In this document: one piece after another, positions 1-64,000 of the stretch
Layout: every line of letters starts with the position of its first letter
How positions within the stretch are numbered: the first letter of the stretch is position 1
Assembly (NCBI RefSeq): GCF_019396355.1
Contig: NZ_JAHKRK010000006.1
Location: 1 to 64,000, forward strand
From: Pseudonocardia nigra
GTDB taxonomy: Bacteria; Actinomycetota; Actinomycetes; Mycobacteriales; Pseudonocardiaceae
Direction: 5' to 3'
Length of the DNA: 64,000 nt
The notes under the pieces: generated by a model
Databases searched by the model: none
What the model was told of the DNA's origin: nothing
Seen by the model: only the letters and a program-made list of their open reading frames with translations
Program-made: the position numbers and the translations under genes

Positions 1-1
1 T

Positions 2-121
2 CATCTCAAGACGTGGCGGATGCTCAGCGAAGAAGGCGGCCGATACCGCGCACCGATCAGCAAGTACCCGAGCGCAGTCAAAGCCATTGTCGGACTATTC
101 TTCTTCGCGGCTTATGAATAA
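2..121 (+). pseudogene. Transposase C-terminus (partial, IS5/DDE-like)
   Basis: An open frame enters from the left edge and stops at TAA 119-121, giving about 39 residues that include HLKTWRMLSEEGGRY and end [10 protein letters not shown] recognise this as the kind of C-terminus found in DDE transposases of the IS5-like group (from memory, not searched). The clpP fragment begins immediately after it. The sequence around 111-128 (CTTATGAATAAGGCCC) probably belongs to the right end of the insertion sequence. The rest of the element lies outside the window, so whether the transposase is intact cannot be judged. Confidence 0.6.
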
Positions 122-543
122 GGCCCCCGCAGGCCGACATCACGCTCTACATCAATTCGCCCGGCGGTTCCGTGTTCGCCGGAATGGCGATCTACGACAC
201 GATGCAGGCGATCGAGCCCGACGTCTCCACGGTCGCGTCCGGGATGGCGGCGTCGATGGGGCAGGTCCTGCTCACCGCGGGCGCACCGGGCAAGCGGCTC
301 GCACTGCCGCACGCCGAGGTGATGATGCACCAGCCCTCGGGCGGGGCGGGCGGCACGGAGTCCGACATCGTCATCCGGGCGGAGGCGCTGCGTCGGCTCA
401 AGGGGCGAATCGCCGAGGTGACCGCGCGGCACACCGGGCAGCCCGTGGATCGGGTGGTCGCCGACTTCGACCGGGACCGCTGGTTCACACCCGCCGAAGC
501 CGCCGAGTACGGGCTGATCGACCGGGTCGTGTCGAGACGCTGA
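122..543 (+). pseudogene. clpP: ATP-dependent Clp protease proteolytic subunit, 5'-truncated
   Basis: In frame from about 133 the sequence reads [13 protein letters not shown] and continues through the second half of ClpP to TGA at 541-543. The catalytic triad is present: Ser in GMAASMGQ, His in MMHQP, and the Asp region in [16 protein letters not shown]. An intact ClpP is about 195-215 residues; here roughly the first 70 are missing. The upstream frame closes at the TGA at 115-117, inside the transposase sequence. The first in-frame start codons (GTG 172, ATG 184) lie inside the fold. The likely history is insertion of a mobile element that removed promoter, start and N-terminal axial loops. 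ClpP forms the chamber of Clp proteases and actinomycetes usually carry several copies, so loss of one copy is tolerable. This is inference; a read-through fusion is excluded by the stops. Confidence 0.8.
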
Positions 544-569
544 CGCACGCCGCCGCGGCGCGGGGCGGG

Positions 570-1193
570 TCAGCCGTGGATGAGCGGGAAGCCTGCCAGG
601 CCACGCCAGGCGAGGCTGGACATCAGCGCCACGGCCTCGTCCCGCGGGACGACCTGGTCGGCGTCGAGCCAATACTGCGCGGCCACCTGGCTCAGCCCCA
701 CCAGGCCGACGGCGAGCAGTCGCGCGCGGGCGGAGTCCAGTCCGGCGTCGGTGGTGACGGCGGCGGCCACGCTGTCGATGCAGCGGCGGGTGGCGCCGTC
801 GACCACCGCGGCCGCCTCCGGCTCGCCCCGCAGGTCCGACTCGAAGACCAACCGGTAGGCCTTGCCCTCACCGGCGACGAAGTCGAAGTACGCGGCCACG
901 GCGGCGTGGACCCGCTCCTCGTTGTCGGTGGTCCGGGCGATCGCCTGCTCGACGCGGTCGACCAGTTCGTCCGCGTAGGTGGTGAGCAGCGCCCGGTACA
1001 GCTCGAGCTTGCCGGGGAAGTGCTGGTACAGCACCGGCTTGCTCACGCCTGCCCGCTCCGCGATGTCGTCCATCGCGGCGGCGTGGTATCCGTGCGCCGC
1101 GAACACGTCCCGAGCCGCCAGGAGCAGCTGGGCGCGGCGTGCGCTGCGCGACAGCCGGGTGCCGCGGTGTACCGGTGCGGATGCCTCGGTCAT
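570..1193 (-). CDS. TetR/AcrR family transcriptional regulator
   Basis: This is a 207-residue TetR-type repressor. The N-terminal HTH is clear (MDDIAERAGVSKPVLYQHF, about residues 40-58), preceded by an Arg-rich arm and followed by an all-helical C-terminal ligand and dimerisation domain. I chose ATG 1193 because GGGAGGGG lies 8-10 nt upstream; an in-frame GTG/ATG extension to 1238 would read through that ribosome site. Its neighbours are the truncated clpP (convergent) and the ATPase-like gene downstream on the same strand side. The ligand is unknown. The C-terminal domain resembles the TetR_C_33-like actinobacterial group, but that assignment is weak. Confidence 0.9.
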   Translation of the reverse strand: MTEASAPVHRGTRLSRSARRAQLLLAARDVFAAHGYHAAAMDDIAERAGVSKPVLYQHFPGKLELYRALLTTYADELVDRVEQAIARTTDNEERVHAAVAAYFDFVAGEGKAYRLVFESDLRGEPEAAAVVDGATRRCIDSVAAAVTTDAGLDSARARLLAVGLVGLSQVAAQYWLDADQVVPRDEAVALMSSLAWRGLAGFPLIHG

Positions 1194-1286
1194 GCGGTCG
1201 CCCCTCCCTTCGCCCACCCGATCGGGCGGGAAGCACACCTTACCCGTGGGTAGGACGACGTGCGGGCGTCCGGGACCCGGTCGTGG

Positions 1287-2906
1287 TCACCTCGTCGGCC
1301 GGAACAGCCACAGCCGCGTGCTGTCGAGCAGCGCGAACACCGGGACCAGCGCGACGGCGGCCGCGGCGAGCACCGGGTCGAGCAGGCCCGCCGCGGCCGG
1401 GGGCAGCGCGGCGACGGCGACGGCGAGACCGCAGCCGCGGACGTCCCGGGCCACCGCGGCCGTGCGGCGGACGAGCCGGATCGCGTCGAGCGCAGCCGGC
1501 AGGTCGTCGCGGGGCAGAGCGAGCAGGGGCGACCCGGTGGCAGGGTCGGTTCCGCGGCCGGCGACCAGGACGAGGTCGGCGTCGACGGGCGCGGCATCCT
1601 CACCGCCGACGAGCACCGCCACCGTCCGGCCCTCGGCCTGCAGCCGCCGGACCACGGACGTCCGCCCGCCGGGCGGCACGTCGGCGACAACCGCGTCCGC
1701 GTCGATGCCGGCCTGTTCCGCGACCGACCGCGCCGCGGCCGGGGAACCGGTGGTGACCAGCACGGACGCGAGGCCGAGCGACCGCAGCCTGCGCACCGCA
1801 CGCGCGGCGGTGTGCGGCACGGCGTGACCGACCGCGAGCAGCCCGCGCGCCACCCCGTCCCACGCGACCGCCACGGGGGTGTGACCGGCTGCCGTCGCGG
1901 CGGCCTGCGCGGCGGAGAGGTCGGGGGGCAGCGCGACGTCGTGCTCGGCCAGGAACGCCGGATGCCCGACGAGTACGGCGTGCGCGACGACCGTGTCGCC
2001 GTGGACCTCGGCGACCACGCCGCGGACGCCGCGGCCGGGCACCTCGTCGAAGTCGGCCACGCCCGGCAGCCGCCCGTCGGCATCCGCGGCGCGCACGACC
2101 GCGCGTGCCAGCGGGTGCGCGGACTCCTGCTCGACGGCCGCGGCGAGGCGCAGCACCTCGCCGGCGTCCGCGTCCTCGGCGACGGCCGTCTCGACGAGAG
2201 TGCGCTCACCGCTGGTCAGGATCCCCGGGCCGAGCACGACCGTGTCCGCGCGCCGCGCCGCCGCCGGCGTCCGCCGGTCCCCGATGCCGATGCCGAGGCG
2301 GGCTGCGCGACCGGTGCCTGCCAGCAGCGGCACGGACGTGGCCGGTCCGACCGCGCACCCGACGACCAGCACCGCGATCGCGGCCGAGGTGGCAGACGAG
2401 CCGTCCGCGCCCGCGCCGAGCGCGAACCCCAGCGCTCCCACAGCGAGCACGACGACGACGTGCGGGACGACGGCGCGGGCCGCGGGCCCGTCGTCGGGAC
2501 CCAGCCGGCTCCCGACCCGGGCCGCGCCGTGGCGGGCGGCCAGCACGAGCACCGTGACCCCGGCGGCCACGGCCAGCAGGCGGGCGGGGCCGAAACCGTC
2601 GCCGGACAGCAGCGCGGCCAGCGACCAGCCCAGCGCCGCGACGACGGCCGGCGAGGCCACCGAGTCCGCGGTGACCGCGCCGCGGCGCAGGGCCGCCCAG
2701 GCGCCGCGGTGGAACGGCAGGCCGCCCCACACGACGACGGGCGCGGTCAGCACGAGACAGACCCACGGCCAGTCGGGGAACCGGAGGGCGGGCACCGCCG
2801 CCATCGCGACGACCGGCGCGGCGAGCGCGCCGCAGACGGCCACGCGTTCCCGCAGCGGCTCGCTCGCCACGGACATCGCGGCGGCCGGCACCTCGGCCCG
2901 GGTCAC
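1287..2906 (-). CDS. P-type-ATPase-like membrane protein lacking the phosphorylation motif
   Basis: The 539-residue product aligns by eye with the second half of heavy-metal (P1B) ATPases but looks catalytically dead. The DKTGT phosphorylation loop reads LGPGILT at residues 225-231, with no Asp or Lys. The metal-path CPC motif reads VGC before AVGPATS. GDGxND is replaced by GGEDAAP. The TGDN region reads TTGSPAA. The nucleotide-binding HP motif is kept (SAHPLARAVV), as are paired hydrophobic segments at the N-terminus and at the end. A typical P1B pump is 650-800 residues and has an N-terminal metal domain, absent here. Start GTG 2906 overlaps the TGA of the upstream secreted protein (GTGA), so translation is probably coupled. 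It may act as a metal-binding or regulatory partner rather than a pump; that is inference. Confidence 0.75.
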   Translation of the reverse strand: MTRAEVPAAAMSVASEPLRERVAVCGALAAPVVAMAAVPALRFPDWPWVCLVLTAPVVVWGGLPFHRGAWAALRRGAVTADSVASPAVVAALGWSLAALLSGDGFGPARLLAVAAGVTVLVLAARHGAARVGSRLGPDDGPAARAVVPHVVVVLAVGALGFALGAGADGSSATSAAIAVLVVGCAVGPATSVPLLAGTGRAARLGIGIGDRRTPAAARRADTVVLGPGILTSGERTLVETAVAEDADAGEVLRLAAAVEQESAHPLARAVVRAADADGRLPGVADFDEVPGRGVRGVVAEVHGDTVVAHAVLVGHPAFLAEHDVALPPDLSAAQAAATAAGHTPVAVAWDGVARGLLAVGHAVPHTAARAVRRLRSLGLASVLVTTGSPAAARSVAEQAGIDADAVVADVPPGGRTSVVRRLQAEGRTVAVLVGGEDAAPVDADLVLVAGRGTDPATGSPLLALPRDDLPAALDAIRLVRRTAAVARDVRGCGLAVAVAALPPAAAGLLDPVLAAAAVALVPVFALLDSTRLWLFRPTR

Positions 2907-3796
2907 GCGCCGTCCCGGGTGTCGACGGTGAACTCGGCCGTCCGCACGGTTCCGCCGTGCCGGAACTCGAGGAAGAGCCGGTAGTGCCCCGGCGAGGGCA
3001 CCTCCACCGGGAACGCGATGCCCGGGCCCGCCTGCGCGGCGGGCGAGGGGGGCGCCGCGGCGGGATGCGCGTGCAGGTACGCGAGGTCGGTCCGGCGCAG
3101 CGCGACGAGGTGGCCGAACGCGCCCAGGTGCGGCTCCAGGTCGGTGACCGGCGCGTCGCCGCGGCTGATCGTCGCGAAGACCTGGGAGGCCGCGCCCGCC
3201 ACGAGCTCGCCGTCGAGGCGGACCTGGTAGCCGTCCACCTGCGCCACGCGCGACGGGGCGAACTCGATCGGGGCGAAGTGGCCCGGTGCGAACACGTCGG
3301 TGCCGAGCACGAGCGGCGGTCCGCCGACGGGGACGAAGTCGGCGTAGACGCGGTAGACGCCCGCGGCGGGCAGCACGAGCGGAACGCGCCACCCGCCGTC
3401 GGCTCCGAGTGTGGGGTGCAGGCGCTGGTATCCCGCCGCGTCGCGGCGCACGACGACGAGGTGCATCGGGTGTCCGTGGACGACGGCGAAGGCGGTGACC
3501 GGGCGACCGCCGGGGCCGGTGACGGTGAACGCGAACTCGCCCGCCTTTCCCGGGGTGAACGTGGTGGCGTGCGGCACGAGCGCGTACCCGGCCGCGGTCG
3601 CGGCGAGACCACGCACCGCGAGCGCACCGGCATCCGGTGTCCTGCGGTCGTCCACCGTGGCGGGGAGGACCGGGGCGACGTCCGCGGCGGGCGGGGGCGG
3701 GTCGGGAACTCGCCCGGCCGCGCCGGCGGTCCACGTCACCGCGAAGACGAGCGCCAGGACCGCGAGAAGGCGCGCCGAGCGGGCAGCGCCGTCCAT
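2903..3796 (-). CDS. Secreted His-rich protein, putative metal-binding partner
   Basis: This is a 297-residue exported protein. A Sec signal (LLAVLALVFAVTWTAGAAG, about residues 10-28) is followed by a Pro/Ala-rich stretch. Two beta-sandwich-like repeats follow, each with a His cluster and a shared phrase: HGHPMHLVVVRRDAAGYQRLHP (split motif, roughly residues 118-139) and GHLVALRRTDLAYLHAHP (roughly 225-242). Start ATG 3796 has GAGGAGGG just upstream; longer in-frame starts would bury the signal peptide. It is translationally coupled to the ATPase-like gene. Proteins of this design occur beside copper and other metal transport genes in actinobacteria (family memory), but no precise Pfam name can be given without a search. 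A role in capturing a soft metal outside the membrane is inferred. Confidence 0.8.
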   Translation of the reverse strand: MDGAARSARLLAVLALVFAVTWTAGAAGRVPDPPPPAADVAPVLPATVDDRRTPDAGALAVRGLAATAAGYALVPHATTFTPGKAGEFAFTVTGPGGRPVTAFAVVHGHPMHLVVVRRDAAGYQRLHPTLGADGGWRVPLVLPAAGVYRVYADFVPVGGPPLVLGTDVFAPGHFAPIEFAPSRVAQVDGYQVRLDGELVAGAASQVFATISRGDAPVTDLEPHLGAFGHLVALRRTDLAYLHAHPAAAPPSPAAQAGPGIAFPVEVPSPGHYRLFLEFRHGGTVRTAEFTVDTRDGA

Positions 3797-3892
3797 ACCG
3801 CCCTCCTCGCGCGTCCATCTCTTCCGGTACAACGCGCGCGACACGTGATGGATCCGCCACGGTGCGCGACCGGCCCGCCGCATGCGCAGGGA

Positions 3893-3955
3893 TCGCCCGA
3901 CTCGTGCACCTTCAGGCCCCGACTCGCGGGCACGGGTCGCCCGACTCGCGGGCAC
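3893..3955. repeat. Short direct repeats (CGACTCGCGGGCAC family)
   Basis: Three imperfect copies of TCGCCCGACTCGCGGGCAC lie at 3893-3909, 3917-3933 and 3937-3955 in the gap between the divergent secreted-protein and hydrolase genes. The same core, GGGCGACTCGCG, recurs at 38302-38386 and as GCCGACTCGC at 42424-42460. It looks like a dispersed intergenic repeat family. It is too short and too irregular to be a CRISPR. Confidence 0.7.
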
Positions 3956-4043
3956 CGCGGTCCCGGCTCGCCGAGGTGCCCGTCGGGGCGAGCCTCGCCA
4001 CGGGAAGTGGCGACGAGCGGGCCCGGCGAGTCATCCTCGACGG

Positions 4044-5060
4044 ATGTCCTCGGCCGTCCCGTCGTTCGCGCGCCCGTTCGTCGGCAGCCGGGCCGCGTCG
4101 GTGCCCGCTGAGCAGCCCGACGTCCCGCTCGCCGATCCGGCGACGCTGCCCGTCCGCGACCCGCACCGCACCCCGTGGCCGGGGCGCGAGGTCACCTCGG
4201 GCGGGGTGGCCCTGCACGTGCGGGAGACCCCAGGCCCGGACGACGTGCCCGCCGTCTACGTCCACGGGCTGTCCGGGTCGGCCACGAACTGGACCGACCT
4301 CGCCGCGCTGCTCTCGACGCGGGCCGCGGGCACGGCCGTCGACCTGCCCGGGTTCGGGCTGTCGCGGCCGCTCGCGTCGCGCGACTACTCGCCCGCGGGC
4401 CACGCCGACGCGCTCCTGTGCTTCCTGGCCGGGCGCGGCAGGCCGGTGCACCTGGTCGGCAACTCGTTCGGCGGGGCGGTGGCGATGTCGGTGGCCGCCC
4501 GGCGTCCGGAGCTCGTCCGCACCCTCACCCTCGTCTCGCCGGCGATGCCGGACCGGCGGCCCGATCCGCGGCGGGTGTCCGACCCGCGGCTGCTGCTGGC
4601 GCTGCTGCCCGTCGTCGGCAAGCGGTTCCGCGCCGAGCTGGCCGCCATGGACCCCCGCGCCCGCGTCGAGCAGGTGGTGCGGCTGTGCTTCGCCGATCCG
4701 AGCCTGGTGCCCGAGCACCGGCTGGCGGAGGCGGCGGCCGAGTTCGCCGAGCGGGGCAAGCTGGAGTGGGCCCGTGAGGCCGCCGAGCGCACCGGCCGGG
4801 CGATGGTGTCGAGCTGGTGGCGCCGCGAGTCGCTGTGGTCGGTGGCGGCCAGGGTGCAGGCGCCCACCCTCGTGGCCTGGGGGGAGCGGGACCGGCTCGT
4901 GGCACCCCGCCTGGCCCGCCGGACCGCGTCGGCGCTGCGTGCGCGACTGCTGATGCTGCCCGACGTGGGACACACCGCCCAGATGGAGGCCCCGGACCTC
5001 GTGGCACGCGCCGTCGCCGGCCTCTGGGACGACGTCGCCGTGGGGCGCTGGGCCACATAG
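4044..5060 (+). CDS. Alpha/beta hydrolase
   Basis: This 338-residue alpha/beta hydrolase carries the oxyanion-side HG (VYVHGLSGSATNW, about residue 72), the nucleophile elbow GNSFGG (about residue 139), an acid in WGERDRLV and the catalytic His in VGHTAQME near the C-terminus. ATG 4044 was chosen because the frame upstream runs into the repeat region 3893-3955 and would add a non-conserved Arg-rich segment. It lies directly upstream of moeZ on the same strand with an 82-nt gap that contains a ribosome site for moeZ. The substrate is unknown; the family includes esterases, haloperoxidases and C-C hydrolases. No signal peptide is visible, so it is probably cytoplasmic. Confidence 0.9.
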   Translation: MSSAVPSFARPFVGSRAASVPAEQPDVPLADPATLPVRDPHRTPWPGREVTSGGVALHVRETPGPDDVPAVYVHGLSGSATNWTDLAALLSTRAAGTAVDLPGFGLSRPLASRDYSPAGHADALLCFLAGRGRPVHLVGNSFGGAVAMSVAARRPELVRTLTLVSPAMPDRRPDPRRVSDPRLLLALLPVVGKRFRAELAAMDPRARVEQVVRLCFADPSLVPEHRLAEAAAEFAERGKLEWAREAAERTGRAMVSSWWRRESLWSVAARVQAPTLVAWGERDRLVAPRLARRTASALRARLLMLPDVGHTAQMEAPDLVARAVAGLWDDVAVGRWAT

Positions 5061-5142
5061 GGGCCACCGCGGGAAGAACGGGCCGGTGGCCGACGTTGGC
5101 ACCGGCAGAGCCAGCCAGTCGAACGATTCGAGGAGCTAGCAA

Positions 5143-6315
5143 ATGGCGCTACCGCCGCTCGTGGAGCCGGCCGCCGAGCTGACGAAGGAAGAGGTGGAGC
5201 GCTACAGCCGCCACCTCATCATCCCGGACGTCGGCATGGCGGGTCAGAAGCGGCTCAAGAACGCGAAGGTGCTGGTCGTCGGCGCCGGTGGGCTCGGCAG
5301 CCCGGCGCTGCTGTACCTGGCGGCGGCGGGTGTGGGCACGCTCGGCATCGTCGAGTTCGACGTCGTTGACGAGTCGAACCTGCAGCGACAGGTGATCCAC
5401 GGCCAGTCCGACGTCGGCAAGCCGAAGGCCGAGTCGGCGCGTGACTCGATCAAGGAGATCAACCCGTTCGTCGAGGTGCGGCTGCATCAGACGCGGCTGG
5501 ACTCGAGCAACGTGCTCGACGTCTTCCGCGACTACGACCTGATCCTCGACGGCACCGACAACTTCGCCACGCGCTACCTGGTGAACGACGCCGCGGTGCT
5601 GCTCGGCAAGCCCTACGTCTGGGGCTCGATCTTCCGCTTCGAGGGCCAGGCGTCGGTGTTCTGGGAGGACGCGCCGAACGGCAAGGGCCTCAACTACCGC
5701 GACCTCTACCCCGAGCCGCCGCCCCCCGGGATGGTGCCGTCGTGCGCCGAGGGTGGCGTGCTGGGCGTCCTGTGCGCGTCGATCGGCTCGATCATGGTGA
5801 ACGAGGCGATCAAGCTGATCACCGGCATCGGCGAGCCGCTGCTGGGTCGGCTGATGGTCTACGACGCCCTGGAGATGAGCTACCGGACCATCAAGATCCG
5901 CAAGGACCCGAACACGCCGAAGATCACCGAGCTCATCGACTACGAGGCGTTCTGCGGTGTGGTGTCCGACGACGCGCAGAATGCCGCGGCGGGCAGCACG
6001 ATCACGGCGCTCGAGCTCAAGGAGATGATCGACGCGGGCAAGGACTTCGCGCTGATAGACGTCCGCGAGCAGAACGAGTACGAGATCGTCAACATTCCGG
6101 GTGCGGTGCTGATCCCCAAGGACCGGATCCTCTCGGGTGAGGCGCTGGCGGAGATTCCTCAGGACAAGCCGGTGGTGCTGCACTGCAAGTCCGGTGTCCG
6201 CTCCGCCGAGGCGCTCGCCGCGCTGCACAAGGCCGGTTTCTCCGACGCCGTGCACGTGGGCGGCGGCGTGCTCGCCTGGGTGAAGCAGGTCGACCCCTCG
6301 CAGCCCGTGTACTGA
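5143..6315 (+). CDS. moeZ: Adenylyltransferase/sulfurtransferase MoeZ
   Basis: This 390-residue protein has an N-terminal ThiF/MoeB/E1-like adenylation domain and a C-terminal rhodanese. The Rossmann motif GAGGLGSPAL is at about residues 44-53, with the ATP-site Arg in ESNLQRQ. The rhodanese active-site loop HCKSGVRS supplies the persulfide Cys (about residue 348). MoeZ adenylates the C-terminal glycine of ThiS/MoaD/CysO-like carriers and transfers sulfur to make thiocarboxylates for molybdopterin, thiamine and cysteine synthesis. The length matches mycobacterial MoeZ. The ribosome site GAGGAG lies 8 nt before ATG 5143. A strong hairpin at 6329-6374 ends the transcript. Molybdopterin demand fits the nitrate reductase encoded downstream at 13495. 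Confidence 0.97.
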   Translation: MALPPLVEPAAELTKEEVERYSRHLIIPDVGMAGQKRLKNAKVLVVGAGGLGSPALLYLAAAGVGTLGIVEFDVVDESNLQRQVIHGQSDVGKPKAESARDSIKEINPFVEVRLHQTRLDSSNVLDVFRDYDLILDGTDNFATRYLVNDAAVLLGKPYVWGSIFRFEGQASVFWEDAPNGKGLNYRDLYPEPPPPGMVPSCAEGGVLGVLCASIGSIMVNEAIKLITGIGEPLLGRLMVYDALEMSYRTIKIRKDPNTPKITELIDYEAFCGVVSDDAQNAAAGSTITALELKEMIDAGKDFALIDVREQNEYEIVNIPGAVLIPKDRILSGEALAEIPQDKPVVLHCKSGVRSAEALAALHKAGFSDAVHVGGGVLAWVKQVDPSQPVY

Positions 6316-6328
6316 CACCTCTTCGACC

Positions 6329-6374
6329 GCAGACGGCGCTCGCCGGGAGACGATTCCCGGCGGGCGCCGTCTGC
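6329..6374. terminator. Hairpin terminator after moeZ
   Basis: Arms 6329-6348 and 6355-6374 pair over 20 bp with one mismatch, loop GACGAT, 13 nt after the moeZ stop. There is no T run, as is common for GC-rich actinomycete terminators. Confidence 0.8.
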
Positions 6375-6631
6375 GTATGTGACGACGACATGTGCACCAG
6401 CGACCGTCGCCACCGGAAACGTATACGCAGTGTCACGTCGGCCTGTGGATGGCGCTCCTATTGGAGCAGTGACAAGCATTCACCCGTCCGAGTAGCGTTC
6501 CCTCTCCGGAAGATCAAGACGGAGCTGCGGCGCCGTGGTGGTGGGATGCGTTCGCGGCGCAGCCACGGTGACCGGACGGAGCACCGCCGTACTCGGCGTG
6601 TCTTCGTCCCCCGGCGATGGGGGTCGCATTG
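6375..6631 (+). promoter_or_regulatory. Leader and promoter of the repeat-rich protein gene
   Basis: This 257-nt gap holds no convincing gene. A candidate sigma-70 promoter is GTGACA at 6469-6474, an 18-nt spacer, and TAGCGT at 6493-6498. It is preceded by a small palindrome CTCCTATTGGAG and by CGTATACG near 6420. The leader from about 6505 to the start is about 125 nt. I see no riboswitch fold that I can name. Confidence 0.5.
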
Positions 6632-9600
6632 GTGGACGAGAACGCGAGACGCTGCGCCCTGCCCGGGTGCGACGCGGTGATTGAGGACATCCCGGGGCGG
6701 CCGCCCCGGCGATACTGCACTGCGGCACATCGGGCGGCGGCCCGGCAGGCGCGCCGGGCGCTGGCACAGGCGGCGCAGGACGCGCGTCTCGCGGAGACCC
6801 TTCCGTGGCTGCAGGAGCCCGCGGAGGAGGCGTCTACCGGTTCCCGTCCTGCGACGTCCGAGCCCGCACCCCGTCCCGAACCGGCCCGTGCGGCGTTGCG
6901 GCGGGAGCGCGCGTCGGCCCGGGCCCGGCCGGACCGGCCGCGCAGCCCGCGGCTGAACGAACCGCTGCCGCGTAGGCGGCGGGCTGTCGCCGTGCTCGGT
7001 GCGGTGGGGATCCTGGCCGGCAGCTACGCGGTGACCGCATCGGAACCGGTGTCGCCGCCCGCCGCGGCGCCCGCGCAGGCCGCGCCGCGCCCGGGTGCCG
7101 AGGAGCAGTGGGTGGCCCGCGCCCAGGTCACGCTGACCTCGCTCAACCGCCAGCTGGACACCATCGCGCAGGCCGAGGAGGCGTGGAACCGGCTGCCGGA
7201 GGAGCGCCGCGCCACGCCGCCCCCGCCGGTGGAGGCCATGGTGGAGCGCAAGGAGCTGCTCGAGCGACGGAAGGCGACGATCCAGTCCCAGATCGACACC
7301 TACCGGTCGCTGGACCGCACGAAGAACGAGCTGAAGGCCACCGAACAGCACCTCGAGGCCGTCGAGGAGGCACTCGAGGACGTGCCGCCGGAGCCGGACC
7401 GGTCCCCGGAGCAGGCGTCCGTGATCGCCGCCCTCGACGAGCAGCGCGACCTGCGCCTGCGCCAGCGCGAGGCGAAGCGCGCGGAGGTGGAGAGCCTCGA
7501 GAAGGGCGTGGAGAGCGCGATGCGCGCCCCGCTTCCCGACGACGGCGAGGAGACCGCCGAGGTCAGCAACCGGGTGCTGGAGGTCGTCCGCGGCGACGGC
7601 GGCCCGAATAAGGAGCAGGAGCGCAGCGCCATCCCGCCGCGCCCGGACGCGCTCGCGCGTGAGGAGCAGCAGGACGAGGAGCGCCAGGACACCGACACGG
7701 GCGCGCCGCCGGATCCCCGCGGCCCCGGGGACGAGTCGGCGGAGCGCCCCGACGTCCCCGACGTCCGAGCCGACGGCGACCGGGACGAGCAGCCGCCGAC
7801 GGCGCTCGCGGCGGGCCCCTCGAGGCGGACACCCGCGGCCGGGCGGGGCCGCCCGGACGTGGCCGAACCGGCCGCGCCCGCGGAGCGCCGGCCCGGGCAG
7901 CGCGCGGATGAACGGCAGCGCCCGGAGGCGGGGGGTCCGGTCGGGGACATCGCCGATGCCGTCGGCGGGGTGCTGGGCGGCGACGCCGGGCGGGACCGCG
8001 ATGCGGACGGGCCCGGCGAGCCGGTCGGGCCACCGGATGCGGAGGAGGGCCGCGGCCCGGTCGGGGAGGTGGTCGGCGCGGTCGGTGGGGCGCTGACCGG
8101 GGACCGCGACCGGGACACCGACGGTGATCCGCGCGAGCAGCAGCGGCAGGTGGCGGAGAAGGCGTCGGACGAGGCATCCGACAAGGCGGCGGAGAAGGCC
8201 GCGCGGGCGGGCGAGGGTGAGAAGGAGTCGGAGCGGCGTCGGGGCCCGGTCGGCGGGGTGGTCGAGGTCGTGGGCGGGGTGCTGTCGGGCGGCGGGGAGG
8301 CGGAGGACTCGGACCGGAAGGGCTCGGACTCGGAGCGTCCGGACCGCGAGGAGCAGGACCGCGAGGAGTCCGACCGGACGGGTGACCGGGCCGCGAAGGC
8401 GGCCGAGGCAGCGGAGAAGGAGTCGGAGCGGCGTCGGGGCCCGGTCGGCGACGTGGTCGAGGTCGTGGGCGGGGTGCTCTCGGGCGGTGGCGAGGCGGAG
8501 GACTCGGACCGGAAAAGCTCGGGTTTGGAGCGTCTGGACCGCGAGGAGCAGGACCGGGAGGACTCCGACCGGAAGGACGACCGGGACGCGAAGGCGGCTG
8601 GGGCAGCCGAGAAGGTGGCGGAGAAGAAGACGGAGAAGGCCGGACGCGCGGGCGAGGGGGAGGAGGAGTCCGAGCGGCGCGGGAATCCGGTCGGCGGTGT
8701 CGTCGAGGTCGTGGGCGGAGTGCTGTCGGGCGGTGGCGGGGCGGAGGACTCGGACCGGAAGCGCTCCGACTCGAAGGAGTCGGAGCGCAAGGAGTCGGAC
8801 CGCAAGGCCGCCGAGGACCGCAAGGAAGCGGACCGGAAAAAGCCGGACCCCAAGGAAACTGACCGCAAGGAAGGCGACCGCAAGGAAGCCCGCGGCAAGG
8901 CCGACGAGGACCGCAAGGAAGTGGACCGGAGGTCCGGAGACCGGGCCGAGGACCGCTCCGGGTCACGGGGCGACGACGGCGGCGACGCGTCCGAGCGCGG
9001 CGAGGAGCGCGCGGACGAGAAGCAGGGCGACCGGAAGGGCGGCGACCGCTCCCGCACGGAGGAGGCCGCGGCCGAGTTCGTGCTGGCCGCTGTGAAATCG
9101 GTGCCCGGGGGGAAGCTCGCGGCTCCGGAGGTCGAGGCGGCGCTGCGCGAGGCGGGGCATCTGTCCGGCTCGGGGACGTCGGGCGACAGCGAAGAGCAGC
9201 CGGACCGGTCCTCGGGCGCGAAGAAGGCGGACGCGAAGAAGAAGGCGGATGCGGACGGGTCGGACGAGAAGTCCGAGAAGCGGCGGCCGAGCGGATCGGG
9301 CTCGGACCACGCCGACGAGAAGAAGAAGGACGCGAAGTCGGGCTCGAACTCCGGGAAGAAGGACGGGGAGAAATCCGGCTCCGACCGGTCCGACCACGAG
9401 ACGAAGAGCTCAGAGCGGTCGGGTTCCGGTGGGTCGTCGGAGGCGAAGAAGTCGGAGTCGGGCAAGTCGGAGTCGTCCAAGTCGGGCTCGGACCGGTCCG
9501 AGGAGGGGAAGAAGGGGTCCGAGCGGTCGGGTTCGGACGGGTCGTCGGGCGCGAAGAAGGCGGACTCGGCCACGTCGGACTCATCCACGTCCGACCGGCC

Positions 9601-10240
9601 CGAGTCGAAGAAGCAGCGCGAGTCGAGGAAGAAGGCGGAATCGGGCAAGTCGGAATCCGGCAAGTCGGACTCGTCCAAGTCGGGCTCGGAGCGGTCCGAC
9701 GACGAGAAGAAGGACTCCGGGCGGTCGGGTGCGGACAAGTCCTCGGAGGCGAAGAGGACCGACGCCGGCAAGTCGGGCTCGGACAAGTCGGGCTCGGACA
9801 AGTCGGGCTCGGACAAGTCGGGCTCGGACAAGTCGGGCTCGGACAAGTCGGGCTCGGACAAGTCGGGCTCGGACAAGTCGGGCTCGGACAAGTCGGGCTC
9901 GAGCCGATCCGAGGACGACAAGAAGGACTCGCAGCGGTCGGCGGACCGGTCGTCGGGGTCGAAGAAGCCGGACGCGGCCCCGTCGGACGCGAAGAAGGCG
10001 GACTCGGGCAAGCGCGACTCGAACGGGTCGAGCGCGGGCAAGGACGGATCGGACGGCGGCTCGAAGGACATCACCGTCCGGCGGGACGGCGACAGCACCA
10101 CCATCACCCGCAAGGACGACTCCGGCACGCGCAGCCTGACCACCTCGAAGGACGGGTTCACCGCATCGCGCGAATCCTCGGACGGCTCGTCGAGGAAATC
10201 GGTGACCGTCAGCTCCGGATCGTCGGATTCCGACGACTGA
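6632..10240 (+). CDS. Giant charged repeat protein with zinc-finger-like N-terminus and one TM helix
   Basis: The product is about 1,200 residues. In order: a short Cys/His motif (CALPGC, then RRYCTAAH) within the first 35 residues, resembling a small zinc ribbon followed by an Arg-rich helix; an Arg-rich segment; one hydrophobic helix (VAVLGAVGILAGSYAVTA, about residues 118-135); a predicted coiled coil (about 150-290); five modules of the pattern GPVGxVVEVVGGVLSGG near nt 7935, 8053, 8248, 8438 and 8683; long Asp/Lys/Ser/Glu-rich tracts; and an array of GSDKS units. The tail (about 60 residues from KDITVRRDGD) is beta-like and less biased. I prefer GTG 6632, with GGGGG 8 nt upstream, over ATG 6617. 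I do not recognise a family for the whole. It would sit in the membrane with a very large polyampholyte outside. Expression at protein level is not proven. Confidence 0.75.
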   Translation: MDENARRCALPGCDAVIEDIPGRPPRRYCTAAHRAAARQARRALAQAAQDARLAETLPWLQEPAEEASTGSRPATSEPAPRPEPARAALRRERASARARPDRPRSPRLNEPLPRRRRAVAVLGAVGILAGSYAVTASEPVSPPAAAPAQAAPRPGAEEQWVARAQVTLTSLNRQLDTIAQAEEAWNRLPEERRATPPPPVEAMVERKELLERRKATIQSQIDTYRSLDRTKNELKATEQHLEAVEEALEDVPPEPDRSPEQASVIAALDEQRDLRLRQREAKRAEVESLEKGVESAMRAPLPDDGEETAEVSNRVLEVVRGDGGPNKEQERSAIPPRPDALAREEQQDEERQDTDTGAPPDPRGPGDESAERPDVPDVRADGDRDEQPPTALAAGPSRRTPAAGRGRPDVAEPAAPAERRPGQRADERQRPEAGGPVGDIADAVGGVLGGDAGRDRDADGPGEPVGPPDAEEGRGPVGEVVGAVGGALTGDRDRDTDGDPREQQRQVAEKASDEASDKAAEKAARAGEGEKESERRRGPVGGVVEVVGGVLSGGGEAEDSDRKGSDSERPDREEQDREESDRTGDRAAKAAEAAEKESERRRGPVGDVVEVVGGVLSGGGEAEDSDRKSSGLERLDREEQDREDSDRKDDRDAKAAGAAEKVAEKKTEKAGRAGEGEEESERRGNPVGGVVEVVGGVLSGGGGAEDSDRKRSDSKESERKESDRKAAEDRKEADRKKPDPKETDRKEGDRKEARGKADEDRKEVDRRSGDRAEDRSGSRGDDGGDASERGEERADEKQGDRKGGDRSRTEEAAAEFVLAAVKSVPGGKLAAPEVEAALREAGHLSGSGTSGDSEEQPDRSSGAKKADAKKKADADGSDEKSEKRRPSGSGSDHADEKKKDAKSGSNSGKKDGEKSGSDRSDHETKSSERSGSGGSSEAKKSESGKSESSKSGSDRSEEGKKGSERSGSDGSSGAKKADSATSDSSTSDRPESKKQRESRKKAESGKSESGKSDSSKSGSERSDDEKKDSGRSGADKSSEAKRTDAGKSGSDKSGSDKSGSDKSGSDKSGSDKSGSDKSGSDKSGSDKSGSSRSEDDKKDSQRSADRSSGSKKPDAAPSDAKKADSGKRDSNGSSAGKDGSDGGSKDITVRRDGDSTTITRKDDSGTRSLTTSKDGFTASRESSDGSSRKSVTVSSGSSDSDD
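9769..9900 (+). repeat. Perfect 15-bp tandem repeat (GSDKS array)
   Basis: The unit GGACAAGTCGGGCTC is repeated exactly eight times from 9781 to 9900, with 12 nt of a further copy at 9769-9780. It encodes successive GSDKS units in frame. The perfect identity, including third positions, points to recent slippage expansion. Copy number probably varies between strains. Confidence 0.95.
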
Positions 10241-10303
10241 CTCGACCCGGTCGGGGCTGCCCGGTGCTCCGCGTGGCAGCCCCGTTCCGTCGGCGCGCGC
10301 CGG

Positions 10304-10309
10304 TAGCGT
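10304..10309 (+). promoter_or_regulatory. -10 box, leaderless start of TIGR02569 gene
   Basis: TAGCGT lies exactly 7 nt before GTG 10317, and the downstream words match those at xthA (TAGCGTGCCG). This spacing puts transcription start on the start codon, so the message would be leaderless. Confidence 0.55.
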
Positions 10310-10316
10310 GCCGATC

Positions 10317-11147
10317 GTGACCGCAGCGCCCGTCCTCCCGCCTGCCGGCCCGGCCGGGGCGATCCTGCCGCCGCACGTCCGGATGGCCTTCGGTGTTGCC
10401 GATGTCGAACCGAGGCCGGTGGAGTGGGCCGGTCGACGCGCCTGGCACTGCGCCGACGTGTTGATCCGGCCGGTGCCGGACAACGCCGTCGCCGCGTGGT
10501 CGGCGAGCGTGCTCGACACGCTCGAGGTCGACGGGCTGCGGCTCGCGCGCCCGGTCCGGTCGTCGGACGGACGGTGGGTGGTGGCCGGTTGGGCGGCGTG
10601 CCGTTTCGTGCCCGGCGTGCTGGAGCCGCGCTACGACGGCGTGATCGGCGCGGCCACCCGGCTGCACGCGGCCACCGCCACGCTGCCGCGGCCGCGGCTG
10701 CTGGACGACCGCGACGATCTGCTCACGCGGTCGGCCGCCGGCGCATTCGGGGAGCGCAGGCTCGCGCTCGACCCGCACAAGGGCGGTGAGCTGTACGCGC
10801 AGCTCGCGCAGTACCGCAGGCCGGTCCGGGCGATGTCGCAGGTGGTGCACCCGGAGCTGTTCGGGGCCGTGCTGTTCGACGAGGTCGGCGTGCCCGCGCT
10901 GATCGACCTGGTGCCGTGCTGGCGGCCGAAGGAGTGGGCGGCGGCGGTCGTGGTGGTCGACGCGCTCGCCTGGGGTGGGGCGGAGGAGAGCCTGCTGCAG
11001 CGGTGGGCGCACCTCGAGGAGTGGCCGCAGATGATGTTGCGTGCCGTGCTGCACCGGCTCGCCCTGCACGCGCAGCACCCGGAGGGCTCGCCGCAGACCC
11101 TCGCGGGGCTGGAGCGCGCTGCGCGGCTCGTCACCGCGGTGCTCTGA
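10317..11147 (+). CDS. TIGR02569 family actinobacterial protein
   Basis: This 276-residue protein matches, by features I remember, the actinobacteria-specific TIGR02569 family, whose M. tuberculosis member (Rv3205c) also follows moeZ. Recognisable stretches include RPVRSSDGRWVVAGWAACRF, a central HKGGELYAQLAQYRRPV region and a C-terminal Trp-rich segment (PCWRPKEWAA). There is no signal peptide or TM segment. Some members show a distant aminoglycoside-phosphotransferase or kinase-like fold, but no catalytic HxD or DxD signature is clear here, so no activity is assigned. GTG 10317 is preferred over GTG 10308 because of the -10 box at 10304. Confidence 0.85.
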   Translation: MTAAPVLPPAGPAGAILPPHVRMAFGVADVEPRPVEWAGRRAWHCADVLIRPVPDNAVAAWSASVLDTLEVDGLRLARPVRSSDGRWVVAGWAACRFVPGVLEPRYDGVIGAATRLHAATATLPRPRLLDDRDDLLTRSAAGAFGERRLALDPHKGGELYAQLAQYRRPVRAMSQVVHPELFGAVLFDEVGVPALIDLVPCWRPKEWAAAVVVVDALAWGGAEESLLQRWAHLEEWPQMMLRAVLHRLALHAQHPEGSPQTLAGLERAARLVTAVL

Positions 11148-11156
11148 CCCCGCCGC

Positions 11157-11927
11157 TCACCCCACGAACCACCGCACCGCCTCCTCGGCGATCTCGGTCG
11201 GCACGATGTGCGGCCCGTCGAACTCGTGGACGTCGACCGGGACGTCCGCGGCTCGCAGCCGTGGCACGATCCGCCGGGTCGTGCGGTCGATCGGCAGCAC
11301 GGTGTCGGAGCGGCCGTGCGAGATGTACACCTGTGGCGCGCCGACGCGGTCCACGGGCGCGACGAACCCCGGCGAGAACGCGATGACGTGGGTGAACAGG
11401 TCCCCGTTGGCGAGTCCGACGGACAGCGCGTACGAGGCGCCGTCGGAGAAGCCGCTGGCACAGACCCGGGTGGGGTCGACCGGGTAGCCGGTGAACACCT
11501 GCTCGAGGGCGTCGTCGATCCGTCGGACGTCCGGTCCCCAGCCGCCGCGGATGACGTCCCAGGTGCTGTCGTGTGAGCTGGGGGACAGCAGCAGGAGCCG
11601 GTGGGCGTCGGCCAGTGGGAGGAGCGGGCCCAGTCCGGCGCGGGCATCGCCGCCTGCGCCGTGGAGGGTGAGCACGAGGCGGGCGGGTGCCGCGTCCAGC
11701 CCGGGTGGGACGTGCAGCAGCACTTCCGGCCCCGGTCCCAGGTCCAGGGCGTGGGTGCCCGGTGGCGCGGCGGGTGCGGGTGCGGTGGCGGGCGGGCGCG
11801 CGTCGATCCGGGCGGGTCCGTCGGCGGATCGGGGGAACGCGCTCACCTGGTCCGGGCCTCCTCGGTCGGTACAAGCGGTCGTGGTCAGGGCGGCGAGCAG
11901 GACGCTCCGCCTGCGCACCGGATGCAC
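11157..11927 (-). CDS. Lipoprotein alpha/beta hydrolase (PHB-depolymerase/feruloyl-esterase-like)
   Basis: This 256-residue exported hydrolase has an N-terminal Arg-rich signal and a lipobox-like LTTTAC (Cys about 19), so it is probably anchored in the membrane. The fold shows LTLHGAGG (oxyanion loop, about residue 88), the nucleophile in GFSDGAS (about residue 160), the acid in HGRSDTVLP and the His in DGPHIVPTE. This order matches the LpqC/PHB-depolymerase-like esterase group (COG3509). It is convergent with the TIGR02569 gene, with a 9-nt gap. Start GTG 11927 is the first codon that keeps the full signal. The substrate is unknown. Confidence 0.85.
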   Translation of the reverse strand: MHPVRRRSVLLAALTTTACTDRGGPDQVSAFPRSADGPARIDARPPATAPAPAAPPGTHALDLGPGPEVLLHVPPGLDAAPARLVLTLHGAGGDARAGLGPLLPLADAHRLLLLSPSSHDSTWDVIRGGWGPDVRRIDDALEQVFTGYPVDPTRVCASGFSDGASYALSVGLANGDLFTHVIAFSPGFVAPVDRVGAPQVYISHGRSDTVLPIDRTTRRIVPRLRAADVPVDVHEFDGPHIVPTEIAEEAVRWFVG

Positions 11928-12071
11928 GCCCGACCACCCGCCTGCGGTCCGACCTGGCCCGCTCCCGCCGCGGATACCCCGTCACCTCGGTGCCTCACAC
12001 CGCCCCCCGCATCCGGTGAGTGCGGGTTTTCGTCCCCGTCACACGGAGCCGACCGTGCGGTAACGGGCCCT

Positions 12072-12079
12072 TCCTAGCG
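12072..12079 (+). promoter_or_regulatory. Putative -10 region of narK
   Basis: TAGCGT (12074-12079) follows GGTAACGGGCCC. The GTAAC word is a half-site like those of GlnR boxes. The transcript would have a leader of about 35 nt with ribosome site GGAGG before GTG 12119. Evidence is by eye only. Confidence 0.4.
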
Positions 12080-12118
12080 TCACGCCCGACGACAGCGACC
12101 ACCCCTCGGAGGCCCGGC

Positions 12119-13492
12119 GTGACGACGACCGCACCTGACGCACCCCCCGCACGATCCCGGCTCGCGGGCCGCTGGATCGAGGACTGGAACCCCGAGGACA
12201 AGGGCTTCTGGGAGCGCGCCGGTGCGACGATCGCCAACCGGAACCTGTGGTTCTCGATCTTCGTCGAGCACGTCGGGTTCTCGGTCTGGACGCTGTGGTC
12301 GGTCTTCGTGCTGTTCATGGGCCCGGAGTACGGCGTCGACGCGGCGGGCAAGTTCTTCCTCGGCGCGACCGCGACGCTCGTCGGCGCGGTCCTGCGGGTG
12401 CCTTACACGTTCGCGGTGGCCCGGTTCGGCGGCCGCAACTGGACGGTGGTCAGCGGGCTGCTGCTGCTGATCCCGACCGTGGCGGCGGCGATCGTGCTGC
12501 AGCCCGGCACCCCGTACTGGGTGTTCGTGCTGATGGCCGCGCTCGCCGGGTTCGGCGGCGGCAACTTCGCGTCGTCAATGACGAACATCAACACGTTCTT
12601 CCCGGACCACCGCAAGGGCGCAGCGCTCGGGCTCAACGCGGGCGGCGGGAACCTCGGCGTCGCGGTCATCCAGCTCATCGCGCTCTTCGTCATCGCGACG
12701 ATCGGGGCGGGGGAGCCGCGCCTGCTGCTCGCGATCTACATCCCGCTCATCGTGATCTGCTCGGTCTGCGCGGCGCTGTACATGGACAACATCGCGAGCG
12801 TTCGCAACGACACCGGCGCGTTCCGGCTGGCGGTCGCCGACAAGCACACGGCGATCATGTCGGTGCTCTACATCGGGACGTTCGGTTCGTTCATCGGCTA
12901 CAGCTTCGCGTTCGGGCTGGTGCTGCAGACGCAGTTCGGACGCACACCGCTGCAGGCCGCCGCCGTGACGTTCATCGGCCCGCTGCTCGGCTCGTTCATC
13001 CGCCCGGTCGGGGGGTGGCTGGCCGACCGCGTCGGGGGCGCCCGCGTCACCACCGTGAACTTCCTGGCGATGGCGGCGAGCACGTTGGTCTGCATCCTCG
13101 CGTCGGGGGCGGGTTCGCTGGCGCTGTTCACCGTCGGCTTCATCGCCCTGTTCGTCTTCTCCGGGCTGGGCAACGGCTCGACGTACAAGATGATCCCCGC
13201 GATCTTCCGCGCCCACGCGCTGGAGAAGGTCGCCGCCGGTGCCGCCGAGGAGCAGGCGCTACTGGAGGCTCGCCGGATCTCGGGCGCCGCGATCGGCCTG
13301 ATCTCCGCGGTCGGGGCGCTCGGCGGGCTGCTGATCAACCTCGCGTTCCGGCAGTCGTTCGCGACCACGCAGTCGGGGGCACCGGCGTTCTGGGCGTTCC
13401 TGGCGTTCTACCTGGTCTGCACGGTCGTGACGGTGCTCTGCTACGGGCGCGCAGAGGCGGCGCGGCCGGCGGCCGTCCCGGCGCGGGTGTAG
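12119..13492 (+). CDS. narK: Nitrate/nitrite transporter, MFS
   Basis: This 457-residue, 12-helix major-facilitator transporter belongs to the NarK/NasA nitrate-nitrite porter group. The nitrate signature appears twice: FGGGNFASSMTNINTFFP in TM5 (about residues 140-157) and GLGNGSTYKMIPAIF in TM11 (about 345-359). The Gly/Asn-rich pattern of these segments is diagnostic. The N-terminus IEDWNPEDKGFWE is typical of actinobacterial NarK. GTG 12119 is chosen for GGAGG 7 nt upstream. The nitrate reductase gene starts 2 nt after its stop, so they share an operon. It imports nitrate (and may export nitrite) for the assimilation pathway that follows. Confidence 0.96.
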   Translation: MTTTAPDAPPARSRLAGRWIEDWNPEDKGFWERAGATIANRNLWFSIFVEHVGFSVWTLWSVFVLFMGPEYGVDAAGKFFLGATATLVGAVLRVPYTFAVARFGGRNWTVVSGLLLLIPTVAAAIVLQPGTPYWVFVLMAALAGFGGGNFASSMTNINTFFPDHRKGAALGLNAGGGNLGVAVIQLIALFVIATIGAGEPRLLLAIYIPLIVICSVCAALYMDNIASVRNDTGAFRLAVADKHTAIMSVLYIGTFGSFIGYSFAFGLVLQTQFGRTPLQAAAVTFIGPLLGSFIRPVGGWLADRVGGARVTTVNFLAMAASTLVCILASGAGSLALFTVGFIALFVFSGLGNGSTYKMIPAIFRAHALEKVAAGAAEEQALLEARRISGAAIGLISAVGALGGLLINLAFRQSFATTQSGAPAFWAFLAFYLVCTVVTVLCYGRAEAARPAAVPARV

Positions 13493-13494
13493 GC

Positions 13495-15561
13495 GTGGGC
13501 GCGATCGTGGAAGCCCGGGCGGCGACCCACTGCCCGTACTGCGCACTGCAGTGCGGGCAGTGGGTGGACCGCTCCGGGCGGGTGGACGCCCGCGAGTTCC
13601 CCGCGAACCGGGGCGGGCTGTGCCAGAAGGGCTGGACGTCCGGGTCGCTGCTCGCGCACCCGGAACGCCTGACGACGCCGCTGCTGCGGGCGTCGCGGGA
13701 CGCCGAGCTCACGCCCGTCGGATGGGACACCGCACTCGCCCACGTGGCGCAGCGGCTGGCCGCGGTGCGCGCCGAGCACGGGCCCGACGCCGTGGCCGTG
13801 TTCGGCGCGGGCGGTCTGACCAACGAGAAGGCCTACCTGCTCGGCAAGTTCGCGCGGGTGGCGCTCGGGACCTCCCAGATCGACTACAACGGCCGGTTCT
13901 GCATGTCCTCGGCTGCGGCCGCGGGGAACCGGGCCTTCGGGATCGACCGCGGGCTGCCGTTCCCGGTCACCGACCTCGACGACGCCGACGTCGTGGTGCT
14001 GGCCGGGGCGAACGTCGCGGAGACGATGCCGCCGCTGATGGGTCACCTCGGCGGCGCCCGGCTGGTCGTGATCGACCCGCGGCGGACGCCCACGGCCGAG
14101 CGGGCGATCGCCTCCGGTGGTCTGCACCTGCAGCCCGTTCCCGGCACCGACCTGGTGCTGGCGCTCGGGATGCTGCACGCCGCGGTCGTGGACGGGCACC
14201 TCGACGCCGACTACCTCGCCGAGCGCACCACCGGCTTCGACGACGCCTGGCGCGTCGCGGCGCAGTGGTGGCCGGAGCGGGCCGAACGGGTCTGCGGCGT
14301 GCCCGCCACGGACATGCGCACCGTCGTCACCTGGCTGGCCGAGGCGTCCCGGCGGTACGTGCTCACCGCGCGCGGCGCCGAGCAGCACGCCCACGGCGTC
14401 GACACCGTCAGCTCCTGGATCAACCTGGCACTCGCGCTGGGGCTGCCCGGCCGTCCCGGATCCGGCTTCGGGACGATCACCGGCCAGGGCAACGGGCAGG
14501 GCGGGCGCGAGCACGGGCAGAAGTCCGACCAGCTCCCCGGCTACCGGCCGATCACCGATCCCGCCGCCCGCGAGCACGTCGCGGGCGTGTGGGGCGTGGA
14601 CCCGGACGCGCTCCCCGGGCCGGGGCGCAGCGCCACCGAGCTGCTCGCCGCGCTGGGCCGCCCCGACGGGCCGAAGGCACTGCTGGTCTTCGGTTCCAAC
14701 GTGCTGGTCTCCGCGCCGAACGCCACCGCCGTGGCCGAGCGGCTGGCCGCGCTCGACCTCCTCGTCGTGGCCGACGTCCTCCCCGGCGAGACGGCGATGG
14801 CCGCCGACGTCGTCCTGCCCGTCGCCCAGTGGGCCGAGGAGGAGGGCACGATGACCAACCTCGAGGGCCGGGTGCTGCGGCGCAGGCGGGCGCTCGACCC
14901 GCCGTCCGGGGTGCGCACCGACCTCGAGGTGATTGCCGGGCTCGCCGCCGAGCTCGGGGTGGGCGGGTTCCCGGCCGAACCCGAGAAGGTCTTCGAGGAG
15001 CTGCGTGCGGCCTCGGCGGGCGGTCTCGCCGACTACGCCGGGATCAGCTACGACCGGCTCGACGCGGGTGAGGCGCTGCACTGGCCGTGCCCGGCCGAGG
15101 AGCACCCCGGCACGCCGCGGCTGTTCACCGAGCGGTTCGCGCACGCGGACGGCCGGGCGCGGCTGGTCCCGGTCGACCACACGCCGGCCGCCGAGTTGCC
15201 CGACGTCGAGTACCCGCTGCGCGCCACCACCGGCCGCGTGCTCGTGCACTACCAGTCCGGGGCGCAGACGCGGCGGGTCACCGAGCTGGCCGGGGTCGTG
15301 CCCGAGGCGTTCGTCGAGGTGCACCCCGACACCGCCGCGCGGGCCGGGCTCGCCGACGGCGACCTCGCGCGGGTCGTCTCCCGGCGCGGGACGGCGCAGG
15401 CGCGCGTCCGCTGCGTGGCGAGCCTGCGTCCGGACACGGTGTTCCTGCCGTTCCACTTCGGCGGCGACCAGGCCGCCAACAACCTCACCAACCCCGCGCT
15501 GGACCCGATCAGCCGGATGCCGGAGTTCAAGGTGGCCGCGGTACGGCTGGAGCGGCCGTAG
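13495..15561 (+). CDS. nasA: Assimilatory nitrate reductase, molybdopterin catalytic subunit
   Basis: This 688-residue molybdopterin oxidoreductase reduces nitrate to nitrite in the cytoplasm. Cys 13, 16, 20 and 43 (CPYCALQC and GLCQKGW) bind an N-terminal [4Fe-4S] cluster. YNGRFCMSS near residue 135 supplies the Mo-ligand Cys typical of assimilatory (Nas) enzymes. The Mo-bisMGD domains follow, ending in the C-terminal barrel (FHFGGDQAANNLTNPALDP). It lacks the C-terminal [2Fe-2S] domain of some NasA proteins, so electrons must come from a partner, probably the flavoprotein at 16076 or ferredoxin. The start follows the narK stop by 2 nt. A hairpin at 15576-15621 lies just past the stop. Confidence 0.95.
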   Translation: MGAIVEARAATHCPYCALQCGQWVDRSGRVDAREFPANRGGLCQKGWTSGSLLAHPERLTTPLLRASRDAELTPVGWDTALAHVAQRLAAVRAEHGPDAVAVFGAGGLTNEKAYLLGKFARVALGTSQIDYNGRFCMSSAAAAGNRAFGIDRGLPFPVTDLDDADVVVLAGANVAETMPPLMGHLGGARLVVIDPRRTPTAERAIASGGLHLQPVPGTDLVLALGMLHAAVVDGHLDADYLAERTTGFDDAWRVAAQWWPERAERVCGVPATDMRTVVTWLAEASRRYVLTARGAEQHAHGVDTVSSWINLALALGLPGRPGSGFGTITGQGNGQGGREHGQKSDQLPGYRPITDPAAREHVAGVWGVDPDALPGPGRSATELLAALGRPDGPKALLVFGSNVLVSAPNATAVAERLAALDLLVVADVLPGETAMAADVVLPVAQWAEEEGTMTNLEGRVLRRRRALDPPSGVRTDLEVIAGLAAELGVGGFPAEPEKVFEELRAASAGGLADYAGISYDRLDAGEALHWPCPAEEHPGTPRLFTERFAHADGRARLVPVDHTPAAELPDVEYPLRATTGRVLVHYQSGAQTRRVTELAGVVPEAFVEVHPDTAARAGLADGDLARVVSRRGTAQARVRCVASLRPDTVFLPFHFGGDQAANNLTNPALDPISRMPEFKVAAVRLERP

Positions 15562-15575
15562 CCCGAGGCGGCAGC

Positions 15576-15621
15576 ACGAGCGGCGCGTTCGTCGGGACCT
15601 TCCGGTGAACGCGCCGTTCGT
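15576..15621. terminator. Hairpin after nasA
   Basis: Arms 15576-15590 and 15607-15621 pair over 15 bp with one mismatch. The GCGCGTTCGTC words resemble the repeat embedded at the start of nirD (20070-20113). It may act as terminator or be a dispersed repeat, or both. Confidence 0.6.
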
Positions 15622-15648
15622 CGTACCCGGGGCGAGGTGCGCGCGCCC

Positions 15649-15925
15649 GTGATCGTCGTGAGAGTGCGGTTCCTGTCGTCGTGGCAGCGCGGATGCGCAT
15701 CTCGCAGCGATCATGGTGCGCGAGTGTGCGGTTTCTGTCGTGCCGGCAGCGCAAATGCTCATCTCGCGGTGATCGTCGGGCTCGGTCGCTTCGGGGCGGG
15801 CACTGCGGGCCGCGGGCCGGTGATCGTCGTGAGAGTGCTGTTGCTGTCGTCGTGGCAGCGCGGATGCGCATCTCGCAGCGATCATGGTGCGCGAGTGTGC
15901 GGTTTCTGTCGTGCCGGCAGCGCAA
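15649..15925. repeat. Two 106-bp direct repeats built from about 60-70-bp subunits
   Basis: The 514-nt gap between nasA and the flavoprotein gene carries no gene. Units 15649-15754 and 15820-15925, 171 bp apart, are nearly identical; the differences I see are in CGGTTCCTG versus CTGTTGCTG. Each unit itself contains two diverged halves with the words GTGCGGTTYCTGTCGT, GGCAGCGC and CATCTCGC, so four related copies are present. This looks like an intergenic repeat that has multiplied locally. The frames crossing it on both strands are shadows. Confidence 0.9.
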
Positions 15926-16015
15926 CGTATCTCGCCGCGACCTTGCAGGCGGTGGCTACCGCCGCCGGTCCCGGTCGCGGCGCTCACGGCTGTCGCCCAC
16001 CGCTGTGCGAGCGCC

Positions 16016-16052
16016 GTTACCTACCCGTCACAGCGAGCCCCACGGCTGTAAC
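16016..16052 (+). promoter_or_regulatory. Candidate GlnR/PhoP-type box upstream of nitrite reductase genes
   Basis: GTTAC (16016-16020), six bases, GTCAC (16027-16031), then GTAAC at 16048-16052. The GTnAC-N6-GTnAC spacing of 11 bp resembles GlnR half-sites, which control nitrogen assimilation in actinomycetes. The position, ending 11 nt before the -10 box, would fit activation or repression. This is a motif reading only. Confidence 0.35.
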
Positions 16053-16062
16053 TGCGGCTACC

Positions 16063-16068
16063 TACCGT
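16063..16068 (+). promoter_or_regulatory. -10 box, leaderless start of NasB-like gene
   Basis: TACCGT lies 7 nt before GTG 16076. Confidence 0.5.
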
Positions 16069-16075
16069 CATCGCC

Positions 16076-17533
16076 GTGAGCAGGCGAGTGGTCGTGGTGG
16101 GGCACGGGATGGTGGGTGCCCGGTTCGTGGAGGAGGTGCGGCGCCGGGACCAGGGCGGCAGGCGGGTGCGCCTGACCGTCCTCGGGGCCGAGCCGCGTCC
16201 GGCCTACAACCGGGTGCTGCTGTCCACCGTCCTCGCGGGCGGGCTGTCGGCGCGGGCGGTGGAGCTGCACCCGAGCGGGTGGGCGGCGCGGCAGCGGGTG
16301 GACCTGCGCACGGGTGTCACCGTCAGCGCCGTCGATCGGGCGGAGCGGGTGGTGCACTGCTCGGACGGTTCCGTCGAACGCTACGACGAGCTGGTGCTCG
16401 CGACCGGGAGCCGGTCGTGGCTGCCGCCGCTGGACGGCATCGACGACGAGCGGGTGGTGGGGTTCCGCGACCTCGCCGACTGCGAGCGGATCCTCGCCCT
16501 CGCCCGCCCCGGCGCGCGGTTCGCCGTGCTCGGCGGCGGCCTGCTGGGCTGTGAGGCGGCGCGCGGGCTCGCCGCCCGTGGCGTCCGCGTCACGGTCGTG
16601 CACCCGGCCACGCACCTGATGGAACGCCAGCTCGATCGGGGCGCGGGCGACGTGCTGGCGGGGACGTTGGAGCGGCTCGGGATCGATGTCCGGCTCGAGA
16701 CCCAGGGCATGGCGTGGGAGCCGGAGAAGGGCCTCCGCTGTGGCGACGGCAGCCTGGTCGACGCCGACGCGCTCGTCGTGGCCGCAGGTGTCCGCGCCGA
16801 GACCGGCCTCGCCGCCGCCGCGGGCATCGCGGTCGACCGCGGGGTGCTCGTCGACGACCGGCTGGCCACCTCCGACGGCCGGGTGCACGCGATCGGCGAC
16901 TGCGCCCAGCACGGCGGCACCGCCCCCGGCCTGGTCCAGCCCGGCTGGGAGCAGGCAACCGTCCTCGCCGACCTGATCACCGGCAGCGACCCGGCCGCCC
17001 GCTACGGCGGCACTCCCGTCGTCACCCGCCTCAAGGCCCGCGACGTCGACCTCGCGACGGTCGGCGACCCGGCGGTCCTCACTGGCGCCGACGCCGAGGT
17101 GCTGCGCTTCGCCGACCCCGTCGGCGGGCGCTACGCCGCCCTCGCGCTGCAGGGCGACCGCGTCGTCGGGGGCACGATGATCGGACTGCCGGACGCCGCC
17201 GCGTCCGTGATCCAGTTCTACGACACGGGTCAGCCCGCGCCCGCCGACCGGCTCGGGTTGCTGCTGGGCCGCGCGCTGCCCGGCGCCCCCGAGACGGCCG
17301 ATCCCGGGCGCCTGCCCGCGTCGGCCGTCGTGTGCCGCTGCAACACGGTCACGAAGGGTGCGCTCGTCACGGCGTGGCGCGCCGGTGCCACCGACGTCGC
17401 CGCCCTGGGCCGCGCCACCCGTGCCGGCACCGGCTGCGGCGGCTGCGGCGATGCGGTGCGCGGCATCTGCTCCTGGCTGGCCGAGTCCGATCCCCCGTCG
17501 TTGTCCCCCGTCCCGGAGGAGGGAGCCGCATGA
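16076..17533 (+). CDS. FAD/NAD(P)-dependent oxidoreductase with BFD-type [2Fe-2S] domain (NasB-like)
   Basis: This 485-residue flavoprotein has two Rossmann folds. FAD site VVVVGHGMVG is at about residues 4-13, the NAD site AVLGGGLLGCEAARGL at about 145-160, and the FAD C-motif AIGDCAQHGG at about 270. A C-terminal BFD-like domain carries CRCNTVTKG (about residue 419) and GTGCGGCGD, four Cys for a [2Fe-2S] cluster. This is the layout of the N-terminal half of NirB without the siroheme half. The next gene, overlapping by 4 nt (ATGA), is full NirB. It probably passes electrons from NAD(P)H to nitrate reductase, as NasB does, or backs up NirB. An alternative is a rubredoxin-reductase-like role. 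Confidence 0.88.
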   Translation: MSRRVVVVGHGMVGARFVEEVRRRDQGGRRVRLTVLGAEPRPAYNRVLLSTVLAGGLSARAVELHPSGWAARQRVDLRTGVTVSAVDRAERVVHCSDGSVERYDELVLATGSRSWLPPLDGIDDERVVGFRDLADCERILALARPGARFAVLGGGLLGCEAARGLAARGVRVTVVHPATHLMERQLDRGAGDVLAGTLERLGIDVRLETQGMAWEPEKGLRCGDGSLVDADALVVAAGVRAETGLAAAAGIAVDRGVLVDDRLATSDGRVHAIGDCAQHGGTAPGLVQPGWEQATVLADLITGSDPAARYGGTPVVTRLKARDVDLATVGDPAVLTGADAEVLRFADPVGGRYAALALQGDRVVGGTMIGLPDAAASVIQFYDTGQPAPADRLGLLLGRALPGAPETADPGRLPASAVVCRCNTVTKGALVTAWRAGATDVAALGRATRAGTGCGGCGDAVRGICSWLAESDPPSLSPVPEEGAA

Positions 17534-20067
17534 AGGAGCTCGTCGTCATCGGCAACGGAATGGTCGGGCACCGGCTCGTCCAGGCGGTGCGGGACCGCGA
17601 CACCGCGGGGGACTGGCGGATCACCGTCCTCGGCGAGGAGTCCCGCTCGGCCTACGACCGCGTGGCGCTCTCGTCCTACGTGGACGGCAGGAGCGCCGAG
17701 GAGCTGACGCTGCCGGCCACCCCGGACCCGCTGGTGGAGCTGCACCTGGGCGACCCGGCAGTCGCGCTCGACCGCGACACCCGGACCGTGCGCACGGCGT
17801 CGGGTCGGGAGCTGTCCTACGACGCGCTGGTGCTCGCGACCGGCTCGGTGCCGTTCGTGCCGCCGGTGCCCGGGCGTGACCTGCCGGGCTGCTTCGTCTA
17901 CCGCACCCTCGACGACCTCGACGCGATCATGGCGGCCGCCGAGCGGGCCGTCGCGGCGCCCCGGGCGGGCCGTCGCTCGGCGGTGGTGGTCGGCGGTGGG
18001 CTGCTCGGGCTGGAGGCGGCGCGGGCGCTGCGGCTGCTCGGCCTCTCCCCGCAGGTCGTGGAGATCGCGCCGCGCCTGATGCCGGTGCAGGTCGACGAGG
18101 GCGGCGGAGCGCTGCTGCGGCGGCTCGTGGAGTCCGAGGACCTCGCGGTGCGCTGCGGGGTGTCGGTCACCGGGATCGCCGAGGACCGGGGTCGCTTGAT
18201 CGCGAGCCTCTCGGACGGGCTCGAGCTCGACGCCGACCTCGTCGTGTTCTCCGCGGGCATCCGCCCCGCCGACGCGCTCGCCCGCGCGGCCGGGTTCCCG
18301 GTGGGGGAGCGCGGCGGGGTGCTGGTGGACGATCGCTGCCGCACCGCCGACGAGAACATCTGGGCGATCGGCGAGGTCGCCGCGCTGGAGGGACGCACGT
18401 ACGGGCTGGTCGCGCCCGGCTACGCGATGGCCGAGGTCGTCGCCGACCGGCTGCTCGGCGGTGCCGCCACGATGACGCCCGCCGAGCTGGACATGTCCAC
18501 CCAGCTCAAGATGCTCGGCGTCGACGTCGCGAGCTTCGGCGACGCGCTCGCGACCACGCCGGGCGCGCTCGAGGTCGTGGTCAACGACCCGGTCGCGGGC
18601 ACCTACGCCAAGCTCGTGGTGAGCGACGACGCGCAGACGCTGCTGGGTGGCGTGCTCGTCGGCGACGCGTCGAAGTACGCGGTGCTGCGCCCGCTCGTCG
18701 GCTCGGCGCTTCCGGCCGACCCGGTCGCGATGATCGCTCCCGGTGCCGTCGAGCTCGGGGCCGACGCGCTGCCCGACTCCGCCCAGATCTGTTCCTGCAA
18801 CGCGGTGACGAAGGGCGACCTGCGCGAGGCCATCTGCGGCGGCGCCCACGACGTCCCGGCGCTCAAGGCCTGCACCCGGGCCGGGACGAGCTGCGGGTCG
18901 TGCGTCCCGATGCTCAAGAACCTGCTGGTGGCCGACGGCGTCGAGGTCTCCAAGGCGCTGTGCGAGCACTTCGCGTTCTCGCGCGCCGAGCTGTTCGAGA
19001 TCGTCGCGGGCACCGGGATCCGGACGTTCTCGGAGCTCATCGCCGAGCACGGCACGGGCCGCGGCTGCGACATCTGCAAGCCTGCCGTCGCGTCGATCCT
19101 GGCGTCGCAAGGCAGTATCGACGGGCATGGGGGCCACGTCCTCGCGGGCGAGCAGGCGGCGCTGCAGGACACCAACGACGCGTTCCTGGCCAACATGCAG
19201 CGCAACGGCACCTACTCCGTGGTGCCGCGGATCCCCGGCGGGGAGATCACGCCGGACGGGCTGATCGTCATCGGCGAGGTGGCGCGCGACTTCGGGCTCT
19301 ACACGAAGATCACCGGTGGGCAGCGGATCGACCTGTTCGGCGCTCGCGTCGAGCAGCTGCCCCAGATCTGGCGCCGGCTGGTCGACGCGGGGTTCGAGTC
19401 GGGGCACGCGTACGGCAAGGCGCTGCGGACCGTGAAGTCGTGCGTGGGCACCACCTGGTGCCGGTACGGCGTGCAGGACTCGGTGGGCCTGGCCGTCGAG
19501 CTGGAGCTGCGCTACCGCGGGCTGCGGGCCCCGCACAAGATCAAGTCCGGGGTCTCGGGGTGTGCGCGCGAGTGCGCCGAGGCCCGCTCGAAGGACTTCG
19601 GGATTCTCGCGACGGAGAACGGTTGGAACCTCTACGTCGGCGGCAACGGCGGGTTCACCCCGCGCCACGCCGAGCTGCTCGCGTCCGACCTCGACACCGC
19701 CACCCTGATCAGGGTCATCGACCGGTTCCTCATGTTCTACATCCGCACCGCCGACCGCCTGCAGCGCACCGCGGCCTGGATCGAGGCCATGGACGGCGGG
19801 CTCGACCACCTGCGCGCGGTGATCATCGACGACTCCCTCGGGATCTGCGCCGACCTGGAGGCCGCCATGGAGAAGCACGTGGAGTCCTACGCCGACGAAT
19901 GGCGCGGCGTGCTGGAGGACCCGGCCAAGCTCGAGCGGTTCGTCTCCTTCGTCAACGCGCCCGGGACGCCGGACCCGACGATCGCGTTCGTGACGGAGCG
20001 GGGCCAGTCGGTGCCGCCGCCGCGCGGGCCGGTGTCGCTCGGCGTGCCCGGGGTGGTGGCCCGATGA
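17530..20067 (+). CDS. nirB: Nitrite reductase (NADH) large subunit
   Basis: This 845-residue siroheme enzyme reduces nitrite to ammonium with six electrons from NAD(P)H. Order: FAD domain (VVIGNGMVGHRL, from residue 4), NAD domain (AVVVGGGLLGLEAARAL, about 156), BFD [2Fe-2S] domain (CSCNAVTKGDL, about 420, and CTRAGTSCGSC), then the sulfite/nitrite reductase half. Siroheme-[4Fe-4S] ligands are visible in SCVGTTWCRYG (about 636) and SGCARECAEA (about 676). The length matches actinobacterial NirB. ATG 17530 has GGAGGAGGG upstream and overlaps the preceding stop. nirD overlaps its stop by 4 nt. Siroheme supply is linked to the CbiX-like gene at 21603. Confidence 0.97.
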   Translation: MKELVVIGNGMVGHRLVQAVRDRDTAGDWRITVLGEESRSAYDRVALSSYVDGRSAEELTLPATPDPLVELHLGDPAVALDRDTRTVRTASGRELSYDALVLATGSVPFVPPVPGRDLPGCFVYRTLDDLDAIMAAAERAVAAPRAGRRSAVVVGGGLLGLEAARALRLLGLSPQVVEIAPRLMPVQVDEGGGALLRRLVESEDLAVRCGVSVTGIAEDRGRLIASLSDGLELDADLVVFSAGIRPADALARAAGFPVGERGGVLVDDRCRTADENIWAIGEVAALEGRTYGLVAPGYAMAEVVADRLLGGAATMTPAELDMSTQLKMLGVDVASFGDALATTPGALEVVVNDPVAGTYAKLVVSDDAQTLLGGVLVGDASKYAVLRPLVGSALPADPVAMIAPGAVELGADALPDSAQICSCNAVTKGDLREAICGGAHDVPALKACTRAGTSCGSCVPMLKNLLVADGVEVSKALCEHFAFSRAELFEIVAGTGIRTFSELIAEHGTGRGCDICKPAVASILASQGSIDGHGGHVLAGEQAALQDTNDAFLANMQRNGTYSVVPRIPGGEITPDGLIVIGEVARDFGLYTKITGGQRIDLFGARVEQLPQIWRRLVDAGFESGHAYGKALRTVKSCVGTTWCRYGVQDSVGLAVELELRYRGLRAPHKIKSGVSGCARECAEARSKDFGILATENGWNLYVGGNGGFTPRHAELLASDLDTATLIRVIDRFLMFYIRTADRLQRTAAWIEAMDGGLDHLRAVIIDDSLGICADLEAAMEKHVESYADEWRGVLEDPAKLERFVSFVNAPGTPDPTIAFVTERGQSVPPPRGPVSLGVPGVVAR

Positions 20068-20450
20068 CGCGAACGGCACTTTCGCACGAACCCAGCGGAC
20101 GAACGGGCCGTTCGCGCGAACGCGACCTGCGCTGGGAGACCGTGTGCCGCTACGAGCGGCTGCAGCCGGAGCGCGGTGTCGCGGCACTGCTGGGGGAGGT
20201 GCAGATCGCGCTGTTCCGCACGCACGACGGCGCCGTGCACGCCGTCGGCAACGTCGACCCGTTCTCCGGGGCCGCCGTGCTCTCCCGCGGCATCGTCGGC
20301 GACCGGGCGGGAGTGCCGATCGTCGCCTCTCCCGTCTACAAGCAGGCGTTCAGCCTGCTCACCGGGCAGTGCCAGGACGACCCGGCGGTCGCCGTGCCGG
20401 TGTACCCGGTCCGGTTGGCGGACGGATGGCTGCAGATCGGACTACCGTGA
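20064..20450 (+). CDS. nirD: Nitrite reductase (NADH) small subunit
   Basis: This 128-residue Rieske-like NirD subunit has the NirD pattern WETVCRYERLQPERGVAALL, IALFRTHDGAVHAVGNVDPFSGAAVLSRGIVGD and PVYKQAFSL (motifs listed separately). It lacks the Cys/His pairs of true Rieske clusters, as is usual for NirD. ATG 20064 overlaps the nirB stop (ATGA). The first 20 or so codons are unusual: they read through a palindromic repeat (20070-20113), giving an Arg/Ser-rich extension before the conserved WETVCRY. The conserved fold would begin near residue 24, so the functional start could be later, but no better-placed start codon is visible. Confidence 0.93.
   Translation: MTRTALSHEPSGRTGRSRERDLRWETVCRYERLQPERGVAALLGEVQIALFRTHDGAVHAVGNVDPFSGAAVLSRGIVGDRAGVPIVASPVYKQAFSLLTGQCQDDPAVAVPVYPVRLADGWLQIGLP
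20070..20113. repeat. GAACGG-type palindromic repeat inside the nirD 5' end
   Basis: GCGAACGGCACTTTCGC and GAACGGGCCGTTCGCGCGAAC form overlapping inverted repeats. Similar words occur in the hairpin after nasA (15576-15621). An intergenic repeat seems to have become part of the nirD coding frame. Confidence 0.6.
20443..20448 (+). promoter_or_regulatory. -10 box, leaderless start of nnaR-like gene
   Basis: TACCGT lies 7 nt before GTG 20456 and overlaps the end of nirD, so the regulator could be transcribed independently of nirBD. Confidence 0.5.
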
Positions 20451-20455
20451 CCGCC

Positions 20456-21610
20456 GTGGTGAGCACCCATCCCGCCCCCGCGACGGTGCCCCCGCTGGCC
20501 GGCTTCACCGTCGGGATCACCGCCGCCCGGCGGGCCGACGAGCTCGCCACCATGCTGGAACGGCGCGGCGCCGCCGTGCTGCAGGGCGCCGCGCTGCGGA
20601 TCGTCCCGCTGGCCGACGACGCGGAACTCGCCGACGCCACCCGCGGGCTCATCGCGCATCCCCCGGACGTCACCGTGGCCACCACCGGCATCGGGTTCCG
20701 CGGCTGGGTGGAGGCCGCCGACGGGTGGGGCCTGGGCGAGGACCTGATCGCCGCGCTCGGGCGGGGCAGGCTGATCGCGCGCGGGCCCAAGGCGCGCGGC
20801 GCCATCCGGGCGTCCGGGCTCGTCGACGCCTGGTCGCCCGCGTCCGAGTCGTCGGCCGAGGTGCTGGACCACCTGCTGGTGACGGGTGTCGGCGGGCTGC
20901 GCATCGCGGTCCAGCTGCACGGCGAGCCGCTGCCCGACGTCGTCGAGGCGCTCACGGTCGCGGGCGCCGAGGTGGTCGAGGTGCCGGTGTACCGGTGGCT
21001 GCCACCGGTCGACATCGGGCCCCTGGACCGGCTCACCGACGCCGCCCTCGCCGGCGCCGTCGACGTGCTCGCGTTCACCAGCGCCCCGGCCGCGGTGAGC
21101 CTGCTCGCCCGGGCCGCCGAGCGCGGCCTGCGGGACGACCTGCTCGCGGCCCTGCGCGGACCGGTGCTGGCGCTGTGCGTCGGCCCGGTCACCGCGGCTC
21201 CGCTGGAGGCCGTGGACGTGCCGACCGTGCAGCCGCAGCGCTCCCGGCTGGGCGCGATGGTCCGGCACCTGGAGGCCGAGCTGCCGGCCAGGGCGCGGCG
21301 GCTGCCGGTGGCCGGGCACCGGCTGGAGCTGCGCGGGCACGCCGCGCTCGTGGACGGCGAGCTGCGGTCGGTGCCCCCGGCCGGGATGGCCCTGCTGCGG
21401 GCGCTGGCCCGGCGACCCGGCCGGGTCGTCGCGCGCGGGGACCTGCTGCGGGCGCTGCCCGGCGGCAGCGGTGACGAGCACGCCGTCGAGACCGCGATGG
21501 CCCGCCTGCGCACCGCGCTGGGCGAGCCGAGGCTCGTGCAGACCGTGGTCAAGCGCGGGTACCGGCTCGCCCTCGACCCACCCGGCCACTGCGGGGACGC
21601 CGATGAGTGA
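20456..21610 (+). CDS. nnaR: Uroporphyrinogen-III synthase-like protein fused to OmpR-type DNA-binding domain (NnaR-like)
   Basis: This 384-residue fusion has a HemD-like bilobed domain (GFTVGITAARRADELATML from about residue 16; DVTVATTGIGFRGW near 75; DVLAFTSAPAAVSLLARA near 205) followed from about residue 285 by a winged-helix effector domain (GMALLRALARRPGRVVAR; AVETAMARLRTAL; VVKRGYRLAL). This is the architecture of Streptomyces NnaR, a regulator of nitrite/nitrate assimilation genes that cooperates with GlnR (family knowledge). Its place between nirD and the siroheme chelatase fits. Whether it retains HemD activity is unknown. GTG 20456 is chosen from the -10 spacing. The next gene overlaps its end by 8 nt. 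Confidence 0.9.
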   Translation: MVSTHPAPATVPPLAGFTVGITAARRADELATMLERRGAAVLQGAALRIVPLADDAELADATRGLIAHPPDVTVATTGIGFRGWVEAADGWGLGEDLIAALGRGRLIARGPKARGAIRASGLVDAWSPASESSAEVLDHLLVTGVGGLRIAVQLHGEPLPDVVEALTVAGAEVVEVPVYRWLPPVDIGPLDRLTDAALAGAVDVLAFTSAPAAVSLLARAAERGLRDDLLAALRGPVLALCVGPVTAAPLEAVDVPTVQPQRSRLGAMVRHLEAELPARARRLPVAGHRLELRGHAALVDGELRSVPPAGMALLRALARRPGRVVARGDLLRALPGGSGDEHAVETAMARLRTALGEPRLVQTVVKRGYRLALDPPGHCGDADE

Positions 21611-22313
21611 CCCCGCCGCCGCGCCGGCGCTGCTCCTCGTCGCGCACGGCACGCGGGACCCGGCGGGTGCGACCGTGACGGAGCAGGTGGCCGAGCAGGC
21701 CCGGCGCGCCCTGCCCGGCGTGCGCGTCGCCGCGTGCTACACCGACGTGCGCCGCCCGACCCCGGCCGACGCCCTCGCCGACCTGCCGGGGCCGTGCGTG
21801 GCCGTGCCGATGTTCCTCGCAGCCGGCTACCACGTCCGGGTGGACGTCCCGGAGCAGCTGACCGCCACCGGCCGCCGCGACGTGCTCCTCGCCGGGACAT
21901 TCGGCCCCGACCCGGCACTGGTCGCCGCCGCCACCGACCGGCTCGCCGCGGCGGGCGCCCGTGCGGACGACGCCGTGGTGCTCGCCGTCGCGGGGTCGAG
22001 CGACCCGCACGCGCAGGCCGACGGGGCCCGCGCGGCCCGGCGGCTCGGGCGCCGGCTGGGCCGGCCGGTCGCCCTCGCGACGATCGCGACCGGCGGTCCC
22101 CGCGTCGCCGACGCGGTGGCCCGGCTCCGTGCCGACGGCGACCGCCGCGTGGCGGTGGCGTCCTGGCTGCTCGCGCCGGGGCTGTTCCAGCGACAGCTCG
22201 ACGCGTGCGGGGCGGACGTGGTGGCGGCGCCGCTGGCCGATCACCCCGCGGTGCTCGACCTGGTACTCGACCGCTACCGCGCGGCGGACCGCGTCGCGGC
22301 GCGCTCGGCGTAG
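21603..22313 (+). CDS. Sirohydrochlorin chelatase, CbiX-like
   Basis: This 236-residue protein has two CbiX/SirB half-domains. The metal-site His are in LLVAHGTRDPAG (about residue 14) and FLAAGYHVRVDVPEQL (about residue 78). The second half is more diverged (VVLAVAGSSDPHAQADG). These enzymes insert Fe2+ into sirohydrochlorin to make siroheme, the cofactor of NirB; Co2+ for cobalamin is the alternative. ATG 21603 overlaps the upstream stop by 8 nt, which implies coupled translation. The transcript ends at the hairpin 22345-22397. A SUMT/precorrin-2 methyltransferase is not encoded here and must come from elsewhere. Confidence 0.9.
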   Translation: MSDPAAAPALLLVAHGTRDPAGATVTEQVAEQARRALPGVRVAACYTDVRRPTPADALADLPGPCVAVPMFLAAGYHVRVDVPEQLTATGRRDVLLAGTFGPDPALVAAATDRLAAAGARADDAVVLAVAGSSDPHAQADGARAARRLGRRLGRPVALATIATGGPRVADAVARLRADGDRRVAVASWLLAPGLFQRQLDACGADVVAAPLADHPAVLDLVLDRYRAADRVAARSA

Positions 22314-22344
22314 GGGGCGCGCTCGGCCTGACCGGCGCCCGGAC

Positions 22345-22397
22345 GCCAGTAAGGTGGCAATACTGTCACCGGACGGCAGTATCGCCACCTTGCTGGC
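22345..22397. terminator. 21-bp-arm hairpin between convergent genes (family A)
   Basis: Arms 22345-22365 and 22377-22397 pair with two mismatches. It sits between the convergent CbiX-like and atl genes and shares the AAGGTGGC core with hairpins at 48159 and 54054. It is probably a bidirectional terminator. Confidence 0.75.
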
Positions 22398-22422
22398 ACT
22401 CGGGCGACGGCGGTGGGCGGCC

Positions 22423-22701
22423 TCAGCGGCGGCGTTCCCTCGGCAGCCGGCCGTCCACCATCAGCACGCCCTCGGCCCGCAGCCGCGCGGACTGCTCCGT
22501 CGCCAGGTGCGGCGCGCACGTCCCGTCGGCGCGCAACACCCGGTGCCACGGCAGGTCGTGCCCGTCCTCGGAGAGGATGCGCCCCACCAGCCGGGCCGAG
22601 CGCAGCCCGGCGCGCGCGGCCACCTCGCCGTAGCTGGCCGTCTCGCCCGGGGGGATCGCGAGCACCACGGCCCGCACCCGCTCGATGGTCGCGTCGTCCA
22701 C
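22423..22701 (-). CDS. MGMT/Atl family DNA-binding protein (alkyltransferase-like)
   Basis: This 92-residue protein has the DNA-binding domain of O6-alkylguanine transferases. The recognition region is IPPGETASYGEVAARAG followed by RLVGRILSE. The methyl-acceptor motif PCHRV reads PWHRV (residues 51-55), so the acceptor Cys is replaced by Trp. This is characteristic of Atl proteins, which flag bulky O6-alkylguanine for nucleotide excision repair rather than reverse it. GTG 22701 begins 5 nt after the hydrolase stop and implies coupled expression. The M. tuberculosis counterpart (Rv3204, from memory) occupies the same position. Confidence 0.92.
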   Translation of the reverse strand: MDDATIERVRAVVLAIPPGETASYGEVAARAGLRSARLVGRILSEDGHDLPWHRVLRADGTCAPHLATEQSARLRAEGVLMVDGRLPRERRR

Positions 22702-22706
22702 GGCGG

Positions 22707-23480
22707 TCAGGCCGTCAGGAACGCGCGCATCTGCTCCGCCACGTCGGCGGTGCGCTCCAGGAACAGCATGTGGCCGGCGTCGATCTCGGCGACGGTGAGG
22801 TCGTCGCCCAGCTCGGCGCGGCAGGCGGCGACCCAGTCCGGGTGCACGTAGTTGGCCTTGCCCGCCGGCAGCAGCAGGGTGCGCGTGCCCGCGGGCGGGG
22901 TGACGGCGGGGCGCGCCATCTCGCTCCACGCCACGATGGCCGCCGACCGGCAGTAGCGGTAGCGCCAGCGGTCGCCGTCGGTGACGAGGTGGTCGGCGAG
23001 CTCGGCCTCGACCAGCGCGTCGGCGACACCCTCCCAGCGCCGTGCCCGGTCGGCGTGGGCCGCGCCCAGGTCCGGGTAGGACTCGTCGGCGCGGGTCTCC
23101 TCGGCCGTCTCCAGCATCTCCTGGGCGTCCATGCCGATCGCGGGGTCGAGCAGCACCAGCCGCTCGACGCGCTCCGGCGCGGTGCGGGCCAGGTGCACGG
23201 CGATCGCACCGCCGTAGGAGTGCCCGGCCAGCCGGACGCGGTCGAGCCCGAGGTGGTCGAGCGCGCCGAGCACGTCGGACACGTGCTGCTCGATGTGCCA
23301 CGGCGGCGTCCACGGCGAGCGGCCGTGCCCGCGCAGGTCGACGGTGACGAACCGGAACTCCGGCAGCGCGTCGGCGAGCACCCGCCAGCGCGCGCCGTGC
23401 CCGGTGACGCCGTGCAGGGCGAGCACGGGCACCCCGTCCTCGGGCCCGAACGTGTGGACGTGGAGCAGCGCGTCGGTCAC
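22707..23480 (-). CDS. Alpha/beta hydrolase, LipV-like
   Basis: This 257-residue alpha/beta hydrolase has LALHGVTGHGARW (about residue 20), the nucleophile GHSYGG (residues 86-91), a lid of about 75 residues, PAGKANYVHPD as the acid region and DAGHMLFLE with the catalytic His near residue 237. By position next to atl and adnA it corresponds to mycobacterial LipV (Rv3203), an esterase/lipase. There is no signal peptide. GTG 23480 has CACGAT 7 nt upstream, as in the MFS gene at 51073, which suggests a leaderless message. The 90-nt gap to divergent adnA holds both promoters. Confidence 0.9.
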   Translation of the reverse strand: MTDALLHVHTFGPEDGVPVLALHGVTGHGARWRVLADALPEFRFVTVDLRGHGRSPWTPPWHIEQHVSDVLGALDHLGLDRVRLAGHSYGGAIAVHLARTAPERVERLVLLDPAIGMDAQEMLETAEETRADESYPDLGAAHADRARRWEGVADALVEAELADHLVTDGDRWRYRYCRSAAIVAWSEMARPAVTPPAGTRTLLLPAGKANYVHPDWVAACRAELGDDLTVAEIDAGHMLFLERTADVAEQMRAFLTA

Positions 23481-23570
23481 GCCGCCGATCGTGCCATCGC
23501 GGGTCCGCCCGGAGCCACACCGCGTACGGGCGGTGCCCGGAACTGTCGGTGGCCGTGGTTGCATCGCCGC

Positions 23571-26500
23571 ATGTCCCGCTCCCTCCGTCAGCCGCCGGGC
23601 CGCGCCGCCCTCGCACCCGGCCTGGTGCGCACGCAGCGCGCCGTCGCACCGGAGCTGGTGTGGGACGACGCCGCCCGGCGCGTGCTCGCGCACGACGCGG
23701 GCCCGCTGCGTGTGATCGGCGGCCCGGGCACCGGCAAGACCACGCTGTTGCTGGCCACCGTGGCCGCGCGGATCCGGGCGGGCGAGGATCCGTCGCGCAC
23801 GCTGGTGCTCGTCGGGAGCAGGCGGGCGGCGGCGGAGCTGCGTGAGCGGCTGGCCGACCTCGTGCACGGTGCCGAACAGGAGGCACCGGCGACGCCCCGC
23901 ACGGCGCGCGAACCGCTGGTCCGCACCGTGCACTCCTACGCCTTCGGGGTGCTGCGCCTGCACGCGGCGCGCAACGACGACCCGCCGCCGCGGCTGCTCG
24001 CGAGCGCCGAGCAGGACGCCGTGGTGCGCGACCTGCTGGCGGGCGAGCTGTACGGGGAGGCGCCCGACTCGGGCTGGCCGCAGCGGGTGCGCCCGGCAAT
24101 CGGGCTGCCCGGCTTCGCCGCCGAGCTGCGCGAGCTGCTGTTGCGGGCGGCCGAGCGGGGCCTGGGCCCCGACGAGCTCGTCGAGCTGGGCCGGCGCCAC
24201 GACGTGCCCGAGTGGACGGCGGCGGGCCGGTTCTTCCGCACCTACGAGCACGTCATCCTGCTCCGCGGTGCCGCGGGCCGTGGGGCGCCGCAGGCCACCG
24301 CGCCCGCTCTCGACGCCGCGGAGCTGGTGGCCGCGTCCCTCGACGCGCTCGCGGCCGATCCCGAGCTGCTCGCCGCCGAGCGTGAGCGGGTGCGCCACCT
24401 CGTCGTCGACGACGCCCAGGACCTCGATCCCCAGCAGATGGAGCTGGTCCGGGCCCTCGGCGCCACCGCGTCCACCGTGCTGCTCGCCGGCGACCCCGAC
24501 CAGGCCGTGCTGAACTTCCGCGGGGCCGACCCGGCCGGGCTGCGGGCGCTCGAGGCCCCCACCGTCGTGCTCACCACCGACCACCGCAGCGCCCCGGCCG
24601 TGCGGGCGGCGGCGACCCGGGTGGTGGCCCGCCTGCCCGGCTCCGGCGAGGGGCGCGAGCGCGTTCCGCCCCCGGGCGCGGCCGACGGCCCGGAGGGCAG
24701 TGTCCAGGTGCGCGTGTTCGGTTCCGCGGCGCAGGAGGCCGGATGGGTGGCCGACCAGCTGCGCCGGGCCAACCTCACCGAGGGTGTCCCCTGGTCGCGC
24801 ATGGCGGTGCTCGCCCGGTCCACCCGCCTCTCGCTGCCCACGCTCCGGCGGGCGCTGCTCGCGGCGGGCGTCCCCATCGCCGCCCCTCCCGACGAGCTTC
24901 CGCTGGCCCGGCAGCCCGCCGTCGTCCCGCTGCTCATGGTGCTGCGCTACGCCACACGTCCCCACGAGCTCGATTCCGACGCGGCCACCGCGCTGCTCAC
25001 CTCGCCGCTGGGCTCGGCCGACCCGATGCGCCTGCGCAGGCTGCGGCGGGGCCTGCTGCGGCTGCACGCCGCGCACGGCGGGTGGGCCGCCGCCCCGGAG
25101 CACGGTGGGGAGCAGGGGTCGGAGCCCGTCCGGCCCGCCGACGCCGAACGGGCCGGCAGCGCCCCCCTGCTGGTCGAGGCACTGCGGGAGGCGGCGGGTG
25201 GGCGACCCGACCCGCTGGCGGCGCTGCCGCCGGGCGACACGGCGCCGTTGCGCCGGGTCGGCACACTGCTGGCCGTCGCGGGCCACGCCGCGCGCGACGG
25301 GGAGAGCGCCGAGGAGGTGCTGTGGCGGGTCTGGGAGGCCTGCGGGCTGGGGCCGCGCCTCCGCGACGCGAGCGCGCGCGGGGGCCCCGTCGGCGCCGCG
25401 GCCGACCGGGATCTCGACGCCGTGCTGGCGCTCTTCGACGCCGCGGCCCGGTACGCCGACCGGCTCCCGGGCGCGAGCGTCGCGAGCTTCACCGAGTACC
25501 TCGCCGACCAGCAGCTGCCCGGCGACTCGCTGGCGCCGCGCGCCCCGCAGGGCGAGGCGGTCACCCTGCTCACCGCGCACGCGGCCCGCGGGCGGGAGTG
25601 GGACGTCGTCGCCGTGCCCGGCGTGCAGGAGGGCAGCTGGCCCGACCTGCGGCTGCGCGGCAGCCTGCTCGGCAACGAGCGGCTCGTCGACCTCGTCGCA
25701 GGAGTGGCCGAGCCGCGCGGGGCCACGGTCTCGCGGGTGGCCCCGCTGCTCGCCGAGGAGCGCAGGCTGTTCTACGTGGCGTGCACGCGGGCGCGCCACA
25801 CCCTGCTCGTCAGCGCGGTGCAGGGCGAGGACGAGCAGCCGTCCCGGTTCCTCGACGAGCTCGACCCCGTGCCGGCGGGGCAGACCGACCGTCCCGTGCA
25901 CCGCCCGGGCCGCTCGCTCGTGCTGGCCGAGCTCGTCGGTGAGCTGCGCCGGGCCGTCTGCGCACCCGACGAGCCGGGGGCCGGGAGCCCCGGGCGCGAG
26001 GCGCGCAGGCGGCGGGCCGCCGTGCAGCTGGCCCGGCTGGCCGAGGCCGGGGTCCCGGGCGCGCAGCCCGACGACTGGTACGGCCTGGCGCCGGTCTCCA
26101 CCACCGCGCCGCTCCGCACACCTGGTGAGGTCGTCCCGGTGTCGCCCTCGGACGTCGAGAAGATCGTCCGGTGCCCGCTGCGGTGGGTGCTGGAACGGCA
26201 CGGCGGTGGTGAGGCGGGGGCGCTGGCCGCGGTCACGGGCTCGCTGGTGCACGCGCTCGTGCAGGCCAAGGCCGCGGGTGCCGACGGGGCCGAGCTGGAG
26301 GGGGCGTTGCACTCGGCGTGGTCCCGGCTCGACGCCGGCGCGCCGTGGTTCGGCCGGCGCGAGCTGTCGCGGGTGCGCGGAATGCTCGCGGCCTTCGACG
26401 GGTGGCTGCGCTCGAGCCGGGCCGAGGGGCTGCGGCTGGTCGCCGTCGAACAGCCGGTGCAGCTCGACCTCGCGGGCGACGAGCCCGATGCCCCCGACGA

Positions 26501-26954
26501 GCAGGGTTCCGCCGGGGGAGGCCCGTGGCTGCGGCTTCGCGGCCGGGTCGACCGGCTGGAGGTCGACGCGGAGGGGCGCCCGGTCGTCGTCGACGTCAAG
26601 ACCGGCAAGACGGCGGTGAGCGGGCGGGCGGCGGCCGAGCACCCGCAGCTGGCCGTCTACCAGCTCGCGGCCGCGCTCGGGGCGTTCGGAAAGCTCCTGG
26701 AGCCCGGCGCGCGTCCCGGCGGGGCCCGCCTGGTGTATCTCGCCGACCAGAAGGTGGGCGGGCAGGCGAAGGAACCCGCACAGCCGCCCCTCGACGACGA
26801 CGACCTGGCCCACTGGGAGGGCGTGGTGCGCCGGTGCGGGGAGGAGACCTCCGGGGCCGAGTTCGTCGCCAGGGTCGGATCCGACTGCGACCGCTGCCCC
26901 GTGCGCACCAGCTGCCCGCTCAGCGAGTCCGGCCGCCCCGTCCCGGAGCCGTAG
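23571..26954 (+). CDS. adnA: Helicase-nuclease AdnA subunit
   Basis: This 1,127-residue UvrD-like motor is fused to a RecB-type nuclease. Walker A GGPGTGKT is at residues 50-57. Walker B reads VVDDAQDLDP (about 277) rather than DEAQD, as in the AdnA subunit, whose motor is the weaker of the two. Later motifs are LLTAHAARGREWD (motif V) and RRLFYVACTRAR (motif VI). The nuclease has DVKTGK (about 1007) and Fe-S Cys in IVRCPLRW (about 867) and CDRCPVRTSC (about 1106-1115). AdnAB resects double-strand breaks in actinomycetes lacking RecBCD. Unlike mycobacteria, where adnA and adnB are adjacent, a lipoprotein gene separates them here. Confidence 0.95.
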   Translation: MSRSLRQPPGRAALAPGLVRTQRAVAPELVWDDAARRVLAHDAGPLRVIGGPGTGKTTLLLATVAARIRAGEDPSRTLVLVGSRRAAAELRERLADLVHGAEQEAPATPRTAREPLVRTVHSYAFGVLRLHAARNDDPPPRLLASAEQDAVVRDLLAGELYGEAPDSGWPQRVRPAIGLPGFAAELRELLLRAAERGLGPDELVELGRRHDVPEWTAAGRFFRTYEHVILLRGAAGRGAPQATAPALDAAELVAASLDALAADPELLAAERERVRHLVVDDAQDLDPQQMELVRALGATASTVLLAGDPDQAVLNFRGADPAGLRALEAPTVVLTTDHRSAPAVRAAATRVVARLPGSGEGRERVPPPGAADGPEGSVQVRVFGSAAQEAGWVADQLRRANLTEGVPWSRMAVLARSTRLSLPTLRRALLAAGVPIAAPPDELPLARQPAVVPLLMVLRYATRPHELDSDAATALLTSPLGSADPMRLRRLRRGLLRLHAAHGGWAAAPEHGGEQGSEPVRPADAERAGSAPLLVEALREAAGGRPDPLAALPPGDTAPLRRVGTLLAVAGHAARDGESAEEVLWRVWEACGLGPRLRDASARGGPVGAAADRDLDAVLALFDAAARYADRLPGASVASFTEYLADQQLPGDSLAPRAPQGEAVTLLTAHAARGREWDVVAVPGVQEGSWPDLRLRGSLLGNERLVDLVAGVAEPRGATVSRVAPLLAEERRLFYVACTRARHTLLVSAVQGEDEQPSRFLDELDPVPAGQTDRPVHRPGRSLVLAELVGELRRAVCAPDEPGAGSPGREARRRRAAVQLARLAEAGVPGAQPDDWYGLAPVSTTAPLRTPGEVVPVSPSDVEKIVRCPLRWVLERHGGGEAGALAAVTGSLVHALVQAKAAGADGAELEGALHSAWSRLDAGAPWFGRRELSRVRGMLAAFDGWLRSSRAEGLRLVAVEQPVQLDLAGDEPDAPDEQGSAGGGPWLRLRGRVDRLEVDAEGRPVVVDVKTGKTAVSGRAAAEHPQLAVYQLAAALGAFGKLLEPGARPGGARLVYLADQKVGGQAKEPAQPPLDDDDLAHWEGVVRRCGEETSGAEFVARVGSDCDRCPVRTSCPLSESGRPVPEP

Positions 26955-27025
26955 GCCGAAGGGGTGACGCGGGGCGAGAGATCCGGGTCAGCGCCCTGCG
27001 CCCGACACGCAGGGGGTGGGGCGGT

Positions 27026-27053
27026 TTGCCGCAATCGGGTGGCCCGGTACGGT
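27026..27053 (+). promoter_or_regulatory. Candidate promoter of GH16 gene
   Basis: TTGCCG (27026-27031), 16 nt, TACGGT (27048-27053), with a leader of about 50 nt and ribosome site AGGAGG at 27101-27106. Confidence 0.45.
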
Positions 27054-27110
27054 CGGCGCCACGCCGGCGCTCCCCGAGCTCCCCCACCGGCGGGCACGCT
27101 AGGAGGCGCA

Positions 27111-28070
27111 ATGTCGCGATTCTCGACCCGGGTGCGTTCGTCTGCCGTCTGTGCTGCCATCGGTCTGCTGCTCGCGGGCTGTGCCGGCGCTCCGGGCTCG
27201 AGCTCGGCCGCCCCCGACCCGGCACCCAATCTGTTCGAGGCGTTGCCGCCGCCGTCCAGCGCGACCGCCGAGACGACCTCGGCGGCGCCCGGCCCGGCGG
27301 CGGCGCCCACCACGTCGCAGCGCAGCAGGCCCACCGCCACTTCCGCGCCGCGGCCACGCGAGGCGGCCGAGCCGGCGCCGGTGCCGGTGGCGGCCGCTGC
27401 CCCGCTGGAGGAGCCACCGCCGCCCGTCGACCCGCAGTGGCGTCCGGTCGGCGGCGACGAGTTCAACGCACCCGCCCTCGACACCGCGGCGTGGAACCTC
27501 TACGACAGCGTCGGCGGGTTCGGCACGGGCTACCGCAAGCCCGAGGCGATCAGTCAGTCCGACGGCACGCTGAAGATCACCGCCAAGGGCGACGTGTCGG
27601 GCGGGATGGGCCACGAGTTCGGTCAGCTGTACGGGCGGTGGGAGTTCCGCGCCCGCACCGACGCCGGCCGCGGCTTCGGCTCGGCGATCCTGCTGTGGCC
27701 CGACTCGGAGCAGTGGCCCGAGGACGGAGAGCTCGACATCATGGAGGTGCCGGGCGAGAACCGCGACCTCGCGCACTTCGTGGTGCACTGGGGTGCGGAG
27801 AACCACGTGCACGGCACCGCGGTGCCCGGCGACTACACCCAGTGGCACACGTTCGCGGTCGAGTGGCTGCCCGACCGGATCACCTGGTACGTTGACGGCG
27901 CCAAGCAGTACGAGAACACCGACAAGGTCGCCATCCCCACCACGCCGATGCACCTGACGATCCAGCTGGACCAGGGGCCGAAGGCGAACTGGATCGAGGC
28001 GCGCGACGAGACCACCCCGGAAGAGGTCCGGCTCGAGGTGGACTGGGTGCGCATCTACGCCCAGCAGTGA
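27111..28070 (+). CDS. Glycoside hydrolase family 16 lipoprotein
   Basis: This 319-residue secreted lipoprotein has a signal ending in the lipobox LLLAGC (Cys about 24), a Pro/Ala/Thr-rich linker of about 90 residues, and a GH16 jelly roll. The catalytic ExDxxE motif is visible as GELDIMEVPGEN (about residues 205-216), with supporting WPEDGE and WHTFAVEW segments. GH16 enzymes cleave beta-1,3 or beta-1,4 glucans or galactans; substrate specificity cannot be read from this sequence. It has a strong ribosome site (AGGAGG) and its own promoter candidate. It sits between adnA and adnB, where mycobacteria have no gene, so it is probably an insertion into a conserved block. Confidence 0.93.
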   Translation: MSRFSTRVRSSAVCAAIGLLLAGCAGAPGSSSAAPDPAPNLFEALPPPSSATAETTSAAPGPAAAPTTSQRSRPTATSAPRPREAAEPAPVPVAAAAPLEEPPPPVDPQWRPVGGDEFNAPALDTAAWNLYDSVGGFGTGYRKPEAISQSDGTLKITAKGDVSGGMGHEFGQLYGRWEFRARTDAGRGFGSAILLWPDSEQWPEDGELDIMEVPGENRDLAHFVVHWGAENHVHGTAVPGDYTQWHTFAVEWLPDRITWYVDGAKQYENTDKVAIPTTPMHLTIQLDQGPKANWIEARDETTPEEVRLEVDWVRIYAQQ

Positions 28071-28107
28071 CCTCCGGCGCCGATCGGATCTTGTCGGACC
28101 CGTGAGG

Positions 28108-28113
28108 TAGAAC
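28108..28113 (+). promoter_or_regulatory. -10 box, leaderless start of adnB
   Basis: TAGAAC lies 7 nt before GTG 28121. It suggests adnB is transcribed on its own, as required by the gene inserted between adnA and adnB. Confidence 0.45.
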
Positions 28114-28120
28114 GGGCGGC

Positions 28121-31100
28121 GTGGAGCTCACCCCCGGCGCCCTCGCCACCGCGCTCGGCCTCCCGCCGCCCACGGCGGAGCAGGCCGCGGTGATCTCCGC
28201 GCCCGCCCGGCCCGCCCTGGTCGTCGCCGGGGCGGGGGCGGGCAAGACCGAGACGATGGCCGCGCGCGTCGTCTGGCTCGTCGCCACCGGGCAGGCGCTG
28301 CCCGAGCAGGTGCTCGGTCTGACGTTCACCCGCAAGGCCGCGCAGCAGCTGGGCGCGCGTGTGCGTTCCCGGCTGCGCCGCCTCGCCGGGTCCCGCCTGC
28401 TCGACGAGCTCGACCCGAGCGGCCAGCGCCGGGCCGAGGTGCTGGCGGGCGAGCCCACCATCTCCACCTATCACGCCTACGCGGGCCGGCTGGTGGGGGA
28501 GCACGCGCTGCGGCTGCCTGCCGAGCCCGCGTCACGGCTGCTCGGGGGCACGGCGTCGTGGCAGCTCGCGCACCGGGTCGTCACGAGCTGGGCCGACGAC
28601 CTCGAGATCGATCTCGTGCCCGCCACCGTCACCGAGCGGCTGCTCGCACTGGCCGGCGAGCTCGGCGAGCACCTCGTCGAGCCCGAGGCGGTCCGCAGGC
28701 ACGCCGAGGAGCTCGTGGCGGTGCTGGCGAACGCCGTGCCCGGCAAGCGGCAGCGCGCCGAGCCGTCGCAGACCTATAAGAAATGGGTCGACGGGCAGCG
28801 GCAGCGCATCGCACTCCTTCCCCTCGTCGAGGCCTTCGCCGCGCGCAAGCGGGCCGAACGCGCCGTCGACTTCGCCGACCAGCTCACGATCGCCGCCGGG
28901 GTGGCGGCCGCGCACCCGGAGGTCGGGGCCACCGAACGGGCCACCTATCGGGCCGTGCTGCTCGACGAGTACCAGGACACCGGCCACTCGCAGCGGGTGC
29001 TGCTGCGGGCGCTGTTCGGCACGCCGCCGGGAGAGCCGGTCCGGGTCGACGGCCCGGCCGTCACAGCCGTGGGCGACCCGTGCCAGTCGATCTACGGGTG
29101 GCGCGGCGCCAGTGCGGGCAACCTCACGCGGTTCCGCACCGACTTCCCGACACCCGACGGCAGCCCGGCCGAGGAGTACGGCCTCCTCACCAGCTTCCGC
29201 AACCCGCCCGAGGTGCTCGCGCTGGCCAACACGGTGTCCGCGCCGCTGCGCGCGGCCCCCGGGGCGGTGGGGGTCGGCGAGCTGACGGCGGGGCCGGGCA
29301 CGCAGGCCGGCGACGTCCGCGTCGCGCTGCTGCCGGACATCGCCGCCGAGATCGCCTGGATGGCCGACGCCATCGCGGAGCAGTGGCAGACGGCCGGGGA
29401 CGAGCCGCCCACGTCGGCCGTTCTGGTGCGGCGGCGCGCCGACATGGATGCGATCGCCACCGCGCTGCGGGCCCGCGGGCTGCCGGTGGAGGTCGTCGGC
29501 CTCGGCGGGCTGCTCGACACCCCTGAGGTGCGCGACCTGGTGAGCGCACTGCGGCTCGTGGCCGACCCGCTCGCCGGCCCGGCCGCCGTCCGGCTGCTCA
29601 TCGGAGCGCGGTGGCGGCTGGGCGTCGCCGATCTCGCAGCACTGTGGCAGCGGGCGCGCGAGCTCGTCCCGGCGCAACCGTCCCGCCCCGGCCCGCTCTC
29701 GCCGGCCGAGCTGGCGCTGGGGGCGCTGCCCGGGGAGCAGGCCGAGCAGGCCGGGCTCGTCGATGCGCTGGACGACCCCGGTCCCGCCGAGCGGTACTCG
29801 GCCGAGGGACACGAGCGGATCGTGCGGCTGGCCCGGGAGCTCGCCTGGCTGCGGTCCCGCGCGTCGGCGCCGCTCACCGACCTCGTGGCCGATGCCGAGC
29901 GGGTGCTGCTCCTGGACGCCGAGAGCGTCGCCCGGCCCGGCCCGATCGGCCGTGCGCACCTCGACGCGTTCGCCGACGTCGTGGCCGAGTTCGCCACCGG
30001 GGCCGAGGTGGCCACGCTGCCCGCGCTGCTCGACTACCTGGAGACCGCGGAGAAGGCCGAGGACGGCCTCACCCCCGGCGAGGTCGAGGTCGCGCCCGAC
30101 CGGGTGCAGGTGCTCACGGTGCACGCTGCCAAGGGGCTGGAGTGGGAGGTCGTCGCCGTCCCGCACCTGGTCAACCAGGTGTTCCCCGGCCGGAAGATCA
30201 GCGGCACCTGGCTGACGAGCGCGGCCGAGCTGCCCGTCGCGCTGCGGGGCGACGCCGTCGACCTACCGGCGCTGCGCCTGCCGCCGGGGGGCGACCGCAA
30301 GCAGCTCGAGGACGCCCTGAAGGAGCACTCGGACGCGCTGGACGAGCGGCGGCTCACCGAGGAACGCCGGCTGTTCTACGTGGCGCTCACCCGCGCCGAG
30401 CGGATGCTGCTCGTATCCGGGCACCGGTGGGGTGCCGCGGGCGAGCGGCCGCGGCAGCCCTCGGAGTTCCTCGTGGAGATCGCCGCGGTCCGCCGGCCCG
30501 AGCAGTGGGCCGACGAGCCCGAGGCCGACGCGGTGAACCCCGCCACCGTCGATCTACCCACGGCGGCCTGGCCGGTCGATCCGCTGGGGGCCCGCTCGGC
30601 CCCGGTGCACCGCGGCGCCGAACTGGTGCGGTCGGCGCTGCGGGGGGAGCTCGACGCGGTGCGGGCCGCGCGCGCCGACGCCGCCGAACCCGGGTCCCAG
30701 CTGAAGCTGCTGGGAGCGACCGATGAGCCGTCATTCGGCGAGCCCCTGCCCGAGGAACCCCTGCCCGAGGAAGCGCTGCCCGAGGAAGCGCTGCCCGACG
30801 AACCGCCGCCCGAGGAACCCGAGGACGAGGACCCGGACCCGGAGGGCTGGGCCGCCGACGTCGATGTCCTGCTGGCCGAGCGGGCCGCGGCGCGCGCCCG
30901 GCCCACCGTGGCGCTGCCGCGGCAGCTGTCGGTGAGCCAGCTCGTGGAGCTCGCGGCCGATCCGGCCGCGCTGGCCGCCCGGCTGCGCCGTCCGGTGCCG
31001 CTACCGCCGAACCCGCACGCCCGCCGGGGCACGGCCTTCCACGCGTGGCTCGAGCAGCGGTTCGGGGCGGCGCAGCTGCTCGACCTCGACGAGCTGCCGG

Positions 31101-31513
31101 GCGCCGCCGACGAGGACGCCGCATCCGACGACGCGCTCACCGAGCTGCAGGACGCGTTCCTCGCCTCGGCGTGGGCCGACCGGCGGCCCGTCGACGTCGA
31201 GGTGCCGTTCGAGACCGTCGTGGCGGGCGTGGGCGTGCGCGGCCGGATGGACGCCGTGTTCGCCGACCCCGACGGCGACTGGACGGTGGTCGACTGGAAG
31301 ACCGGTGCTCTGCCCGAGGAGTCCCGGATACCGGCGCTCGCCGTACAGCTCGCGGCGTACCGCCTGGCCTGGGCGGCGCTGGCCGGGTGCGAGCCGGAGC
31401 GGGTGCGGGCCGCGTTCCACTACGTGCGGCCCAACGTCACGCTGCGGCCCGCCGACCTGCTCGACGCGGCCGGGCTGCGCGACCTGCTGACCTCGGTGCC
31501 GGCGGCGAGCTGA
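28121..31513 (+). CDS. adnB: Helicase-nuclease AdnB subunit
   Basis: This 1,130-residue partner of AdnA is the lead 3'-5' motor. Walker A GAGAGKTE is at residues 37-44, Walker B LLDEYQDTGHSQ at about 281, GDPCQSIYGWRG (motif III) at about 318, [13 protein letters not shown] (motif V) and RRLFYVALTRAE (motif VI). The C-terminal RecB-like nuclease shows HAWLEQRF, GRMDAVFAD and VVDWKTG (about 1040-1062). No Fe-S Cys cluster is seen, unlike AdnA. An odd feature is an acidic proline linker between motor and nuclease (nt 30739-30845) made of repeated PLPEE/ALPEE units. GTG 28121 fits the -10 box. Together with AdnA it processes broken DNA ends before repair. Confidence 0.95.
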   Translation: MELTPGALATALGLPPPTAEQAAVISAPARPALVVAGAGAGKTETMAARVVWLVATGQALPEQVLGLTFTRKAAQQLGARVRSRLRRLAGSRLLDELDPSGQRRAEVLAGEPTISTYHAYAGRLVGEHALRLPAEPASRLLGGTASWQLAHRVVTSWADDLEIDLVPATVTERLLALAGELGEHLVEPEAVRRHAEELVAVLANAVPGKRQRAEPSQTYKKWVDGQRQRIALLPLVEAFAARKRAERAVDFADQLTIAAGVAAAHPEVGATERATYRAVLLDEYQDTGHSQRVLLRALFGTPPGEPVRVDGPAVTAVGDPCQSIYGWRGASAGNLTRFRTDFPTPDGSPAEEYGLLTSFRNPPEVLALANTVSAPLRAAPGAVGVGELTAGPGTQAGDVRVALLPDIAAEIAWMADAIAEQWQTAGDEPPTSAVLVRRRADMDAIATALRARGLPVEVVGLGGLLDTPEVRDLVSALRLVADPLAGPAAVRLLIGARWRLGVADLAALWQRARELVPAQPSRPGPLSPAELALGALPGEQAEQAGLVDALDDPGPAERYSAEGHERIVRLARELAWLRSRASAPLTDLVADAERVLLLDAESVARPGPIGRAHLDAFADVVAEFATGAEVATLPALLDYLETAEKAEDGLTPGEVEVAPDRVQVLTVHAAKGLEWEVVAVPHLVNQVFPGRKISGTWLTSAAELPVALRGDAVDLPALRLPPGGDRKQLEDALKEHSDALDERRLTEERRLFYVALTRAERMLLVSGHRWGAAGERPRQPSEFLVEIAAVRRPEQWADEPEADAVNPATVDLPTAAWPVDPLGARSAPVHRGAELVRSALRGELDAVRAARADAAEPGSQLKLLGATDEPSFGEPLPEEPLPEEALPEEALPDEPPPEEPEDEDPDPEGWAADVDVLLAERAAARARPTVALPRQLSVSQLVELAADPAALAARLRRPVPLPPNPHARRGTAFHAWLEQRFGAAQLLDLDELPGAADEDAASDDALTELQDAFLASAWADRRPVDVEVPFETVVAGVGVRGRMDAVFADPDGDWTVVDWKTGALPEESRIPALAVQLAAYRLAWAALAGCEPERVRAAFHYVRPNVTLRPADLLDAAGLRDLLTSVPAAS

Positions 31514-31531
31514 GCGACACCGCCGGGTGGT

Positions 31532-32065
31532 TCAGAGGAACTCGGCGAGCTTGCTGATCGTGTTCCAGTTCCGCGCGGTCACGGCCACGCCGAGGTGCTT
31601 CTCGACGAACTCGCCCACCGGCGGGGCCTGGAGCACGCCGTCCGGGCACCACTGATAGATCACGCGGGAGCCGAGGCGCGCGTTCTGCGGGTCCAGGGCG
31701 ATCGGGTCGTGGGCGGCGAGCAGCGCGGGGTCCAGCGGTGCGGCGAGCACGTTCGCCAGCATCCGCGAGCCGTTCGACGCGATCTCGGGGAGCGGGTGGC
31801 CGTCCACGATCGCGCGCAACTCGTCGGCGGTGAGGACGACACAGCGGACGTCTAGCCCGAGCCGGTCGAGGAGCCCGGTCGCGATGCGGGCGGCGTGCTC
31901 GGCGGGGTCCGCCTCGGCACCGGTGAACACGGCGTTGCCGCTGTTGAGGTGCGTGCGGACGTCGGAGTACCCGAGGTCGCCGAGCAGCGCGCGCAGGTCT
32001 GCCATCGCGATGCGCTTGGCGCGCCCGACGTTGATCCCGCGGAGCAGAGCGACGTAGCGGGGCAC
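31532..32065 (-). CDS. DUF1697 family protein
   Basis: This 177-residue protein begins MPRYVALLRGINVGRAKRI, the hallmark of DUF1697, with the usual DVRTHLNSGNAVF segment (about residue 36) and C-terminal TARNWNTISKL. The family is widespread, cytosolic and without known activity. It is convergent with adnB and divergent from the dehydrogenase at 32142. Start GTG 32065 is supported by TAGGCT 6 nt upstream. Confidence 0.93.
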   Translation of the reverse strand: MPRYVALLRGINVGRAKRIAMADLRALLGDLGYSDVRTHLNSGNAVFTGAEADPAEHAARIATGLLDRLGLDVRCVVLTADELRAIVDGHPLPEIASNGSRMLANVLAAPLDPALLAAHDPIALDPQNARLGSRVIYQWCPDGVLQAPPVGEFVEKHLGVAVTARNWNTISKLAEFL

Positions 32066-32071
32066 GCGGGC

Positions 32072-32077
32072 AGCCTA
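32072..32077 (-). promoter_or_regulatory. -10 box, leaderless start of DUF1697 gene
   Basis: On the minus strand TAGGCT lies 6 nt before GTG 32065. Confidence 0.45.
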
Positions 32078-32128
32078 CGCCCGGCGACGCGCCCGTCCGT
32101 CCCATTCGGGTCAGCGTCTACTCGTGGG

Positions 32129-32134
32129 TAGGGT
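32129..32134 (+). promoter_or_regulatory. -10 box, leaderless start of dehydrogenase gene
   Basis: TAGGGT lies 7 nt before ATG 32142. Together with 32072 it gives back-to-back leaderless promoters in a 76-nt gap. Confidence 0.5.
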
Positions 32135-32141
32135 GCCTGCC

Positions 32142-33248
32142 ATGACCGCGCGGATCGTGCTGTTCGGGGCCACTGGATACACCGGCGGCCGTACCGCCGA
32201 GGCGATGGTGGGACGTGGGTTGCGACCGGTGCTCGCCGGGCGCAGCCCCGAGCGGCTTTCCGCGCTCGCCGAGCGGCTCGGTGGCCTGGAGACCGCGCGC
32301 GCCGACGTGGGCGACGCCGCCTCCGTGGCGGAGCTGGTCGGGCGTGGGGACGTGCTCGTCAGCACCGTCGGGCCGTTCCTGCGCCTGGGGCGGCCCGCCG
32401 TCACCGCGGCGATCGAGTCGGGGGCGGTCTACCTCGACTCCACGGGCGAGCCACCGTTCATCCGGCAGGTGTTCGAGCAGTACGGCCCGGCTGCGGAGCG
32501 CGCGGGAGCGGCACTGCTCACCGCGTTCGGCAACGACTACGTCCCCGGGGTGCTCGCGGGTGCACTGGCCCTGCGGTCGGCGGGCCCCGACGCCGTCCGG
32601 GTGGATGTGGGGTACTTCCTCAGCGGCGGCGGGAAGGGGCAGCCGTTCTCGCGGGGCACGTTCGACTCGCTGCTCGGGGTGGCGACCGAGCAGGGGTACG
32701 CATGGCGGGACGGCGAGCTGCGGATCGAGCCGGCCGGGGCCAGGCTGCGCTCGTTCGACGTGGCCGGGAAGCCGCGGCAGGGCGTCACGATCGGCGCGGT
32801 CGAGCAGTTCGCGCTCCCGCGGATCGCGCCGGGGTTGCGGACGGTGGACGTCTACCTGGGGTGGTTCGGCAAGGCGTCGCAGGCCGTGCACACGGGGTCC
32901 CGGCTCACGCCGTGGCTGTCCCGGGTGCCGGGCGCGGGCCGGGTCGTCGGGGCCGTGGGCGGGCTGGCGGCGCGGCGTACGTCGGCCGCCCCGTCGTCGT
33001 CGGTGCTCGGGGCGATGACCTCGCACTTCGTCGCCGAGGCCTTCGACGCCACGGGCACGCTGCTGGCGCGCACCCGGCTGACCGCGCCCGAGCCGTACGC
33101 GATCACCGCGGACCTCCTGGCGTGGGGTGCCGGGCGCGCGGCCGAGCACGGCGTGCGCGGCAGCGGCGCGCTGGACCCGGTGGCCGCGTTCGGGCTCGAC
33201 GAGCTGTCCGCGGGCGCCGCCGAGGCCGGCATCGTGGAGACGGCCTGA
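32142..33248 (+). CDS. Saccharopine dehydrogenase/trans-acting enoyl reductase family protein
   Basis: This 368-residue Rossmann-fold protein has the nucleotide site VLFGATGYTGGRTAEAM (residues 5-21), followed by RADVGDAASVAELVGRGDVLVSTVGPF (motif region, about 52-78) and YLDSTGEPPFI (about 105). This fits the saccharopine-dehydrogenase-like family that includes the mycobacterial trans-acting enoyl reductase of phthiocerol/phenolphthiocerol lipid synthesis. No polyketide genes are nearby, so the substrate is open; lipid or amino-acid-like substrates are both possible. It ends 3 nt before the convergent WXG/PPE-like gene. Confidence 0.88.
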   Translation: MTARIVLFGATGYTGGRTAEAMVGRGLRPVLAGRSPERLSALAERLGGLETARADVGDAASVAELVGRGDVLVSTVGPFLRLGRPAVTAAIESGAVYLDSTGEPPFIRQVFEQYGPAAERAGAALLTAFGNDYVPGVLAGALALRSAGPDAVRVDVGYFLSGGGKGQPFSRGTFDSLLGVATEQGYAWRDGELRIEPAGARLRSFDVAGKPRQGVTIGAVEQFALPRIAPGLRTVDVYLGWFGKASQAVHTGSRLTPWLSRVPGAGRVVGAVGGLAARRTSAAPSSSVLGAMTSHFVAEAFDATGTLLARTRLTAPEPYAITADLLAWGAGRAAEHGVRGSGALDPVAAFGLDELSAGAAEAGIVETA

Positions 33249-33251
33249 CCG

Positions 33252-34706
33252 TCACCCGGACCGGCGGGGCAGGGGGTCGTCCGGGGTGATCACCGGCTCG
33301 GTGAACCAGCGGTCGTCGGCGAAGGCGTCGGTGTCGTCGACGAGGTAGGCGGGGCGGCGGTGTTCCCGCTCGCTGCCCCCGGCTGCGCCGCCCATCCCGA
33401 CGGGTGGGAAGTAGCCGTGCCCGAGGCCGGTGCGTGGCGTGCCTCCCGAACGCGCCGGCTCGCCCGACGCCGCGGTCGAGGTCGCCGGTCGCTCGGCGGG
33501 GGAGCCGGATGCGGGCGGGCGGAGCTCCGGCGAGGGGCGTGGAGCACCTCCGGCCGAGCCGGGAACGGCCGGCCCGCCGGCGCCGCCGCGGCCGCGCTCG
33601 GGCGGCGGCGTTCGGGAGTCGACGACGGCGGGCGCCGAGCGCCAGCCGGGCGTGGCCGAGCCGGGCTGGGGGACCGCGGGGACGACGGGCCGGAAGGGTG
33701 CGCCCGCCGGACCGGCCGAGCCGCCCTGCTGCCGGCCCGTCCCTGGTGCGGCCGACGATCCCGGTGCCCGCCCTGTTCCACCGCCGCTCGCTGTGAGGCC
33801 GCCGGGCACGGCCGCGACAGGCGTGCCGCTGCCCGTACCGATGCCGCTGCCGCCGTTCCCGGTGGGGACCGGTGCCCCGCGGCCGGGTGCGGCAGCGGGC
33901 CCCGGTCCCGTGGGGCCAACACCTGCGGCGCCGAACCCGCCGGGCGCGGCGGGAACGACGGGTGGAGCCGCGCCGGGCGCGCTGCCGGCGGCCGGGGAAG
34001 CGGGGGAAGCAGGGGGAGGCGGGGTGGCGAGGGACGCGCCGGGACCGGCGGCGCCGGGTGTGGCGACGCTTCCGGGCAGGTGGCCCGCGCCGCCGATTTC
34101 CGCCGGACCCCGACCGCCGGCGTCCCATCCGGGCGAGGACCCGACGCCCTCCCCGCCGGCGGGGGCCGCTGCGACGTCGACGGTGACCGCCAGCGGCCGG
34201 CCCATCGGGTACATGTGGGGCTTGTTCTGCGCGGAGCCGCTGCCGTAGTTCTCCATCGCGTCGACGGCCTGCTGGGCCAGCCGGTCGCGTTCGGCGTCGG
34301 CCGCCGCCCAGTCCGGATCGAGCGCAGCTCCGTCCTTGGGCGACAGTCCCGGCGACTCCTCCGGGACAGAATTCTGCGGAGGCGGCGGCACGCTGTTGCG
34401 CATGGTGGCGACGAGCTCCGCCTGGCGTTCGAGGGCCTGCGCCGTTCGCGCCGCGTGCCGCACCGCCTGCGTGGCCCAGTCGCCGAGCGGGGTGAGACCG
34501 GACCGCGTGGAGTCCGCCGCCGCACCTTCCCAGCTCCCCGCGAGCCGGGCGGTCGCGGCAGCGAGGTTCGTGTCGATCTCCCGGAGCCGGCGCTCGACGT
34601 CGAGCCAGAGCGTCTGCGCGTCGACGGAGGCGAGATGGCCCGGACCGGCGGTGACGAGTTGGTGGATCTCCTGGTGGCTGAAGCCCTTCCACCGGATGTC
34701 GCTCAC
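33252..34706 (-). CDS. WXG/PPE-like helical protein with Pro/Gly/Ala-rich C-terminus
   Basis: This 484-residue protein has a helical N-terminal domain (about residues 1-140) with GSWEGAAADS, a WxG turn as in WXG100/PPE-type substrates of type VII (ESX) secretion. About 280 residues of Gly/Pro/Ala-rich low complexity follow, and a conserved-looking acidic tail (AYLVDDTDAFADDRWFTEPV) ends it. It has no signal peptide. GTG 34706 overlaps the stop of the 110-residue gene (GTGA), so the two are probably made together and may pair like PE/PPE partners. No ESX core genes (eccC, eccD, mycP) are in the window. Export through an ESX system elsewhere is inferred. Confidence 0.8.
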   Translation of the reverse strand: MSDIRWKGFSHQEIHQLVTAGPGHLASVDAQTLWLDVERRLREIDTNLAAATARLAGSWEGAAADSTRSGLTPLGDWATQAVRHAARTAQALERQAELVATMRNSVPPPPQNSVPEESPGLSPKDGAALDPDWAAADAERDRLAQQAVDAMENYGSGSAQNKPHMYPMGRPLAVTVDVAAAPAGGEGVGSSPGWDAGGRGPAEIGGAGHLPGSVATPGAAGPGASLATPPPPASPASPAAGSAPGAAPPVVPAAPGGFGAAGVGPTGPGPAAAPGRGAPVPTGNGGSGIGTGSGTPVAAVPGGLTASGGGTGRAPGSSAAPGTGRQQGGSAGPAGAPFRPVVPAVPQPGSATPGWRSAPAVVDSRTPPPERGRGGAGGPAVPGSAGGAPRPSPELRPPASGSPAERPATSTAASGEPARSGGTPRTGLGHGYFPPVGMGGAAGGSEREHRRPAYLVDDTDAFADDRWFTEPVITPDDPLPRRSG

Positions 34707-35035
34707 AGCCGCCCCCACTGATCGGCCACGACGTCCTGGGTGTACACGTAGTCGTCCTCCATACGTTTGAGGGAATCGACGACCTTGATCAGCTCCTGCT
34801 CGTACAGGCGAAGTGCCTCGTAGGCCGAGTACGCGCCGTCCATGACCTCGTGGTTGTAGTGCTCCGTCATGGCGATGCTGATGTCGTCGGCGGCCCAAGG
34901 CTCCGGCAACCGCCCCCTGTTCCGGGCGTCCATCAGCAGGGGGCGGAAGTCCTGGAGCGCCCTTTCGTAGGCAGCACGGAGGATGGGAAGTGCGTGCGCC
35001 TCGATCCGGAGGGTGAGACTGGGTCGGTCGGACAC
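34703..35035 (-). CDS. Small helical protein, copy 1, partner of the WXG/PPE-like protein
   Basis: This 110-residue all-helical protein has shared blocks LPEPWAADDISIAMTEHYN and EVMDGxxSxYxALRxYEQEL, also found in its paralogue at 35753. The C-terminal helix LKRMEDDYVYTQ occupies the place where ESX substrates carry YxxxD/E; here the +4 residue is Gln, so the motif is imperfect. It is coupled to the WXG/PPE-like gene through a GTGA overlap and preceded by a DUF3558 lipoprotein gene. A PE/EsxA-like dimer partner role is inferred from size, helicity and coupling; no family name can be given. Confidence 0.8.
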   Translation of the reverse strand: MSDRPSLTLRIEAHALPILRAAYERALQDFRPLLMDARNRGRLPEPWAADDISIAMTEHYNHEVMDGAYSAYEALRLYEQELIKVVDSLKRMEDDYVYTQDVVADQWGRL

Positions 35036-35106
35036 GCGTGCCTCCGCTCGCCAGGCCGGGATTGTGTTCCCGACGCTACCGAGCGAAACGGGCGCGTACC
35101 CGGTTC

Positions 35107-35128
35107 CGCCGGAAACGCTTTGCGATCG
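35107..35128 (-). promoter_or_regulatory. Conserved spacer motif AAACGCTTTGCGATCG, copy 1
   Basis: AAACGCTTTGCGATCG is in the gap between the helical gene (copy 1) and DUF3558 copy 1; its twin, with A for G, is at 36152-36170. It is the most conserved part of the two otherwise different spacers. It could be a regulatory site or a relic of the duplication. Confidence 0.4.
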
Positions 35129-35140
35129 TGAATGGTCAGA

Positions 35141-35710
35141 TCAGCGGGAGAGCAGAGTGGTGAGGACCTGCTCTGCCACCTCGACGGCGTCGCGGCAGAG
35201 CTGGTCCTGCGGAATCGGGGGCAACCTACCTCCGTCGGCGAACTGCACGTCGAGGAACTGGCCATCGGCGACGTCGACGTCCACCGAGCAGAAGTCGGGG
35301 TTCTTGGGTCGAGCGAGGATTGCCGGGAACCCTGCGATGGTGATGGGGGTGATCTCGTCAGTGAGAGCGTCAGAGTTGGTGAGTACCTCGATGCCGTTGC
35401 CAGTGGCCAAGGCCAATCCGACGGCGACTGCCCGGGGCTCGAATCCGCTGATCGAGCAGGCCGGGCCGGCGAACCCGGGTGCGGTGCTCCTGTAGGGGAC
35501 GGGATCGCCGTCCAGACCGAGCGATGCCCGCTGATCCGGGGTCAGCAGCGCGCACGGGTCGACGCCGTCGAGGGGGAGTTCGTGTGGCCGGGGCGGCAGG
35601 GCGAGCCCGGTCGGTTCGGGGGCGGGGGCGGGTTCGGCGCGTCCGGGGGTCTCTGCCGAACATGCCGCGAGCAGGGCCGCGGTGGCGATCAGCAGGAGGA
35701 CACGGCGCAC
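35141..35710 (-). CDS. DUF3558 lipoprotein, copy 1
   Basis: This 189-residue lipoprotein has signal LLLIATAALLAAC (lipobox Cys 16). The DUF3558 core DPCALLTPDQRASLGL is at about residues 52-67, with two more Cys (CSISG; FCSVDVDVADGQ) that could form disulfides. DUF3558 proteins are secreted actinobacterial lipoproteins of unknown role, often near ESX-type helical proteins. The second copy at 36177 shares the same order of motifs. It is separated from the 110-residue gene by 105 nt. Confidence 0.9.
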   Translation of the reverse strand: MRRVLLLIATAALLAACSAETPGRAEPAPAPEPTGLALPPRPHELPLDGVDPCALLTPDQRASLGLDGDPVPYRSTAPGFAGPACSISGFEPRAVAVGLALATGNGIEVLTNSDALTDEITPITIAGFPAILARPKNPDFCSVDVDVADGQFLDVQFADGGRLPPIPQDQLCRDAVEVAEQVLTTLLSR

Positions 35711-35752
35711 TGGACCGACGCTAGCGCAGCGCGGCGGTGCAGCGGTGGTCGT

Positions 35753-36085
35753 TCACAGGTGCTTCCACTGGTCGGCGACGGCCTGCTCGGTGTTGCGGTA
35801 GTCGTCTTCCATGCGCTTGAGGGTGTCGACGATGGTGAGTAGCTCCTGCTCGTAGGCACGCAGGGCGGCGTAGGTGGAGTGGGGGCCGTCCATGACCTCG
35901 CGGTTGTAGTGCTCCGTCATGGCGATGCTGATGTCATCGGCGGCCCATGGCTCCGGCAGCCGACCTCGTCGCCGAATGGTCGCCAGGAGATCTATCAGAT
36001 CGACAGCTGCACGTTCGTAAGCGGCCCGGAGAGCGGGTAGGGCGTGAGGTTCGGTTCGGAGGGTGAGTGTTGCGTGGTACACCAT
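35753..36085 (-). CDS. Small helical protein, copy 2
   Basis: This 110-residue paralogue of the gene at 34703 has the same length and the same LPEPWAADDISIAMTEHYN block. Its C-terminal helix reads LKRMEDDYRNTEQAV, giving a Y-x3-E match to the ESX signal YxxxD/E that copy 1 lacks. ATG 36085 gives exact length agreement with copy 1. It is not followed by its own WXG/PPE-like gene; instead the next gene downstream is DUF3558 copy 1, so copy 2 may share the single partner or be an immunity- or chaperone-like relic. Confidence 0.8.
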   Translation of the reverse strand: MVYHATLTLRTEPHALPALRAAYERAAVDLIDLLATIRRRGRLPEPWAADDISIAMTEHYNREVMDGPHSTYAALRAYEQELLTIVDTLKRMEDDYRNTEQAVADQWKHL

Positions 36086-36151
36086 GCCTCCATAGATCGA
36101 GAGGAACCTGTCCGAGGTTACTGACTGCGGGAGGCCGAGGCGCCGCTGAAG

Positions 36152-36170
36152 GCAAAACGCTTTGCAATCG
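36152..36170 (-). promoter_or_regulatory. Conserved spacer motif AAACGCTTTGCAATCG, copy 2
   Basis: This is the same motif as at 35107-35128, in the matching spacer between helical copy 2 and DUF3558 copy 2. Confidence 0.4.
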
Positions 36171-36176
36171 CGAACT

Positions 36177-36755
36177 TCAACCAATTCCCAGTGTGGTGAC
36201 GGCCTGTTCAGCGACTTCGATGGCGCCGCGGCACAACTCGTCCTGGGCGATCGGGGGTGTGCGGCCGCCGTCTGCGAACTGCACATCGATGAACTGACCC
36301 TCGGCGGTGTCGATGTCCACGGAGCAGAAGTCGGCGCTCGCAGGACGGGCGAGGAGCGCGGGGAAACCCGCAACGGTGATGGGCGTGATGTCGTCGGTCG
36401 TCGCGCCGGGACCGGTGAGCACGCCGATCCCACTGCCGGTCACGAGCGCGATGTTGATCGCCACAGCCCGGGGTTGGTAGCCGCGGATGGAACAGGCCGG
36501 GCCGACGAAACCGGGAGCAGTGCTTCTCGAACGTGAGGAATCGTCTGTCAACCCGAGGGTCTCCCGTTGCGTCGGTGTGAGCAGTGCGCACGGGTCGACG
36601 TCGTCGAGCGGGAGTTCGCGCGGCCGGGGCGGCAGCACGAGTCCCGTCGGTTCGGCGGCCGTGGGGGCGGGGGCGGGTTCGGCGCTTCCCGGCGTCCCCG
36701 CCGAGCAGGCCGTGAGCAGGACCGCGGCGGCGATCAGCGGCAGGGCGCGGCGCAC
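36177..36755 (-). CDS. DUF3558 lipoprotein, copy 2
   Basis: This 192-residue lipoprotein is paralogous to the gene at 35141: signal with lipobox LLTAC (Cys 16), then LPLDDVDPCALLTPTQRETLGL in the same place (motif split: PLDDVDP and CALLTPTQRETLGL). The Cys pattern CSIRG and FCSVDIDTAEGQ matches copy 1. It is first in the minus-strand set of five genes. A start ATG/GTG at 36755 places a positively charged n-region before the hydrophobic stretch. Confidence 0.9.
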   Translation of the reverse strand: MRRALPLIAAAVLLTACSAGTPGSAEPAPAPTAAEPTGLVLPPRPRELPLDDVDPCALLTPTQRETLGLTDDSSRSRSTAPGFVGPACSIRGYQPRAVAINIALVTGSGIGVLTGPGATTDDITPITVAGFPALLARPASADFCSVDIDTAEGQFIDVQFADGGRTPPIAQDELCRGAIEVAEQAVTTLGIG

Positions 36756-36765
36756 CCGGCCGACG

Positions 36766-37157
36766 CTAGCGCAGTCGGGCCGGCTCCGAAGCGGATCGGT
36801 ACACGCGCAGTGCCCACAGGATGAGCGGGATCTGCAGGGGGAGCCGGGCGTAGGCGATCAGCCGCTGCCGGGGCGGGCGTCGGACCAGTCGACGGCCATC
36901 TTGATGTTCGCGGGGAACACGGCGGCGAACAACGCCGTCGCCGCCAGTGCGCCGTGTCTCCGGGTGCGCGGTGCGGCGACCGCGGCGGCGACGCCCAGCT
37001 CCGCGACGTCGGACGCGAGCGTGCAGAACCGCGCCGAGCCGGGGAGCTGCTCCGGAACGATCTCGTCGAACGGACGGGGGACGGCGAAGTGCAGCGCGCC
37101 CATCCCTGCGAGCATCGTCGCCAGCGTTTCCGCTGCGCCGGGCCGTCGTCTCGTCAT
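36766..37157 (-). pseudogene. DoxX-like membrane protein, frameshifted
   Basis: From ATG 37157 the frame encodes a DoxX-like small membrane protein (GMGALHFAVPRPFDEIVPEQLPG, split as GMGALHFAVPRPFD and EIVPEQLPG; FPANIKMAVDWSD) but stops at 36858-36860. In the next frame the expected C-terminus continues as QRLIAYARLPLQIPLILW and ends at TAG 36766-36768. The break is in the CGCCCCGG run near 36865-36870: one extra C restores a protein of about 130 residues with the usual four helices. It is either a recent single-base deletion or a homopolymer sequencing error. It is divergent from the K+ channel gene, with a 66-nt gap. Confidence 0.8.
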
Positions 37158-37211
37158 CGGGCGATCATCGCAGACCGCCCGGTCGCCGCGACCTGGCCGA
37201 CAGGATGCGGT

Positions 37212-37217
37212 TACCCT
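37212..37217 (+). promoter_or_regulatory. -10 box of K+ channel gene
   Basis: TACCCT lies 6 nt before GTG 37224, so a leaderless transcript is likely. Confidence 0.4.
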
Positions 37218-37223
37218 CCGCGC

Positions 37224-38279
37224 GTGATGACCGATCGGCGGCGGCCGTTGGCCGACCCATCGCTGGTGGGGCTCATCCGGATGCCCGCCAGCGGGGCGAG
37301 CCCGGCGGTTGCGCTGCTGCGGCGGCTGTTCATCGCGTTCGGGGCGCTCGCGGTCGCCGCGTTCGTCGTGTTCCTCGGCCGCGAGGGCTACGTCGACAAC
37401 AACAGCGACACACCGATCTCGCTCGGCGACGCCTTCTACTACGCCACGGTGTCGCTGTCGACCACCGGTTACGGCGACATCGTCCCGGTCACGGCCCAGG
37501 CGCGCCTGATCACGACGGTCGTGATCACGCCGCTGCGGTTGCTGTTCCTCATCGTCCTGGTCGGGACCACGGTCGAGCTGCTCACCGAGCGCTCCCGGCA
37601 GGCAGTGCGCATCGAACGCTGGAGGTCCCGCGTGCGCGACCACACCATCGTCGTCGGCTACGGCACCAAGGGCCGGGCCGCCGTCGAGACACTGCTCGGC
37701 GACGGGGCCGATCCCACCGACATCGTCGTCGTCGACACGGACCGCACCCAGCTCGACGCCGCGTCCGCGCTCGGGCTGGTGACGGTCACCGGCAACGCCA
37801 CCCGTTCCAGCGTGCTGCGGATCGCCGGGTTGCAGAAGGCCGCGGCGATCGTGATCGCCCTGAACCGCGACGACACGGCCGTGCTGGTCACGCTCACCGC
37901 GCGCGAGCTCGCGGCGGACGTCCGGATCGTCGCGTCGGTGCGGGAGTCGGAGAACGTGCACCTGCTGCGGCAGTCCGGCGCCAACTCGGTGATCGTCTCG
38001 GCGGAGACGGCGGGCCGCCTGCTCGGGATGGCGACCACCACGCCGAGTGTGGTCGAGGTCGTCGAGGACCTCCTGACGCCCGACGCGGGATTCGCGATCA
38101 GTGAGCGGCCGGTGGACGATTCGGAGATCGGCGGGTCGCCGCGGCACCTGTCCGATATCGTGCTCGGCGTGGTGCGCGGCGACGACCTCTACCGCGTGGA
38201 CGCCTCCGCCGTCGACGCCCTGGAGCACGGCGACCGGCTGCTCTACGTCCGCAAGGCGAGCCCGCCCGACGAGGACTGA
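37224..38279 (+). CDS. Potassium channel with RCK/TrkA-N domain
   Basis: This 351-residue two-TM K+ channel has TM1 at about residues 27-50 (FIAFGALAVAAFVVFLG), the selectivity filter TTGYGDIVP at about 78-86, and TM2 at about 95-118 (ITPLRLLFLIVLVGTTVELL). An RCK/TrkA-N Rossmann domain follows (IVVGYGTKGRAAVETLL, about 139) with its NAD-site Asp in VVVDTDR, and then a TrkA-C-like end. It corresponds by order to M. tuberculosis Rv3200c. It probably conducts K+ under nucleotide or ion gating. The 3' end meets a GGGCGACTCGCG repeat with a hairpin (38302-38386) before the convergent histidine kinase gene. Confidence 0.94.
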   Translation: MMTDRRRPLADPSLVGLIRMPASGASPAVALLRRLFIAFGALAVAAFVVFLGREGYVDNNSDTPISLGDAFYYATVSLSTTGYGDIVPVTAQARLITTVVITPLRLLFLIVLVGTTVELLTERSRQAVRIERWRSRVRDHTIVVGYGTKGRAAVETLLGDGADPTDIVVVDTDRTQLDAASALGLVTVTGNATRSSVLRIAGLQKAAAIVIALNRDDTAVLVTLTARELAADVRIVASVRESENVHLLRQSGANSVIVSAETAGRLLGMATTTPSVVEVVEDLLTPDAGFAISERPVDDSEIGGSPRHLSDIVLGVVRGDDLYRVDASAVDALEHGDRLLYVRKASPPDED

Positions 38280-38301
38280 CGCCGTCGGGGTGATCGCCCG
38301 C

Positions 38302-38386
38302 GGAAATCGGGCGACTCGCGCGTCGGAATCGGGCGACTCGCGCGTCGGAATCGGGCGACTCGCGGGAACTGTCCGCGAGTCGCCCG
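38302..38386. repeat. GGAATCGGGCGACTCGCG repeats ending in a perfect hairpin
   Basis: Three direct copies with a 22-23-bp period start near 38302, 38325 and 38347. The last joins its inverse: arms 38352-38365 and 38373-38386 pair perfectly over 14 bp. It lies between convergent genes, so it probably stops transcription both ways. It is the same family as 3893-3955 and 42424-42460. Confidence 0.8.
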
Positions 38387-38411
38387 GAATCCGCACGTGA
38401 CTCGCCCCTTG

Positions 38412-39776
38412 TCAGGCGGTGGGGAGGGTCAGGGCGAAGGTGGCGCCGCGGCCGTCCGGCGGCTCGACGCACCGCAGGCCGCCCCCGTGTGCGCGGGCGA
38501 TCCCGCGCGCGATCGCCAGCCCGAGGCCGGCTCCGCCGTCGGCGGCGCGCGCCTCGTCCAGACGCACGAGCCGGTCGAAGATCCGCTCCCGGTCGGCGGG
38601 CGGCACGCCGGGGCCGCGATCCGTCACGAGCACCGTCGCGGTCGGCCCGTCCGAGGTGACGCTCACCGTGACGCGCCCGTCCGCGCCGCCGTACCGCCGC
38701 GCGTTGTCGAGCAGGTTGCCCAGCACCTGCCCGAGCCGCGCCGCGTCGCCGGGGGCCCGCACCGGGTCGCCGTGCACCTCGACGGTCAGGTCGGGCGCCA
38801 GCAGCCGCACCCGCTCGACCTCGGCGTCGACCACCTCCAGCAGGTCCACCCGTTCGCGGCGCAGCTCGATGCCCGCGTCGATCCGGGCCAGCACCAGCAG
38901 GTCGTCCACCAGCCGTCCGGCGCGGTGGCTCTCCCGGAGCAGCAGCAGGTGCAGCCGTTCCCGCTCCTCGTCGCCGAGTCCGGGGGCGATCGCCGCCTCG
39001 GCGACGGCCTGCACGCCCGCGATGGGGGTGCGCAGCTCGTGTGCGGCGTCGGCGACGAACCGCCGGGTCCGCGCCTCGGACGTCCGCGCGGCCGCCTCCG
39101 CCCCTTCCAGCTCGTCGAGCATCGCGTCGAACGCCGAGGCGGTGCGGCCGAGCTCCGTGTCGGTGCGCGACGGCGCGAGCCTGCGCCCCCGGTCGCCGCG
39201 GGTGATGGAGCGCGCCAGCCCGGTCATGGTGTCCAGCGGGGCCAGCGCGACGCGGGTGGTCAACAGCGTCACCACCCCGGCAACCGCCAGCGCCCCGACG
39301 CTCAGCAGCAGGAACGTCCGTCGCAGCAAGCCCTGGGCGCCGCTCACCGGGCCGCCGTCGGCCACCAGGGTGAGCTGTGAATCGTCGGCCAGCGGCGCCT
39401 GCAGCACCTGGTCGTCGCGGTCGTCGCCGTCATCGTCCCACCAGTCGTCATCGCGCGGCCCTGGCCGGCCCGGCGGCTGCCCGGGTTCGTCGTCGTCGGC
39501 GTCGCCCTCGTAGACGCGCCCGTCCGGCGCGACGATCTCGGCCCGGACCCCCGGTGCCTCCACCCGCCGCGCCACCTCCTCCGCCGGCACCCCCTGCGCC
39601 ACGAGCTGGCCGGCCAGCGCGGCGCGGACGTCCAGCTGCTCGCGCAGCTCCGCCCGGATCTGCGCGCTGAACACAACGTCGGTCAGGACACCGACCAGCA
39701 GCAGCACCGCGGCGAGCACCGCCATGCTCAGCGCCGTGACGCGCCGCCACAGCGACACCGTGCGCAGCCGCGTCAC
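38412..39776 (-). CDS. Two-component sensor histidine kinase
   Basis: This 454-residue sensor has TM1 at about residues 15-35, an extracytoplasmic loop (about 36-150), TM2 at about 155-180, HAMP, HisKA with the phospho-His in FVADAAHELRTPIAG (about 245), and HATPase_c boxes NLLDNARRYG, DRGPGVPPADRERIF and GGAGLGLAIARGI. The loop carries an unusual Asp-rich patch (DADDDE; RDDDWWDDDGDDRDDQ), which suggests a cation or cationic-peptide signal. GTG 39776 overlaps the regulator stop (GTGA). The partner is the OmpR-type regulator just upstream. It resembles MprB/CseC-type kinases, but the signal cannot be named. Confidence 0.94.
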   Translation of the reverse strand: MTRLRTVSLWRRVTALSMAVLAAVLLLVGVLTDVVFSAQIRAELREQLDVRAALAGQLVAQGVPAEEVARRVEAPGVRAEIVAPDGRVYEGDADDDEPGQPPGRPGPRDDDWWDDDGDDRDDQVLQAPLADDSQLTLVADGGPVSGAQGLLRRTFLLLSVGALAVAGVVTLLTTRVALAPLDTMTGLARSITRGDRGRRLAPSRTDTELGRTASAFDAMLDELEGAEAAARTSEARTRRFVADAAHELRTPIAGVQAVAEAAIAPGLGDEERERLHLLLLRESHRAGRLVDDLLVLARIDAGIELRRERVDLLEVVDAEVERVRLLAPDLTVEVHGDPVRAPGDAARLGQVLGNLLDNARRYGGADGRVTVSVTSDGPTATVLVTDRGPGVPPADRERIFDRLVRLDEARAADGGAGLGLAIARGIARAHGGGLRCVEPPDGRGATFALTLPTA

Positions 39777-40450
39777 GCCCCGCCCTCCGGCGGGTCGGCC
39801 CGGAGGACGTATCCCAGCCCGCGCACGGTGTGCACCAGTCGCGGCTCGCCGAGCTTGCGCCGCAACGCCGACACGTGCACCTCCACCAGGTTCGGGTCGT
39901 AGCTCGCGTAGCCCCAGACGCGCGTGAGGATCTGCCCCTTGCCGACGACGCGGCCCCGCTGGCCGGCGAGGAAGTCGAGCAGCCGCAGCTCGGTGGCGGT
40001 CAGCTCGATCGGCACGCCCGCCCGGCGCACCTCCCCGGCGGAGGCGTCGATCATCAGGTCGCCGATCTCGACGACCGAGGGCGTGCGGCCCATCCGGCGC
40101 AGCACCGCGGTCACCCGCGCGACCAGCTCGGCCAGCACGAACGGTTTGACGACGTAGTCGTCGGCCCCGCCGTGCAGCCCGCGCAGCCGGTCGTCGACGG
40201 CGTCGCGCGCGGTCAGCATCACCACGCCCGCGTCGCTGTGCCGGCGCACGACGTCGAGCAGCGTGAACCCGTCGCGCCCCGGCAGCATGATGTCCAGGAC
40301 GACGAGATCGGGTCGGAACGCGGCGAGGTCAGCCTCCAGGGTCCGCCCGTCGGGGCGTCCGGTCACCCCGAACCCGGCCTCGCCGAGCCCGGCGAGCACG
40401 GCGGCGCGGATCGCCTCGGCGTCCTCCACCACCAGCACGCGCGCGTCCAC
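39773..40450 (-). CDS. OmpR-family response regulator
   Basis: This 225-residue regulator has receiver acidic pocket VVEDAEA (Asp about 10-11), phospho-acceptor Asp 53 (VVLDIMLPGRDG), MLTARDA and DDYVVKPF (switch Thr and Lys). The C-terminal winged helix (LTATELRLLDFLAGQRGRVV, then VHVSALRRKLGE and VHTVRGLGYVL) is OmpR/PhoB-type. It is first in the operon with its kinase. The divergent 131-nt gap to the DUF5666 gene holds two pairs of 11-bp direct repeats (40484-40530) of the kind OmpR-family dimers bind, so it probably controls both directions. Confidence 0.95.
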   Translation of the reverse strand: MDARVLVVEDAEAIRAAVLAGLGEAGFGVTGRPDGRTLEADLAAFRPDLVVLDIMLPGRDGFTLLDVVRRHSDAGVVMLTARDAVDDRLRGLHGGADDYVVKPFVLAELVARVTAVLRRMGRTPSVVEIGDLMIDASAGEVRRAGVPIELTATELRLLDFLAGQRGRVVGKGQILTRVWGYASYDPNLVEVHVSALRRKLGEPRLVHTVRGLGYVLRADPPEGGA

Positions 40451-40483
40451 CCGACCATTCTGTGCCGCCCCGCCCGGCCCGGG

Positions 40484-40530
40484 CTGAAGATCGGCTGAAG
40501 GTGTGGCGGGGATTTCAGGTCGCGTTCAGG
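40484..40530. promoter_or_regulatory. Candidate response-regulator operator: two facing pairs of 11-bp direct repeats
   Basis: CTGAAG at 40484 and 40495 (11-bp period) faces TTCAGG at 40514 and 40525 (also 11-bp period), its reverse complement in the core CTGAA/TTCAG. Two head-to-tail sites in inverted arrangement between divergent genes is a plausible OmpR-family binding region. Confidence 0.6.
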
Positions 40531-40581
40531 AACGGGCAGCAGCGTCGGTGGGGACCGATCGAGACCACGAGGAGCACCACC

Positions 40582-41271
40582 ATGAGCACCCCCACCACAT
40601 CCCCCTCCCCGCGCCGCCGCAGGCTGCGCGGGCGCCGCCTGGTCATCGGCGCGGCGGTCGTGGCACTGCTCGACGGGTTCGGACCGGGGTTCGACCCCGC
40701 GTCCGTCCGCATGGACGGGCGGGACGGCCCCGGCCGCGGCGACGCCCGGTGGGCCGAGGACGACCGCGACGATGACGGTGACGCCGACCGCGACGCCGAC
40801 CGCGACGCCGACCGCGGCCCCGCCGACGGCCGCGACGGCCTGGACTCCGACGACGCCGTGCTCACCGGCACCGTGGCGGCGGTCGGCGACGGCACCCTCG
40901 CGGTGAACATCGACGGTGCCGCGCAGCGCGTCCTGCGCACCGACGGCGACACCGACGTCCGCGGCGCGGGCAACAGCCGGTTGGGTGACCTGCAGGCCGG
41001 CGAGCGGGTGGTCGTCGAGGTCGAGGGCAGCGGCGACACCGCGGTCGCCGACAGCGTGTGGACGCCCGAGGCGGCTGTCACCGGCACGGTGACGGCGCTC
41101 GACGGCGACCGCGCCACGGTCACGGGCGTGGACGGGCTCGTCGTCGCCGTCGACGTCGCGGCCCTGTCGCAGAAGCCCGTCGTGGGCGATGTCGTGACCC
41201 TGACCGGCATCGCCGCCGACCGCAGCACGCTGCGGGCGGACGGCATCCGCGTCTTCCCGCGGGTCGCCTGA
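40582..41271 (+). CDS. DUF5666-like exported protein with Asp-rich segment
   Basis: This 229-residue protein has an Arg-rich start and a short, marginal hydrophobic stretch (LVIGAAVVALLDGFG), so export or membrane anchoring is likely but not certain. A strongly acidic repeat follows (DRDDDGDADRDADRDADRG, about residues 63-81), and then two DUF5666-like beta units (GTVAAVGDGTLAVNI and GTVTALDGDRATVTGVDG). The strong ribosome site GAGGAG precedes ATG 40582. It is divergent from the two-component operon and is the obvious target gene. The Asp-rich patch echoes the acidic loop of the kinase, so both may handle the same cation. That link is inference. Confidence 0.82.
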   Translation: MSTPTTSPSPRRRRLRGRRLVIGAAVVALLDGFGPGFDPASVRMDGRDGPGRGDARWAEDDRDDDGDADRDADRDADRGPADGRDGLDSDDAVLTGTVAAVGDGTLAVNIDGAAQRVLRTDGDTDVRGAGNSRLGDLQAGERVVVEVEGSGDTAVADSVWTPEAAVTGTVTALDGDRATVTGVDGLVVAVDVAALSQKPVVGDVVTLTGIAADRSTLRADGIRVFPRVA

Positions 41272-41279
41272 CCGGCTCA

Positions 41280-41317
41280 TGAGTGGAGAACGTCGCCATC
41301 ACGACGTTCTCCACTCA
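41280..41317. terminator. Perfect 16-bp hairpin between convergent genes
   Basis: Arms 41280-41295 and 41302-41317 (TGAGTGGAGAACGTCG and complement) pair perfectly around a 6-nt loop. The right arm includes the stop codon of the ROK gene. It is probably a bidirectional terminator. Confidence 0.85.
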
Positions 41318-42475
41318 CGGCCGGGCGAGCAGGTCGTGCACCACCGCCGTCGCCGCGCCGAGCAGCGCGGCGTCCGGCCCGAGCGCGGAGAACCGGACGT
41401 CGACGGCCGGGCGGGAGACCACGCGCGCGGCCAGCTCGGTGCGCACCGCGTCGATCAGCGGCTCGCCGCAGCGGGGGTAGATCCCGCCGAGCACCACCGA
41501 CGGCACGTCGAGCAGGTTGACCGCCCCGGCCAACGCCACCCCGAGCGCCCGTCCCGCCCGCGCGAGCGGGGGGCCCGGCCGGGCGGCGAGCAGGGCGTCC
41601 ACATCGGGCGTCCCGGCCGCGCGCAGCAGCGCCTCCAGCCCGGCGGCCGTCTCGAGGCAGCCGCGCCCGCCGCAGCTGCACGCCGGCCCGTCCGGCTCGA
41701 CGACCACGTGGCCGATCTCCCCGGCCCGGCCACCGGCCCCGCGGAACAGCGCGCCGCCGAGGAGGATCCCGGCGCCGACGCCGATGCCGCCGGAGACGTA
41801 CACCGCGTCGGCCGGGCCGCCGGTGCGCAGCTCCGCCAGCGCGGCGAGATCGGCCTCGTTCCCGGCGCGCACCGGAAGCCCGTCGAGCCGGACGCCGAGC
41901 TCGTCGCCGACCGCCACGTCGACCCATCGGGGCAGGTTCGGGGCCCGCTCCAGTACGCCGTCGGCGCCCACCACGCCGGGCAGGGCGACGGTGGCACCGG
42001 CGACGGGCAGCCCGGCCTCGGCGGTCACCTCGCCCGCGAGCGCCGTGGCCGTGGCGAGGCCGGCAGACGGCACGTCGTCGCGGTGGTCGGACGCGACCGT
42101 GCGGCGAGCCCGCACCGCGCCGGACAGGTCGACCACGCAGGCGCTCACGTGGTCGACGCCGATCTCGATGCCGAGCCCGGCCGGTCCGGAGCGGTTGAGC
42201 TGCAACGGGCTCGCCGGGCGGCCCGGCGTGCCCCGGGCGGCGGCGAGCTCGGTGACGAGCCCGGCCGCCAGCAGCTCCTCCACCAGCGACGACACGGTGC
42301 CGCGGGTGAGTCCGGTCCGTGCCGCCACCCCCGCCCGCGACACCGGCTCGCCGCCGGCGATCTCGCCCAGCACGAGCGCGAGGTTGTGGCGGCGCACGGT
42401 CTGCTGACCGGCTGCGCCGCCGTTTCGTGCCGACTCGCCCGCCACTTCGTGCCGACTCGCGGGGGCTCGGGTCAC
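41315..42475 (-). CDS. ROK family transcriptional repressor (XylR-like)
   Basis: This 386-residue ROK repressor has an N-terminal winged helix ([24 protein letters not shown], split as [11 protein letters not shown] and [13 protein letters not shown]) and a sugar-kinase-like fold ([20 protein letters not shown] near 100; [23 protein letters not shown]). The zinc/CGGRGC signature appears as [10 protein letters not shown] (about 270). ROK repressors with xylA/xylB respond to xylose. GTG 42475 overlaps the xylB stop (GTGA), so it is last in the xylA-xylB operon. Its early codons cross two copies of TTCGTGCCGACTCGC (42424-42460). The palindrome at 45063 is the likely operator. Confidence 0.92.
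42424..42460. repeat. GCCGACTCGC direct repeats inside the ROK gene
   Basis: TTCGTGCCGACTCGC occurs at 42424-42438 and 42446-42460 with a 22-bp period, like the intergenic family at 38302. It lies within the N-terminal tail of the ROK protein, before the HTH. Confidence 0.6.
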
Positions 42476-43869
42476 GTCCGGGCGGCCGTCAGGTCGCGGA
42501 CCTCGGCGTAGCGCTCCCGAACGGCCGGGGTCGGCTCCGCCTCGAACGTCGTGGTGTCGGCCGCAGCCCACACCGCCGGTTCGGCCGACCCGGCCAGCAC
42601 CCAGGCTGCCTGCCGCGCCGCCCCGTCGGCCACGTACTCGCCGGGCGTCGGGCGCAGCACGGGCCGCCCGAGCACCGCGGGCGCGATGCGCGCCACGGCC
42701 TCCGAGCGCGCCCCGCCGCCGATCAGGAAGGCCCTGCCCACCGGTACCCCGGCCGCGACGAGCGCGTCCAGGGCGTCGGCCATCCCGCACAGCAGCCCCT
42801 CGACGGCGGCCCGGGCCAGGTGCGCGGGCGTCGACGTCGCCAGCGTGAGCCCGTGCAGGGCGCCCGTGGCGTCCGGCCGGTTGGGCGTGCGCTCACCCTC
42901 CAGGTACGGGACGAGCGCGAGCCCACCCGCGCCGGCCGGCGCGGACAGCGCCAGCCGGGAGAGCTCGTCGTGGTCGACGCCGAGCAGCGCCGCCGCCGCG
43001 TCCAGCACCCGGGCCGCGTTGAGCGTGCACACCAGCGGCAGGTGCTCGCCCGTCGCGGACGCGAACCCGGCGATGATCCCGGTCGGATCCGCCGTGGGCG
43101 TCGGGCTCACCGCCGACACGACGCCCGACGTGCCCAGCGACACCACCACGTCGCCCACGGCCGCGCCCAGTCCCAGCGCCGCGGCCGCGTTGTCGCCCGC
43201 TCCCGGGCCGAGCAGCACGCCGTCGGGCGTCCGGCCTGCGGTCTCGCCCGGAGCCAGCACCCGGGGGAGCACGACGTCGTCGCGGCCGAGCGCCCGGGCC
43301 AGCAGGTCCCGCCGGTACTCGCCGGTGACGCCCGAGTAGTACCCGGTGCCGCTCGCGTCGCTGCGGTCGGTGACGAGGTCGTCGAGGACCCCGGTGCCGC
43401 GCAGCTTCCAGGTGAGCCAGTCGTGAGGGAGGCACACCGCCGCCGTCGCCGCGGCGTGCTCCGGCTCGTGCGTCGCGAGCCAGCGCAGCTTCGTGGCGGT
43501 GAACGACGCGACCGGGACGCTGCCGGTCGCCTCCGCCCACTCCTTCGCGCCGAGCTCGGCGACCAGGTCCGCTGCGGCACCCGCCGAGCGGGTGTCGTTC
43601 CACAGCAGCGCAGGCCGCACCACCTCGCCGTCGGCCGACAGGCACACCATCCCGTGCTGCTGCCCGCCGACGGCGATCGCGGAGACGTCCGACAGCCCGC
43701 CCGCCGCGTCCAGCGCGGCCTGCAGCGCGTCCCACCACGCGGCCGGGTCGACCTCCGTGCCTGGCGGGTGGGGCGCCCGGCCCTCGCGGACCAGGGCGCC
43801 CGTCTGCTCGTCGCGGACCACGACCGTGCAGGACTGGGTGGAGGAGTCCACCCCTGCCACGAGCGTCAT
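42472..43869 (-). CDS. xylB: Xylulokinase
   Basis: This 465-residue FGGY-family kinase phosphorylates D-xylulose to xylulose 5-phosphate. The N-terminal ATPase loop is [15 protein letters not shown], the substrate region GGQQHGMV is at about residue 67-74, and the catalytic Asp is in [11 protein letters not shown] (about 226). The FGGY signature C-terminal half includes [11 protein letters not shown] and [13 protein letters not shown] 43869 overlaps the xylA stop (ATGA), and its own stop overlaps the ROK start. Its length agrees with actinobacterial XylB (about 460-480). Confidence 0.96.
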
Positions 43870-45050
43870 CGCGCGCCGGTGAGGTGGTCGACGGCGAGCT
43901 GGGCGAGCCGCACGAAGCCGTAGCCGCGCTCGCCGGCCTTGTCGGCGTCGAAGTCCTCGAACGCGCTGCGGTCGGCGAGCAGGTCGGCCACGGTCTCGCC
44001 GGGGTTCAGCGTGGGCTTGGCGAGGTCGGCCACGCCCGCTACCGCCAGCGCCTCGGCGACCTCGGGGTCGGCCCGGAACGCCGCGGCGCGCTCCTTGAGC
44101 AGCAGGTACGTGCGCATGTTGGCGGCCGCCGACACCCACACGCCGTCGACGTCCTCGGTGCGCAGCGGCTTGTAGTCGAAGTGCCGCGGCCCGTCGTAGG
44201 CCGGGCCGCCGCCGGGGGCGCCGTGCTCGAGGAGGTCGACCGTGGCGAACGCGTTGAGCAGGTCGCCGTGGCCGAACACGAGGTCCTGGTCGTACTTGAT
44301 GCCGCGCTGGCCGTTCAGGTCGATGTGGAAGAGCTTGCCGGCCCACAGCGCTTGGGCGATCCCGGCCGAGTAGTTCAGCCCGGCCATCTGCTCGTGGCCG
44401 ACCTCGGGGTTCACGCCCACGATGTCGCCGTGCTCCAGCTCGGCGATGAACGCCAGGGCGTGCCCGACGGTGGGCAGCAGGATGTCGCCCCGGGGCTCGT
44501 TCGGCTTCGGCTCGATCGCGAACCGGATCCCGTAGCCCTGCTCCTTGACGTAGCCGGCGAGCATGTCGATGCCCTCGCGGTAGCGGTCGAGCGCCGCGCC
44601 GATGTCCTTGCCGGCGTCGACCTCGGCGCCCTCGCGGCCGCCCCAGAACACGTACGTCGACGCGCCCAGCTCGGCGGCCAGGTCGAGGTTGCGCAGCACC
44701 TTGCGCAGCGCGAAGCGGCGCACCCCGCGGTCGTTGCTGGTGAACGCGCCGTCCTTGAACACCGGGTGGGTGAACAGGTTCGTGGTGACCATCGGGACGA
44801 CGAGCCCGGTCTCCTCGAGCGCCTGCTTGAAGCGGGCGATCAGCCGGTCGCGCTCGGCCGCAGGCGTGCCGAACGGGATCAGGTCGTCGTCGTGGAACGT
44901 GACGCCGTACGCGCCCAGCTCGGCCAGCCGGTGGACGCTCTCGACCGGGTCGAGGGCCGGCCGGGTGGCGTCACCGAACGGGTCGCGGGCGGGCCAGCCG
45001 ACCGTCCACAGGCCGAAGCTGAAGCGGTCGTCGCGGGTGGGCTGCGGCAT
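43866..45050 (-). CDS. xylA: Xylose isomerase
   Basis: This 394-residue class I xylose isomerase resembles those of Streptomyces and Actinoplanes. It shows FGLWTVGW near the N-terminus, the active-site His in VTFHDDDL (about residue 53), metal ligands in [12 protein letters not shown] (about 180), [11 protein letters not shown] (about 215) and HIDLNGQ (about 242), and [10 protein letters not shown] near the end. It converts D-xylose to D-xylulose. First gene of the xylA-xylB-ROK operon; ATG 45050 has AAGGGG upstream. The palindrome at 45063-45083 lies over its promoter region. No xylose transporter is in the window. Confidence 0.98.
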
Positions 45051-45062
45051 TGGGGAACCCCT

Positions 45063-45083
45063 TTTGTTCGACCATCGTACAAA
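45063..45083. promoter_or_regulatory. Palindromic operator candidate for the xylose ROK repressor
   Basis: TTTGTTCGA-CCA-TCGTACAAA: 9-bp arms with one mismatch, 12 nt upstream of xylA and 24 nt upstream of xthA. AT-rich palindromes of the TTTGTNC type are typical for ROK repressors. GGGGAACCCC at 45052-45061 lies next to it. Confidence 0.65.
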
Positions 45084-45094
45084 CAGGGGAACGG

Positions 45095-45100
45095 TAGCGT
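45095..45100 (+). promoter_or_regulatory. -10 box, leaderless start of xthA
   Basis: TAGCGT lies 7 nt before GTG 45108; the words match those before the TIGR02569 gene. Confidence 0.55.
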
Positions 45101-45107
45101 GCCGCAC

Positions 45108-45962
45108 GTGCGTCTGGCTACGTGGAACGTGAACTCGGCTCTCTCCCGGCTGCCCCGGTTGCTGCCGTGGCTCGACGAACGCGCCCCGGACGTCGTCTGC
45201 CTCCAGGAGACGAAGCTGTCGGACGAGGCCTTCGCCGAGTCGTTCGCCGCACCGCTGGGCGAGCGCGGGTACGAGGTCGCCCATTTCGGGGAGGGCCGCT
45301 GGAACGGCGTCGCGCTGCTCTCGCGCGTCGGGCTCGTCGACGTCGTCCGCGGCCTGGTCGACGAGCCGCGGTTTCCGGCCCCGACGTCGCCCGCCGAGGC
45401 GCGCGCCGTGACCGCGACCTGTGGCGGGCTGCGCGTCACCTCGGTGTACGTGCCCAACGGGCGTGCCCCGGGCGACCCGCACTACGGCTACAAGCTCGAG
45501 TGGCTCGCGGCGCTGCAGGCGTCCGTGACGGATCCGGCCACCTCGGTCGTCGCGGGTGACATGAACATCGCGTGGACCGACGACGACCTCTGGGACCCGT
45601 CGCTGTTCGTCGAGTCGACCCACGTGACGCCGCCGGAGCGCAAGGCGCTCGCGGAGCTGCAGCAGCTCGGGCTGCACGACGTGGTGCGCGACCGGTGGCC
45701 CGGCGAGCGCGTGTTCACGTACTGGGACTACCGCGCCGGGCTGTTCCACCAGGACAAGGGGATGCGGATCGACCTGGTGCTGGCCGGGGCCGATCCCGCG
45801 GGCCGGGTGGCCGCGGCATGGGTGGACCGCAAGGCGCGCAAGGGGAAGGGCCCCAGCGACCACGCGCCCGTGATCGTCGACCTCGACACCGCCCCGGACG
45901 GTGACATCGGGCCCGTCGTGCCCCCGCCCTCGACGCCCGCGAAGCTGCCGCACCGGGCCTGA
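45108..45962 (+). CDS. xthA: Exodeoxyribonuclease III
   Basis: This 284-residue AP endonuclease/exonuclease III of the EEP fold begins [11 protein letters not shown]. Catalytic residues are seen in [10 protein letters not shown] (Glu about 38), [24 protein letters not shown] (Asp/Asn about 152), [14 protein letters not shown] and GPSDHAPVI (Asp-His about 259). It cuts abasic sites and removes 3' blocks in base-excision repair. GTG 45108 is preferred to GTG 45099 because of the -10 spacing and because it starts exactly at the family N-terminus. A short Pro-rich tail is unremarkable. It is divergent from xylA across the shared palindrome. Confidence 0.95.
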
Positions 45963-46011
45963 ATCCCCGGAAACCGGCTCACGGGAGCCCACCGCCTGGG
46001 ACAGTGCTCGC

Positions 46012-46713
46012 ATGTCGGGCGCGTACGGGTATCCGCAGTTCGGTCCGCAGCGCCCGCGCGCGGCGGTGGTGCGGCTGGTCGCCGCCGCGCTGCTGGTGGT
46101 CGCGGCCGGGTTGGCGGTGGGTGGGAGCTTCGGCGCCTTCTCCGTCTACCGGTACGAGTCGGCGTTCACCCCACCCACCACGAGCACGGCGAGCGGCTGG
46201 GGAGTCACGGTGGAGCCCGCGCCCGAGACGCCGAGCACCGCGCTTCCCACCCTGTTCGGCGTCCCGCTCGCCGCGGCCGCCGCGCTCGCGCTCGGAGCGG
46301 CGGTCCTGCTCGTGGTCGCGGCCCGGCGGCCGGACGATCCCGCCCCGGCGCGGTTGCTCGGCGTCGGCGCTGCCGGACTGTTGATCGGCATCGTCTCGGT
46401 CGTCTGGCTCGGCCTGCTCACCTCGATGCACAACGTGGCCCGGGACGGCATCGAGCCGGGAAGCGGCTTCCTGGACGGGATCGAGATCGGTGCCGGGGGA
46501 TACCTGATCCTCGCCGCGTCGTCGGCCGCGCTCGTCGCGGCCGTGTTGTTGCTGGTCCCACGGCGCACCGAGGTCCTGCCGCCCGGGGCGCCGCCCGTTC
46601 GCACCGCCGTGGCCCGGAGCGCCACCGCCCTGGCCCCGCCGGGGGCCGCCGCGCCACGAAGCGGCTGGGGCCCGCCACCCGCATGGGAGGACCCACCGCG
46701 ACACCCGGGCTGA
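46012..46713 (+). CDS. Four-helix membrane protein, unknown
   Basis: This 233-residue protein has four hydrophobic segments (about residues 16-38, 77-100, 115-137 and 160-182) and a Pro/Ala-rich cytoplasmic-like tail. I do not recognise the family. It is not obviously a transporter or enzyme. GACAGT 6 nt before ATG 46012 may be a -10 box for a leaderless message. It lies alone between xthA and the aldehyde dehydrogenase, same strand. Confidence 0.75.
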
Positions 46714-46767
46714 GCGGGCCGACGACTCGGGCGGGTGACGGATGATCCATCCGGGTACTGCTCCCGC

Positions 46768-48135
46768 GTGACGCTGCTGGAGAACCGTGAGCTGACCGTC
46801 CTCGACCCGCGCACCGACGAGGTGGTGGCGCGCGTCCCGATCGCCTCCGAGGAGCGGTGCGAGGCCGCCGTGCGGTCCGCCCGCGCCGCCGCCTCCACCT
46901 GGGCCCGGACGCCCGCCGCCGAACGCGGGGCCGCCCTGCACGCCGCGGCCGCCGCCGTCCGAGCGGCCGCCAACGAGCTGGCGGAGCTCAACACCCGCGA
47001 GACCGGCAAGCCCCTCGACGACGCCCGCGGCGGGGTCGAGGCCGGGATCGGCACGCTCGTGCAGTACGCCGAGCTCGGCCCGGTGCACCGGGGCCGCAGC
47101 CTGCACGGCGGCTGGGACGCCACCGACCTGATGGTGCCCGGGCCGCGCGGCGTGGTGGCCGTGCTGACGCCGTGGAACGACCCGGTCGCCGTCGCGGCGG
47201 GCCTGATCGGCGCGGCGCTCGCCACCGGCAACACCGTGGTCCACAAACCGAGCGAGCGGTGCCCGCAGACCGGGCGGCGGTTCGCCGAGATCGTCGCCGA
47301 GCACCTGCCCGCGGGCGTCCTGGAGATCCTCGACGGGGACGGCGCGGTGGGCGCGTTCCTCGCGGCGGCACCGGTGGACGTCGTCGCGCACGTCGGCAGC
47401 ACCGCCACCGGCCGGTCCATCGGCGAGGCCTGCGTGCGGACGGGGGCCAAGCCGCTGCTGGAGAACGGTGGCAACGACCCGCTGATCGTCGACGGCGGCG
47501 TGGACCCGGCCTGGGCCGCCGCGCAGGCCGCGCTCGGCTCGTACGCCAACGCCGGACAGATCTGTGTGGCCGTCGAGCGGATCTACGTGCACGCCGCGGT
47601 CGCCGACCCGTTCCTCGCGGCGCTCACGCAGGAGGCCCGGGAGTGGGCGGATCGGATCGGCCCGCTGGTGGACCGGGAGCACCGGGTCCACGTGCACGGC
47701 CACGTGGCGGGCGCCCTGTCCGGCGGCGCGCACGCGCTCGCCGGCGGCGAGATCCCCGACGGGCCCGGCGCCTTCTACCCGCCGACCGTGCTGATCGGCG
47801 TCGAGCCGGACATGGCGGTGCTGCGGGACGAGACGTTCGGCCCGGTCGCACCTGTGCGCGTGGTAACGGACTTCGACACGGCGCTCGCCGAGGCGTGCGA
47901 CGACGGCTACGGGCTCGCGGCCACCGTCCTGACCTCGGACATGGGTAACGCCCAGACGGCGTGGCGGGAGCTGCCGGTCGGCACCGTGAAGATAAACAAC
48001 GTGTTCGGAGGGGCGCCTGGTGGGGCGGCCCAGCCGCGCGGGGCGAGCGGCACCGGCTACGGCTACGGCCCCGAGCTGCTGGACGAGATGACGACGACGA
48101 AGGCGGTGCACCTGTCGCCGGCACCGCGCGGCTGA
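46768..48135 (+). CDS. Aldehyde dehydrogenase family protein
   Basis: This 455-residue NAD(P)-dependent aldehyde dehydrogenase carries VVAVLTPWNDPVAV (about residue 130), VVHKPSERCPQ (cofactor Lys), VGSTATGRSIGEA, the general base Glu in LLENGGNDP (about 233) and the nucleophile Cys in NAGQICVAVERIYV (about 267). The usual start-side linker VLDPRTDEVVARVP suggests GTG 46768; GTG 46735 would add 11 residues with no match. Substrate cannot be told; succinate-semialdehyde- and betaine-aldehyde-type relatives are both similar. It ends 23 nt before a family A hairpin. Confidence 0.92.
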   Translation: MTLLENRELTVLDPRTDEVVARVPIASEERCEAAVRSARAAASTWARTPAAERGAALHAAAAAVRAAANELAELNTRETGKPLDDARGGVEAGIGTLVQYAELGPVHRGRSLHGGWDATDLMVPGPRGVVAVLTPWNDPVAVAAGLIGAALATGNTVVHKPSERCPQTGRRFAEIVAEHLPAGVLEILDGDGAVGAFLAAAPVDVVAHVGSTATGRSIGEACVRTGAKPLLENGGNDPLIVDGGVDPAWAAAQAALGSYANAGQICVAVERIYVHAAVADPFLAALTQEAREWADRIGPLVDREHRVHVHGHVAGALSGGAHALAGGEIPDGPGAFYPPTVLIGVEPDMAVLRDETFGPVAPVRVVTDFDTALAEACDDGYGLAATVLTSDMGNAQTAWRELPVGTVKINNVFGGAPGGAAQPRGASGTGYGYGPELLDEMTTTKAVHLSPAPRG

Positions 48136-48158
48136 CGCGGTTGCCCGTCCCGCCGATC

Positions 48159-48209
48159 GCAGCAAGGTGGCTTTACTGCGGTCCGGTGGCAGCAAAGCCA
48201 CCTTGCTGC
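48159..48209. terminator. 21-bp-arm hairpin after aldehyde dehydrogenase (family A)
   Basis: Arms 48159-48179 and 48189-48209 pair with one mismatch around GGTCCGGTG. It shares GCAGCAAAGCCAC with the hairpin at 54054. The gap 48136-48336 holds nothing else I can name. Confidence 0.8.
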
Positions 48210-48336
48210 AACTCGGGCCGCGCGCCCACCGGATGGGGCGACACCCGTCCGGGCGGTCTCCTGGGTCCTGAGCTGCACGTCGGGCCGGTGCGCGCGACCG
48301 TTGCGAACGAGTCACCGGCCCGACCGAGGAGGCCCC

Positions 48337-49062
48337 GTGAGTGCTCGTTCCATCTGGAGGCACGCCGTGGGGGCGCTCGCCTGCCTCGCGATCGTCGCCG
48401 TGGCGTCCTGTTCGGCCACGGATCCGGCGGCGGAGTCGCAGGGGGCGCCGCCCGCGGCCGCGCCCACCGAGCCCGACGGCGACGGCGCGTCCGGCGACGT
48501 GCAGCGGAGCGCGCTCGGCCGGGCCAACCAGGGTGCGCTGACGTTGGTGGCACTCGGCGGGCTCGGACGCGAGCAGGCCGCGGGCGACGAGGTCCGTGAC
48601 CTCGGTACCCGGCTCGCCACCGAGGGTCAGGCGTTCCTGGACCGGCTCCAGCAGGCGGCGACGGCCCAGGGTGTGGCGCTCGGGGACTTCCCCAGCGCGG
48701 AGCAGCAGGCGCTGCTCGCCGACCTCCGCGCGCGGTCCGGGCAGCCGTTCGACCAGGCCTGGCTGCGCACCGCGATGCAGGTGCAGCAGCAGGCCCGGGA
48801 CGCGGCCACCGCGATCCTCTCCTCGGCGGACGCCTCCGCCGAGGCCCGCGACGCCGCCGAGTCGCTGCTGGCGCTGCTGGACGGGATGAACGCCGAGATC
48901 CGGCGGGCCGCGACCTCAGCGGGGGCCGACACCCCCGCCGCGGTGGACGCCGGGACCGGCGGCCAGGCCGCCACCGACGCGCCGCCCGGCGTGGCGCTCG
49001 GGCTCCTCGCCGCGGGCGTGGTCCTGGTGTGCAGCGCGCTGTGGCGGCGGCGCGCGACCTGA
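48337..49062 (+). CDS. DUF4142-like lipoprotein with C-terminal TM tail
   Basis: This 241-residue secreted protein has lipobox VAVASC (Cys 25), a helical DUF4142-like (ferritin-like) body (about residues 60-190) and, unusually, a C-terminal hydrophobic helix with a basic end (GVALGLLAAGVVLVCSALWRRR). Tail helix plus Arg triplet mimics a sortase substrate tail, but no LPxTG is seen; the preceding text is TDAPPG. The next gene, overlapping its end, encodes a class F sortase. GTG 48337 follows GAGGAG by a short spacer. Being both lipid-anchored and TM-tailed would be odd, so one anchor may be vestigial. Confidence 0.82.
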   Translation: MSARSIWRHAVGALACLAIVAVASCSATDPAAESQGAPPAAAPTEPDGDGASGDVQRSALGRANQGALTLVALGGLGREQAAGDEVRDLGTRLATEGQAFLDRLQQAATAQGVALGDFPSAEQQALLADLRARSGQPFDQAWLRTAMQVQQQARDAATAILSSADASAEARDAAESLLALLDGMNAEIRRAATSAGADTPAAVDAGTGGQAATDAPPGVALGLLAAGVVLVCSALWRRRAT

Positions 49063-49724
49063 CCGCTTCGGCCACCCGCCGGCCCCGGATCCTGCTCGCG
49101 TGTTGGGGCGTGCTCTGCCTGGAGGCCGGCGCCACGCTGCTCGCGACGGCGCCGCCCGAGCCGGGCGCGCTCGGCACCCTGCCGGCGCCCGTCGTCGCGG
49201 TTCCGTCGCGCGGGGTGCTCCTCGGGCCGCCCGCCGTCCCGTTCCGTCCCCCGTGGTCCGCCCCCGGCGCCGTCGACGCGGGCGTGGTGCCCGTCGGCAT
49301 CGCGTTCCCGGGACGCGACGTGCGGGCCCCGGTCGTCCCGGTTCGCACCGACGGCGCGGGCGCGCTCGTGGTGCCCGACGCCCCGTCGACCGTCGGGTGG
49401 TGGTCGCCGAGCGCGCTCGCCGGTGGCGCGACCGGCCCGACGGTGCTGGCCGGGCACGTGGACACGGCAGCCGCCGGGATCGGTGCGCTCGCCGTGCTCC
49501 GCGTCGTGGAGGTCGGGGAGCGGATCGAGGTGACCGGCGTCGACGGCCGCACGTTCGCGTACGAGGTCGTCGCGCGGCGGCAGTACGTCAAGGCCGAGCT
49601 GCCGCCGGAGGTGTTCGCGGCGGGCGCGCCGCCCGGGCTGGTCCTGATCACGTGCGGGGGCCGGTTCGACCCCCGCACGCGGCACTACGAGGACAACGTG
49701 GTGGTGTTCGCCGCGAAGGCCTGA
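49041..49724 (+). CDS. Class F sortase
   Basis: This 227-residue sortase has an N-terminal TM (about residues 15-35), a Pro-rich stalk and a sortase barrel. Catalytic residues: His in LAGHVDTAAAG (about 139), Cys in LITCGGRFD (about 204) and Arg in RTRHYEDN (about 213). This arrangement is the class F type found in actinobacteria. The start overlaps the DUF4142 gene by 22 nt (GTG 49041; GTG 49029 is possible). Its stop overlaps the convergent MFS gene by 40 nt. Its natural substrate is unknown. Confidence 0.9.
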   Translation: MAAARDLTASATRRPRILLACWGVLCLEAGATLLATAPPEPGALGTLPAPVVAVPSRGVLLGPPAVPFRPPWSAPGAVDAGVVPVGIAFPGRDVRAPVVPVRTDGAGALVVPDAPSTVGWWSPSALAGGATGPTVLAGHVDTAAAGIGALAVLRVVEVGERIEVTGVDGRTFAYEVVARRQYVKAELPPEVFAAGAPPGLVLITCGGRFDPRTRHYEDNVVVFAAKA

Positions 49725-51073
49725 GCCCCGGCGCGGCCGGTGATTGCCGCCCCCAGCAGGGCGAGCCCGGCCATCCCTGCGACCAGCACGGGCAGCGCCA
49801 CCGCAGGCGAGGTGAACAGCGCGAGGAGCGCGCCGCCCAGGCCGATCATGAGGGCGACGGTGAGCTGGTCGGCGATCTGCGCCGCCGAGGAGTGGAATCC
49901 GACCGCGCTCGGGGCCGACTGCTGCAACAGCAGGTAGGACACCGACGAGAAGCCCAGCCCCATCCCGACGCCGGCGACCACCCAGAACGGGGCGGCGAGC
50001 CACGGCACACCCCAGGCCGGCGCGACGAGCAGCATCCCGGCCGCACCGAGCGCGACGGAGCAGAAGCCGGCGCGCAGCAGCGTGACCCGGGACAGGTCGG
50101 GGTGGCGGCCCTGCCAGGCGGCGGCGCACGACCAGCCGAGCGAGCCCAGAATCAGCGGGATGCCGGCAGCCGTCAGCGACCAGCCGTGGGTGCCGTTGAG
50201 CATCAGCGGCAGGTACGAGTTGATCGCGAAGAACGCGCCGGCGAGCAGCCCGCGCGCGGCGACGACGGTCGGAATGCCCCGTCCGGCCCGGAACACCCCG
50301 GTCGGCAGCAATCGCAGCAGCGCGGGCACGAGCACTCCGAGCGCCGCGGCCGCCACCCCGAGCGCGAGCAGGCTCACCTGCTGCGACGCCCAGCTCAGCC
50401 CGGCCACGCCGGCCGCCGCGGCGAGGGCGGCGACGACCAGCCCGCGCCGCGGCGCGGCCACCTCACCGCTCGGTGGCTCGAGCTGTCGGACGGCCGGCAC
50501 CACGAGGCCGACGGCCAGCAGGACGAGCGGGACCAGCCCGAGGAACACCCAGTGCCAGGACAGCGCCTCGGTCACCACGCCCGAGACGGGCGGACCGATC
50601 AGCGCGGGCAGGACCCATGCCGAGGAGATGAGCGCGAAGACCGCGGGCCGGGCCCGCTCCGGATAGACCACGGCGATCAGCACGAACGCCGCCACGGTCA
50701 TCGTGCCGGCACCGAGTCCCTGCAGCACCCGCCCGACGAGCAGCTGCGCCATCGCGCCCGCCGTGCCGGCCACGGCCAGGCCGATGCCGAAGAGCAGCGG
50801 CGCGGCGACCAGCGGCACCCTCGGCCCCGCGCGGTCGCACCAACGCCCGCCGAGCACGGTGCCGAACACCGACGCCGCCATGAACGCCACGAACGGCCAG
50901 GCGTACAGCGCGACCGCGCCGAGGTCGGCCACGAGCGCGGGCATGGCCGTCCCGACGCCCATCGACTCGAACGCCACCAGGCTGATCAGCAGCACCAGCC
51001 CGGTCGTCGTCGCGCGGCGGCTCGGGCCGAAGAGCTCAGCGCGGACGGGGGCGGGGACAGGGGCTGCGGTCAC
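49685..51073 (-). CDS. MFS transporter, probable drug exporter (DHA-like)
   Basis: This 462-residue permease has about 14 hydrophobic segments and a major-facilitator A-like loop (GGRWCDRAGPRVPL, about residue 75) and GRVLQGLGAGTM (about 110), matching drug:H+ antiporters. The C-terminus overlaps the sortase gene on the opposite strand. GTG 51073 is supported by CACGAT 7 nt upstream; the frame further up (ATG 51127) would cover the promoter palindrome. The substrate is unknown. Confidence 0.9.
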   Translation of the reverse strand: MTAAPVPAPVRAELFGPSRRATTTGLVLLISLVAFESMGVGTAMPALVADLGAVALYAWPFVAFMAASVFGTVLGGRWCDRAGPRVPLVAAPLLFGIGLAVAGTAGAMAQLLVGRVLQGLGAGTMTVAAFVLIAVVYPERARPAVFALISSAWVLPALIGPPVSGVVTEALSWHWVFLGLVPLVLLAVGLVVPAVRQLEPPSGEVAAPRRGLVVAALAAAAGVAGLSWASQQVSLLALGVAAAALGVLVPALLRLLPTGVFRAGRGIPTVVAARGLLAGAFFAINSYLPLMLNGTHGWSLTAAGIPLILGSLGWSCAAAWQGRHPDLSRVTLLRAGFCSVALGAAGMLLVAPAWGVPWLAAPFWVVAGVGMGLGFSSVSYLLLQQSAPSAVGFHSSAAQIADQLTVALMIGLGGALLALFTSPAVALPVLVAGMAGLALLGAAITGRAGAQAFAANTTTLSS

Positions 51074-51080
51074 GGCGACG

Positions 51081-51111
51081 ATCGTGCAACCTTGACAGGG
51101 GTTCAGGTCAA
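51081..51111 (-). promoter_or_regulatory. MerR-type promoter candidate of MFS gene
   Basis: On the minus strand -35 TTGACC is followed after a 19-bp spacer by CACGAT, with the inverted repeat TTGAC-N10-GTCAA (51092-51111) within. A 19-bp spacer spanned by dyad symmetry is the mark of MerR-family controlled promoters. No merR gene lies in the window. Confidence 0.5.
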
Positions 51112-51162
51112 CCTGGTTCTCCATCATGGGGGTCCGATGGGTCACGACCGCATCGCGGCGAC

Positions 51163-51396
51163 GTGTGCGGGGAGACTGCCGCGGCCCGCACCGTTGCTCG
51201 CGACGGCACTGACGACGTCGAGCACCCCGACCTGGTCGCGCAGCGGATCGAGCGGTACGCCGAGGTGGTGGGGGCGCCCACCGGCTGCGGGATCGCCACC
51301 GTGACCGTCGGTGCGGACGGGATCGACCCGCGGAACGCGCGGGCCGAGCTCCGCTCACTGGTGAAGGGCGCCGCGCTCGTGGGCGGACGCGCATGA
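51163..51396 (+). pseudogene. Methionine-synthase-like (MetE C-terminal) remnant
   Basis: This 77-residue stretch reads DVEHPDLVAQRIERYAEVVG, then a degraded TGCGIATV where MetE-like enzymes have the zinc Cys in GTDCGFGTF, then IDPRNARAELRSLVKGAALV. It matches only the C-terminal 60 or so residues of cobalamin-independent methionine-synthase-like proteins, with a short internal loss. The first part before DVEH is not recognisable. Too short to be an enzyme; read as a decayed fragment. Its stop overlaps the next gene start (ATGA). Confidence 0.65.
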
Positions 51397-52719
51397 CGCG
51401 GTTCCTGCGCCCGTCCCACCTCGTCGCCACCGCCGACGCGGTCTGGGCGGTCGACGACTTCCAGCCCGTCGCCGCCCGCCTCGACCCGGTCGACGGGCAG
51501 CTGCTCGGGACCGTGGCCTGGCCGGAACTGCCGCCGCAGCCGGTCGACCGGGCCCGGCTCGTCGCGGCCGACGCCCGGCAACGTCTGGGTGCAGCACGGC
51601 GAAACACTCGGTCTCCTCGACGCCGACGGGGTTCGCGGCACCTGCCGCGCGGCGGGAGCCACCCTGCTCGCCGCGGGTGGGCCCGGCGCATGGCTCGCCG
51701 AGATTCCGTACATCGATGTCGGCGAGGCGGGACCGGACGGCACGTGGGGCCCCGCGCCACCCCTGCCGGACGGCCGGATCGTGCTCGTCACTCCCGACCG
51801 CCGCCACCGGGAGATCCGGCTGGATCGCCCGGTGTCCGTATTGGCCGCCGACCCCGGCGGCCTGCTGGTTACGGTGTCGGAACGGCCGCCGGAGGCGATC
51901 CCGACCGGGCCCGGGGGCAACACGTTCGACTACCACCGCACGACGCTGATCGTGCCGTGGCAGGCGCTGGGGGCGGACCGGATCGTCTGCGCCGACCATC
52001 CACGGGTGGAACGCCGTCACACAGGCAACCCCGGCTGGTTGCGGCCCAGGCCCCACGCGGGCTGGTGGGCCGGCGGGTTGTGGTGGAGCGGCGGTTGGGA
52101 CCCGGCCGGATCGAAGATCGACCGCCCGCTGCTCGCCGTCGGCGTCGACGACGAGGGTGCCGAGCAGGCCAGGGTGGCGCTGGGCAGGGGCAGCATCCGC
52201 GCCGGCTGCATCGTGGGTGAGCGGATCTGGCTCGCCGTGTGGCGCGGACGGTTCCTCCACGTGGACGCCGACGCGCCCGCCGACGTGGTCGTGCTCGACC
52301 CGGTCGCGCGTCGGGTGGCACAGGCGCTGGCACCGGACGCCGTCGTGATCGCGGCGCACTGCTGGCCGCCGCCGTCCGCCCCGCCGGCACACGTGATGGA
52401 GCACGCCGAGCAATGGCTCGGCCGGTTCGCCGGTCTCGAGGCGTTCTGGACCGACGAGGCCGGGGCGACCGCACCGCTCGCGGCCGGGATGACCGACGCC
52501 CGCGCGGCGCTCGACGGTGAGTGGCCTGACCTCGCCGTACGGGTCACCTTCCGGCACCCGTACTTCCCGGGCGGCCTCCTCAGCCGCCGCATCCCCCTCG
52601 TCGACGAGCTCGGGCGCCCGGTCGAGCCCGAGTACGCCGACATCGGGTTGATGGAGGACCTGGACACTGGATACCTGCCGCCCATGACGGAGGCGGTCGA
52701 CGGGATCCTGGAGATCTGA
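51393..52719 (+). pseudogene. Unknown protein with internal frameshift
   Basis: The frame from ATG 51393 reads FLRPSHLVATADAVWAVDDF and LVAAD, then a frameshift in CGCCCGG near 51574-51576 moves the sense to a second frame, GNVWVQHGETLGLLDADG, which runs to TGA 52719. Removing one C joins them into about 441 residues. Repeated beta-like segments (VWAVDDF, VWVQHG, IWLAVWRGRFL) suggest a propeller-like protein. I recognise no family. The downstream part shows normal codon use and length, so the break is either very recent or a sequencing error. Confidence 0.65.
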
Positions 52720-52765
52720 GCCAGCCCTCGGATCCGCCCCGGCCCACGCGTGGCAACCTTTCCCC

Positions 52766-54031
52766 GTGAGCACCAGCACCACCGCACCCACCGACGTCAC
52801 TCCCGAGGCCACCGCCGTCCGCGAGGCCGCCCAGCGCGCCGCGGCCGCGGCGCCGGGCGTCCGGGCCGCCGGGGGACCGGCGATCGACGCCGCCCTGCGC
52901 ACCGCAGCGGGCCTGCTCCGCGAGCGTTCCGACGACCTGCTCGCCGCCAACGCCGCCGACGTCGAGGCGGCGAAGCGGAACGGGATGGCGCAGGGCCTGC
53001 TCGATCGGCTGCGGCTGAGCCCGGAGCGGCTGGCCGACATGGCCACGCAGCTCGAGGTGCTCGCCGACACTCCCGAGCCGCCGCTGCAGCGCGAGGTCCG
53101 GACGCTGCCCACCGGTGAGCGCGTGTTCGAGCGCCGGGTGCCGGTCGGGGTGATCGGCGCGGTGTTCGAGGCCCGCCCCAACGTCACGGTGGACGTCGCC
53201 TCGCAGGTGCTCAAGGCCCGCAGCGCCGCCGTCCTCCGCACCGGCTCGGCCGCACTCGGGTCGGCCACCGCGCTCGTCGAGCTCGTCATCGCGCCCGCGC
53301 TCGCCCGCCACGGGGTGCCCGAGGCGGCGGTACAGCTCGTCCCCACGCCGGGGCACGCGGGAGCCGAGGCGCTCGTCGGGCTGCCCGACCTCGTCCCGCT
53401 CGTGGTGGTGCGGGGCAGCGGCGAGGTCACCCGCAAGCTTTCGACGCTCGGCGCGGCCGCCGGCACCCGAGTGCTGGCCCACGCCGACGGCGGCGGCGTC
53501 CTCTACCTCGACGCCAGCTCCGACGAGGCGGACGTGACGCGCCTCGTCACCGACAGCACCGACCGGCTGGGTGTCTGCAACCGGCTCAACCTGCTGCTCA
53601 TCGACCGGCCCGCGTACGACCGGCTGTGGCCGGTCGCCGAGCGCGCTCTCGCCGAGCGCAGGATCACGCCGAGCCTCCCTCCGCACGACCACCGGCTCGG
53701 CCACGAGTGGGCGCTCGACTCCGGCGCCGAGGCCCACGTCACCGTCGCGCAGGTCGACGGCCCGGTCGACGCCGCCACCACCGCGGCCCGCGAGACGTCC
53801 GGGCTCGCGGCCACCGTCTGCGCCACCGACGAGGCCGCCGCCACGGCGTTCATCGACGCCTACACCGGCACCGGGGTGTTCTGGAACGCCACCACCCGGC
53901 TGCTCGACGGCTACAAGCTCCTCGGCCTGCCCGAGACCGGCATCAACGTCGACCACACGCCGGGCCCGCGCGGCCCGGTGACGTACGTGGACCTGTCGCT
54001 GCGCCAGTTCGTGGTGCTGCCGCCCGCCTGA
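52766..54031 (+). CDS. proA: Glutamate-5-semialdehyde dehydrogenase (gamma-glutamyl phosphate reductase)
   Basis: This 421-residue proline-biosynthesis enzyme reduces gamma-glutamyl phosphate to glutamate-5-semialdehyde with NADPH. The N-terminal part carries LLAANAADVEAAKRNGM; VPVGVIGAVFEARPNVTVD (split as VPVGVIGAVFEA and RPNVTVD, about 127) precedes the cofactor region; the catalytic Cys is in LGVCNRLN (about 270). The end ETGINVDHTPGPRGPV is family-typical. GTG 52766 may be leaderless (CAACCT 6 nt upstream). proB is not adjacent. A perfect hairpin follows at 54054. Confidence 0.96.
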   Translation: MSTSTTAPTDVTPEATAVREAAQRAAAAAPGVRAAGGPAIDAALRTAAGLLRERSDDLLAANAADVEAAKRNGMAQGLLDRLRLSPERLADMATQLEVLADTPEPPLQREVRTLPTGERVFERRVPVGVIGAVFEARPNVTVDVASQVLKARSAAVLRTGSAALGSATALVELVIAPALARHGVPEAAVQLVPTPGHAGAEALVGLPDLVPLVVVRGSGEVTRKLSTLGAAAGTRVLAHADGGGVLYLDASSDEADVTRLVTDSTDRLGVCNRLNLLLIDRPAYDRLWPVAERALAERRITPSLPPHDHRLGHEWALDSGAEAHVTVAQVDGPVDAATTAARETSGLAATVCATDEAAATAFIDAYTGTGVFWNATTRLLDGYKLLGLPETGINVDHTPGPRGPVTYVDLSLRQFVVLPPA

Positions 54032-54053
54032 CCCGGGAGTACGGTCCGCCCCG

Positions 54054-54108
54054 TTGCAGCAAAGCCACTTTCATGCCAGCAGGCTGCGTGAAAGTGGCTT
54101 TGCTGCAA
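54054..54108. terminator. Perfect 20-bp hairpin after proA (family A)
   Basis: Arms 54054-54073 and 54089-54108 (TTGCAGCAAAGCCACTTTCA and its exact complement) enclose a 15-nt loop. It shares the GCAGCAAAGCCAC core with 48189-48201. Confidence 0.85.
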
Positions 54109-54168
54109 TCGGACCCGGCAGGACCGGGCGGCCCTCCCGGGCCCGAGCGAGCCGCCGTCACCACGGGC

Positions 54169-54174
54169 TACATT
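54169..54174 (+). promoter_or_regulatory. -10 box, leaderless start of M16 gene
   Basis: TACATT lies 7 nt before GTG 54182. Confidence 0.5.
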
Positions 54175-54181
54175 CGGCGGC

Positions 54182-55474
54182 GTGCCTGCCGTAGAACTGC
54201 ATCGGACGACGTTGCCCAACGGGTTGCGGGTCCTCATCGTCCCGGATCCGGCCACCCCCGTTGTCGGCGTCGCGGTGCACGTCGACGTCGGATTCCGCTC
54301 CGAGCCCGAAGGCCGCACCGGCTTCGCGCACCTGTTCGAGCACCTGATGTTCCAGGGCAGCGAGAGCCTGGAGAAGCTGGCCCACTTCCGGCACGTCCAG
54401 GGCTCCGGTGGGGTCTTCAACGGCTCGACGCACCAGGACTACACCGACTACTTCCAGGTGCTCCCGGCGGCGGCGCTGGAGCGCGCGCTGTTCCTCGAGG
54501 CCGACCGCCTGCGCGCGCCGAAGCTCACCGAGGAGAACCTGCGCAACCAGGTGGACGTGGTCAAGGAGGAGATCCGGCTCAACGTCCTCAACCGGCCCTA
54601 CGGCGGGTTCCCGTGGATCCTGCTGCCGCCGGTCCTGTACGACACGTTCCCCAACGCGCACAACGGCTACGGCGACTTCTCCGAGCTGGAGCAGGCCTCG
54701 CTCGACGACGCCGCCGCCTTCTTCGACACCTACTACGCCCCGGGCAACGCGCAGGTCACCGTGGCCGGCTACTTGGACGTCGAGGAGACGCTGCGCCTGG
54801 TCGAGAAGCACTTCGGGGACATCCCGGCCCGGCCGACGCCCGTCCGTCCGTCGTTCGGCGAGCCGCTGCCCAGCGGCGAGCGCCGCGAGGCCACACCGGA
54901 CGCGCACGCCCCGCTGCCCGCGCTCGCGCTCGGCTACCGGATGCCCGACCCGGCCACCGACCTCGACGGCTACCTCGGCCACGCACTGCTCGGCTCCGTG
55001 CTCGGCGACGGCGAGGCCGCCCGTCTGCAGCGCCGGCTCGTGCACGCGGACGGGCTCGTCACCGACATCTCCGCGAGCGCCGGTCTGATGGGCCCGCTGG
55101 ACGCCCGCGATCCCGACACGTTCACGATCACCGCCGTGCACCCGGCCGCCGTCGACCCGGACCGCGTGCTCGCCGCCGTCGACGAGGAGCTGGACAAGCT
55201 CGCCGCCGAGGGCCCGAGCGAGGACGAGCTGGCCCGCCAGGTGGCGCGCTGGTCCGCCGGGATGCACCAGGAGAACGACCGCGTCATGTACCGGATGCTC
55301 GGCCTCGGCGCGCGCGAGCTGCTGTACGGCCGCGCCGAGATCAGCGTCGAGCTGCCCGACCGGCTCGCCGCCGTCACCCCCGAGCAGGTGCGTGCCGCCG
55401 CGGCCGCGCTGCGCTCGGGCGGGCGGGGCGTGTTGCTGGTGGAGCCGAGCGCCGCCCAGGAGGACGCCGCATGA
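54182..55474 (+). CDS. M16 zinc peptidase, catalytic subunit
   Basis: This 430-residue M16 (pitrilysin/insulinase-like) peptidase has the inverted zinc motif HxxEH as HLFEH at about residue 50, with the downstream Glu in the NQVDVVKEEI helix about 75 residues later. The start TTLPNGLRVLIVPD is typical for the family. It overlaps the next gene, a second M16 protein without the metal motif, by 4 nt (ATGA). This is the common catalytic plus substrate-binding pair that forms a heterodimer. It has no signal peptide, so it is probably cytoplasmic and degrades small peptides. Confidence 0.95.
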   Translation: MPAVELHRTTLPNGLRVLIVPDPATPVVGVAVHVDVGFRSEPEGRTGFAHLFEHLMFQGSESLEKLAHFRHVQGSGGVFNGSTHQDYTDYFQVLPAAALERALFLEADRLRAPKLTEENLRNQVDVVKEEIRLNVLNRPYGGFPWILLPPVLYDTFPNAHNGYGDFSELEQASLDDAAAFFDTYYAPGNAQVTVAGYLDVEETLRLVEKHFGDIPARPTPVRPSFGEPLPSGERREATPDAHAPLPALALGYRMPDPATDLDGYLGHALLGSVLGDGEAARLQRRLVHADGLVTDISASAGLMGPLDARDPDTFTITAVHPAAVDPDRVLAAVDEELDKLAAEGPSEDELARQVARWSAGMHQENDRVMYRMLGLGARELLYGRAEISVELPDRLAAVTPEQVRAAAAALRSGGRGVLLVEPSAAQEDAA

Positions 55475-56841
55475 CCGTCACCACCCACCGCACCGCCGAG
55501 GAGATCGGTCGCACCGCGGCGGGCCCGCGGTCGCTGCCGCCGCTGGGTCCCACCCGCGCCGTCCCGCTCCCGGACGTCGAGGAGCGCACGCTGCCGAACG
55601 GGCTGCGCGTGCTCGCCGCGCACCGGCCCGGCGTGCCGATGGTGGAGCTGCGCCTGCGGGTCCCGTTCGCGGGGGACGCGCCCGAGCACCCCGCCGTCGC
55701 CGAGCTGCTGGCGTCCTCGCTGCTCACCGGCACCGCCACCCGCGACCGCGTCGGGATCGACGACGAGCTGGCCGCCGTCGGCGCCGACCTCGGCGTCAAC
55801 GTCGACCCGGAGCGGCTGCAGATCGGCGGCTCCGGGCTCGCCGACGGGCTGCCCGACCTGCTCGGCGTGCTCGCCGACGTGCTCACGTCCGCCACGCACC
55901 CCGACGGCGAGGTCACCCGCGAGCGGGAGCGGCTCGTCGAGCGGATCACGGTGGCACGGTCGCAGCCGCGCACGATCGCGCGCGAGGCGCTGCAGCGCAG
56001 GCGCTTCGGCGATCACCCGATCACCCGCGAGATGCCCACGGGCGCCGAGGTCGCGGCCGTCACGCCCGAGCAGGTGCGCGCGCTGCAGGCCGCGGCGCTC
56101 GTGCCGCGCGGGTCGATCCTCACCCTCGTCGGCGACATCGACACCGCCGCGGCGATCGCCGAGGTCGACAAGGCACTCGCCGCGTGGACGTCGGACGCCA
56201 CCGCCCGCGAGCTCTCCGCTCCGCCGCCGCTCGCGCCGGGCGACCTGCAGCTCGTGCACCGCCCCGGTTCGGTGCAGTCGCAGCTGCGGCTCTCGGCGTC
56301 GGCGCTGCGCCGTCACGACGAGCGCTACGCCGCGCTGCAGCTGGCCAACCTCGTGTTCGGCGGCTACTTCTCCTCGCGCTGGATGGAGAACATCCGCGAG
56401 GACAAGGGCTACACCTACGGCGCCCACTCCGGGATCGAGTTCATCCCGGACGGCGCCGTCCTCGGCGTCGAGACCGACGTGGCGAGCGACGTCACCGCCG
56501 CCGCGCTGCTCGAGACCCGCTACGAGCTGGGCAGGCTCACGGCGGTGCCGCCGACCGCGGCCGAGGTCGACGCCGCCCGCGCGTACGCCGTCGGGTCGCT
56601 GCTGATCTCGCTCGACAGCCAGGGTGGGCTCGCGTCCACGCTGGCCGCGCTGGCCGCCGACGGGCTCGGCATCGACTGGCTGCGCGAGCACCCGAACCGA
56701 CTGGAGGCCGTCACCGTCGAACAGGTCACCGAGGCGGCGCTGGAGTTCTTCGCGCCGACCACGTTCACCGGCGTGGTGGTCGGCGACGCCGACGTCATCG
56801 GCGCGGGCGTCCGCGCGCTGGGCGGGATCACCGGACCGTGA
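55471..56841 (+). CDS. M16 peptidase partner, non-catalytic subunit
   Basis: This 456-residue M16 protein starts the domain at RTLPNGLRVLAAHRPG but has HPAVAEL where HxxEH should be, so zinc is not bound. The Arg/Tyr substrate-binding segment REDKGYTYG (about 310) is kept, the usual division of labour in M16B pairs. ATG 55471 overlaps the upstream stop. Its own stop overlaps the nudC start (GTGA), so the three genes are translated as one unit. Confidence 0.95.
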   Translation: MTVTTHRTAEEIGRTAAGPRSLPPLGPTRAVPLPDVEERTLPNGLRVLAAHRPGVPMVELRLRVPFAGDAPEHPAVAELLASSLLTGTATRDRVGIDDELAAVGADLGVNVDPERLQIGGSGLADGLPDLLGVLADVLTSATHPDGEVTRERERLVERITVARSQPRTIAREALQRRRFGDHPITREMPTGAEVAAVTPEQVRALQAAALVPRGSILTLVGDIDTAAAIAEVDKALAAWTSDATARELSAPPPLAPGDLQLVHRPGSVQSQLRLSASALRRHDERYAALQLANLVFGGYFSSRWMENIREDKGYTYGAHSGIEFIPDGAVLGVETDVASDVTAAALLETRYELGRLTAVPPTAAEVDAARAYAVGSLLISLDSQGGLASTLAALAADGLGIDWLREHPNRLEAVTVEQVTEAALEFFAPTTFTGVVVGDADVIGAGVRALGGITGP

Positions 56842-57815
56842 CGGGACTGACGAGGGCCGACTTCACGCTGCTCGACCCGCCGGTGCTCTCGCGCTCGGCC
56901 GTGCTCCGCGACGAGCCGCTGCGCACCGACGCGCAGCGGCAGGTCGCCGGCTGGCCTGCCGCGCGGCTGGTCCTCATCGACGAGAAGGGCCGCGCTCCGG
57001 TGGACTGGGGCACAGCCGGCCCACCGGACGGCCCCTGGGACGCCGCCACCCGGGAGTGGGCGCGGTTGCGCACGCGCCCGACGGCGGGCGAGCTGCCGCC
57101 ACCCGACGCCGTGCTGCTCGGCGAGGCCGACGGCGTCGCGTACTGGGCGATGCGTTCGTCCGACGGGGCGGACGAGGGCGACTGGGCCGACCTGCGCACC
57201 GCGGGCGCGGCCCTCGACGACCTCGGTGCCGGCCTCCTCGTCGGCGCGGTGGCGGTGCTCAACTGGCACGACGCGGCGCGGTTCTGCGGGCGCGACGGGT
57301 CGCCGACGCGCCCGGGCAACGCCGGGTGGCACCGGGTCTGCGAGGCGGAGGGGCACGAGGACTACCCGCGCACCGACCCGGCGATCATCTGCCTGGTCCA
57401 CGACGGCGCCGACCGCGTGCTGCTGGCCCGCCAGCCGACGTGGCCGGAGGGGCGGTACTCGGTGCTCGCCGGGTTCGTGGAGGCGGGCGAGTCGCTCGAG
57501 GCGTGCGTGCTGCGGGAGATCCACGAGGAGGTCGGGGCCGCCATCCGCGACATCCGCTACCTGGGCAGCCAGGCGTGGCCGTTCCCGCGGTCGCTGATGG
57601 TGGGGTTCCACGCCCAGGCCGACCCGGACGCCCCCCTCGTGCCCGCCGACGGCGAGATCGCCGAGGCGATGTGGGTCACCCGCGCCGAGGTCCGCCGGGC
57701 CCTGTCCGCGGGGGACTGGGGAGCCGAAGCGCAGCGAGGCGAACGTCCGCTCCTGCTCCCCGGCAGCGTGAGCATCGCGAGATCGATGCTGGAGAGCTGG
57801 GCCGCCCTCGACTGA
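56838..57815 (+). CDS. nudC: NAD+ diphosphatase NudC
   Basis: This 325-residue Nudix hydrolase has Nudix box GFVEAGESLEACVLREIHEEVG (listed in part: GFVEAGES, REIHEEVG; about residues 213-235) and the NudC-specific array SQAWPFPRSLM (about 249; usual SQPWPFPxS). It cleaves NAD(H) and NAD-capped RNA ends. The zinc ribbon before it looks incomplete: FCGRDG keeps one Cys of CxxC, and VCEAEGHEDYPR keeps Cys and His. GTG 56838 overlaps the upstream stop. The backbone position agrees with Rv3199c. Confidence 0.94.
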   Translation: MTGLTRADFTLLDPPVLSRSAVLRDEPLRTDAQRQVAGWPAARLVLIDEKGRAPVDWGTAGPPDGPWDAATREWARLRTRPTAGELPPPDAVLLGEADGVAYWAMRSSDGADEGDWADLRTAGAALDDLGAGLLVGAVAVLNWHDAARFCGRDGSPTRPGNAGWHRVCEAEGHEDYPRTDPAIICLVHDGADRVLLARQPTWPEGRYSVLAGFVEAGESLEACVLREIHEEVGAAIRDIRYLGSQAWPFPRSLMVGFHAQADPDAPLVPADGEIAEAMWVTRAEVRRALSAGDWGAEAQRGERPLLLPGSVSIARSMLESWAALD

Positions 57816-57817
57816 CC

Positions 57818-57907
57818 GTGCACACCTTGCGGCGGCCGTGCACATGTCAGGACGTGTGCAGGGTCCCCGCGGGGTATGCACGGCCGGGAAGTTGTCCACA
57901 CCTTGCG
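57818..57907. repeat. GTGCAC/CACACCTTGCG repeats with palindrome
   Basis: GTGCACACCTTGCG (57818) recurs as GTCCACACCTTGCG (57894). TGCACATGTC/GACGTGTGCA at 57839-57860 forms a 10-bp palindrome with one mismatch. Same GTGCACGGCC words as the hairpin at 58869, on the other side of the next gene. Confidence 0.65.
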
Positions 57908-57951
57908 CCATCCACCCGTTTGCTTCCTGCGGTTCGCCCAGGCTGGGACGC

Positions 57952-58860
57952 GTGGATCGCGAGGTGTTCTTCCGCCCGGAGCTGCGGGCCGCCGGCTTCA
58001 CCGAGGACGAGGTCCGGCGCATGATGCGCGTCGGCGAGCTGATTCCCGTGCGCCGCGGCGCCTACGCCGCCGGCGCGCTGCCGGACAACCCGGACGCCCG
58101 CCACGCGCTGCTCGTGCACGCCGCGATGGACGGCCTGTCGCACCAGGCCGTGGTGAGCCACGTGTCGGCCGCGGTGCTGCACCGGCTCCGGGTGTGGGGC
58201 GTGCCGCTGGACCGGGTGCACGTCACGCGGAACCGCCGCAGCACCGGGGTCCGGCGCGGCAGTCGGGTCCACGTGCACTGCGCGCCGCTCGCGGTCGACG
58301 AGGTCGTTCTGGTCGACGGGGTGCCGACGACCTCCGTGCCCCGAACGGTCGCCGACATCGCGCGGACCGTCGGCTTCGAGCAGGCCGTGATCGTCACCGA
58401 CGCCGCCCTGGACCGACAGCCGGTCGATCGCGCCGGTCTGCTGGCCACGCTCGAGCGGTTCCCGCGCTGGCCCGGACTCCCTGCGGCCCGGCGGGCCATC
58501 GGCTTCGCCGACGGCGGCAGTAAGAGCGTGGGCGAGTCGCGCAGCAGGGTGGCGATCGCTCGGGCCGGGCTGCCCGCACCGGTGCTGCAGTGGGTGGTGC
58601 GGCGGCGCGACGGCCGGTTCGTCGGCGAGGTCGACTTCGCATGGCCGGAGCTGCGGACGGTCGGGGAGTTCGACGGCCGAGTGAAGTACGACCAGCTGCT
58701 CCGACCCGGCGAGACCCCGGCCGACGCGCTCTACCGGGAGAAGCTGCGCGAGGACGGGCTCCGGGGCGAGGGCCTCGCCGTCGTCCGCTGGGGCTGGCCG
58801 GACCTGGCGGACTTCGCGCGGGTGGCCGAGCGCCTCCGCGAGCGTTTCGACTGGCGATGA
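57952..58860 (+). CDS. AbiEi-antitoxin-like/DUF559-type protein, orphan
   Basis: This 302-residue protein has an N-terminal winged helix (EDEVRRMMRVGELIPVRRGAY, split: DEVRRMMRVGEL, IPVRRGAY) as in AbiEi-type antitoxin domains. The central part (VVSHVSAAVLHRLRVW, then VPTTSVPRTVADIAR) is typical of a large actinobacterial family. The C-terminal region has a PD-(D/E)xK-like pattern (GEVDFAWPE, VGEFDGRVKY), so a nuclease-like fold is possible. No AbiEii toxin gene is adjacent, so a toxin-antitoxin role is not supported. It sits between nudC and mrx1, where mycobacteria have none, flanked by related GTGCAC repeats. GTG 57952 matches the family start. Confidence 0.82.
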   Translation: MDREVFFRPELRAAGFTEDEVRRMMRVGELIPVRRGAYAAGALPDNPDARHALLVHAAMDGLSHQAVVSHVSAAVLHRLRVWGVPLDRVHVTRNRRSTGVRRGSRVHVHCAPLAVDEVVLVDGVPTTSVPRTVADIARTVGFEQAVIVTDAALDRQPVDRAGLLATLERFPRWPGLPAARRAIGFADGGSKSVGESRSRVAIARAGLPAPVLQWVVRRRDGRFVGEVDFAWPELRTVGEFDGRVKYDQLLRPGETPADALYREKLREDGLRGEGLAVVRWGWPDLADFARVAERLRERFDWR

Positions 58861-58868
58861 CCCACGGT

Positions 58869-58928
58869 GCACATCACACGGTGGCCGTGCACACGCTGGA
58901 ACCTGTGCACGGCCACCGTCAGGTGTGC
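58869..58928. terminator. 25-bp-arm hairpin between convergent genes
   Basis: Arms 58869-58893 and 58904-58928 pair with about four mismatches around a 10-nt loop. It is between the AbiEi-like gene and mrx1 and probably terminates both. Confidence 0.85.
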
Positions 58929-58932
58929 ATGC

Positions 58933-59181
58933 TCAGGCGGCCAGCGTCGCCAGCTTCTCGGCCACCGCCGTGAAGGGCGGGTTGGTCATCGCTGTGCCGT
59001 CGGCGAAGCGCAGGGTCGGCACGGTCTGGTTGCCGCCGTTGACGCCCTCGACGAACTTCGCGGCCTCGGGATCCTGCTCGATGTTCACCTCGTCGTACGT
59101 GAACCCCGCCTGGTCCAGCTGGAGCTTGAGCCGGCGGCAGTAGCCGCACCACGTGGTCGAGTACATCGTCACCTGAGCCAT
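58933..59181 (-). CDS. mrx1: Glutaredoxin-like protein (mycoredoxin)
   Basis: This 82-residue glutaredoxin fold has active site CGYC at residues 12-15, cis-Pro in QTVPTLRF (about 54) and GTAMTNPP after it. Actinomycetes use mycothiol, and CGYC glutaredoxins at this position (Rv3198A) are mycoredoxin-1, which removes mycothiol from proteins. It is divergent from uvrD2 with a 55-nt gap. Alternative name: NrdH-like; the length and motif favour Mrx1. Confidence 0.93.
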
Positions 59182-59236
59182 GCACTGTTCAACGACCGGC
59201 GCCCCCCGGCTCTTCCCCGGGTGTCAGGATGGGGCA

Positions 59237-61318
59237 GTGAGCTCGCCAACCCTCGACGCCCCGGAAGCCGGTCTCGACGACGAGCAGCTCGCCGCCGTCA
59301 CGGCGCCGCGCGGGCCGGTGTGTGTGCTGGCGGGGGCGGGCACCGGCAAGACCCGCACCATCACCCGGCGGATCGCCCACCTCGTGCGCACCGGGCACGT
59401 CGCGCCCGGTCAGGTTCTCGCGGTCACGTTCACGGCGCGAGCGGCGGGGGAGATGCGCACGCGGCTGCGCACCCTGGGCGTGGCGGGCGTGCAGGCGCGC
59501 ACGTTCCACGCGGCCGCGCTGCGCCAGCTGCGCTACTTCTGGCCGCGGGTGGTCGGCGGCGACCAGTGGCAGCTCCTGGACGGGAAGCTGCGGCTCGTCG
59601 GGCAGGCGGCGGCGCGGGCGAAGGCGGGCACGGACGCCGCGTCGCTGCGCGACCTCGCGGGCGAGATCGAGTGGGCGAAGGCGAGTCTGGTCGCCCCGGA
59701 CGGGTACGCGGCGGCGGTGGCCAAGCTGCGCCGCGACACCCCGGGCCCGGCGGAGCAGGTGGCGCAGGTGTACGCGGGCTACGAGGCGCTCAAGAACAAC
59801 GCCGAGCTGCTCGACTTCGACGACCTCCTGCTGCACACCGCCGCCGCGCTCGAGGAGCACGCCGGGGTCGCCGAGGAGTTCCGCGATCGCTACCGCTGTT
59901 TCGTCGTCGACGAGTACCAGGACGTCACGCCCCTGCAGCAGCGGGTGCTCGACGCGTGGCTCGGTGATCGCGACGACCTCACCGTCGTCGGCGACGCCAA
60001 CCAGACGATCTACACGTTCGCCGGGGCCAGCCCGCGGCACCTGCTGGAGTTCCCGAGGCGCTTCCCCGAGGCGGTGGTGGTGCGGCTGCAGCGCGACTAC
60101 CGCTCCACGCCACAGGTCGTCGCGTGCGCCAACTCGCTGATCGGGGCGGCCCGGGGCCGGGTCGCGGGCACCCGCCTGCAGCTGGTCGGGCAGCTCCCGC
60201 CGGGGCCGGAGCCCGACTTCAGCGAGCACGACGACGAGCCCGCCGAGGCCGCCGCCGTCGCCGCGCAGATCAAGCGCCTTGTCGCGGACGGCACGCCGGC
60301 GAGCGAGATCGCCGTGCTGTTCCGGATCAACGCCCAGTCCGAGGTGTACGAGCAGGCCCTCACCGAGATCGGCGTGCCGTACCAGGTGCGGGGCGGCGAA
60401 CGGTTCTTCTCCCGGGCCGAGGTGCGCCGCGCGATGACGGCGATCCGCACGGCGGCGGGGCGGGGGGAGACGGAGGGCGCCCCGCTCGTGGACGCCGTCC
60501 GGGCCGTCCTCGTCCCCGTCGGGCTCACGCCCGAGCCCCCCGGCGGTGCCGCCCAGCGGGCCCAGTGGGAGTCGCTGCTCGGCCTCGTCGAGCTGGCCGA
60601 GGAGCTCGTGGCGGTGGAGCCGGAGGCCGATCTGCGCCGGTTCTCCGTGGAGCTGGAGACCCGCGCGGATGCGGCGCACCCGCCCACCGTGCAGGGCGTC
60701 ACGCTGGCATCGCTGCACGCCGCCAAGGGCCTGGAGTGGGACGTCGTGTTCCTCGTGGGGCTCGTGGACGGCACGCTGCCGATCCAGCACGCCGACGGCG
60801 ACGACGACGCGATCGAGGAGGAGCGCAGGCTGCTCTACGTCGGCGTCACGCGCGCGCGGCGGCGAGTGCTGTTGTCCTGGGCGCTGTCCCGGCAGCCCGG
60901 CGGGCCGCGGCGCAGGCGGCGCAGCCGGTTCCTCTACGGCCTGATTCCCGACGAGCACCCCGCTTCGCGCATAGCGAACGGCCGCGGCCGGGGTGGCGCC
61001 AAGCCACGGTGCCGCGTCTGCGGCTCGCCGTTGCTCGGCACCGACGCGCTGAAGCTCCGCCGATGCGGCGACTGTCCGTCCGATGTGGACGTCGAGCTGC
61101 TCGACCGGCTACGTGGCTGGCGCAGCGGCGAGGCCAAGGAACAGCAGGTCCCGGCCTACGTGGTGTTCACCGACGCCACGCTCACCGCGATCGCGGAGCA
61201 GCGGCCGTGCGACAACGCCGCGCTCGTGCGGATCCCCGGCGTGGGGGCGCGCAAACTCGATCGCTACGGGCCCGCCGTGCTGGCGCTCGTCGCCGAGTCG
61301 GACGGCGGAGAAAGTTGA
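59237..61318 (+). CDS. uvrD2: ATP-dependent DNA helicase UvrD2
   Basis: This 693-residue SF1A helicase has Walker A AGAGTGKT at residues 32-39, Walker [11 protein letters not shown] (about 224), [13 protein letters not shown] (about 250), [13 protein letters not shown] (about 493) and [13 protein letters not shown]. The UvrD2 signature follows: a tetracysteine motif CRVCGSP...RRCGDC (about 592-613) and a C-terminal HRDC domain (about 635-690), as in the essential mycobacterial UvrD2. GTG 59237 has GGATGGGG immediately before it. Its stop lies 24 nt before the whiB7 promoter. Confidence 0.96.
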
Positions 61319-61342
61319 TCGAAGAAGTACCCCGTAAATCAG

Positions 61343-61372
61343 TTGTGCGGCCCTGCGGGGGCCCTCTAGCGT
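61343..61372 (+). promoter_or_regulatory. whiB7 promoter with WhiB7-type AT-rich element
   Basis: -35 TTGTGC (61343-61348), 18 nt, -10 TAGCGT (61367-61372). The AT-rich GTAAATCAG just before -35 matches the WhiB7/SigA recognition pattern, so the gene is probably autoregulated. The leader before GTG 61712 is about 330 nt. Confidence 0.7.
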
Positions 61373-61439
61373 AGCTCGCGACGGACCTCACCAGCCCGTC
61401 TTTCGTCACGATCCAGACCCACGAAGGGGGTGCCGAGAC

Positions 61440-61610
61440 ATGGTCACCACGACGCCGAAGAGCGCCGCGATCCACGGCACCCGTATGCCCGAGTCCGTGG
61501 TCGTGGTGTACGCGCGTGCGTGGAAGCAGCGCCCGGCGAGTGTCGTCCTCGGCGGATTCCGTACCGACAACAGCACAGGTGTGTCCGCAGTGGAGCATCG
61601 CCATAGATAG
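61440..61610 (+). CDS. whiB7 leader upstream ORF
   Basis: This 56-codon reading frame starts at ATG 61440 after GGGGG and ends at TAG 61608-61610, 25 nt before an intrinsic terminator. Its peptide begins MVTTTPKSAAIHGTRMPE. In mycobacteria and Streptomyces the whiB7 leader carries an upstream ORF whose stalled translation by ribosome-targeting antibiotics opens the terminator and allows whiB7 expression. The layout here is the same: promoter, upstream ORF, terminator, gene. It probably works as a sensor, not as a functional peptide. Confidence 0.7.
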   Translation: MVTTTPKSAAIHGTRMPESVVVVYARAWKQRPASVVLGGFRTDNSTGVSAVEHRHR

Positions 61611-61635
61611 GCGAGACGCCACCGGCCGAAGTTCC

Positions 61636-61677
61636 AGGGCCGCGGACCCCACCAGGGATCCGCGGCCCTTTTTGTTT
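61636..61677 (+). terminator. Attenuator terminator in the whiB7 leader
   Basis: AGGGCCGCGGA (61636-61646) and TCCGCGGCCCT (61659-61669) pair perfectly over 11 bp, followed by TTTTGTTTG. This is a true Rho-independent terminator with a T run, rare in this window, placed between upstream ORF and gene. Confidence 0.85.
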
Positions 61678-61711
61678 GTCCTACCTGATCACCGCAACTC
61701 AGGAGGTTGAA

Positions 61712-62107
61712 GTGCTAGTCCGATCAGTTCCGTTGGACGGCGGAACGATCAGTCCGGAACAGTCATACGGTGGCGCCTCCGCCACCGGGCTGGGGTCCCT
61801 GCTGGGCTTGCTCGATTCCCATGGGGCACCCCGCGCCGGCCTCGACCTGCCGTGTCGTTCCGGCGACGCGGACATGTGGTTCGCCGAGGCTCCCGCCGAG
61901 CTGGAGCGGGCCAAGGAGCTGTGCAGGCACTGCCCGATCCAGGCCGAGTGCCTGGAGGGCGCGCTCCGCAGGGGCGAGCCGTGGGGAGTGTGGGGCGGCG
62001 AGATCTTCGAGCGCGGGGTCGTCATCCCGCGCAAGAGGCCCCGCGGCCGCCCGAGCAAGGCCGACCTGGCCCGCGACCGGGCCTACACGGCGGCCGTGTC
62101 CGCCTGA
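61712..62107 (+). CDS. whiB7: WhiB7 transcriptional regulator
   Basis: This 131-residue Fe-S transcription factor has Cys 48, 71, 74 and 80 for the [4Fe-4S] cluster, the GVWGG turn (residues 92-96) that binds SigA, and the AT-hook RGRP (residues 111-114) that contacts AT-rich promoters. The AT-hook is specific to WhiB7. It turns on efflux, ribosome-protection and methyltransferase genes after antibiotic stress. GTG 61712 follows AGGAGG by 5 nt. The N-terminus is somewhat longer than that of mycobacterial WhiB7. Confidence 0.97.
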   Translation: MLVRSVPLDGGTISPEQSYGGASATGLGSLLGLLDSHGAPRAGLDLPCRSGDADMWFAEAPAELERAKELCRHCPIQAECLEGALRRGEPWGVWGGEIFERGVVIPRKRPRGRPSKADLARDRAYTAAVSA

Positions 62108-62165
62108 TCACCGCTCCACCTCGTGGGCTCTTCGAGAGTCCCTGACCAGCAGGAGACCGATACCG

Positions 62166-62429
62166 ATGACCGAATTCACCACGTTCACCGCACACACCGC
62201 CCCGCGCACCGTGGTCCGTGACCGAGAGGGAATTGCGATGTTGCTCCACGAAGCACTGGCTCGATCTCGACAGCAAGAGGCCCAACGGGCCGCTCGTGAG
62301 TACACCCTGGCCCGCCAGTTCACCGCCGGCCGGAGATGGGACCTGCTCGCGGGTTTCGCCGCCCGGCGCGCCGCGCACGCGCGCGCCGGCCTGGGCAGCG
62401 CGCCGCTCGCCGCCTCCGTGTCGCGGTGA
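62166..62429 (+). CDS. Small basic helical protein downstream of whiB7
   Basis: This 87-residue protein has a Thr/Phe-rich start (TEFTTFTAHTAPRTV) and a long basic amphipathic helix (LLHEALARSRQQEAQRAARE, then RRWDLLAGFAARRAAHAR). ATG 62166 has AGGAG at the right distance. It follows whiB7 by 58 nt and precedes the strong hairpin at 62470, so it is probably co-transcribed and antibiotic-induced. I do not recognise the family. Confidence 0.7.
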   Translation: MTEFTTFTAHTAPRTVVRDREGIAMLLHEALARSRQQEAQRAAREYTLARQFTAGRRWDLLAGFAARRAAHARAGLGSAPLAASVSR

Positions 62430-62469
62430 GTGACCTTCGCGGCGCCATCTGAAGCGCGCCACAGCGCCG

Positions 62470-62505
62470 GCGTCGCCCCGGGCCACCACCGGCCCGGGGC
62501 GACGC
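62470..62505. terminator. Perfect 15-bp hairpin
   Basis: GCGTCGCCCCGGGCC (62470-62484) and its exact complement (62491-62505) enclose ACCACC. It terminates the whiB7 unit and the convergent dioxygenase/dehydratase gene. Confidence 0.9.
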
Positions 62506-62515
62506 CCGCATCTCG

Positions 62516-64000
62516 TCAGTGCGTCGGGGCGGACCGGAGGCTCCGCAGCCGCCGGTGCGCCGCCATCCGCACCGACGCGTCCGCGGTGCCGTAGCCGTCG
62601 TAGGCGCCGATGCGCTGCACGAGCTGGAAGAAGATCCTGCCGCCGAGCACCTCCGTGCTGACGTGCAGGAACTCCCCGTGCTCGTCCCGGTCGTACAGCA
62701 CGCCGAGCTCCCGCATCTGTGCGAGCAGGCCCGCGGGCGGGGCGAGCCGGGCGTCGAGGTCGTGGTAGTAGTTGTCCGGGATCGCCAGCAGCGGGGCGCC
62801 CGCCGTGCGCACCGCGCGGGCCGCCGCGAGCACGTCGTCGGTGGCGAACGCGACGTACTGCGGGGCGGTCACCCCCGGCGCCCACTCGCCGCGTCGCAGC
62901 AGCGCGGCCGACAGCGCGATCCGGACCCGCCCGCCGGGGTCGCGGACGGCGCGGTGGCGCACCAGCCCGAACGGTGCCGCCACCTCGGTCGCCGTCTCCG
63001 GCTGCAGCCCGAGCACGGAGCGGTAGAACAACATCGCCTCGTCGAAGTGGTCGAACGGCTGGGTCAGCCCGACGTGATCGACCATGGTGACGTGCGTGGC
63101 CGCTGCCGCATCGCCTGCGGCGGGCGCGAAGTCCGCCCGCCATCCCGCTCCGGCCTCGGTCCGGCAGAAGAAGACCGCGGTGCCGTCCGGGGCCGCGACC
63201 GCCGCGAGGTCCGCCTCGCCCGCCTCCCGGACGCGGGGGAGCACGGGCGCGCACAGCGACTCGGCGCGCCGGGCCGACGCGGGCGGGTCCGCCGACTCGA
63301 TGCCCAGCGCGGTGACCGCCGCCGCTCCGGCTCGTTCGCCGGTCGCGTTCAGCAGCACCCCCGCGCCACCCTGCTCCCACAGGTCGACCGCCTTCGTGCG
63401 GTGCCGCCCGGTCCGGGCGAACCCGAGCGCCGCGAGCGCCGCACCGACCTGCGTGCCGGACACCTCGTCGACCGCGAGCTCGGTGAACGCGATCCCGGCC
63501 AGTGCCGGTGGCTCGGGAGCGGCCGGGCCCGTCGCGAGGGCCGGGGTGCGGGCGGCGACCGCCTCCGACAGGGCGAGCAGCGAACGGCGCGCGTCCACCG
63601 CGGTGCGGGCGGGGTCGGACTGCCGGAAGACGTCGTTGAATACCTCGAGCGACAGCGGCCCGCGGTAGCCGGCCGCGAGGACCGGTTCCAGGAACGCGGG
63701 CAGGTCGAACGAGCCCTGGCCGGGAAACAGGCGGTGGTGCCTGCTCCACTGCAGCACGTCCATCGACAGGTGCGGGGCGTCGGCGAGCTGCAGGAAGAAC
63801 AACTTCTCACCGGGGATCCGCGCGATACCGGCCGGGTCGGAGCCGCGGGACAGGATGTGGAAGCTGTCCAGGCAGAGCCCGAGCGCCGGGTGGTCGGCGC
63901 GGGCGACGACGTCCCAGGACCGCTCGTACGTGTTGACGTGCGTGCCCCACGCCAGCGCCTCGTACGCGACGCGCAGGCCGCGGGCGCCTGCGCGTTCCGC
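62516..64000 (-). CDS. Sugar-phosphate isomerase/epimerase and VOC-dioxygenase fusion (3-dehydroshikimate dehydratase-like), partial
   Basis: The gene runs off the right edge; 494 codons are visible. The N-terminal part is an AP-endonuclease-2-like TIM barrel (ALAWGTHVNTYERSWDVV, LGLCLDSFHILSRG, KLFFLQLADAPHL and SLEVFND). The C-terminal half is a VOC fold like 4-hydroxyphenylpyruvate dioxygenase (VDHVGLTQPFDHFDEAMLFY split as VDHVGLTQPFDH and FDEAMLFY; FLHVSTEVLGGRIFFQLV with the metal-site Glu/His context). This fusion is known as QuiC/AsbF-HPPD-like 3-dehydroshikimate dehydratase in actinobacteria, leading to protocatechuate. Upstream genes are outside the window. Confidence 0.85.
   Translation of the reverse strand, partial: AERAGARGLRVAYEALAWGTHVNTYERSWDVVARADHPALGLCLDSFHILSRGSDPAGIARIPGEKLFFLQLADAPHLSMDVLQWSRHHRLFPGQGSFDLPAFLEPVLAAGYRGPLSLEVFNDVFRQSDPARTAVDARRSLLALSEAVAARTPALATGPAAPEPPALAGIAFTELAVDEVSGTQVGAALAALGFARTGRHRTKAVDLWEQGGAGVLLNATGERAGAAAVTALGIESADPPASARRAESLCAPVLPRVREAGEADLAAVAAPDGTAVFFCRTEAGAGWRADFAPAAGDAAAATHVTMVDHVGLTQPFDHFDEAMLFYRSVLGLQPETATEVAAPFGLVRHRAVRDPGGRVRIALSAALLRRGEWAPGVTAPQYVAFATDDVLAAARAVRTAGAPLLAIPDNYYHDLDARLAPPAGLLAQMRELGVLYDRDEHGEFLHVSTEVLGGRIFFQLVQRIGAYDGYGTADASVRMAAHRRLRSLRSAPTH

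Follow-up and report, generated by a model that had tools for sequence, protein, structure and literature searches.

Two tandem gene pairs in Pseudonocardia nigra, each encoding a lipoprotein and a small helical protein, lie ahead of one gene for a WxG protein, which raises the question of what kind of system they belong to. Mycobacteria export paired PE-PPE proteins by type VII secretion, and a common view is that they serve the mycolic-acid outer membrane. We found that the locus probably encodes a set of PE-PPE substrates of type VII secretion together with a linked lipoprotein exported by Sec, a reading to which we give a probability of about 0.7.

Organization of the locus

The window, that is the whole analysed stretch of 64,000 nucleotides, contains the five genes on the minus strand in the order L2-H2-L1-H1-P, where L stands for a DUF3558 lipoprotein, H for a helical protein of 110 aa and P for a PPE-domain protein. 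The sequence-only reading had described this arrangement of two pairs ahead of one WxG protein on one strand, and all five open reading frames lie where it had placed them. It had also noted that the copy-1 helical gene overlaps the effector gene, and H1 and P indeed share 4 nt (GTGA).

36177-36755 (-): L2, DUF3558 lipoprotein copy 2; 192 aa; Pfam DUF3558 94.5 bits; lipobox LLTAC by eye; four family-wide cysteines
36161-36174 (-): operator-like near-palindrome TTCGCGATTGCAAA in the L2-H2 interval
35753-36085 (-): H2, PE-like helical protein copy 2; 110 aa; YxxxE codons 35786-35800
35885-35947 (-): probable gene-conversion tract, copy-2 side; 63 bp, at most 2 mismatches
35141-35710 (-): L1, DUF3558 lipoprotein copy 1; 189 aa; Pfam DUF3558 101.5 bits; lipobox LLAAC by eye
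35119-35132 (-): operator-like near-palindrome TTCACGATCGCAAA in the L1-H1 interval
34703-35035 (-): H1, PE-like helical protein copy 1; 110 aa; YxxxQ replaces YxxxE, codons 34736-34750
34835-34897 (-): probable gene-conversion tract, copy-1 side; includes 14 residues of the 18-residue LPEPWAADDISIAMTEHY block
33252-34706 (-): P, PPE-domain protein; 484 aa; middle part rich in Gly, Pro and Ala; WxG residues 59-61, codons 34524-34532
33276-33359 (-): conserved C-terminal tail of P (RRPAYLVDDTDAFADDRWFTEPVITPDD)

P is a PPE-domain protein without a recognised toxin domain

P passed the cut-off of 26 for the Pfam PPE family (PF00823) with 35.5 bits for the whole protein (E 1.3e-8) and 39.3 bits for the domain alone, and 56 of 60 P relatives matched the same family. 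The profile of the P family aligned over nearly the whole domain with the mycobacterial PPE proteins PPE4 (1.1e-8) and PPE41 (4.4e-8). Residues 59-61 of P read WEG and fall at the junction of helices 2 and 3, with the helices located by the profile alignment; the tryptophan of this WxG motif was invariant, and the glycine nearly so, among the 60 relatives. Pro-Pro-Glu is absent near the N-terminus, and P is therefore named a PPE-domain protein.

These features also bear on the alternative that P is a type VII-exported toxin, with the DUF3558 lipoproteins as surface immunity proteins and the duplicate pairs as spare immunity. L is predicted to be a lipoprotein of the cell surface, some L-H pairs have no P, and LXG-kind type VII toxins (T7SSb) with their Lap partners likewise combine a larger exported protein with a small helical partner encoded next to it, according to excerpts of PMC11217815. 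However, P is a PPE and not an LXG protein, and its only matches in Pfam and NCBIfam were of the PPE, WXG100 and EspB_PPE types, with no recognised toxin domain. The C-terminal part of P is of low complexity and ends in a short shared tail, the opposite of a polymorphic toxin end: a tail-end pattern, drawn up after inspection of the tails, fitted 71 of 86 PPE ORFs, compared with a mean of 2.0 and at most 7 after shuffling of the tails. The downstream gene lists, examined by eye, showed no recurring toxin gene. We consider this alternative very improbable.

H is a diverged PE-like family

By its profile matches, H is a diverged PE-like family. Of 68 H relatives, 55 matched the Pfam PE family (PF00934) at E-values up to 1, the best being 2e-5, and neither H1 nor H2 of the window had a match to it at E up to 10. 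PE25 chains were the best matches of H in a PDB profile search (E 0.006-0.008), which is weak by itself, because the E-values are modest and two other structures, a designed helix bundle at 0.0088 and a subunit of the DASH complex at 0.011, come close behind. H1 and H2 also lack Pro-Glu within about ten N-terminal residues, and for this reason they are named PE-like rather than filed as PE; section 5 of PMC7028111 describes the N-terminal PE/PPE letters as unsuitable as a sole criterion for family membership.

H resembles the members of WXG100/ESAT-6 pairs in being small and helical and, for H2, in carrying a C-terminal YxxxE, but the score of H2 against TIGR03930 (NCBIfam) was weak and below the cut-off (E 0.042). 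Among the 68 relatives, 6 matched Pfam WXG100, compared with the 55 that matched PE, and 18 matched NCBIfam WXG100_ESAT6 (E up to 1). A plasmid search for H relatives returned none. At 11 loci detected with the H profile in other families of the order, a PPE gene followed at 8 and an EspG gene at 3, and DUF3558 was found within about 1.5 kb at none. The helical protein is a plausible partner of P. Since the helical proteins are PE-like, the set would be a PE-PPE substrate cassette plus a DUF3558 gene.

L1 and L2 belong to DUF3558 (PF12079; cut-off 34.1) by their Pfam scores and lipoboxes. Cysteines C48, C80, C136 and C167 (A6 numbering) were invariant in 41 relatives. No PDB relatives of DUF3558 were found up to E = 1, and no mention linking DUF3558 to PE-PPE-EspG was found in the literature listings searched.

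The genes are linked across Pseudonocardiaceae

Of 150 Pseudonocardiaceae genomes, 97 contained H. The sequence-only reading had named a lack of co-occurrence in other genomes as one refutation, and the genes do co-occur: among 109 H genes, collected from search results rather than sampled at random, L was located within 3.5 kb of 88, a PPE gene of 93 and EspG of 66. These comprised L+P+E at 49, L+P at 26, P+E at 17, L only at 13, P only at 1 and none at 3; all three partnerless H genes and two of the 13 L-only genes were at contig ends. The L+P class all came from the genus except L068, and some lie at contig ends with EspG possibly beyond. Left out of the 109 were L018 and L019, duplicates of G193 contigs C262 and C293, and L020, a further G193 contig on which DUF3558 adjoins an H gene cut by the contig end and so not scorable for YxxxE.

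In the genome of P. nigra, all four H-family matches adjoin DUF3558 and all four above-cut-off DUF3558 genes adjoin H; two weaker DUF3558 matches had no adjacent H. This association is not due to chance. A PPE candidate on C77 was below the cut-off and was rejected, its sequence being that of another WXG-type protein at a contig edge.

It could be that L and H make up an independent unit, a lipoprotein with an exported PE-like protein, which has PPE and EspG as optional clients and happens in the window to stand beside a PPE gene. The 13 H genes with L only fit this, as do the L-H pairs without P on C54 and C575 of P. nigra and the fact that the duplicating part is L-H. The proximity of P to 93 of the 109 H genes and the overlap of H1 with P speak against it, and 17 H genes have P and E without L, which shows an H-P link independent of L. 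We regard a self-standing L-H unit as unlikely. The specialised cassette first proposed is refined to a PE-PPE substrate set that includes a DUF3558 gene; one effector per cassette does not hold as a generality, given the 13 lipoprotein-only genes.

EspG and the secretion machinery are encoded elsewhere

Outside the genus, as in mycobacterial PE-PPE-EspG sets, an EspG gene usually follows the cassette (the 49 L+P+E genes), and unlike those sets the window locus has no EspG. In ten single-contig genomes of the family, 41 of 64 DUF3558 genes were at most 8 kb from EspG among the matches listed, and random expectation had a mean of 1.3 and a largest value of 8 (2000 trials). EspG was located within about 2 kb downstream of 7 of 8 H genes in genome G021; the single-contig genome G092 had no DUF3558-EspG pair among the matches listed (0/3 and 0/4). 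The draft genome G122 (same genus, 99% complete), which has a tandem locus, had no EspG match among the matches listed, so EspG is perhaps dispensable.

The single above-cut-off EspG of P. nigra is at C491:171-881, and EccB, EccC and a mycosin-like subtilase are on C327 and C87. For EccB and EccC, the local absence of ESX core genes was borne out, as their matches are all on other contigs.

Tandem duplication, gene conversion and the export signal

Five other genomes of the genus share the tandem order L-H-L-H-P, and, judged from these sequences, the duplicating unit is the L-H pair. In the window, H1 and H2 are 68% identical and L1 and L2 71%. Segmental gene-conversion signs were observed in three of five tandem loci tested; G166, whose copies align with gaps at 56% identity, is outside this statistic. 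The window tract was reached by 0 of 1000 codon shuffles and probably reflects gene conversion between the copies. Because the identical LPEPWAADDISIAMTEHY block is mostly within this tract, its conservation between the copies does not by itself point to function, and the block was dropped as a candidate functional epitope.

H2 carries YxxxE (YRNTE), and H1 reads YVYTQ, that is YxxxQ. YxxxE/D was kept in 108 of 109 distinct assessable H relatives, H1 being the sole exception. The earlier claim of a signal in copy 2 only stands for the window but fails as a rule, and loss from the PPE-coupled copy is refuted as a general feature, as both H copies carry YxxxE at the five other tandem loci. As the P-coupled H1 has lost the acidic signal residue, P would probably be exported mainly with H2, or H1 may work weakly or be decaying.

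The isolated loss in H1 could also mean that the copies in the window and on C54 and C575 are drifting remains of an old cassette from which EspG has been lost. The missing EspG at the locus fits, as does a third-position GC of 0.77-0.86 in the cassette, lower than the 0.95-0.96 in three other window genes. On the other hand, all five frames are open and retain the cysteines, WxG and tail, both operator-like sites are kept, and the L+P class without EspG recurs at 26 H genes, some at contig ends. A decaying remnant thus appears quite improbable.

A proposed model and its relation to known systems

The families, the linkage, the signal and its loss, the tandem recurrence, the conversion tracts and the conserved site have their basis in sequence, and from them we infer pairing, export, use of EspG and EccC, the role of the lipoprotein and regulation. 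H and P would pair in the cytoplasm by their helical hairpins, with a composite export signal formed by WxG on P and YxxxE on H, and EspG from C491 may cap the tip of P. Export of the H-P pair would then fall to the EccB/EccC/mycosin machine, whose genes are on C327 and C87. L would leave the cytoplasm by Sec and acquire a lipid anchor and disulfide bonds; its most likely role at the cell surface would be to receive, anchor or help assemble the exported pair.

The cassette is a variant within a known kind of system, and no description of this variant was found. It resembles mycobacterial PE-PPE sets with EspG, such as PE25-PPE41-EspG5, in having a PE-like gene directly ahead of a PPE gene, WxG on P and YxxxD/E on H (window H1 excepted). 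It differs from them in lacking PE or PPE letters at the N-termini, in the added DUF3558 lipoprotein gene and in the conserved tail of P. According to excerpts of PMC4791881 (2016), mycolic acids are absent from the order of its hosts, and ESX-4 clusters occur in mycolate-free orders including Pseudonocardiales. The same three gene kinds, pe, ppe and espG, are already reported there beyond Mycobacterium, inside ESX core clusters of mycolic-acid producers, with a proposal that they joined a plasmid-borne ESX; the window locus has no EccB or EccC and has DUF3558. One review terms PE/PPE proteins unique to mycobacteria (PMC12209268), and another remarks, in a speculation, that monoderms had yielded no PE/PPE orthologues.

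PE-like/PPE/EspG cassettes are widespread in Pseudonocardiaceae, which bears on the purpose of PE/PPE proteins and on the mycobacteria-only and plasmid-ESX-origin ideas, and harmless soil bacteria with such cassettes offer a place to test these ideas. A steady lipoprotein partnership would give DUF3558 its first functional context. We tentatively propose a broader picture, which as a whole falls somewhat short of an even chance. DUF3558 lipoproteins would be a so far undescribed class of accessory proteins devoted to PE-PPE pairs. PE-PPE-EspG sets would be an old substrate system of mycolate-free Pseudonocardiaceae, scattered over the chromosome and served by a single ESX-4-like machine, with a single operator-defined regulon in Pseudonocardia. 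PE/PPE proteins would then not have originated for crossing the mycomembrane. L-H would have been amplified and partly homogenised by gene conversion with the helix-1 half diverging, and one PE-like copy of the window would now be a non-signalling partner.

A conserved operator-like palindrome

No sigma-70-type promoters or terminators were found around the locus. RNA folding of the L-H spacers gave z = -2.8 for L1-H1 and z = +0.4 for L2-H2, and thus no RNA structure common to both. An operator-like palindrome upstream of H genes was conserved across the genus, and both window L-H intervals retain it (TTCGCGATTGCAAA, TTCACGATCGCAAA). This suggests that the scattered cassettes may be switched together, and the common upstream site provides a handle on their regulation.

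The cassette genes in the window

A sequence-only reading of the window had proposed two pairs of a lipoprotein and a helical protein preceding a single WxG protein. All five genes were recovered at the positions claimed and on the minus strand, and a near-palindrome was found in both spacers between lipoprotein and helical protein genes.

Cassette genes and spacer sites of the window, in order of transcription
36755-36177, minus strand, L2, DUF3558 lipoprotein, transcribed first
36161-36174, minus strand, TTCGCGATCGCGAA-like site in the L2-H2 spacer
36085-35753, minus strand, H2, helical protein, transcribed second
35710-35141, minus strand, L1, DUF3558 lipoprotein, transcribed third
35119-35132, minus strand, TTCGCGATCGCGAA-like site in the L1-H1 spacer
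35035-34703, minus strand, H1, helical protein, transcribed fourth
34706-33252, minus strand, P, PPE-domain protein, transcribed last

The H1 and P genes have 4 nt in common, and H1 and H2 are 68% identical. Third-position GC was 0.77-0.86 in the cassette genes (33252-36755) and 0.95-0.96 in three other window genes. The assembly that holds the window, taken to be Pseudonocardia (family Pseudonocardiaceae), is a draft with 601 contigs totalling 8.49 Mb, at 96% completeness and 5.6% contamination.

Identity of the cassette proteins

P scored 35.5 bits as a whole protein and 39.3 bits as the domain alone against the Pfam PPE model (cut-off 26), with its WxG motif at residues 59-61. PF00823 was matched by 56 of 60 P relatives, whose profile aligned with PPE4 (1.1e-8) and PPE41 (4.4e-8) over nearly the entire domain. 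A short conserved tail was observed at the far C-terminus of P (window 33276-33359), after a low-complexity stretch; the tail-end pattern, which was drawn after viewing the tails, occurred in 71 of 86 PPE ORFs compared with a mean of 2.0 in shuffled tails, and some of the 15 ORFs missing it were cut or frame-shifted. The tail is YLVxxDDVFGDxxxVAPPVIG-like in many other genera and YLVDDxxAFxDDRWFxPAVITPDD-like in Pseudonocardia.

All 41 aligned L relatives matched DUF3558, and no relatives by sequence were found in the PDB up to E = 1. The lipobox cysteine is conserved at 90% or more and four further cysteines are invariant, which suggests that L is lipid-anchored outside the cytoplasm and carries two disulfides.

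Searched singly, H1 and H2 gave no Pfam match at E up to 10. Among 68 aligned H proteins, Pfam PE was matched by 55 (best 2e-5) and WXG100 by 6 at E up to 1, and NCBIfam WXG100_ESAT6 by 18 at the same threshold. In a PDB search with the profile of these 68 proteins, PE25 chains ranked top (0.006 to 0.008), and the alignment covered the conserved D-x-V-S as well as YxxxE; since unrelated helical proteins followed closely (0.0088 and 0.011), we take this match as no more than supportive. When 150 genomes of the order were scanned with the H profile, 14 genomes outside Pseudonocardiaceae gave matches, and at the 11 loci fetched from outside the family a PPE domain followed H in 8, EspG in 3 and DUF3558 was found in none (within ~1.5 kb). 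Taken together, the Pfam, PDB-profile and order-wide neighbour evidence identifies H as a predicted, diverged PE-like protein. H was not filed as a canonical PE protein, because the PE letters are not at its N-terminus and the window copies alone miss the PE model.

Of 109 distinct assessable H proteins, 108 carry the export signal YxxxE or YxxxD (110 of 111 if the duplicate rows L018 and L019 are counted); window H1, with YxxxQ, is the sole exception. Both H copies retain the signal at five other tandem loci (G122, G160, G171, G204 and G166). The proposed contrast between a copy with the signal and a copy without it is real but confined to the genome of the window.

Linkage of DUF3558, PE-like, PPE and EspG genes

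The cassette is real and conserved, and we found no description of it in the literature searched. H was present in 97 of 150 Pseudonocardiaceae genomes and in 33 of 62 Pseudonocardia genomes. In the genome of the window, the four H-family matches and the four DUF3558 matches above cut-off formed one-to-one pairs, two in the window, one on contig C54 and one on C575, whereas two further DUF3558 matches below cut-off did not adjoin H; this pairing is not chance. No PPE gene followed the pairs on C54 and C575.

Profiles built up from the genes of the window were used to search neighbourhoods in 60 regions fetched from match lists (L051-L053 from Pseudonocardia) and in 36 additional regions of Pseudonocardia genomes (a 37th, L184, was left out), which are selected matches, not a random sample. 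Leaving out L018-L020, 109 H genes had same-strand neighbours within 3.5 kb as follows: L, P and EspG in 49, L and P in 26, P and EspG in 17, L only in 13, P only in 1, and none in 3, all at contig ends; L was near 88, P near 93 and EspG near 66. Outside Pseudonocardia the usual order was L-H-P-EspG, with H-L-P-EspG as a second form. The loci of this second form (L070, L103, L106, L108 and L110) encode more diverged H proteins. Two forms were common in Pseudonocardia, one lacking L (H-P-EspG) and one lacking EspG (L-H-P), and the window is of the latter form with the L-H pair doubled; L-H alone and, at one locus (L155), L-H-P-EspG were also found.

Genome-wide linkage was assessed in the ten single-contig genomes of 25 searched. 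Among the best matches listed over all 25, 41 of 64 DUF3558 genes lay within 8 kb of EspG, against a mean of 1.3 and a maximum of 8 in 2000 random placements, and 34 of 75 EspG genes had a same-strand DUF3558 gene within 5 kb upstream (random mean 0.17, largest 2); G092, one of the ten, added none among the matches listed (0/3 and 0/4). In G021, EspG lay within ~2 kb downstream of 7 of 8 H matches.

Genes for PE, PPE and EspG outside Mycobacterium are already in print for Nocardia, Tsukamurella and Segniliparus (PMC4791881), so what looks new is the link to DUF3558, the scatter of the cassettes and their presence in mycolate-free hosts. Titles and abstract openings of the papers listed, covering few subscription papers, yielded none on PE-PPE-EspG cassettes with DUF3558 in Pseudonocardiaceae. 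In the literature searched, the term DUF3558 turned up in a single paper, whose title and abstract concern mouse germ cells. Single genes of the cassette may well be annotated in databases already. The most useful result is how common PE-like, PPE and EspG genes are, with a lipoprotein linked to them, in bacteria that reportedly have no mycolic acids.

Tandem copies and probable gene conversion

The order L-H-L-H-P was found in the window, G122, G160, G171, G204 (PPE gene cut by the contig end) and G166. One clade of the H tree (96/91) held the window copies together with those on C54 and C575, and the G122 pair formed a separate clade (99/85). The PPE-adjacent H copies of G160 and G171 were sisters (100/99), and the L tree likewise paired their upstream lipoproteins (97/88), so both loci share one duplication. 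G204 and G166 were placed elsewhere, and the window group was weak in the L tree (83/51). These separate placements appear to reflect at least three origins of the tandem order, although gene conversion can pull copies of one genome together in a tree.

Tandem H copies can be DNA-identical in the 3-prime half and not in the 5-prime half. G122 had an exact run of 189 bp and G204 one of 104 bp (0/1000 codon shuffles each), and the window copies shared 34 bp exactly (2/1000) and a 63-bp tract with no more than two mismatches (0/1000); runs were not significant in G160 (100/1000) and G171 (317 and 539 of 1000). We read those of G122, G204 and the window as probable segmental gene conversion, which would account for the identical block noticed in the sequence-only reading. 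At L052, L149 and window H1/H2, the 3-prime half is homogenised between the tandem PE-like genes while the helix-1 half is diverged. At L157, L162 and L165, L-H pairs without P lie ~4-7 kb from another L-H pair (G180, G169 and G178), which suggests ongoing pair amplification.

A candidate operator upstream of H

The near-palindrome of the L-H spacers, close to TTCGCGATCGCGAA, is a candidate operator of a regulon, and no mention of the 14-mer was found in the literature searched. With as many as 3 mismatches allowed, and two H genes at contig ends left out, the site stood within 150 nt upstream of the H domain for 24 of 38 Pseudonocardia H genes that have L and for 8 of 11 that lack it, compared with 1 of 43 that have L and 0 of 15 that lack it in other genera. 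It preceded 0 of 41 DUF3558 domains of Pseudonocardia and occurred in 91 of 4400 random 150-bp windows of Pseudonocardia loci. The pattern itself comes from L-H spacers, so the counts for H with L are not independent of it, and 8 of 11 is the fairer test. A degenerate form matched the window exactly twice, in both L-H spacers (0.26 by chance; at least two in 4 of 100 shuffles), and the whole genome seven times, three within L-H spacers, with none for a reversed-pattern control; the C54 spacer had no site. One site, at 1501 of L221 (C105), starts 66 bp before a gene encoding a 254-aa protein without a match in Pfam; this gene is followed by a weak DUF6802 match and is a possible further regulon member. 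Another lies 111 bp upstream of a gene whose product, judged by eye, looks secreted; of the remaining two, one falls within a long ORF of C26 and the other overlaps a short called ORF on C584.

Secretion machinery and proposed mechanism

In the genome of the window, EccB was found on C327 adjoining a subtilase gene of mycosin position, with truA, rplQ, rpoA and ribosomal genes nearby when read by eye, surroundings that would fit the ESX-4 neighbourhood; a long EccC is on C87, and an EspG ORF on C491 begins at base 117 of the contig. In the alignment, the P stretch LDPDWAAADAERDRLAQQAVDAMENY is similar by eye to the same part of EspG-linked PPE proteins of Pseudonocardia (e.g. L155, L166 and L170), and therefore P may still use the C491 EspG; LxHLFGGQTDYE stands at the corresponding place in many EspG-linked PPE proteins of other genera.

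Beyond the observed families, linkage, signals and recurrence, we propose that H and P would form a heterodimer, with EspG supplied in trans, and be exported in an EccC-dependent manner, the DUF3558 lipoprotein acting as a putative surface partner and the cassettes perhaps answering to a common regulator.

On C77 (L017, 3-1464), a cluster of small genes that is cut by the start of the contig includes a WXG-type protein scoring weakly against PPE (E 0.0065, below cut-off) and has the look of a further type VII substrate locus.
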